Assembly: GCF_964199755.1 (NCBI RefSeq)
Contig: NC_133907.1
Location: 4,469,001 to 4,533,000 of the forward strand
Direction: 5' to 3'
Source: Larus michahellis
Taxonomy: Eukaryota; Chordata; Aves; Charadriiformes; Laridae
Length of the DNA: 64,000 nt
How positions within the stretch are numbered: position 1 is the first letter of the stretch; each line of letters begins with the position of its first letter. Positions 1-64,000 of the stretch are shown here, in pieces. The translations under genes and the position numbers were made by a program. A model generated the notes under the pieces. It saw nothing but the letters and a program-made list of their open reading frames with translations. It had not been told where the DNA came from and did not search any database.

Positions 1-609
1 GCTGCGATGGGCTGCTCGGCACAGCCGGCCTCGGCACGGGGCTGGCGCTGCCTGGCCTCCCCGGGCCCAGCGTGGGACGGGTGAAGACGTAATGAAGTGA
101 AATCTGCTTTCTTTCATTCTTCTCAAGAAGCACCGCGCTATAGAGGGCTGCGCAGCCCCTCGATCGGGGGAGAGGCGCGCTCCGACCCCGACTCCATCCA
201 TTTTTGCAAATTAGTGTCCGCGGGGACAAATATTTGATGTGACTCACCCCCCCCCACCCCCCCCCAAACCTAACGCTGGCACTCGCATGCTACTTTCTGG
301 TGGTGTCACCACCCCAAATAAATAATATCGGGGTATTTTACACAGCCAAAGGGTCTGTCACCCAGGAGCATCTTCCCCAGCCGGCCGAGCTCTGCTCTGG
401 AGCAGCCCAAGACCCTGGGCTGGCCCTGCCCAGGGGGGTCAAGGAGGGGTGGGCACAGCGGGTGAGAGTCCCGGCTACTCCCTGGCACCGCAGCCCACAG
501 CCCGGTGGAGCGAGCTGGCACAGGGCTGGCATGTCCCAGTGCCCTGCTCAAAGCCTGGCCCCGTGGCAATGAAACTCAGCCGCTTCTGGAGCAGAGGGTG
601 GTGCCAGCG

Positions 610-697
610 CAGGCACGGCACGTAGCACGGCGTGGCGTGGCACAGCATGGCCTGGCACTCAACACAGCACGGCACGGCACGGCATGGCATGGCACCG
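610..697. repeat. Degenerate GGCAC/GGCAT pentanucleotide repeat
   Basis: Repeated GGCAC, GGCAT and GGCGT units, interrupted midway by a short unique segment. This is a simple-sequence tract without coding features. Confidence 0.75.
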
Positions 698-1059
698 GGA
701 CAAGCCTCGTGCTTGCAGAAATGCCACCCAGAGCCGCCAGCACCTGGGGGCCACTTTAGTCTCAACCCAGCCGGGCATTCAAAAGCAGAGCGGGGCGGTT
801 TATTCCTTATTTATCCCATAATTCACCGGCATGCCCCCATCTCACGAGCCGGTCGGGCCCCATCCCATTCAGGAGCACAGGTGCAGCCCCGCCGGGGCTC
901 AGCACCCATCGCCCCAGCGCGGACCCCCCCCGGCACCCATGGGACCCCCACCCCACAGGACCCCTACCCGTGGGTCCGGCGGGCCATGGGTGCCCAGCCG
1001 GGCGCGGGGCGGGCAGCACGCTCGCGCCCGCGCTGCTCGGCACAGTTGGTTATCGTTAC

Positions 1060-1345
1060 ATTTGGCATCGGTCGCTTCCATTGGGCTCAATAGGGGAGGG
1101 AGAGAGAAAAAGGAAAACTCAGCTCAGGGCGATTTAATAAGTTCAGTGTTACGAGCTGGGGAAAAGCTGTGGAACACACAAGTGGTAACGCAGGATTAAT
1201 CTTTCCTTTAGTCTTGGGAATTATGTTTTCATTAATCCTAATTTTTCCAGATGTTTCACTCCTTATACCATGCTCTTCAAAGCCTCTGTGGCTGCAAATT
1301 CTAATGAAGCCATGAGAACATTTTAAAGAGAAAGATTCAAAGCTT
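1060..1345. promoter_or_regulatory. AT-richer island, candidate conserved noncoding element
   Basis: Within very GC-rich DNA this stretch turns AT-rich and is not simple sequence: it has several TTAAT/ATTAA homeodomain-like cores and a GATTAATC-type motif. It has no good open frame. Its regulatory role is inferred only from base composition and complexity. Confidence 0.3.
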
Positions 1346-1353
1346 AAATTGCT

Positions 1354-1420
1354 TCCTTTTTTTTTTTTTTCTTTTTCTTTTTTTTTTTTCTTTCCCCCCC
1401 CTCCTCCTTCTTTTCCCCCC
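1354..1420. repeat. Polypyrimidine tract
   Basis: Long T runs interrupted by single C bases pass into C-rich sequence. It is a low-complexity tract, possibly H-DNA forming. Confidence 0.8.
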
Positions 1421-2204
1421 GGTTGGGCTGTCGGGGAGTGCATGCGTGTGCGGTCCCAGCGCCTCCACATGTTGTGTTACACAATGTGCTAACAAGATGG
1501 AGAAGGCCACTCGGACCGCGTGATGCCGGTGTGACGTCTGTTCGGCTTTGTGTGTCCCCCCCCTGCCCCTACCCTGGCAGGACCCGGTTGCGAGGGGCTG
1601 GGGAGGGGGGGGGCTGGCCCCCCGCCCGCCGCCTGACAGCCGGCACCGCGACTCCTGGGGTCGGAGCTGGACGGGAGCTTTTAAAACGCTGGTGGTGCTC
1701 GCTCCCGGCGCGCTCAGACACCGCGCGGGTGTTTGTGTAGGACCTACAGAGGGGATGGAGAAGGAGCCAGGCGAAGCTCCGTGGGCAGCCCGGCTCACCG
1801 GCAGGATCTTTAAGGGATTTCGGGGTGCTGCAGGCTCAGGAGAAGAGTGATGCCGAGGCCGGGGGTGCCATCGTTTGTCCCTCCCCACCGCGTGGTGCCT
1901 CGGACGGGTGTCCGCTCGCTGTCCTGCCGGGATGAAGCCGGAGCTCCTGCTCCCTCCTGCCCGGCAGCGGGTCCCCAGCACCCATCCCCGGCTGCCGGCA
2001 CATCGCCACGGGATGAGGGCACCCCGGTGCCACCACGGCGTTCCCAAACCTTCTCCGGCCAACCCCAGCCCGGCACAGCCGCAGGATCCGGCCGCCGCCA
2101 CCCGGCTGGGCTGAGCATCCCTTCCTCGCCGGGAGCCCTCGTCTGACGCAGGAGGTCAGACAAGACGATCGGAACAATCCTCCCGGTCTCCAGCGCCGGG
2201 GATT

Positions 2205-2480
2205 CAGATCCATGTACTTATATGGCCTGCAAAATGCGGTGGGAGCATGACCAACGTCTGGAAATCCAGATATGACTAGATCCCTTCATTAGTAATTTCT
2301 TGTACATGACTTTCTAGACCATAGGGATTTGTTAAATTTGCAGGAGTGTTTTCTCACAGTGCCATGGACTGGCTGCTGCCAGCATATATTGGCTCGGATC
2401 TGTCAGATCCTGTTGCCTTATATGACCCTCGGTTAATTCAGCTTTTCTTTGTATCCAGCCCTCAGCGGGGAACTCCTCTC
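2205..2480. promoter_or_regulatory. AT-richer island, candidate conserved noncoding element
   Basis: About 275 bp of complex AT-richer sequence sits inside GC-rich flanks. It has TTATATGG and TTATATGA (CArG-like) words and a TCATTAGTAATT homeodomain-like stretch. No plausible exon is visible. An enhancer role is inference. Confidence 0.3.
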
Positions 2481-2849
2481 GCAGTCTCAGCGTGGATCAT
2501 GCTAAAATGGTTCCCCGGTCCTCCTGCCATAAAACAACTGCCCACACAGTGAAAGGGGGACGTGGGGGGTGGAATTCAATGGTCCCCTCCCCGCCGCCCC
2601 GGCCCTCGCCAGATGCTTCCTCCATCCCCGCTCCTTCGGTGGCGAAAGCAAGCTCTCCATGCCTGGAAAATGTTACCGGAGGGACCGGACCTTCACCCCC
2701 GGTGCCGGGTCCCCCCCACCAGGACCGTGGCATCCCGCCGGCGCACCCCGCACCCCGGGGTTAATCATTCGCCGCCCTCGGGGGTGCTCCGGGGATGGAG
2801 GGAGGGGGACTTTCACCTTCCCAGCGACCTCTTGAAACTTCGACCTTCT

Positions 2850-2866
2850 TTTATGGGCCCCATAAA
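2850..2866. promoter_or_regulatory. 17-bp inverted repeat TTTATGGG-C-CCCATAAA
   Basis: Two perfect 8-bp arms are separated by a single C. Each arm contains TTTATGG, which resembles CDX/posterior-HOX and half-CArG sites. Such a site could bind a dimer, but this is not shown by sequence alone. Confidence 0.35.
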
Positions 2867-4499
2867 GGTTATTTTTTAATCTGTGCCCCAGCGGTGTTTC
2901 CCCCCCCTTCTCCACAGAAGGGGTCTTTGGCCTGGGGACAGCGTGGGCATCGCCGCTTTGTGCATCTCCTCTGGTTTGGGGAGCGAGGAGGCTGAACGGG
3001 CTGGCCTTTTTCCCAAGGGAAGGGGATGGTGGTACCCAACGGCTCGGCAGAGGAGCGTGGTCATGGTTGGCCCTGGTCTCTGTGTGTATCCATGTGCCGG
3101 CACGACTCAGGCCCACGTTGGGTCCCTCCAATGGCTTCTGCCCCTCTGTGAGCCTGGATAAGCATCCCAAATCCCCGAGTGCTGCCAGGGCAAGATTTCC
3201 AGGTGGAAAAAGGGCACGTGTCCAAGGACATCTCGCTGAGCTTGCAACTCCCTGTTGCCCGCCAACTGAGATAAGGAGCTGTGTGCTTTGGGACAACAGT
3301 GTCACCTCCCGAAACACACCCGTCCCTGATCCCGGCAGCCCAACCCCACGCTGCCGCTTCCTTGTATGCCCTTGCACAGCATCTATGGACCTGGCAAGCC
3401 GAGCCCGGCCAGGGCACCCCAACCTCCCGGTGTCCCCACACCTCTGCCCCTTGCCAGAGGTGACGGCCGGATCCAGGAGGATTTTTTCATCCCAAACCTC
3501 CCAGCACGATGCTTGTCCTCTCCAGCAGATGTGGCAGCACCGGGATGCTCCAGGAGAACACATCTCCTCCAGCAAACTCCTCGCAGGAGGATTACTGTGC
3601 CGTAACCTTGAAATCTTTGAAGCACTCTGCTTTCTAAAAGACCTGTTCAAAAGCTTTTTCTTTTAGCGTTTTATTTAACCTCACCTTAAAAAAAGGCCCC
3701 AAACCGAAGCGGGAAGGGGAGGGCTGAGCCGCCACAGGGCAGCAGGAGAGGACCGGTGAGCGCTCCGGTGTCGGCACGCCGGGGTGAGCCCTGCCCTCGC
3801 TGACACACAGCTCCCTTGCTCAGCCGGGGCCAAAACGTTTCCCCCAGCTCCTTAAGGGCAGCCCGGCTCCTCCATTTCAAGAGCTCCGAGCATCACCCTG
3901 GGGTTTTGTCTCACCGGCCATGAACCGAAGAGCTTTTACTGCGCCAGGCTGTCCCCTGGAAAGTCCCTTTGGCAGGTTGGTGTGGTCACAGGTGAAGGGT
4001 CAGGGGGCCGAAATCATCTTTCTTTGCCTTTATTATACCAGCAAGGGGTGGGGGAGGCTTCGCCTGCGTCCCCTCGTCCCTGCGCTGGTGGAGGTGGGGG
4101 CCGGCAGCATCCGTGGGCGGTGGGTCGGGCTGTGTCCCAATGTGGGCATGGGCAGGAGCAATGGGAGCATCCTGCCCGCTCGTCCCATCCCATCCCCGGC
4201 CACACCAGGGACACCGGAGAGAGACGTATGGCACCGTGGGGACCCCAGCCCCGCATTTCCTTGGGCAAGAGACCCCCGTGGGAGCACCCGCTGCCGTTAG
4301 CAGCACCGTCCGTGCGGCAGGGACACATTACGGGCAGACAAATCGTCCCGGGTGCCATCCCACAAACCCCCGCAGCTCCCACCACCCCTCCGCTGCCGTT
4401 GGCCATGGCTTGGGCACAACGCAACCCCTCCTCAAGCCCCGCAGGCGCTGCCTTCAAAGCACCTCCTCCTCCTATACGTTGCCCCCATTTCCAGCATCT

Positions 4500-4965
4500 T
4501 TGGGTTGAAAAATGGCCGGGGAGGGTTTGGCAGAGGAGCCTCGCGCAGATTATTCAACAATTGTTTCCCATTTTGCGCCCTCGCCTGCCTCATCCTCCAG
4601 TAACAATGACGAAGAGCGGCGCGGAGCCAGCGCCCGCGGCAGGGGTGTTGAGATCAGGGACAGCACAAAAATATCTTCTCTCTGGAACAAATATTTACCA
4701 ACCCTTCTGCCTTTTGTTCTTGTGGTTCTCATATATTTTTTTTTTAATTTTTTTTTTTTTTTTTCCAGACATTCACTGGCAAAATGTCACACTAAGCAGC
4801 AACCCAGAAACTTCGGGGTAGCTGCTTGGCTGCTCTGGGCTTTGTTTTTCTCGCGCGCTAATTGTTAATGAATTTCCAGCCATTCAAGCCAACGCAAACC
4901 TGTGAGAAAATGATCTTTTCGGCCCCGATTTCGGAGCTTTATGGCGTTTCGCAAAATCCGGGCGG
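4500..4965. promoter_or_regulatory. Candidate enhancer with SOX-type sites
   Basis: A complex AT-richer island contains a perfect 10-bp palindrome, AACAATTGTT, at 4556-4565: two head-to-head SOX cores. A further AACAATG core lies about 45 bp to the right. The island also has AAATATTT words and a T-rich run. Motif identity is visible; function is inferred. Confidence 0.35.
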
Positions 4966-5500
4966 TTGCCGAGCGAAACGTGCATCATCCCGCAGCGTGG
5001 GGTGGTGGTGGTGCCGGAGCCGTCCCCGGGTGGGATGCGGCAGAGCCAGACCGGGAGCTGGGGGGGGGGTCTGAGCTCCCAGCATCGTTCCTGGGGCTTC
5101 AGTGGCGTGGTCCTTGCTCCCTGGATGGGGATGGTTAAATGGGATGTGTACTGTGGTACCCTCATCCCTGGCCGGCTCCTCACAGATGGTCCTTCTCCCC
5201 CCTCTGCCCCATGGTTTTTCTTGTTTCCCTTCAAAATCATAACCCCCCTCCCCCCACCATGTCCACTTTTTGTGGCGGCCAAACAAGAGCACGTGGGGGA
5301 TTTATGGGCGTTGTGTTTAAAGAAGGGAGGGGGAAAAAAACCCTCTTCTGGCACATAAACTTATATCTTCAGTTAAAAATTAACCCTGGCCATAAAACGC
5401 CAACACAGGAACGAGCGGAGCTCACCCGGCGGGTGCTCCTGGGCTGCCGCCCCGTGCCCCACCACCCCACCGGTCACCGTCCCCTTCTGTCCACCTCGGG

Positions 5501-6889
5501 ATGGCCGTGTCACCCTCTACCCGCCGCCTCCTGCCCCTCTTCCTGGGGCTCTTCCAGGGTGCCCTGCTCCTCTTCTTCGCCCTTTTTGTCACCTACGACA
5601 AGCCCTCAGCACAGGCGGAGGATGTCAACTTGGTGGCCAACCAGCTCTACGGCATCTTCCCCCTCTTCCAGGACATCCAGGTGATGCTGGTGGTGGGGCT
5701 GGGGCTCCTGCTGACCTTCCTGCCCCAATACGGGTTCAGCGCCCTCACCCACAACTTCCTCCTGCTCAACTTCTCCACGCAATGGGCGCTGGTGCTGCAG
5801 GGCTTGCTCCATCACTTCCACCACGGCCAGGTCCACCTGGACCTCCACAACCTCCTCACCGCTGAGTTCGCTGCTGTGACGGTGCTCATCTCTGTGGGGG
5901 CCGTCCTGGGAAGGACCAGCCCCTGCCAGCTCCTTGTCATGGCCGCCTGTGAAGTCCCCATCTACCTTGCCAGCGAGTGGGCCATCACCACCCAACTGGG
6001 CGTCCTGGACGTGGGGGGCACCATCACAATCCACGTCTTCTCCTGCTATTTTGGCCTCGGCATGTCCAAGGCTCTGTTTGGGGCAGTGCAGCAGCCACCG
6101 CACCCCAAGGAGACCCCAACACCCCGCTCCGACCTCCTGTCCCTCGTGGGGACGCTCATCCTCTGGGTTTTCTGGCCCAGCTTCGTGGCCGTTCTCTGCC
6201 AACCAGGAGATGCCCAGCATCGTGCCATCCTGAACACCCTCCTGGCCATGAGTGCCAGCGCTGTGACCACCGTGGTGGCCTCCAGCCTGCTGGAGAGTGA
6301 CGGCAAGCTCAGCCCTGGCCACCTGCAGAACGGCAGCCTGGCCGGCGGGGTGGCCATCGGCGCGGTGGCCGACATGGCCGTGCCACCGGTGGCCGCCCTC
6401 GCCCTGGGTAGCCTCTCGGCCGTGGCGTGTGTCCTTGGCTTCAGGTTCCTCACCCCGCTCCTGGCAAGGAAGCTCGCGCTCTGGGACCAGTGTGGCATCC
6501 ACAACCTCCATGGCTTACCCGGCATCCTCGGCGCCGCAGCCAGTGCCGTGGCCATCCTGGTGGCACCCGAGGACACCTCTGGGTCCCACTTCTCCCAGGT
6601 GTCCCCCACCGGGGGCAATGCCAGCGAGGCATTATGGGGAGAGTGGGGGGACCACGGCGCGGGCCGGCAGGCGCTGTGCCAAGCGGCGGGGCTGGCAGTG
6701 GCCATCGGGGCCTCGCTGCTCACCGGGCTACTCACCGGTGCCGCGCTCCGGCTGCCCTGCCTGGCCCGGCCGCCCGAGCGGCTCTGCTTTGATGACTCGC
6801 TGTATTTTAAGATCCAGGATCAGGCTGAGAACTCCAGGACGGGTGACACTGTCGAGGAAGGAGCCCTGGCTCTGAGGGAGCGGGTTTAG
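5501..6889 (+). CDS. Rh-family ammonia channel, Rhp2-like, single coding exon
   Basis: A membrane NH3/NH4+ channel of the Rh glycoprotein (Amt/Rh/Mep) family, 462 codons in one uninterrupted exon. The start has Rh-like N-terminal sequence and a G at +4. About twelve hydrophobic segments are visible, the first near residues 12-31 and the last near 393-418. Family pore residues are present: Asp170 and His178 in DVGGTITIHVF, the second pore His337 in GIHNLHGLPG, and the phenylalanine gate as Phe123 (AEF) and Phe228 (WPSF). QNGSLAGG (from 276) and the tail LCFDDSLYF match the family. The extracellular loop after helix 1 (about 32-57) has no N-X-S/T sequon, unlike most Rh glycoproteins. RHAG, RHBG and RHCG have about ten exons, whereas shark Rhp2 was reported with one coding exon, so Rhp2 is the best assignment. 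An expressed RHCG-type retrocopy is the alternative. No break is visible. Confidence 0.9.
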   Translation: MAVSPSTRRLLPLFLGLFQGALLLFFALFVTYDKPSAQAEDVNLVANQLYGIFPLFQDIQVMLVVGLGLLLTFLPQYGFSALTHNFLLLNFSTQWALVLQGLLHHFHHGQVHLDLHNLLTAEFAAVTVLISVGAVLGRTSPCQLLVMAACEVPIYLASEWAITTQLGVLDVGGTITIHVFSCYFGLGMSKALFGAVQQPPHPKETPTPRSDLLSLVGTLILWVFWPSFVAVLCQPGDAQHRAILNTLLAMSASAVTTVVASSLLESDGKLSPGHLQNGSLAGGVAIGAVADMAVPPVAALALGSLSAVACVLGFRFLTPLLARKLALWDQCGIHNLHGLPGILGAAASAVAILVAPEDTSGSHFSQVSPTGGNASEALWGEWGDHGAGRQALCQAAGLAVAIGASLLTGLLTGAALRLPCLARPPERLCFDDSLYFKIQDQAENSRTGDTVEEGALALRERV

Positions 6890-8590
6890 GCAATGGCGTG
6901 TGTGCAGACGTGGCGAGGGATGGGGGACCAGCTCGGGGGTTGGCCCTTTCTGCCCCCGTCACCTGGCAGGAGACCTGCCCCGTGTCTGGCTCCAGCCGCC
7001 GAGGATGCTGGCAGGGCCAGGGCAGCTCCCTGGCGTGGGTCCTTCCTCCATCCTCCCACCCCGATGCTGCAGACCCCCTCCTCTGCCCTGGCTGCTCCCA
7101 GGATCCTCCAACCCTGGCAGTGATGAGAAACAACCTGAGGGTGTCTCCCCCGGGATGGCTAATAACCCCCGGCTAACCCGAATGTCCCCATCACGGGGCT
7201 CCAGCACCAGCTGCAGTTGGCATCACCCTGACCCTCGGCTCCGGCTCCCGCTCGGAGCTCCCCTGCCCGGAACAGGCAGCACCCTGTGGGGGTTGCGGCT
7301 CCAGCCACAGCTCGGGACTCGGCATCCCCTGCCCGGAGGATGGAAACGCAGCGGTGGGGTGAGGTGAGATGAGCTGAGCTGGCTCCGAGCAAGGGATTTT
7401 AGAGGGATTTGATAACCTGCACTGGGCAAGCCGCTCTCCGGGACACATTGCAAAGGGAGGTGCCAGCTTTTTTTACCATGCAAGTGGCGACGAGGACGCA
7501 GCCCGAGCATGGAGAGGACCCTTGGAGAGAGCTGGGATGCAGGAAGGACCTCCACCCCGCAACACCCTCATCCCACCCTGAAGCTGGGGCTGGGAAAGCT
7601 GTTGCCAGCATCCCAGGGTGCTGGGGGGCCCCGAGGAAGAGCAGCGGCCCCAGTTCCATCCCGCCCTGGGCAGCGAGCCGCTTCCACCCCGCGGAGGACA
7701 AAGCCTGCGGTCCATCGCTGGCATGTGGCAAGCTGCGAGCGCGGGGCCGCATCCTGCCCGGGGAGCGAGGGCTGTGATTCACATCCCACCACCACCCCCC
7801 CTCCATGAGTCACCGCTGCCCCTGCACCGCCACGGATCCCGCTGCTGCGGAGACAATGTCGACGATGCTCGATGCTCGTGGGCTCCCGAGGGGGTGGAGG
7901 CAACCAAACCTCCCCCCCAGCACCAGCCGCAGGAGCTGGGGGCTCTCAGCGCGGTTTGGGGTCCCCAACCCCACGCTGGATCCCTAACCGCCCGGCATGG
8001 CCCCAGGCAGAGCCGGCACCAAGAGGGAGCGAAGCTGGGGAATTCGCCCTCCAATAATCACAAACAGGCTCGGGAGCCCGGGCGTGTTTGGTTAATTGTT
8101 AGAATAAAATATTGCCGAGCTCTGACAAAGGAATCCTGCCCCACAGCCCGGCGCGGCCGAACAATGGGCCCCGGCGCAGGATGCCGCAGGCCGAGCAGCG
8201 GGGCCAGGGGCCGCGGTGGCGGGGGGCAGCGCGGTCCCCCTTGCTCCCCAGCCGAGCCCCGGTGGCCCCCCAGCTTCTCGGCATGGCCGTGCCCTTGCTG
8301 GGGTTGGAGCCACGGCGCACCCGCTGCCTGGCTCCCGCTGGGCGTCGAGAGCCGCCGGAGCCTGCGCCCACCCGGGGAGCTGCCATAGCATGGGGGCCGG
8401 CATCGGCAGCATCCAGCCTGCACTCCCGCCGAGCCCGGCATCCCGGTCCCGCCGGCTTCCCCCCATGCAGAGGCCTGCCGGCTCCAACGCCCGGCTCCGG
8501 CTCCAGCTCCGGCGGCGGGGAGGAGGGTGCATGGGGCCAACAGCACCAGCGACTGCAGCCATCCCCACCCCGGGAAGCAGCCGTGGGGAG
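6890..8590. other. Probable 3' flank/UTR of the Rhp2-like gene
   Basis: GC-rich sequence without coding motifs. The first good AATAAA after the stop on this strand is at 8103-8108, so a 3' UTR of about 1.2 kb is possible but unproven. The open frames here are overlapping composition artefacts. Confidence 0.4.
8103..8108 (+). terminator. Candidate polyadenylation signal AATAAA
   Basis: A canonical AATAAA hexamer in a local AT-rich patch about 1.2 kb past the Rhp2-like stop codon. Its use by that gene is inferred from position only. Confidence 0.4.
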
Positions 8591-8595
8591 GAATC

Positions 8596-8925
8596 ACATG
8601 CACACACGCATGCAGACGCATGGACATGCGTGCACACACCCATAGTCACATGCACACACCCCTGCACGCACACAAAACGGTGTGCACGCATCCATGCGCA
8701 CACCCGCACATGCACGCACACACATATATCCTCATGCACACACACGTATGCACGTGCGCACACGCAAAACAGCGTGCACGCATCCACGCACCCCCCAACA
8801 CACACGCGGATGCACACACACACACAACCACACACCCGCCCCATACACACACACCCACACACGTACATGCACGCACGGACATATACATGCCTTCACACGC
8901 ATGCACGCGCACATAACACGCGCAG
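8596..8925. repeat. CA/CG-rich degenerate simple repeat
   Basis: About 330 bp of alternating purine-pyrimidine sequence built from CACACA, GCACGCA and GCATGCA words. A longer internal motif around GTGCACGCATCCA occurs twice, near 8690 and 8775. Such sequence can adopt Z-DNA. The Cys/Val- and His/Thr-rich open frames through it come from the repeat. Confidence 0.85.
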
Positions 8926-11140
8926 CCCCGAGGCTGCACGCCTTTTGCCGGCGGAGGCGGCAGTGGAGTGGGGCAGAGCGCCTTTCCAGCATCTCCCAGC
9001 CCTTCCCGGCGAGGACAAGGATACGGCCCCTCCCTGAGCCGCCTGCGGCACCCGGCGGGGGAGCGGGCAACAGGGACGCGGGGAGGGAGAGCCCCCAGAG
9101 CTGGGCCTGGGCGCACCCCGCCTCTCGGCTGGCATGTCCTGGCACGGGCACCCCAGCACGCCATGGCACAATCTGGTCTGCAGATGCTTCCAAAACCAGC
9201 AACGGGCCCAGGAAACGGGGGAGTTAAGAGGGGGGGAGTCAGCACTTTCCCGCTGCCCGGAGGGGCTCAGACACCCAGCATCCCATGGCCGGGGGGGTGC
9301 CAGGACCCACCTGGGCCGCGGCACAGCTCCGTGCAGCCCCGTTCCCGGCCGTCCCCATCCCCCGGGACCCGCCGTCCTCCAGCTGGAGCCGGGCAGCGAT
9401 GCCGCTGGGTGTGCCGCCCCGCGCCCGGCTCTCCCCGCTCCTCCAAACCAGCCGCTCTCTCCAAAGGATGGAGCAGTAAAATATTCAGCAGAGCCCCTAG
9501 CGTTTATCACACCGTAAATCTGGGCTTTCAACAGCTTTACGATGCTGCAGGGAGATGGGAGAGAACAAAAACGCTGCTCTGCTTCGTCAGACACAGCCTG
9601 CGTGTGCCAGTGCCCCCAGCACTGGGGCTGGAGGGGACGGGCCCCCAGCCCGGCTTGTGAGGGGGATGAGGACCAAAGCAGGGGGCTCGTGTGGGTGAGA
9701 GCCCCCCCCAGACACCAGCCGGGGGGGGCTGCTGGCACCCCAGGACGGTGGCAGCTCTGCTCCAGTCAAGGGGCTGCGTTTCAGTGGGATAGTGATGGTG
9801 GAAAGGGGTGAAACGTGCCTCCGGCATCGGCTCTGGGGAAATGCAGCAGCCACCAGCCCCTGGCACAGTCTCTGGGCTTGGCACCTTGGCACAGTCCCCC
9901 AGCGCGGTCCCCGGGCACGGTCCCCAGTCACTCTGGGGTCTGCCGCTGCCTCTGAGTCCCTCCAGCTGGGTTGGGATGCAGGACGCTGGCCCTGGTAAGG
10001 ACCACCAATCCCCATCCCCGTCCCCATCCTTGTCCCCATTTCCATCCCTGCAGCCCCAGCAGCGCTCGCCACCGACCCCCCCCCCCGGCCCCGGCTCCCG
10101 GCGGGTCCCTGCCGTGATTGCAAAACAAGCGGCGAGGGGAGGAAGCCGTGATTGCGCTGTTTGCACGGCGCTCGGATGCATCTGGCGAGGCCATCAGCCG
10201 GCAGCAGATGGCACGGTGCGGGAGGGCACGGCGAGCGAGTCCCCCCCCCCCACCTCACGCATCCCCTCGTGCACTAACACACGCGTGTGCAGCCTTTACA
10301 CGCATGACACGTCCTGCCCCGTAGCGTGCCCAAGCGCACACATGGCATCCCCGCATCCACCTCGCCCGTGGGCTTGCACAAGCCCACCCGGGCCACGGGT
10401 GAGGTGGGTGCTGGCCGGGCACCGAACGGTTGCCAAGCGGCTGGCATGGCACGGGGAGGGGGTCACAGCGGCAGAGGCTGCTGGAACCACATCAGAGCAG
10501 CCCCCCCAGAGCAGCCGGGAGCGTGCAGTGCTGCCCTCGAAGGAAATGCGCTCACTCCCATGTGCTGCACACTTGGGTTCGCCTCGCTGCTATTTTTATT
10601 TGACTTTTCAGGGCCTGTTTCCTTTTTCCGGCTGTTTTTGCCGTGATTCCACCGTCGCTTCGACCTCGCTTTTCCCCTCCCTCCCTTTTGCCTCTTCCTT
10701 CACTCTTTCCTTCCTTTCCATGCACTCATTCTTGCCGTCGCACCGGGCTCCCTCTCCCCCCTCCCCGCAGCCGGTGCTCGCGGTGAGCTTGCGGCGAGCT
10801 CGCGGCAAGCGTGCCGATGCCCGTAAACCCCCCCAAACACCAGTACACACCTCCCACCACCGCTCAAATGCCGAATGGGCAGCACTGGGCCCAACATCCC
10901 TATTCCCTGCCGGTGATTTCCCGGCTCGGCTGCCTTCCCCTGTTGCTGCCAGCACGGGAAGGGTAATGAACGGGGTCGGTTATTGCTCTGTTTTTATCTG
11001 GGAAGGTGCTGACGGGTCGGTGGAGAAGCTGGGTGGGGGGGATGGGACTTTGCTCCAGCCTTGATGCAGAAAAAGACAATGAGTCACCCCGTCCCAAGCC
11101 ACCGTCCCGCTCTTGTCGGTGCACAAGCCACCGGGTCCCA

Positions 11141-11221
11141 CCGGGGCGTTGCGGTTGTCCTGGCCGTGCCGTGCCGCGGGAACCGCGGCACGGCACGGCC
11201 GGGACAACCGCAACGCCCCGG
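11141..11221. repeat. Near-perfect GC-rich palindrome, 39-bp arms, 3-nt loop
   Basis: The left arm at 11141-11179 and right arm at 11183-11221 are reverse complements with a single mismatch, separated by GAA. Pairing resumes outward after two mismatches for about six more bases on each side. A transcript from either strand would form a very stable hairpin. No terminal inverted repeats of a known transposon or target duplication are evident. Confidence 0.9.
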
Positions 11222-11488
11222 CAGGACCCCCCAGTCCTATCCACGGGCTATTTTTAGGATGCTGGCAGGATAATGGGGGGGTGTTGTTATATTTGGGGGA
11301 GGCGGTTGGGATGAGTTGGGGGGGAATAAGAAAGAAAACTCGAATCGAAACCAGCGTGAACGGGCCCTGGTGGGACCCCACAAGAGCAGCACCCCCCGCC
11401 TCCGCCCGCCCCCCTCCCCCCTGCAAAACAGGGTCCCCATCAAACCAAAGGGCTTATCCTGCACTCTGCTAAAACCTGGGGGCACGGG

Positions 11489-11519
11489 GGTTTGGGGGGG
11501 GGGGGGGGGGACGTGGGGG
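11489..11519. repeat. Poly-G tract
   Basis: An uninterrupted run of about 18 G with further G-runs on both sides; similar runs occur near 11,030, 11,275, 11,695 and 11,805. This is G-quadruplex-prone on the plus strand. Confidence 0.8.
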
Positions 11520-12341
11520 GATCTCCTACCCACTCCTGGCAATGCAGCACCTCTCCCAGCCCAGGTCCCAGAGGCGGAGCAGGGCAAGGACCCCCGAGCA
11601 TCCCTTGCCCTCCCCTCCCTGCATCCCCCCGCCCCAGACGGCTGCTTGAACCCCCGGTGAAACCCCCGGGGAAAGGTGCCCCCCATCCCCTCCAAGGGGG
11701 GGGCGAGTGGGGGGTGTCCCTCCGGCCCATAGCACCCATCACCTCCCCGCGGCTGCAGCCCCCCCGGGACCGAAGAGGGTGGCCGAGGAGCCGGTGGGGA
11801 GTGGGGGGGGGGGGGTCAGGGATGCCGGGGTGGCCGTGGTCCAGGCGGGAGCCATGTGGCCCAGCCCGCGGGGACACCCGGCCGTGGGCAGCCGCCCGGC
11901 TCCGCTGAGGTCGCACAGCCCACTGCTGCCACCTCGCGTCCTCCGCGGACGTCCCCGCAGCCACACAAGCCGGGCTGGCCCCGTCCGTCCGGCTGGAGAG
12001 GGGCTGGGGAAACTGAGGCAGGGGCGCAACGCCAGCCCTCCCTCCCCCGGCCGCTGCTCCAGCCCTGCCGCGGCTCGGGGAGCGGGAATGGCTTCCCAGA
12101 AAAGCAGCTCCGGCAGCAGAGCCCCCATCCTCCACCGCCCATGCGTGCAGCATGGGGAACCCGGGGGCCAGGGATGAAGGCAGGGGGGGCAGAGAGAGGA
12201 TGCCATGGTGCCCGCTCCTTCCCGGGTTTGCATGGCCCCTGCGCCGTGCCCGGACCCTGCAACGTGCCAGCCGCATCCACAGCACAAGAGCCCCTGGGTC
12301 ACCAGATAAAGCACCCAAAGGGCTTCCAGGGAAGGAGAGAT

Positions 12342-12347
12342 TTTATT
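12342..12347 (-). terminator. Candidate polyadenylation signal of C20orf204
   Basis: AATAAA on the minus strand, about 770 nt past the C20orf204 stop codon and in the right orientation. This would give a 3' UTR near 0.8 kb. Assignment is by position. Confidence 0.5.
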
Positions 12348-13113
12348 TCTGGCTTCCCAGAGGCTGTTTGCCACCCAAAAAGGGAGCGGGGACCCCGGCC
12401 AGGGCGCTGGCAGAGTGCGGGGAGGAGGGAGGATGCTCCTCAGCTCACCAAACCTCATGTCCCTCAGGGCTTGACTCACAGGGGGGTGCTGGGGCAGCTG
12501 CAGGGCCAGGCACACGGGTCCCTCTGGCTCAAGCCTTGGCCTCGAGTCACCGCAGCTACCTGGGGTTTTGCTGTTTATCAGCAGGCACTGGTGCTCCCCA
12601 GGCTTCCCCCAGCACCCAGTGATGCACCCCGGCTTCCCTGTCCACCACGGGTCCCAGCAGTGCACTAGGGACACGTGTGCCCGTCCACGCTCAGAGCCTT
12701 GCGGATGCACAACGGTCCCACTTCCAGCAGAGTCCTCCGAGCCGTGGCCCCACGCATCCTCTTTGTGCCCCGAAAAGCAACCGTTGTCCTCAAGAAAGCA
12801 GCAGGTGATGCAGGGCCAGGAGCATCACAGAAATCCAACACCTTGCCTCCTTTTTTCAGCTCTTCCCCTTCTTCTCTGGTGTTCCAGCTTCCTGCGCAGC
12901 CATCCCACGACAAACCAACCCGCCAGCCCCCACCACCTGCGATGGGGCCTGTCCCCAGGTACCGCTTGAAACAGCGGGACGAATTCAACTCGGGCACCCG
13001 CTGGTAGCACCTCTGCTGCTTTCAGGGTTGAATTTGCCCCGGGTTTCCAAACAAGATGCCGGCAGCCACGGTACCGGAGCAGCACATCCCTCCGGCGCGC
13101 AGTGAGGGCATCC

Positions 13114-13269
13114 CTACGAGTCCCGGGGGACACGGCGAGGTGAGTGCAGGGCGTAGAGCTTCTCCCAGCAGGTCGCCAGCCTCTCCGCCTTCCTCCCGAT
13201 CTCCCGCAGCAGCTTCCTCCTGCGGCCGGGTCCCCCTCGCCGGGGCTGCGCCGGGATGTGCGGCGGGCT
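13114..13269 (-). CDS. C20orf204: C20orf204 coding exon 5 (last)
   Basis: Codons 119-169 and stop. The acceptor is an AG after a moderate pyrimidine tract. It encodes an Arg/Gly-rich linker, then the last amphipathic helix with ATCWEKLYALHS, ending RDS-stop as in the human protein. Confidence 0.85.
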   Translation of the reverse strand, partial: SPPHIPAQPRRGGPGRRRKLLREIGRKAERLATCWEKLYALHSPRRVPRDS

Positions 13270-16200
13270 CTGCGGTCAGCGTGCCGAGGGAGCAGAAACA
13301 CCCCCCCAACACCACGCAGGCGTTAGTCTGGGGAAAAAAAGCCACCACCCCAGCACCGAGGACGCGCCTGGCACATCACACCCCACGCACCTGGGGTTTG
13401 CGTGGGCAAAGCTGCAGGATGGAGTGGCCAAACCGCTGGTGGCCACAGCAAGGACGTGCTCACAAGTCCCCAGAGCTGGCCGTCCCCCCCATAAGCTGGT
13501 AGCACGCACCCCACAGCGCCCCCATGGCCAGGGCAGAGGGCCAGGTTGGGTCTGCAGGCATTTTTCCAGAGGAGAGGCACCTCCGCCCCACACCAGCAAA
13601 CCCCAGACAGGGTTAGTCCCCGCTGATCTCCCCGGCGATGGCGGGGAGGACGACAGCACCGAGCCACAGCTGTCACTTTGCTGCCCTGGGGTTTCCCCGC
13701 TGTTTAGTGAGTTGCTGGTGGCTGCCATAGGGAAACCTCCCGGGAATCCCCAGCAGAGCCCCAGGGATGTCCAGGGAGCCCAGACCAGCCCTTTGGGGAG
13801 AAATCCCAGTTCCTGTCTACAAGCACCCAGGCGCAAGAGCAGGACTGGGTGCGCCCACCCACCGGGCGAGCATCCCACTGGGATGAGGCTGTTCCCATCA
13901 GCCATGGCATCGTAGTATGGGCAGAGAAACACGCTTGGGAGCTGTTGGGAAAAACCCAGCAGCTTGTCCCACGCTGCCACAGACAGACTTCCCTCCCCAA
14001 GCAGTTTAAAGCTCACAGGGACGCGCTGTCAGCATCCCCCAGCCACAAACCCAGCACAGACCTTCACCCCCGCCCCAGGATGCTGCAGGCAGAGCCTGGA
14101 GACTCCTCATGGGCAGCCAGGAGAGCGCACAACAGGGCAGGATGGGGAACTGGGAGTCACTGGGGTGACTGGGAAGGGGCAGGGCTCCCACCTTGCTGAT
14201 TTTCCTGCAGTTCTCCCTGAGCACGAAGTCGGTGTTCCTGGCCACCTTCCAGACCGCCAGCTCCTCGGGGCCGCGCAGGGTGCTGGCCGCCACCTCCCGC
14301 AGGGACATGCTGATGTTGTAGATGGAGAGCAGGATCTTCTGGTCCTGGGGGAGGAGAGAAGCGCGTCCCAGGTGGGGAGGGGGCTCGGCGGCTCTGCCAG
14401 GGGCTCAGCCCGCATGATGCCCCAGCCCCAGGTCCCTTGTGCTCACCTTGTCCGAGCGACAAGCCGTCCCGACCCTTCCACTCCTGTCCTCCGACCCAGT
14501 CAGGTTTTTCTGGAGAAACAAAGCATTTATTTCAGGCATCCCAAAGCATCAGTGTCTACCACACGGGGCAGGAATCCCCCGTTTCAACACAGCGCTCTCT
14601 CCAGTAATGCCAGCAAAGCGGCCAGCCCCATGTTAAGCTTCCAAGCTCATCCCTCCCTGCCCACATCCTGCAGCGGGGCCGCATCCAGCTCAGCAGCATC
14701 CCCCGGAGCAGGGAGCCAGGCCCCCGGGCAGACACCCCCACCTTGGCTCACCAGGTTCTGGATCTCATGGAAGATGACGGCGCGGTACTGCCGGAGGATT
14801 TTGGCGATGCTGCACCTCTTGCCTCTGCTCAGTGCGGCGACGAGCAGGAGGAGCAGAACAGCGCAAGAGAGCGCCCGGGGGAGAATCTGCACGGGGAAAC
14901 GCTCGTGTCAGCGGCGGGGGAAGGCAGGGATGAAGGGATGCTCCGGGCTCTGCCCCCAGCCCCTCACCATGAAACCCCATCAGACCTGTCCCTGAAGATG
15001 CAGCGTGTGCAGGAGGGGGTCAACTGTGTCCTCTTCCAGAGGACGTCCTCCCAGCCGGGCCACCTCCTCTTGGAGCAGAACCTTTGAGAAACTGCTCCAG
15101 CTTCAACCCAGTCCAGGCAGCGCTGCCCGTGGCACCCACTGAGCTCTCTCCAGTGCCAGCAGCCACGTGCCAGGGACCTTTGCGGGTCTACAGGGTCTGT
15201 CCCCAAGCTCTGCCCCAACAGAGTCCCCAGTAGCTCCCCAGCTTGTGGCATTTCAAGGCCAGACCTCAACTACCAAAAATCAAGGGGAGCAGAAAGGGAC
15301 ATGCCCTGCTCTTTGGAGAGGAGCTGGAGGCAGGGAGCTGCCTGGTTCACCACCAGCAAATCCCCACGCCATGACACAAACGGCTTCGGGCACCCTCGGA
15401 AGGATGCTCTCCGCACTGCCGCAGACCCTGCGGCACAGACACGGCATTTTTTGCAGCTCCCACGCAGCCCCTGCTTGTCGCCGGGTTGGATGCCCTCACC
15501 CAAGAGCCAGATAAGAAGCAGCACAAGCGCCCGCTCTCGCCAGCGTGTCCCGGCTGCCTCCGAGCTTCCCTCCTGGCTCCAAGCCTTCCCGGCAGCCCCG
15601 AGCTGGCCCCAGCAGAGCGGGGAAACCCAAGTGCTGACATCCGAGCTGGCAGGGAGCACGGGGAGGGGGCGGCCGGACCCTCCGAGGGATGAGTTCCGGG
15701 GCTTTGATGAAAAGCCAGCGCAACCTCAGGTGACCGGGAGCGGGGATATTTGAGCAGTCCCACAGCAGCGGGGCGAGGATGGGAAGCCCGATAACACGCA
15801 CAGCATCTGCCAGGAAAGGAGCCCGACAGATCTCCACGTCTCCGCGTGGCTGAGAGATGGCACAGTGCTGCAGCCCCATCCTGGCATCGGGGCATTTCTG
15901 TCATCTCCCATTTGCAGGAAAAACCCCCCAAAAATCCCCCCCCCCCCCATCATCTCTCCCTCTCCAGGTGTCAGGTCTGGGCAGGCAGAAAGCAGCTCAG
16001 CTCCTTCCAAATATGCAACCCCTGTGCTGTGGCCAAAGCCTGCAAGGAGGAAGGGGCAGGCAGCTCTGCCGGCATCCGCCTGCCCCTAGCCCCAGCTCGC
16101 ATCTCGGCAGGTTCACTGCCGTCCCAGCCGCGTCTGCCTCTCGGGCTTGGCTTTCTGCTCAGAGAAGCCAGAAGGAAGAAGTTTCCTTGCTGAAGTCCAA

Positions 16201-18099
16201 GCCCAGGCAGGCACCATCCATCCTGCCCTTCGGTGGGAACCCAGAGGGTTTGGTTGTAAAACTGGCATCTGCTCTGTGGTTCCTCACTGGTCCTGGCTCC
16301 CAAAGGGCAAGGAAACCTTTCCCACCCTCCTGCTCCCGCAGCTCAGCAGGAGCAATGGGGGCTTAACACAAGGCAAGACCCAACACGCCGCAGCTCTGGG
16401 AACCCACGGACACAGGCATCACCTTGGAGCAGAAGCATGAGCGAGGAGATGAGCAAATCCACGTGCAACCAGTACAAATCCCACTGGACCCTTCAGCTTC
16501 CTTAATCGCAGCATGCCTTCCAGTAGAGATGTGCTGGGCCCCATCCAGGGGACGGGAAGGGCAGGGAAAAGCCTCCCCAGGCTGCTGGCTTTGCTCTCTG
16601 CAAACCCACAGAGATCTCACCCCGGGGGGATTCAGCAGAGCACCGAGGGTATAACGCTCAGGGACACCAAAGGAGAGCGCTGCTTCCATGAGGACACCCT
16701 GTCCAAAGTCTAAGGGTTGCTCTCAGGAAGCCTCCGCCGCCAGGAAGACAAGGCCATGAGATTTAGATTTTACCATTAAGCTGGGAATGACTTCCCTGAA
16801 GTGGCTTATTAAACAACTGGGACCAAATTCCAGGAGAAAGCACACCATTTACAGCATTTCCAGGCAGCCGAGCCTGGCACTGGACTCTCAGTCTTTAGCA
16901 TGGGAGGAAACTCAGCCTGCAATTAAAAAAGCTCATCAAGCAGCCGGGAGAGGAGCTCGGAGGGTGCAGTAGGTGCTTCCCACCACCCCCACAGAGAGCA
17001 GGGAAGCGGCGGTGGCAAGAGAGGGATGTGGGGGAGAGATGAAGCCGGCAAACCCCAGTCCTCGCCATTGCTTCCCACCCTTCAGGACGAAGATGAGCTC
17101 TGCAGCTGATTTGGGGTTATTCCTTCTCCCCTTGCCCCCATTCCCGCAGCAGCAGGCTGCAGGTAGCCTGGGCAGCTCTGGCATTCGGCACATCCCTTCC
17201 CACGGGAGGGCTGGCAGGGAAGGAGCAGCTCGGGGAGAGCGGGTGCAGGACAGTCACAGCGTGCTCCGCCTGGCAGGGAAAGCTAATCTCTTCCTCAACT
17301 CTAATCCTCCAGCAAATACGAGGAGATAAGGGAAATCACCATTATTGATAGAGCAGCTCCTGGTGGCACTCGTGCTGGCCCCAGCCACCCTGGCAGCAAC
17401 AGGCAATGCCGGCCGCCAGCCCGGGAGCCCCACTGGGGTGCCCAGGTCCTTCCAGCCAGATGGACCCTGTCCCCAAGACCCACGTACCCAAAGGGACCCT
17501 GCCACCACCCAGAGCCCCAGCACCTGCCACAGCCCCGGGCAGGGACAGACCCTCCGTTCTCGCCCTGGGGACCAGCCAGGTCCAAGCCCCATCCCAGCCA
17601 ATTCCAAGTGCAATCCCGGCGACAGCAGTCTGGTCCCTCTGGACCAGCCCTCCCACCGGACCGGAGCCCCTTCCCCACCAGCGTCCAGCTCCATCCCGCC
17701 GCGACCCTCCCCGCCGGATCCAAGCCCCATCCTGACCCTGCCCAGCCCCGTTCCGACTGGTCCAAGGGCTTTCCCGGCCGGATCAGCCCCGTGCTGACCA
17801 GTCCGAGTCCCTTTTCCCGGCTGGACCAGCCCCTTCCCGGCCGGACCGGCCCCTCTCCCGGTCGGTCCAAGCCCCATCCCAGGAGAACCAGCCGCGTCCC
17901 GAGGGGTGTCCCAAGCCGCGTCCCGGCTGCTGCGAGTCCCACCCCGGCGGAACCGACCCCATCCCGGCGGTGCGGGGGGTGGGGGGCTCCGGTCCGGCAC
18001 CCTACCGGGGATGGGGGGAGCGGGCCGCCCCCTCCCGCAGATCCGCACCCCTCGGAGAGGGAAAGGGAAAAGGGGCAGCGGCCCCGGCGCACTCACCAT
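13114..18099 (-). CDS. C20orf204: C20orf204 orthologue: small secreted, helical, cysteine-containing protein
   Basis: Spliced CDS of 169 codons from five exons: 18099-18097, 14886-14752, 14509-14447, 14344-14192, 13269-13114. All four introns are GT-AG and phase 0. Residues 2-22 form a hydrophobic signal peptide. The mature part has about four amphipathic helices: near 27-46, 68-90, 93-115 and 136-160. Cysteines are at 26, 63, 113 and 152. N-glycosylation sequons are NLT at 48 and NIS at 77. It matches remembered human C20orf204 at CS..LRxYRAxIF, KNLT, ILLSI and ATCWEKL and ends in RDS; the human protein has the same four cysteines. Position also fits: downstream of PRPF6 on the same strand. 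Work I recall on human C20orf204 describes an intracellular, nucleolin-binding microprotein, but the features here favour secretion. The receptor and function are unknown. The one-codon first exon is the least certain part. Confidence 0.85.
14192..14344 (-). CDS. C20orf204: C20orf204 coding exon 4
   Basis: 51 codons (68-118), phase 0 at both ends, with an acceptor after a strong CT-rich tract and donor AAG|GTGGGA. It encodes two helices with the ILLSIYNIS and LAVWKVARNTD motifs and Cys113. Confidence 0.9.
14447..14509 (-). CDS. C20orf204: C20orf204 coding exon 3
   Basis: A 21-codon microexon (47-67), phase 0, flanked by a TTTCTCCAG acceptor and GTGAGC donor. It encodes KNLTG, with the N-glycosylation sequon, and Cys63, aligning with the human KNLT segment. 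Confidence 0.9.
14752..14886 (-). CDS. C20orf204: C20orf204 coding exon 2 (signal peptide and first helix)
   Basis: 45 codons (2-46). The exon has no ATG of its own at its 5' end, and the CCCCGTGCAG acceptor directly precedes ATT CTC, so the start codon must come from an upstream exon. It encodes the hydrophobic core of the signal peptide, a likely cleavage region near SRG, Cys26 and LRQYRAVIF. Confidence 0.9.
14887..18096 (-). other. C20orf204: C20orf204 intron 1
   Basis: About 3.2 kb with GC-rich unique sequence, an AT-richer patch near 16.7-16.95 kb and a degenerate minisatellite near its 5' end. No other exon or RNA gene is recognised. Confidence 0.55.
17560..17960. repeat. Degenerate GC-rich minisatellite
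   Basis: Imperfect repeats of roughly 25-30 bp built on GGACCAGCCCC-TTCCCGGCC. They are diverged in length and sequence and lie in C20orf204 intron 1. They create long Gly/Arg/Pro-rich open frames on both strands that should not be taken as genes. Confidence 0.7.
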
Positions 18100-18440
18100 G
18101 GAGCCCCCGAGGGCGCGGACCCCGCGGCGGCTCCCGGGGAGCCCGGCTCGGCCCGGCCCCTCCGCCGCGTCCCGCTCCGCCGGGGCTCGCGGTTTGAACT
18201 TGGCTCCACGGTGGGAGGGGACGGGCCCGGCCACACCGCCGCCGGCCCAGCCCCGGCCCCCGCGGGGGAGTGCTGCCCCGCGGCCCCGGCATCGCCTGCC
18301 GCCCCCCCCCCCCCCGCCCCGGGCCACCGGCTGCTGCCCCCGGGCGAGCGGAGAGGCCCGGGCAGGGATGGCGGCAGCCAGGGCTGGGAGAGCGGGGAGT
18401 CGTGTCTGCGGCTCCAGGAGACAGGTCCCATCTGGGCCGG
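17960..18440. promoter_or_regulatory. C20orf204: CpG-rich block at the C20orf204 5' end
   Basis: Dense CpG and G/C runs surround the proposed ATG and extend upstream of it on the minus strand. It is a likely TATA-less promoter. The transcription start is not resolved. Confidence 0.5.
18097..18099 (-). CDS. C20orf204: C20orf204 coding exon 1: start codon only
   Basis: Proposed first coding exon: ATG followed at once by the strong donor GTGAGT, in a CpG-rich block suited to a promoter. Joining it to exon 2 gives M-ILPRAL and a canonical signal peptide in frame. An alternative upstream exon cannot be excluded. Confidence 0.6.
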
Positions 18441-19074
18441 AGGGTCAGGGCAGCAGAGGGTCCCCCTGCCCCGAAGGGCCCAGCAGAGCCGGCACCCCGC
18501 GGCCTCACCCACTGGGGATCCAAAGCGACACGCGTCCCTGCGCCACAGCAGGGCTGGGGCTGTGTTTCGTTGGTACAAAGGTGCGCCAGAGCCCAGGGAC
18601 ACAGACCACCGCAAGTTTCGATTTCTGTTAGCGTTTGTGTTGATCGTTATCATTCTGGATTCACAGCCAGCAGCTGCCGCTAAGCCGGGTCAGCACTCAC
18701 AAGTGCGACATACAACAGACATGAGACCCCTAAAATACCTACACGCATGGTGGGCACGTGCTTTCAGCTGAAGCCCCCTCCTGTTTCCCCTCCAGGATTT
18801 GAACAGGCACATCAGCATCCCAGAAAACTGCCCTGACTCAGTTTCAATTGCTTTTGTACAAGAGGCAATGGAAAGAAAAAAAAAAAAGAGAATTAGAGAA
18901 TTGACAGCAACAAGGCTCTACTGAAGAGCAGAGCGCGTGTGTTCTAGCAAGAGATAAAAGAAATGGGTGAATAATCCAGCTCTTTCTCAGCTTGGCAAGA
19001 ATGTTCCACCACGCAAAGTGGGAACCACAGCATACACAACAACATACCGCTGAAGACAGGACCCATATAACTTG
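18440..19074. other. Short gap between PRPF6 3' end and C20orf204 promoter
   Basis: Roughly 0.6 kb separates the candidate PRPF6 polyadenylation site from the CpG block of the next gene on the same strand. No exon is recognised. The GC-to-AT transition occurs here. Confidence 0.5.
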
Positions 19075-19080
19075 TTTATT
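19075..19080 (-). terminator. PRPF6: Candidate PRPF6 polyadenylation signal
   Basis: AATAAA on the minus strand, in AT-rich context with a U/A-rich flank, in the correct orientation after PRPF6. Confidence 0.5.
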
Positions 19081-21618
19081 GAGCTCTATATATAGTTAAA
19101 ATTCGTAGGTGCCATAATCCATTTCAAAAACAGAAAGACATCTACAAACATTAAAAGGCTCTAAGATTAATGGTCCCTTTTACCTCAAAAAAAAAAAAAA
19201 TAATCCCATACCCAAGGAATGTAACCCCCACCCTGGGCCAGGGGAAAGGGAAACTGCAAATACACAGAGCAGGTGGCAAAAGGAGCTGGGTGCTGCGAGG
19301 ATGCAGCATCCAGCCCAGGTCCCCTTCCCCAGGGCTTCCAGAACATCTCGGTGCACAGCGCTGGGAAACAATCTCTTCCCTCACCACCCACAAAGGGCAA
19401 CTCTCCTCCAGCAAGTCCTTCCCGTGCGTTTTCTCAATCCCAGGGCTTTCCCAACAAATCCTTACGGGATGCGGCAAATTCACACCCTGATCCGTGGGCG
19501 CACACACAGTATCTGGCTCAAGGGAGATGCTCCAAACACAAGTTGGGAATCTCTCCGGCAAGACAAGACATGACACCACAGTTCCAACATCCCTCCCCAT
19601 CCCAACATCCCCCGCCACCAAACGAGAGCACCGCAGGGCAGAGGGATTTATGTACCACCGGCACTCAGCCTTCCCGAGCGCATCACAACGCTAGGAAGTG
19701 CCACAGCAACCGAAATGCCATATTCCCTTCCCAGAGAAGCAGGATACAGTCCCCCTGTCCCACCACTCAGACAGGTCACACCACGGAGGAAGAATAAACG
19801 CTGCGTGAGAAGCACAAGGGGCTGACGAAGGACACCACGTGTTGAAAACTACTTTTTAGCATTTTTTTTTTCTCCTTCAGTTGCTGGCTCAGTCTTGAAA
19901 TCCTGGTCTAGCCATGTTCCCTTCCCACATGTCCGCCCTCCTCTTTTCACAACAGATTGATGACTCCGTTCTCTTCCCCAAATTCCCCCCCTTCCCTTTG
20001 CAGAAGCCCACACCCGGGACGGATGCCAGCGACGGCACGAAATCCCTGAGCAAGAGTCTCTCAACTCCCAACACCTCTCACTCACCTTTGGGCAACTACA
20101 ATTCCACGGGACATCCGTGATCTACACCCTCCTTAATGAAAACGCAGCTTCACACGCTTTCACCAGCTATTCAAGAGAAAACACAAGAGTTTCCGTTATA
20201 AACCCAAAGAAAAACAGGCTTTTCTTGCTTCAAGACCAACCGTTTCAACTTCAGTGCTTAAAAACAGGCTTCTCATCCTTTCTGGCAAGTGGCACGACGC
20301 GGTGTAACCACCGCTGGCAGAAACATTCCCAGCGTGGCGGGAGCCTGATAAATTCAAAGGTTTCTGCTATCAGACCCACTCTTCCCAGTCAAAGGGCAAG
20401 ACCACATTCAAAGAGAAGGTCAGGAAACAAAAAAAAACACCAACCAAGCTGTATTTTATACATATCATCCAAACAAAGTGATAAGGGGTTTTCTCCGCCA
20501 ACTAAATACATTATAAAACACACAAACACAGGCCTGGGTGCTTTTGCTATATCCTAACAAGTAAGACATTACAGCTTTTCATTCAACGATCACAAGAAAG
20601 TCAGGTTTTTAGGGGTCAAACTAATACAGATTACAAGTGTAGAAAATTGAAGACAGCTTATGAAGGGTCCCAAACACAAAGCTTTTCCTCTCAAGAATTT
20701 CCTTTTTTCCATCTGCACTTGAAGAGAGTCATCCCAAACATCCCAACTGAAGGCAGCTGTCACTGTAAAAGTGCACATTCTCTCAACGGCTCTGAACAAA
20801 GGTTGTTTCTTCAAATAGGCCTTCAGGGATTGCTGGATTTTGCCTTCTTACTTTAAAATACCACTGTGCTTAATGCGCTTAACGAAATCAGACACCTAAA
20901 GAATAAAGTTATACTATATACATTTAAAAAATTGAGGAAGAGGTCTCTAAAAATATGCTCTTGAATTTCACAAAATGCTCCATCTGCTTCAGGTTGGAGG
21001 AACACCCCTGAGTCGCGCTGCAGCTTGCCAGCAGAAGAGACCGAGCTCAGCCAGGCTTGTGGCAAAAAACTGAAAAAAGAGGGGCCAAGCCCAGCCCTTC
21101 CCCTCGGCTGCTGCCTTCCCCCAGCACAACTCCACATTCAGGGGATTCAAACAGCAACAAACCAGACTTGCCGACACCAAACCAGCATCAGATGGGCCAA
21201 ACACTAAAGAAACTGCACCAAGAGGGACAGGAGGGGAATGCATGCTAGGGAAGAAACCAGAGGAACTGCTAAATGTCAGAATCCGTACAAGCACTAATCA
21301 AAGTTTGTATTTATGGGGGAGACTCAGGCATCAAAATCACAATGCCAAGGGAGCCTCACAAGGCTCCTCGTCTCTCCTGCGTGACACCAGCAACAGCGCT
21401 GAGATGTGCCGCAGAAGCTGATGACCGCATTGTGGGAGCCAAGGGCACTATCACAGGGAAGAGAAGGATGCGGCTTTTTGTTTTGGAAGAAAGATCTTTC
21501 ATATTGCCACCGATCTCCTGTCCTCCAAAATCCGTGTCACCATAAGGGCGAATGCACCGAAAGCAGGTAAGCAGACAAGTCCTACAGAGATGACTAACGC
21601 AGCTGAAGCCAGCATACT
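19075..21618 (-). other. PRPF6: Candidate PRPF6 3' UTR
   Basis: About 2.5 kb follow the PRPF6 stop without any large exon. The first AATAAA I find on the minus strand after the stop is at 19075-19080, so the UTR may extend to about 19,060. An upstream non-canonical signal would give a shorter UTR. Confidence 0.5.
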
Positions 21619-47103
<25,485 letters not shown>

Positions 47104-47224
47104 TTAATTACAAACGCGATCCTTCTCCTTTTGCATTTGTGATTCACGGAGCAGATGGTGCGCCGTTCGTGTACAGCCAGCGGCGCCTTGGGCTGCCGGG
47201 GCTCTGCCGGCAGCGGGGTCTGCT

Positions 47225-47290
47225 GGGGATGGGGATGATGAGGATGGGGATGATGGGGATGATATGGATGATGGGGATGATGGGGGTGCT
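47225..47290. repeat. GGGGATGATGA-type short tandem repeat
   Basis: Repeats of GGGGATGAT/GAGGATGGG units with small variations. Simple sequence. Confidence 0.75.
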
Positions 47291-50200
47291 GAAGCTGCAC
47301 TATTACAACATCTAGAATTTATGGCGATTATTACTAGGAAACAAGTAGCCACTGAGGATGGCTTAGAACAGTCCCAGGAGGTGTCCCTGCTGGGGAGCAG
47401 AATTGACACCCCATATTTAGCAACCTCCAGCCAGTCCAGGGGCAAAAAAGGGGCAAAATGGGCCAAAAATGTCCCAGCAGGGCCTGGCGTGGGATGAAGC
47501 CCCCAGCGCTGCTCAACTTCATCCGTCCCCAGCCCTTGCTTGCAGGGCTGTGACACCCGAGCCTTGCTTTCCCCCTTTCCCCTCCGCTTCCCACCCACTG
47601 ATGATTTCCAAGACAAATTATCTGTGAGCACGAGCCAGTTTTTGTGTTCATCATTTCGCCAGCCCGGGGGGCTCTCGCCCCCAGCTTTGCAGCGTGACAG
47701 CGGTGGGGATGGCCGTGCTGAGGGGCCAAGACACTCCACAGGGACGGGGGGCACAGGTCCAGCCCCTCGGGGTGTGGGGATCCGTCCCCTGGGGTTTGGG
47801 GATCCGTCCCCTTGGGGTACAGCCGCCCCTTTGCCTGCACTATCTGTCCTCCCAGGGGACCTGGGGATGTCCCAGGGGCTCCTGCCTCAGTTTCCCCATC
47901 CAGCAGCACCGAGCAGGTTTCTCTCGCCCACCTGCACCGGGGGTGTGAGGATTAATTAGCTGCCATTTGCAAAGTCTCCGGGTGACGCTGACGTTCATAC
48001 CCAGCTGAAACCGAGAGCCAAAGGGTCCTTGTCCTTCAGGAGAGGCTCAGGCTCACGGATCACAAGGACAAGGGGGAGCAAGAGGGGCGTCAAGGGCCTG
48101 GGGCTGGTTTGGGGGCTGCCCCCATCCCGCAGCCCCCTCCCAGCACCCAGCCCTGCCTCCCGCTGCCAGCCCCTGCTAGGTTTCCAAGCTCCAAACCTTA
48201 GAGCAGAAACCAGCTGCGGGAAAGACAAATAGCCCCATTTTGCATGCTAATGGCAACCCAGCCCCCAGCCGCTTCCCATCAATCTATTTTTGGGTTTCGC
48301 TGGAGGAAAAAAAAAATAAATAAAAAAAAAATCACTTTTGCCAAACAGTTGGGGTGAGGGAGAAGGGAGGGAGGCTGCAGCATCCCAGCTCTCCTGGCTG
48401 GGCACTCTGGGTATCCCACAGGAGCATCCCCAGCGCCAGGGAAGGGTGCGGGACCCCCCGAGCCCCCGACCCCTCAGAGGCTGCTCCGCAAACGCTCCCC
48501 ATTGCAGGAAAACCCGGCACCGCCGGTTTTGCAAAGCCCCTCCATGAAACCACACAGCCGGGGACTGTTTCCTCACTGGGGCGGGATTTGGCTGCAGGAA
48601 AAGGGCCCGTCGGCTCTCACCAGCTCTTGCGGCTTTTATGGTGGGGCTAATAAAAGATACTGCTGTCCCAGCAAGTCCGGCCTCCTCTGTGTATCCTGAG
48701 CAACTTTATGCTGCATCCGTGCTCCAGCACATCCCGTGTTATTGAGCACTGGGTGAAACCCATCAGGTCTTCACTGGGGGGTGGATAAATCCATGTCCCT
48801 GGCACGACATCGGGGCAAAGGGAGCCCGTCCCACCTGTCAGCAGCCACCTGGAACCTCCCCAGTCCCAGGGGAGAAGCTGTAGCCGGGATGGGGAGAGCA
48901 GGGAAGTGCCCGGTCTCTGCTGAGGCTGTGGAAGCAGCAGGAATTCCACTCTGGGGGGGATTCTGGGGGGATTTTTGAAGGAAAGACAGAGCTGAGGTGA
49001 GGGACAGCAGCAGAGTGACCCCAGCGCAGGGCTGGTGTTAGGGCTGTAGGTCTCGCTGGCACAAATCCAGCCTTTCCATATGCAGGAAGGTTTCCCCTCT
49101 CCCACAGCTGGCCGGCGTTCGCAGCACAGGCACGCTCCAACCGAGGGGAAAACTCAGAATAATTTATAGGATGAGTAAAATCAATCGTAAATGATTTTTA
49201 ATCATCTCTCTGCATGGACCTGGGGTTTGCTATGTACTGGCGAGTGCCGGGGAGAGCCAGAACCCAGGCCCCGGCTGTGCATCCTGCTGACCCCCTGCGC
49301 CGAAGGCACTGGGAGCTCTGGTTTAATCTTCCAACAGTGTTGGAGCATGGCAGGGATGAGTGGTTCAGGATCTGGCCCTCGAGCAGCCTCATCAGTCAAG
49401 GTCTTGCTCTTTGGACACCCCTATGGGTTTCTCCTGGGGTTTCCCGAGCCCTGGCACGGGGCTGCTGCAGGGATGTGACTGAAAGCCCCACGGGGGTTAT
49501 TAATCAGCGGTTATTCTGATGAATGCAGCTGGGGGGTGGCGGGGTGGGAATCCAGGGAGAGGAGAAAGCCCTGAGCTCCTCCTCGGGTCGCAGCAAAGTG
49601 GCCGTGGGCATCAAGCGAGAGGTGGCCGGTCCCCGCGGTGCCATGGTGGGAAGGAGCCGGGTGTCTGCGGTGCGTGTGCTGCCAACGTCGCTCTGCCCCG
49701 CAAAACCACCTTGAAACGGGGCGAGAAGCCGGGAGGAGACACTTTCTCCCCGGTGTGACAAAATCTGAAGGGTCAAAGGGGTAAACGTGCAAATATGACA
49801 CACCACAGGCATGGACGTGCTGCGGGTCTGTGTGTTGGCACAGCACATTGTATCTCCTCGATGGCATTTCTGTGGATGGGGAATGAAAGCCCAGAGGAAC
49901 AGAGACATCATCGGCAGCCGCCATCGGCCACTCTTCTCTCCTGGATGCGCAGTGTCACCCAGCTTCTGATTTGGGACTTTCCGAGCTCAGTTTCTGCACG
50001 CTTCGCTAAGAAAAGCGAGGGTGGGCAGGGGATGCTGGGCACGTCGGCCCAGACACGCGCGTAATCGCTCACAAAGGCTTGAAAGTGAGAAATAATCACT
50101 CAGACGGGAGCGCGAGGCTGAGCTCATTTACTGCGGATCCCGCTGGGGGCCGGCCAGTTCGGGATCTGGCCCGAAGCCGAGCGAGGAGCTGCCCAGCCCG

Positions 50201-50774
50201 CGGCCGGGGCTGCTGCAGAGGGGTCACTCGCACAAAGCCACCTCTGTGTCCCCGGGGAGAGCGGGGGCGGCGGCGGCTTCTCCCGGGACAACGGGAAAAC
50301 AAACCCCAGGGCTCTCCCCAGGCTGGAAATTCATGTTTTTAAATATCACGTAGCGCAGCAAAACGCGGCGGCGGGACCGGGTCCGTGGGTGCTCGTTCCC
50401 AAGCACCGGTTTCCCGGCGCCTGCCTGGAAAAATCCCTGCCTGCAAAAAACTCCAGCCTGCAAATCTCCTGCCTGCAAGCCCGGAGCAGAAACCCAGCCC
50501 CATGCCAGCATCGCCTCCCCGTCTGCCGGTGCCATGAGTGGGGACGGGGCATCCCGGGATAGCCGGTGGTATCGGGGGTACCTGGAGCTGTGCAAGCTCC
50601 TTGGCTGAGCCCTGGAAGGCAAAAGAGACCAAATTCAGCCACCACAGCCCCGGGCACATTTGCGCCTGCAGTCGGTGCGGTGCTTGCTGGGCGGAGATGC
50701 CTCTGCTTTGTGCTCACGAATGGGATGATTACTTGGATTTCAGATGTGGAAGTGTGAGAAAAGACTAAAACAGG

Positions 50775-50950
50775 GGCTTGTTTTTAATCCCTGTCGGCTC
50801 AGCTACTAAATTAACACTTTTGGAGCCTGTTCTCACTTGATTATCACCCCGTGCCGTGAAATCCTCTGAAGGCAGGATGTCCTACTTAGCGAAATCAACC
50901 CTGCATTAGGTAAATATACTTCCTGAAATTTTAATTAGTCCCATGCAATG
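50775..50950. promoter_or_regulatory. AT-richer island, candidate noncoding element
   Basis: Complex AT-richer stretch between GC-rich blocks, with TTGATTATC, AAATTAAC and TTTTAATTAGT words that resemble homeodomain sites. No open frame of note. Function is inferred from composition only. Confidence 0.25.
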
Positions 50951-51629
50951 ATGCGCAGGGGCCCCAAGGATGCGTCTGCAGCATCTGCTCCTCTCCGCGT
51001 GCCGAGCCGAGCACCGATGCACGATGGGGAGCTTCGCCGGAGCCGGCAGCAGGCAGGTGCCGAGCTCCCACTGCAGATGGGAGGGAGCCAGGTGCCTTTC
51101 AATGTCTGCCCCGAAGCCGTCTTAGATCTCAGAGACAATTAGCGGAGGCCACTAAAGGGTCTTCAACACGGAGCTCGCACCCTTGGCAATCGAGAGAGCG
51201 GAGCTGGCGTCAGCCGGAGGTTTGCCGGGAATAATCCCCACGTGGGAGAAAGCTCAAGGGCGCGGGTTGCTTGCCAGCAGCATGCTAATGATGCTACCCC
51301 AACGGCATTCGTTAAAATCGCCTTTTAATGCAGGGATATCTAAAGTCAAGAGCTCTTGGAGATGGACCAACATTTTTCCAAAGTGCCTGGTGATTTGGGT
51401 GGGTGGATGAGGCGGGTGCAGAGGGTCCCCGTGCCGAGAGCAGCCCGTGCTTACTGGTTCACCGTGCTGGAGGCCGGTCCTGGCCCATCTCCAAGGGCTC
51501 AGCCATCGGTAAGCCCACCCAAGCCACTGCTGCCTCTGGGCTCCACCACCCCGGAGCAACGGGCTCAGGTTTGTGGGGTTTTCACTCGTTCCTGCCACCC
51601 AAGGTATTGCATGCTCTGAGCATGGGCAG

Positions 51630-51950
51630 GGTAAGGAGTGAAGGTGAAGGTGGAGGCAAAGATGAAGGTGAAGATGATGGTGAAGGGGAAGGTGATGGGG
51701 AAGGGGAAGGTGATGGGGAAGGGGTAGGGGAAGGTGAAGATGATGGTGAAGGTGATGGGGAAGGAGAAGATGAATGTGAAGGTGAAGGTGATGGTGAAAG
51801 TGAAGGTGAAGGTGATGGGGAAGGGGTAGGTGAAGGTGAAGATGATGGTGAAGGTGATGGGGAAGGAGAAGATGAATGTGAAGGTGATGGTGAAGGTGAA
51901 GGTGATGGTGAAAGTGAAGGTGATGGGGAAGGTGAAGGGCTGCTAAGCAT
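51630..51950. repeat. Purine-rich GGTGAA/GATGG repeat with 102-bp higher-order period
   Basis: About 320 bp of GGTGAA-, GATGGG- and GAAGAT-type hexamer words. A distinct marker, AAGGAGAAGATGAATGTGAA, recurs at exactly 102 bp (51761 and 51863), showing a 17-hexamer higher-order unit. The plus frame reads as acidic Glu/Gly/Asp repeats and the minus frame as His/Leu or Ser/Pro repeats. No start context or domain supports a gene. Confidence 0.9.
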
Positions 51951-51959
51951 CCCCTGAAA

Positions 51960-54900
51960 CACCAGGGCTCCCAGTGTTTTCCCAGTTCTGTTATTTCCCA
52001 TCCCTTCTTCTCTCCCCGGCTGCTCTGCACTCCCATCCACGTCTCCTTTAAAAAAAAAAACAATGTCACTTTGCCCCCTCCCATTCCCCAGACCTGGGCT
52101 GCTTAAACAAGGAGTGACACATTGCGACCGCTTGATCTCCCCCACAGCAATGGGGTGACGGCCGTTGGGGGGACACCAGCTAATCCATCCCTCTGCCCCG
52201 CCAGGGTCAGCTCTCCCTGCACCCCAAGGGATGTGACCGAAGGTGGAGCACCGGGATGCAGGGGCATTTTTAAGCCTGGAGTTCCCTAACTGTTGAATCC
52301 CTGATTTTGCAGCTTGACTGCCTGAGCAGCCAGTTTCCAGATCCCACACCAGCAGGCAGCAGCAATCAGAGCACGGCAAATCAATTCAAGCCCGGCTTTA
52401 CCTTGCAACGTAAATAATAAATCGGATTCTGTAAGCAATTGAATACGGGTAGCGAGCCCTGAAATTGGGCTCGAAGACAACTCAGAACTTCAGGCTGTTA
52501 AGATGTAAGGAGGCCGTGGTACGGTCGTTAACTTGTTCACGCTGGTTAGCAGCTAGATGCTGGAAAACCTTTCCCAGGTGATGGTTTTCATTTGTGCCTG
52601 TTCTGGGCACGGAAATAACAACTGCAGCGTTGGGGTGATGGCGATGCCCAGCCTGGGGCGGGGGGGTATCACCGGTGAGGTCAGTGGGATGCGACCTGCT
52701 CAGGTTTCAGTTACCTAGTGGAGAGCAGATGGAGCTGGATGAAATTATTTTGGCCAAACAAAAAATTGCAACACGTTAAAAAAAAAAACAAACAAACAAC
52801 AAACAAACAACCCAAAAACTAATGGTAATTTCATCAAGTTGGGAGAGAAAAAACCTGAGAACAGCATCCGACCGCTCTCCTCTGGCACGGCCCTGGGTTT
52901 GCTGGGAGATTCGTCCGTGCCAAGACGATGCCCAGGCTGCCCCGATGCCGGGTGCATCTCCCGGTGCTCAGCATCAATGCCCAGGGCAGGCGGAGACACG
53001 ACAGGACCAGCAAAACCTCCCCAGATCATAAAATATCCATGAGCAGCTTCTTAGAATATACGTACTTTTTTTTTTTCCCCCGTACTGGAAAGAATTAAAA
53101 TATTGCTTTGCCTTATTTATTCTAGCTGTGAATTGATTACGAGGCGGGGAAACATGAATCAGGCTGCCTCGCTGTGCCCTTGCGGATGATGGCATCGCGT
53201 GTGGCCTCTCATTGGATTAAGTTGCAAATTCACAATTTCATTTTGGGAAACAATATTTAAAAAAAAAAAAAAAACACAACCAAAAAGACCTCTGTGCAGA
53301 GAGAAAGGAAGCGATCTGGGCTACGCTCTCAAATAATTACAGGCTGCTTTGAAAATAGCCGTGGCATGCCAAAATCCAATCAGAAATATGTCTATATAAA
53401 CCTCCAAATGAAAAATCTTCCATAGTCTCAAGCTCCCACTCGTGTCCCAGGGAGCAGAAAACAGGGAGCGATGCTTCGTCCATCCTCTGCCAGGAAATCA
53501 CCATCCTCGGGAAGGTGCGGATCTCGCGCTGCGGGCAGCGAGGGGGTGTCCTGCACGGCCAGGGATGGACGGAGACCGTGGGCACCACTCGGAGCTCCGA
53601 TGCCACCTGCAGCACCCCCCACCCTGCAGCAATGACGCTGGGTGCTTTATTATCAGCGCGAAAATAAATTATCTTCAGGGAGAGTTTTTCATAACACTAA
53701 ATATTCCCACGCCCGGCCGAGCCGAGCGCCATCCATCACCCTGCGCCAGGCAGGAGGCTTCAGGCACGAAGCTGTTTTCTATTCTGTCTCCCTGCAAGCG
53801 CCTTCACAAACTCCTTTTAAACTCTTTGCGCAAAAATTCACCGGGGGAATTGGGAAAAACCCCTCTGTGGCGTTTGGCTTGCGAGCGCTGGTCCGCAGCC
53901 CGTGGGGCTGCGGTGAGGGGGGGGGCGCTCCCCGACACCCACCTGCATCCGCAGCCCCCAGCTCAGCGTCCGCGGGGGGCTCTGCGAAGGCGGAGGTGAC
54001 ATCCCAATGGGGAAGGGACATCCTGAGGCCACCGACGGCCACCTGCCCACCCACCGGAGGAACCGATGGATGGTGCGGTTCCTCCCCCCTCGCTGGGTGC
54101 TCCCTTTTCCTGCTGACGAGCGGTTTTCATTAACGAGCAGACAAGCGAAGCAACAGAGAAATTAGCCACTTTTCTCCTTAGACAAATAACTTCCGTCTGA
54201 AGGCTTTTTATCTCCTCCCTCTCATCCTCGCAGGGCTGCGGCGGGAGGAAAGCTGCTGTTTAATTACTTCCTTTATTCTCAGATAAACGAACGTGCTGAA
54301 TCATCCCACCCTTGCATCCTCTCCGGAGGCTGGCGGAGGAGAGGGACGGGGCCCGTGGTGACATTGGTGCTCTCCCTACCCAAACCCATATGCAAGTGGA
54401 GGAGAAACCTGTAGGTCCAGGGCTCTTCGGACCCAGTGTCCCTGGCTTGTCCCCTTCCCATCCCACCAACGTGCTGCGGAAAGAGGCCCCTGACCAGTGC
54501 TTTGAGTTTCCAGAGCTATATTCTGGGTTTGAGTTCAACACACAGGCTTTCGCTTACTGTTATTTAACTTCTGTTTGACTGCAGAAGCCCCTCAATCGGA
54601 CATTAAAAGACCCAAAGGCAGACCAAAACCCAAGACAGAGCAGCTGGCACTGGTTAAGAGATGCTCCAGCTTGGGAGGGATTGTGTTGATAACCCAAGAA
54701 TGATGCTGGATGCTGTAACAGCCGAGGACAGATGGAGTGTGGAGAAGGTGCAGGGACGCGTGGGACTGTGTCACCTCCCCAGTCCTCCCCAGACGGCCCC
54801 AAGGCTTGAGGTTTTTCCAAAAATCCCTTGGAATTCCAGATGGTTGAGCAGTCTGGTCTTCCTTGTGCACCCAGAACCCACCGCAGCATCACTGGGCATC

Positions 54901-56400
54901 GTCAGGATGTTACGTTGGCACTGGACCTCTTTGCAGAGGATGATGAGGAAACAAATTCCTTCCCCGGACACATTAAACATTTCCTGGAGAAGTGCAATTA
55001 CTACCAGAAAAATCAGGGAAAACAGAGGCTGGGAACAGTGCAGCACTTATTTTTAATAACAGCTTGGCATAATCTGCACACATTTTTCTAGCGACGTTAG
55101 CCTTTTCCTGCCAAGGCCCGTCTTTAACCATATTTCTCTTGGAAGATTTCTGCCATGGCTTGAAAGCTGCGTGTGTAGACAGAGACTGGGGGAGAACTGG
55201 GAATTCCAGAGTAATGGAAAATAGGTTCTTTCTTTATTTGACGGAGTTGGATGCCTGCAATGAGCAATATTGCCCTGACCACTACCTTGCTGCAGTAGGG
55301 GGAGGAATGCTAACCCCAGGGCTGGGTGTATTTTAGTAGTAGCCTGTTTGAGGGCTCCACGCACGGGTCATGTCCCCATGTCCCCGCATGGCAGCATGGT
55401 TGGCTCACCCAGCGTGACAGCCCCAGGCATGGCATGGAGCTGAGTCTGGTCAGGGGATTCCGCCCCATCCAAAGCAGCTCCTGAATGAGCACCCTAAATT
55501 TTGGAAAGCTCGTATTGATTTGGGGAGCGGAATTTAATTTTTACGTGTGCTGCACACACACAGAGAAGGCTGCGTAGCCCAGATGCGAGTGGGTTTTATG
55601 CTATAGCTATAGTAGCATGGTGAACAGCCACACAACGCCTGGCACAAGGCCACGTGCGAGGTCACTACCACCCAGTGCACCTTCACAGCTCCAGCCCAGA
55701 TCAGCTCCAGGGCGGCTGAACACCATGGGAGCCACCCGCTAAGAAGGGAGTGTGGTTTTGGAAGCAGCATCACGCAAGCCTGAGTTTTCCTCATCTTAAA
55801 ACAAGGGTGCGGGTGCTGCTCGGTGCTGCAGTAGGTCTGTGATGGAAAGCACCTTGCAAAGGTGAAGCATCATGGTGCAGGCATCCCCTTGTCCTCATCC
55901 TGGGCGCCCAGCAGTGTCCCTGTCCCATCCCAGCACGGGATAACCACAGCCAGACCCCCAGCCCCTCTGCGGCTCCCCAGGCTGACAGTGACAGTCGCTG
56001 GCTGCGAGTCAGGTGCGATAGCTGAAGGCAGGCACCTCCAAAAATATTCATGGGGTTGCCATCCCTGGGGAGTGATGGGTGCTGGTGATGCTGTTCTGCT
56101 CCATACCAGCACGCCGTGCTCCAGCAAGGTTCGCCACGTGCCCACTGTGCTGCAGCCACCCACCAGAGCCCATGTTGCCGACAGGGGGATGAGCACCCTC
56201 CTTCACCCGCCCTTCTGGCACCCATCCGGGGAGCGGCAGCTCTGGGGGAGAAGGGATATTTGGGGAGGAGGGACCAACCAGGTGTTGTTCTCTGCTCTGT
56301 GCCCACCACAAAGATGAGCAAAAACCTGTGCACGGTGCTCACTGCACCCTGGCGTCCCCAGAACCTGTTCCTCTAGCTGGGGAAGGATCTGGGGCTTATG
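51960..56400. other. Intergenic region left of SAMD10
   Basis: Moderate-GC sequence with AT-rich islands at 52.4-52.6 and 53.03-53.44 kb and a less GC-rich block at 54.48-55.35 kb with short open frames matching no family I know. No gene is supported. Confidence 0.5.
53030..53440. promoter_or_regulatory. AT-rich island, candidate enhancer
   Basis: About 400 bp of AT-rich complex sequence with TAATTA/AATTGATTA-like words, an A run near 53,260 and a CTATATAAA box near 53,392. It stands out sharply from GC-rich flanks. A regulatory role is inference. An unannotated promoter is possible, but I see no exon behind it. Confidence 0.3.
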
Positions 56401-56409
56401 CCTGGTGGC

Positions 56410-56710
56410 ATGGGCAGGGATCCAGGGGGATGCTGTTTGGTGCCTCTGAGGGAATGATTTCCAGCAGCTCCGAAAGGAATGATGCCCAATGGCCTTGGCA
56501 GGGATCCAGGGGGATGATACTCAGTGGCCCCCAGGCAGCAATGCAGGGGAGATGATGCCCAGCTTCCTCTGGGCAGGGATCCTGGGGAATGATGCCCGGT
56601 GGCCCCCAGGCAGGGATGCAGGGGAGACGATGTTCGGTGGCCCCCGGGGGAATGATGCCCGGTGATCCCCGGGCAGGGACCCGGGGGGATGATGCCCAGG
56701 GCATCCTCGG
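56410..56710. repeat. Degenerate 38-bp minisatellite at the SAMD10 CpG island edge
   Basis: About eight imperfect copies of a 38-bp unit containing ATGATGCCC, GTGGCCCCCAGG and CAGGGATGCAGGGGA. One copy is shortened by about 12 bp. It abuts the CpG-rich SAMD10 promoter. Confidence 0.85.
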
Positions 56711-56714
56711 GGAA

Positions 56715-56900
56715 GGGAGAAGGCGGCAGCACGGGGCGGGCTGGCGGCGCGGCGGGCGGAGCGCCCGGGGATGGCGGAGCGCGGCACCGCCCCCGGCGCG
56801 GGTACCGGGGCGGGGCGGGCCGGGAGCGCCCGGTGCCGGCGGCGGCGCTGGGGGGCGCGGGGCTCCGTCCCCGCCTAAGCGCGGCCCCGCTGCGCGGAGG
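56715..56900 (+). promoter_or_regulatory. SAMD10: SAMD10 CpG-island promoter
   Basis: Extremely CpG-dense sequence upstream of the first SAMD10 exon, with an Sp1-type GGGGCGGGGC at 56807-56816 and no TATA box. The exact start of transcription is not resolved. Confidence 0.6.
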
Positions 56901-56931
56901 ATGAGCTGCGGCCAGCCCAAGGACATGGAAG
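56901..56931 (+). CDS. SAMD10: SAMD10 coding exon 1
   Basis: Ten codons plus one base (MSCGQPKDME) in the CpG island, donor GAAG|GTACCG, phase 1. It joins exon 2 in frame as G|CC ACC GCC. No homology to the human first exon is visible, so confidence is lower than for exon 2. Confidence 0.6.
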
Positions 56932-59900
56932 GTACCGGGCGCGGGCGGGGGTGGGCTCAGGTGCACGGCGGGACGCGCCTCCCCCAGCCCCAAACGCGGC
57001 GGTCACGTCTCTGGGGGGCTGCCCCTCCATCCCGGGGGTCTGCCCCCCATCCCCTCCCCGGTGCTGTCCCCTCCATCCCGGGGGTCTGCCCCCCATCCCC
57101 TCCCCGGTGCTGTCCCCTCCATCCCGGGGGTCTGCCCTTCATTCCCCCCGCGGTCCTGCTCCCTCCATCCCGGGGATGTGCCCCTCCACATCCCCCTTTG
57201 CTACCCTCAACATCCCGTGAAGGGTCTGTCCCCATTCCCGACCCCCAGTATCATGGGGCACCAGTGAAACGGACTGGGAAATGTGGCTGGAGCGAGGGGG
57301 TGCAGGTGTGAGGGCAGGGCAAGGGGTGCTGGAGCAGGACAGGACCCCGGGAAGAGCATGTCGACGTGGAAGGGGGCTCGCTGCAGGCAGGGATGTCCCC
57401 TCCTGCCAGGAGACCCTGCCCTGCCCAGAGACGTCCTGCCTGCTGCCCTCACCCCATGCTCTCTTGGGTGCCCAACCCTGCAGAGATCCCCTGTCCTGGG
57501 ATGCACAGGGACCTCCTGGCAGCACCCACAGGGGCCTCAGGAGAACAGACACCCCCAAAAACATACATAGTCCCCCCCAGGGCCCTCTGTTGCAGGGCTG
57601 CCTGTGTGCAGGCAGGCAGGCAGCACCCATGCCTGCTCCCCCAGTGGGCACCCCGGGCACCGTGCTGCACCGGGAGGATGGAAAGGGCATCTGCCTTTTG
57701 TTCCCTTCCTCCTCCTTCCTTGGGAGGCACCAGTGATGAGCAGCTGCCAGCCTGAGCTCCATCCCTGCACAGGGCTCCCATCTCACCTCTGCGAGCGGAG
57801 AATTCAGAGGGGAACGTTGTGGCGATGCTCATCACGGCCAAGTATGTGCCAGGGGAACCTGGAGGCACTTAAGGGGGTGTCGGTCCTCTCTGAATGTGGT
57901 CTCATCCTCCTCGGGACCAGCAGGTCTGAGGGAATGGGTCAGGGATGTCCATAAGGACATCCTATGGGTACGGCTTCAAAGATTACATCCTTCAAAGATT
58001 ACATGGGGGGTCCCAGAGAGCATCACTGTCTCCGCAGGTGCTCCACCAGTGCCAGCAGCAGCTCTGCCCTGCACCGGGGTGAAGCTGCGTGAAAGGGACA
58101 GAGGGGACCCGGGCAATGGCAGTGCCAGCTGGGCTCATGGCTCATGCAGATGCTGCTGAAAGCGAAATGAGTCTCTCGCAAAGCTGCTCCGTGAGCAGAG
58201 TGGATTCCCCATCCTAGGAGTCCCTGGAGAGCTCTGGTCTCATCCACCCTTCACCTGCCTGGAGGAACACAAGAGGGACGACCGGCTTCCCGCAGATCCC
58301 TCTCCGCCTGTCGGCAAATCCCTCACCCCTTTTGGTGCTAAACCTTGCGTTCCCTCCCAGACACCGGGAGCCAGGCAAACCGACAAAGGGATTTTGTTCC
58401 TTGCGGAGCTTGTTCCAAGCTTCTCCCAGGGCCCGCTGTTAATCCCGGAAAGCCTGACTGACCCCGGGGAAGCCTGGCTGCCCTCCACGGCAGCTGCCTG
58501 CAGACATGTCCCCAGCGGGAGGGCAGGTCTGTGGGACACCCACGTGTGCAATGGCATCAAAGACACAGGGAGGTGTCCAAGGCCATGCTGGGAAGCGGTG
58601 GCAGAGGAGGGAGACGGATGCAGTCAGTGTCCAGGCGCTGGGTTCGCCTCTCCGTACCCCTGGCAGCTCCTCCTGCAGCTCGGCTGCCTGCCGCCGCCTC
58701 TCCCGGGGCAGGTCCCGGACACCTGTGAGCCTGTGGAAAGTCAGCTGGAAGCTGGTTTGCTGGTAGCAGTCGGCCAGTGCCCACCTCAGGATGGACCTGG
58801 GGATGCTTTCGCTGGTGCCTGCTGCCACGTTCTGCCCCAAGGTCTCCGTCCCCGGGGAGGTTTCCCGTCCCTCTCCCCAGCAGTGACTGCTGCTGCTCTG
58901 AGCCTCCCCCGTGCTCACGTTTCACCAGCCATAAAAGTGTCTGGAGAAGGAAAGGAGTGGCGGCGTGCCGGGTGAGGGGAGGGAGTGGTGTCTGTCCCTG
59001 CTGCCGCCGCAGACCCTGTCCCACCACCCGGGCCAGGCGGCTGCTGGTCCCCCTGCGGTGACCTGGCCCCTGGCCACCCCCTTCGCCTGTCCTGTGTGGC
59101 TGGAGAGGTGCCCAAAATGGACAAAAGAGCCACCGAGAGAAAATGAGCCAGCAGCAATTCCCCAGCCAGGGAGCGGGCGGTGGGGTGTCCATCACACGGG
59201 GCTGCCAGGCAAGGCACAGGGACCGTGGACCAGCTCATGGGGGACATGGAAAGTTGGGGTCACAGCAGTCATTTGGGGACCAGAGCCGAGCTCTCCCCTC
59301 TCTGCTCCAGCTCAGGCTCAGACAGCCTGAAGGCTCCTGCAGCCCCATTTCAAGGTTCAGCGCAGCGTTTGCTCACCAACCCACGCCGCAGGCACCCACC
59401 TTCTGCCCGGACCCCAGACATGGCCATAACTGTGACAGCTTTGGCCGGGTGCAGGATCAGACCACACTCAGCCCTGCAGCCCCTGCCTGGGAAGGATGCT
59501 CGTCACTGTGCTCCCTCTTTTCTTTTCCTCCTGCATCCCAAATACCTCGAGCCACCAGTGACCCCGGTGCTGCCATACATGAGCTCGCCACAGGCTTTGG
59601 CGCCCGGCGGGTCTGGTGTCCCCCGCGGCAGTCCCCCAGGGCTTCCCGTCCATCCTGGTGCCAGCTGGCCCTGCCGCGGGATTAGGTGGGAGCACGCAGG
59701 GCAAGCACCAAGCATCTCTCCGGATCAAACGCCCACAGGGCAGCAGGGAGGGGGTGTAATTCACCCCCCCTCACCGTGTGAGGCCAGCTGGGCGCTGCCC
59801 GGCACCGGAGCCGGGGTGAGCGTGCGGCCACCATTTATTGGCAGCGGGAGGAAGGCAATCGGGGGAGTCAGTCAGGTGTGGACGAGGTATGAGGGGAGGC

Positions 59901-62442
59901 AGGGATGGAGCTGCACTCGTGACAGCCGGTGCTGCCGAGCGCTCGCACGCATCCCTCCTCCCGCCGAGATGCAGCAGGGCCGGCCATCCCTCTGCTGCGT
60001 CTCCACCATCCGCAGCTCGCAGGGTGCACCCGAGCCAGGTGAGGGGGGCTGCAGGGCATGGCCAGGGGGCTGCAGGGCACAGCTCGGGGGTGGGGGGAGG
60101 GGGGCTATGGGGCCAGCAGGGTCGGGGGGAGATGCTGCATGTGCATCCCCAGCTGGAGGGCACAGCCTCCGGCTCGGCAGAAAGAGGAGCAGAGGGGATG
60201 AAGGGCGGCTGGGTGCTTGCGGCGTTGCTCCGGTGCAGGGCTCGGGAAGGAGAGGAGAACCCGCGTCCCTGCTTGGACCCAGCTCAGGGGCTGATACTGT
60301 CCTTCCCTTGCTCCAAAACGTGTGCCCTGGCTCAGCACCCCTTACCCTCACGCACGCCAAGTGCTGCCGGGCGATGGGAAAGTTGAGACCCAGGGGCTGG
60401 GGGAGCAGGCGGCTGCCGGGGAGCTGCCGGGGGAGCTGCCAGGGGCTCCGGGCTCTGGGGAGGCAGCTGTCTGTCCCCAGCAGGAGCGGTGCCGCCAGTG
60501 TTCCCAGCCCTGCCTTTCTTCTTGGATTGTTTTTCCCTTCGTCTTTCCCCCCTCTTTCCCATCTGCTCTCTGTCCTCTTGCCGCCAGCCATGTTTGCTGA
60601 GGGACTGTGGATCCCCACGTCCTGCTGCTGGTGGCAGATGCTCTATAGTCCCCTATGGATATAGGTCCTGATGTTGGCCAGACCCCTGCTCCCTTCCTCT
60701 CCTTCACTGAGCCTTTCTGCAGCAAGTCCTGGGGAAGCCCCGGCACAGCCGAAGGACGCAACTCCGTCACCTCCAGACCTGCCAGGTCCATATCTACCCC
60801 CAACATCTGGCGGGACGGGCGTTTTTCCGCTCGGAGGTAGCCCAGCATGGCCACGGCAGGGCTGTGCTCGGGGTGCTGGGAGCAGGATAGCTGGGAGCAT
60901 CTCAGGCATCCTTGGCTGGAGGGAGCCCAGCCCTCACCTGCCGGGTCCGGGGTGTCGGAGGCTGTAGAAAGCCATCAGAGATATCTCCATCACCCAAGAC
61001 AGGCGCAGAGAACACCCTGCCCCTGCTCAAAGCCTCTCCATGGATCTCCCTTCAGCTTGTTTTCCGTAAATCCCCTCGCATCCCCAGCCGTCGGTCAGGT
61101 GCCCTGCCTCAGTTTCCCCGTGGCAATGCTTGTCACTGGGTGTGTTTAAGGAGCAAGGTGGTGTGACATGGTCTGGGTAACCTGGGACATGCGGACACAT
61201 CAACAAATGTTTCCTGCTCCATTTTAACATCTTTTGGCTGGTTTGTCTCCTCTTGCACAAAGGCGTGCTTGAGAGATCTCTTTGAAACCTCTTCCCCTCT
61301 TAAAACCCACTAATTATGGAAATGAGCTGCAGCGGGTTTTCTCCAGCCCTTCTGCTCTCCCAGAGTGGGTTATCCCCGGAGGTGGATCTTCTTCGGTTGC
61401 TGCTCTGATTTCGGTGGTTCCTTGATTTTCCCAGCTTGCTGTGGTGGGAGCAGGTAAGCTGGGGGGGATGCTCCGGTCTTTGCTTCTGCGGATCAGCGCT
61501 GCTTATGTCAAGCCAGCTGGCTTTTATCCAGAGCAGATGAGCACATGAGCCCCTAATACCCATGTCTCCTCCTCCCACCACAGCTGGGTCCCTTCAGCCC
61601 CCTCCAAAGGAGAGCTTTGCGTCCTCATTGCATCCCGAATACCCCCAGCTTATTAAAACACAAGGGGTGAGGGACAACAACCACTTGTCGTGGGTAAATG
61701 GCTCTTCGTGGGCCATCGTAGATGGCTGGCACATGTTTGGCCATCACTTGGGTGTTTGTGTGCCTGTGGGGCATCAGCCATTCCCAAGCAACCATGGTCT
61801 GTGTTGGGGGTGGACCAACCTACATCCCCTTCTCCATCGGGTGGGGTTTATCTGCTCCCCATCCCTCGGTGGTGGCAGTTTAGTGTCAGCCTGGTCCATG
61901 GGAAAAGGCTCTTCCCCTTTGCCCCCTCCCGGCGTCTCACCCAGCAGACGGTGATAACCGAGCGATGCAGAGCAGTGGCGGGTCCCCACGTCTGCTTGGC
62001 AGGCGGGTGTCAAAACAAGCATCGCTCGCGAGGGGTTTGTGTGGGCAAACATCTCCCCGGCGCCTGCCGGCTCCCGGCGCCAGCCGGCGTGTTCGTGGGC
62101 TGCTGGGTTTTCTCCCTGGCAATGGGAAGGGAAGGCAGGAGGGGGGAGATTTCAGCTGAGCTTGGTGGGTCCCTTGGGGTAGAAGAGGCATTTTTGGGTG
62201 CCCAAGCGTAGGGTGGAGGGGCACCATGGCCGTCTCTCACCCCGCTTCCCTCCGCAGCCACCGCCGCTCACTTCAGCTTCTGCCGCAGCCTCCTGGAGCA
62301 CACGGTCTCGGCCGAGAACCTCAGCTACCGCCTGCAGAGGAACCCGGGCAGCAGCCTCACCTGGCACGACGGCCGGAGCCAGCGGACCGACGGCAGCCGG
62401 ACAGTCAAGCTCCTGCGGCAGCCGGGCACCGAGGGCTCTCAG
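56901..62442 (+). CDS. SAMD10: SAMD10, N-terminal part (gene runs off the right edge)
   Basis: Two coding exons join to 72 codons: 56901-56931 and 62258-62442. The second encodes AHFSFCRSLLEHTVSAEN, SLTWHDGRSQR and KLLRQPGT, matching remembered human SAMD10 (AHFSFCRTLLEHTVSAE, SLTWHDSRSQR, KLLQQPGT). The SAM domain lies in later exons outside the window. SAMD10 and SAMD12 are counterparts of Drosophila Aveugle/HYP, a CNK-binding SAM adaptor in RAS-RAF signalling; that role is family knowledge. The gene is head to head with PRPF6, as in human. The first exon, MSCGQPKDME, does not resemble the longer human N-terminus, so it may be an alternative first exon or a lineage difference. Confidence 0.85.
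57012..57190. repeat. 46-bp minisatellite in SAMD10 intron 1
   Basis: Three nearly identical 46-bp units plus a diverged fourth, each carrying CCCTCCATCCCGGGGGTCTG and CATCCCCTCCCCGGTGCTG. The first copies are almost perfect, so expansion is recent. Confidence 0.9.
61195..61440. promoter_or_regulatory. AT-richer island in SAMD10 intron 1
   Basis: Complex AT-richer sequence in a GC-rich intron, with CACTAATTATGGAAATGAG-type homeodomain and octamer-like words. Candidate intronic regulatory element by composition only. Confidence 0.28.
62258..62442 (+). CDS. SAMD10: SAMD10 coding exon 2
   Basis: Codons 11-72, with a CCCTCCGCAG acceptor and CAG|GTACCC donor ending in phase 0. It carries the conserved FCRSLLEHTVSAEN and TWHDGRSQR motifs. 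Confidence 0.93.
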
Positions 62443-64000
62443 GTACCCGTCGGGCTCCTCCGCACCCCCCCGGGGCTGCCCAGGGGAATGCAGCTCCTCG
62501 TGTGTCCCCCCCAGCCCATCCATTCCTCGCGGGACCACCCCTCCTTTCTCTGCAGCACCAGGCCTTCAGATCCCCTTTTGCGGAAAGCCCTCGTCATTAT
62601 GGGGCGTTTAATGATAGTGATATACATAAATATAATAATGCAATTATTACCATCAGGTTGGGGGCTGTGCTGAGGTGAGCTCCGTGCGTCACCTCCTCTC
62701 CACACCTGGAGCACAGACTTAACACAATTTTGCAGTAAATGTGCCAGAACCAAATTCCTTGTAATGCCTTAAAATCCCTGAGCGCTTGGATATGTCTCTT
62801 AGCCAGGTCTGAGCCATTGACCTCCTAAAATTCTGAACTTTATTGCATTAACGAGGCTGTGAGTTGAAGGTTTCCAGCCATTTGCCTGCTGCCCTGCCTC
62901 TGCACGGCCATGGGAAGGAGCATCTTCCCAAGTGAGCGGCTCCTGGTGCTTCCTAACCCCTTCGTACTGCCCTGGGAGCTGCGATCGGAGGCAGCACATC
63001 CAACCTGCTGGAAAGAAAACAGGGAAAATTGAACTGCCCAGCTTCCAGACTCCAATGTGGAGATGCTTTTGCATCCCGAGGGCCTGGCTGGTCCCCGCAG
63101 CAGTGGGTACAGTCCCACCATCACGCTGTGATGCGCACAGGAGCGGCAGCCCCTCGGGTCCCCCTGTCCTGGCAGCGCTGTGCCTTTTCTCCCCATCACC
63201 CCTCCAGGCACCCCCGATGGCTCCTTCCCTCTCACACCTCTGCAAAAAGCACGGGGACATGGGGACAGTGCTGCCTGCACAGCGCTGCTCGGGGACACGC
63301 CAGTCATTCTCCGTGTGCCAGTGGCGTTCATCATGGCTCTCCCTCATCTGCCTCTACGTGCCTCCCAGAGGGATTTGGGGAAGGGAGAAAGGCTTTAATT
63401 TTGCTGTAAGCAAGGGAAAACACACGAGAGAAGGGAAGGGACATGAGCTGCTCCTTGCAGCTCCCAGGCGGCGGCTCCCACCACCTGGGTCCCCCCGGCC
63501 ACCTCCTGCCTCCCCGCCGGAGCAGCCTCCGAGCCCTCCCACCTGCTCTCCTCCACACCGGCCCTCGATATTCACTGCTGAGAGTTTATCAGAGAGACAG
63601 CGCAGCTCAACCGGCTGGAAAACGAGCTCGCGATTCATTACACCTCCCCTTCCCACCCAGCGAGCGCAGGAGCTCGCTCGGGGACCCATCTGGGGGGGGC
63701 TTCACCAGCCATGGGGGGTGATGCACCCTGAGCCGGCAGCGCAGGGTTTCGGGATGCTGAGATGGGCTGCGTGCGACGGGCGAAGCGCTCGCAGACGTGA
63801 GCGTGCCCAGGGAAACTGCCGGTTGTTTGTCGCCTCTTCCCCTGTGCCTCGGAAGGTTAGTCGGATAATAGCTGCGGGAAGCTCGCGGGAAGCTCACCAT
63901 GATTTCCCCCAGCCCCTCCGCTTCTCATCATCGCTCGTTAGTGAATCCAGAGCGAATCGCCGCCTCCTCCCCACAGCACGCTCTCCGGCGCGCTCAGCCG
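62443..64000 (+). other. SAMD10: SAMD10 intron 2 (partial)
   Basis: The intron continues past the window end. It contains an AT-rich island at about 62.56-62.87 kb with ATATAAT/CAATTATTA words. No further SAMD10 exon (GLYHTSPSL-like or SAM domain) is found. Confidence 0.6.

What the first reader, a model, noticed from the sequence alone, without database searches (positions are those of the whole stretch)
13114..18099. C20orf204 reads as a secreted four-helix, cytokine-like protein
Hand-joined exons give a 169-residue protein with a clear signal peptide, four cysteines at 26, 63, 113 and 152, N-glycosylation sequons at 48 and 77, and about four amphipathic helices. Every intron is phase 0. 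Remembered human C20orf204 shares all four cysteines and the NLT sequon. This gene plan resembles short-chain helical cytokines, whereas the human locus was long treated as a noncoding RNA and later as an intracellular microprotein. It may be an overlooked secreted ligand.
Basis: partly seen in the sequence, partly recalled or inferred. Interest (0 to 1): 0.8.

Follow-up and report, generated by a model that had tools for sequence, protein, structure and literature searches.

The report
Overlooked IL-7/TSLP-like cytokine gene, C20orf204
A gene long treated as a non-coding RNA in humans looks, in this bird and its relatives in other birds, turtles and mammals, like a gene for a small secreted signalling protein most similar to the immune hormones IL-7 and TSLP.

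The parts
18097..18099 (-). Coding exon 1: the start codon alone, followed by donor GTGAGT (intron 1, phase 0)
   Evidence: the same bare M start in 49 of 147 listed homologues
14752..14886 (-). Coding exon 2: signal peptide (hydrophobic core 10-20) and helix A with C26, Y35, A37, I39; phase-0 intron after ...HEIQNL
14447..14509 (-). Coding exon 3: AB loop with the NLT48 sequon and C63; phase-0 intron after CRSDK
   Evidence: intron in the same alignment column as in IL-7
14192..14344 (-). Coding exon 4: helices B and C, NIS77 sequon, T105, C113; phase-0 intron after ...CRKISK
13114..13269 (-). Coding exon 5: basic CD loop, helix D with the TCWEKL motif (C152, W153), stop codon
12342..12347 (-). 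Candidate polyadenylation signal AATAAA, 766 bases past the stop (weak: consensus match only)

Best explanation
C20orf204 encodes a secreted, N-glycosylated, disulfide-stabilised four-helix (short-chain type I) cytokine, most closely related to IL-7 and TSLP. Shown by sequence or computation: conserved signal-peptide core, four cysteines, one widely kept sequon, cytokine-like predicted fold, and weak profile similarity to IL-7 and part of TSLP. Inferred: the signal peptide sends the chain into the ER. C26-C113 pins the start of helix A to the end of helix C, as C34-C110 does in TSLP, and C63-C152 ties the AB loop to helix D. The folded protein is released and bridges two class I receptor chains to start JAK/STAT signalling. 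By analogy the helix A/C face would meet IL-7R-alpha and the helix D side a second chain (CRLF2, the common gamma chain or another). The nucleolar signal seen on overexpression would then be a by-product of its very basic chain (net +19 over 146 mature residues).
Confidence: 0.65

Rival explanations
1. It is a secreted type I helical cytokine, but from another branch (long-chain, growth-hormone/prolactin/IL-6-like, or an isolated short-chain branch); the IL-7/TSLP resemblance is chance on a shared fold.
For: PROST linked human C20orf204 to somatotropin and interleukins (PMC9992864); the mammal model ranks prolactin and CNTF first; VIA Z for G-CSF, IL-11 and IL-6 lies within about 2 of TSLP and IL-7; a phase-0 intron plan is general for short-chain cytokines (recalled).
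Against: The profile meets only IL-7 in the whole PDB at E <= 10; 14 other cytokines score 2.6 bits or less; shared positions of four cysteines and the helix-D Trp; identity in the bird model's VIA alignments is 14-19% with TSLP/IL-7 against 6-14% for the other rows shown.
Confidence: 0.22
2. It is mainly an intracellular, nucleolar arginine-rich microprotein that stabilises nucleolin and raises rRNA synthesis.
For: PMC7969625 (passages): nuclear staining in 14 of 20 tumours, nucleolin pull-down, 28S rRNA binding, faster growth on overexpression; mature chain net charge +19.
Against: A signal-peptide core in all 76 chosen rows, conserved cysteines, the NLT48 sequon kept in 64 of 76, and the same paper's EndoH-sensitive and ER-located forms; strongly basic tagged chains can reach nucleoli on overexpression (inference).
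Confidence: 0.1
3. It is a secreted helical protein with a non-cytokine role, for example an antimicrobial or binding protein.
For: Secretion features do not prove signalling; very basic chain.
Against: The leading structure matches are helical cytokines (ranks 1-12; all 50 rows shown); the conserved Trp and Thr sit where TSLP has its core pair.
Confidence: 0.03

Closest known systems
Interleukin-7 (PF01415; PDB 3DI2, 3DI3)
   Same: Cys at the alignment columns of IL-7 C2, C47, C92, C141; helix-D motif TCW[EN]K[LI]; introns at the same alignment columns after helix A and after C-x3-K, and a very short first coding exon (IL-7's intron phases were not read here); only PDB profile hit.
   Different: Lacks counterparts of IL-7 C34 and C129 (a pair, recalled); third intron 2 residues off; very basic CD loop; 17-19% identity in structural alignments; receptor unknown.
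Thymic stromal lymphopoietin, TSLP (PF15216; PDB 5J11, 4NN5)
   Same: Helix-A pattern C-x8-Y, helix-C T-x7-C, helix-D Trp; first Cys and helix-C Cys at the places of TSLP's C34-C110 bridge (PMC5382266); basic CD loop; one boundary, read from a single predicted isoform (P0264), within one column after the AB-loop Cys.
   Different: Mammals carry both genes, so it is not the orthologue; lacks TSLP C75, C90, C137; has a Cys before the helix-D Trp that TSLP lacks; three of seven TSLP rows score near background.
C20orf204-189AA microprotein (LINC00176 product)
   Same: Same gene; the published 189-residue chain has a sequon at 72-74 and EndoH-sensitive forms (PMC7969625).
   Different: Described as nucleolar; 'signal peptide', 'secret-' and 'cytokine' occur nowhere in its main text.

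Membership tests
Type I helical cytokine (short-chain) | N-terminal signal-peptide-like hydrophobic core and no further membrane-like stretch | tested here: met
   Hydropathy in 76 of 76 chosen rows; no dedicated signal-peptide predictor, and cleavage was not tested
Type I helical cytokine (short-chain) | Four-helix up-up-down-down bundle | tested here: met
   Predicted model with four long helices that aligns over residues 25-161 with helical cytokines. Prediction only; 2 of 5 models confident
Type I helical cytokine (short-chain) | Helix A, AB loop, helices B+C and helix D on separate exons, all phase 0 | tested here: met
   with the helices; the plan as a family feature is recalled
Type I helical cytokine (short-chain) | Binds class I cytokine receptors and signals through JAK/STAT | not testable with these tools
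   Needs binding and signalling assays
IL-7/TSLP group | Significant sequence-profile match to the family (Pfam gathering score or E < 0.001) | tested here: not met
   PDB profile E 0.035; Pfam TSLP 0.073 and IL7 0.17, one member each of 23; hhalign probability 33% and 9%
IL-7/TSLP group | Cys at the helix-A start and helix-C end (TSLP C34-C110; IL-7 N-terminus to loop 3) | tested here: met
   C26 and C113 align in three MAFFT strategies and are conserved; the bond itself was not tested
IL-7/TSLP group | Tryptophan in helix D (TSLP Trp148, IL-7's only Trp) | tested here: met
   W153 aligned, 123 of 123 covered rows; burial is reported for IL-7 and TSLP in PMC7396566 and was not tested here
IL-7/TSLP group | Pi-helical kink in helix A that fits IL-7R-alpha | not tested
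IL-7/TSLP group | Uses IL-7R-alpha | not testable with these tools
   Needs a binding assay
Growth hormone/prolactin (long-chain) group | Closest structural match by fold | tested here: inconclusive
   Foldseek first for the mammal model at E 0.66, rank 50 for the bird model; VIA rows overlap

The most novel reading that the evidence does not exclude
C20orf204 is a third member of the IL-7R-alpha cytokine group, kept in birds, turtles, crocodilians and mammals, that carries features of both IL-7 and TSLP (profiles of those two do not score each other above shuffles, but each scores C20orf204 above them). In birds it could be a ligand of CRLF2, a receptor annotated in chicken (PMC9823035), for which the two literature searches I made listed no avian TSLP.
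Probability: 0.3. Interest if true: 0.92.

Novelty: new member of a known kind. Interest (0 to 1): 0.76.

Why it matters
TSLP and IL-7 control allergy and lymphocyte survival, and TSLP is a drug target. An unrecognised third relative in the human genome, now filed as a lncRNA or liver-cancer microprotein, would be an orphan ligand whose receptor can be looked for directly among a short list of known chains. It would also offer a sequence link between IL-7 and TSLP, which the profile methods used here could not connect to each other, and call for a fresh look at the nucleolar interpretation.

Tried and rejected
Pfam with the window's protein: no cytokine model; the one match was GATase_6 at 0.049, far below cut-off, judged noise. 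phmmer of the single chain against PDB: only colicin at E about 1, noise. Pfam with 23 members: 12 weak families, best 'Protein M, C-terminal' at 0.0033, with TSLP and IL7 among them; on its own this proves nothing. Joint profiles C20orf204+IL-7 and C20orf204+TSLP did not reach the third family. IL-7 and TSLP profiles alone do not meet each other. Rfam at gathering scores: nothing in the window. Profile search with A2 had 267 hits at E <= 10, only 120 shown, so fish, amphibian and lizard relatives were neither found nor excluded. Search of the bird's own genome for the IL7 family: answered once, 0 matches, but the 14 control genomes also gave 0, so it says nothing; TSLP and paralogue searches of that genome did not complete. 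No dN/dS: no coding DNA of relatives was at hand. Rejected: gene-prediction artefact and lncRNA only (protein conserved in birds, turtles and mammals); TSLP orthologue under another name (mammals have both). Rows chosen: A3 uses 76 of the 147 listed homologues (fragments, isoforms and some with long predicted N-termini left out); counts over all 147 are. Two IL-7 rows (P0152, P0195) without the first Cys were dropped by the script, leaving 21. Neither IL-7 nor TSLP is in Foldseek's top 50 for the mammal model.

Full report
What is there. The minus strand of 18099-13114 carries five coding exons with GT-AG introns, all phase 0. The first exon is the ATG itself, directly followed by GTGAGT. The product is 169 residues: signal peptide, C26, C63, C113, C152, sequons at 48 and 77. 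The nearest relatives are gulls (Chroicocephalus ridibundus and Rissa, 98%), so the window is probably from a gull-like shorebird (inference). SOX18's HMG box lies about 17 kb left of the window (locus L001) and a PRPF6 exon (name recalled from its sequence) at 32363 on the minus strand. This is the order I recall for human PRPF6, C20orf204, SOX18.

It is a real gene. A search of 5.8 billion proteins gave 139 homologues at E <= 1e-3, 120 of them listed: birds, turtles, an alligator and mammals. A profile search gave 267 at E <= 10, of which 120 were shown. Over all 147 listed proteins, counting only those that cover each place, C26 is kept in 139/139, C63 in 134/135, C113 in 144/144, C152 and W153 in 123/123, Y35 in 139/139, T105 in 143/144. 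The bare M start occurs in 49 of 147, including turtles and mammals; 32 of 147 did not match the exon-2 pattern. Three contigs of about 1 kb encode joined chains including the signal peptide, so they are spliced transcripts or, less likely, intronless copies (P0081 and P0098; P0145; sequences). P0145 begins with a different, longer N-terminus.

Secretory features. The hydrophobic core before the first conserved cysteine is present in all 76 chosen rows, and the mature chain has no second membrane-like stretch. The NLT48 sequon is kept in 64 of 76, NIS77 in 35 of 36 birds and none of the 40 others. The paper on the human 189-residue product found bands removed by EndoH and partial ER location, besides nucleoli (PMC7969625, passages). 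EndoH-sensitive N-glycans are added in the ER, so some of the chain entered the secretory path (general knowledge). That paper's main text contains neither 'signal peptide', 'secret-' nor 'cytokine'.

Sequence link to IL-7 and TSLP. A C20orf204 profile against 177,635 PDB sequences returns one hit at E <= 10, IL-7, at E 0.10 (23 rows) and 0.035 (76 rows). In a separate test 21 mammalian IL-7 chains score a median of 12.0 bits, with 0 of 2,982 residue shuffles at or above it; 7 TSLP chains a median of 8.3, with 1 of 2,996; in reverse, the TSLP profile scores C20orf204 at a median of 7.7 with 0 of 2,964 shuffles, the IL-7 profile 4.7 with 6 of 2,964. A harsher control that keeps blocks of seven residues reaches the medians 17 of 2,982 and 15 of 2,996 times, the maxima never; profiles from birds, turtles or mammals alone score IL-7 at medians of 7.4, 4.4 and 8.4 bits. 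hhalign gives 30.7 for IL-7 and 24.7 for TSLP, against permuted maxima of 19.0 and 19.2 in 100 trials each, while IL-7 against TSLP scores 11.2, reached by 56 of 100. So in these tests C20orf204 resembles each of the two more than they resemble each other. Against this: hhalign probabilities are 7-33%; in Pfam an unrelated family scores better than TSLP or IL7; a TSLP profile meets annexins at E 0.064 in the same database; and joint profiles do not fetch the third family.

Cysteines, tryptophan, introns. Three MAFFT strategies place C26/C63/C113 on IL-7 C2/C47/C92 and TSLP C34/C69/C110, C152 on IL-7 C141, and W153 on the helix-D Trp of both; the program is not blind to cysteines. TSLP's bridges are C34-C110, C69-C75, C90-C137 (PMC5382266, passages). 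In IL-7 a bridge from the N-terminus to loop 3 stabilises the helix-1 kink needed for IL-7R-alpha (PMC12810954, passages). C26-C113 would be that bridge. TSLP's buried water is held by Trp148, Thr102 and Thr83, and IL-7's only Trp is buried (PMC7396566, passages and section 7); W153 and T105 sit at the aligned places. IL-7 exon ends read from exon-skipped isoforms (P0170, P0176, P0218, P0159) fall in the same alignment column as C20orf204's after helix A and after C-x3-K, and within two residues at the end of helix C; the one TSLP boundary visible, from a single predicted isoform, is within one column. IL-7's intron phases were not read here. A phase-0 plan of this sort is general in short-chain cytokines (recalled), so it supports the class more than the subgroup.

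How it most likely works. Shown: conserved coding gene, signal-peptide core, cysteines, cytokine-like predicted fold. Inferred: secretion, the two bridges named above, and bridging of two class I receptor chains. If the IL-7/TSLP kinship is right, the helix A/C face (A37 in 76 of 76 rows and V38 in 71 of 76, at the place where TSLP Ser45/Thr46 contact IL-7R-alpha; contact residues, correspondence by counting from the shared Cys) would meet IL-7R-alpha. The second chain is open; CRLF2 is annotated in chicken (PMC9823035, passages), and two searches listed no report of avian TSLP (listings and abstract starts only, plus passages of PMC6501151). A striking up-regulation of cattle C20orf204 in gamma-delta T cells (log2FC 22.61, PMC10628470, passage) looks like an all-or-none count effect and is given no weight.

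What is in print. PMC9992864 (passages) already reported interleukin and growth-hormone resemblance for human C20orf204. Of the papers holding 'C20orf204' (27), none holds 'TSLP' or 'IL-7'; most subscription papers, and bioRxiv as a collection, are outside that library. Verdict: observation confirmed, interpretation supported and narrowed; membership of the IL-7/TSLP group probable but not proven.

Noticed in passing
window 5501-6889 +: Uninterrupted 462-aa single-exon gene of the ammonium transporter/Rh family (PF00909, E 1e-55), between SOX18 and C20orf204; an intronless Rh-like gene may be a retrocopy.
   Followed up: partly
window about 46.2-47.1 kb: Tandem repeat giving long open frames on both strands with a '[18 protein letters not shown]'-like unit; probably a minisatellite, not a gene.
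   Followed up: no
window 8570-8930: CA-rich simple-repeat stretch that creates spurious ORFs.
   Followed up: no
L001 3230 + (own genome C16, about 4452230): SOX18-type HMG box exon, in keeping with the recalled gene order of the human C20orf204 region.
   Followed up: yes
P0073 and P0089 (homologues): Predicted bird isoforms that join exon 2 straight to exon 4 in frame, which would lose C63; all-phase-0 introns allow this.
   Followed up: no
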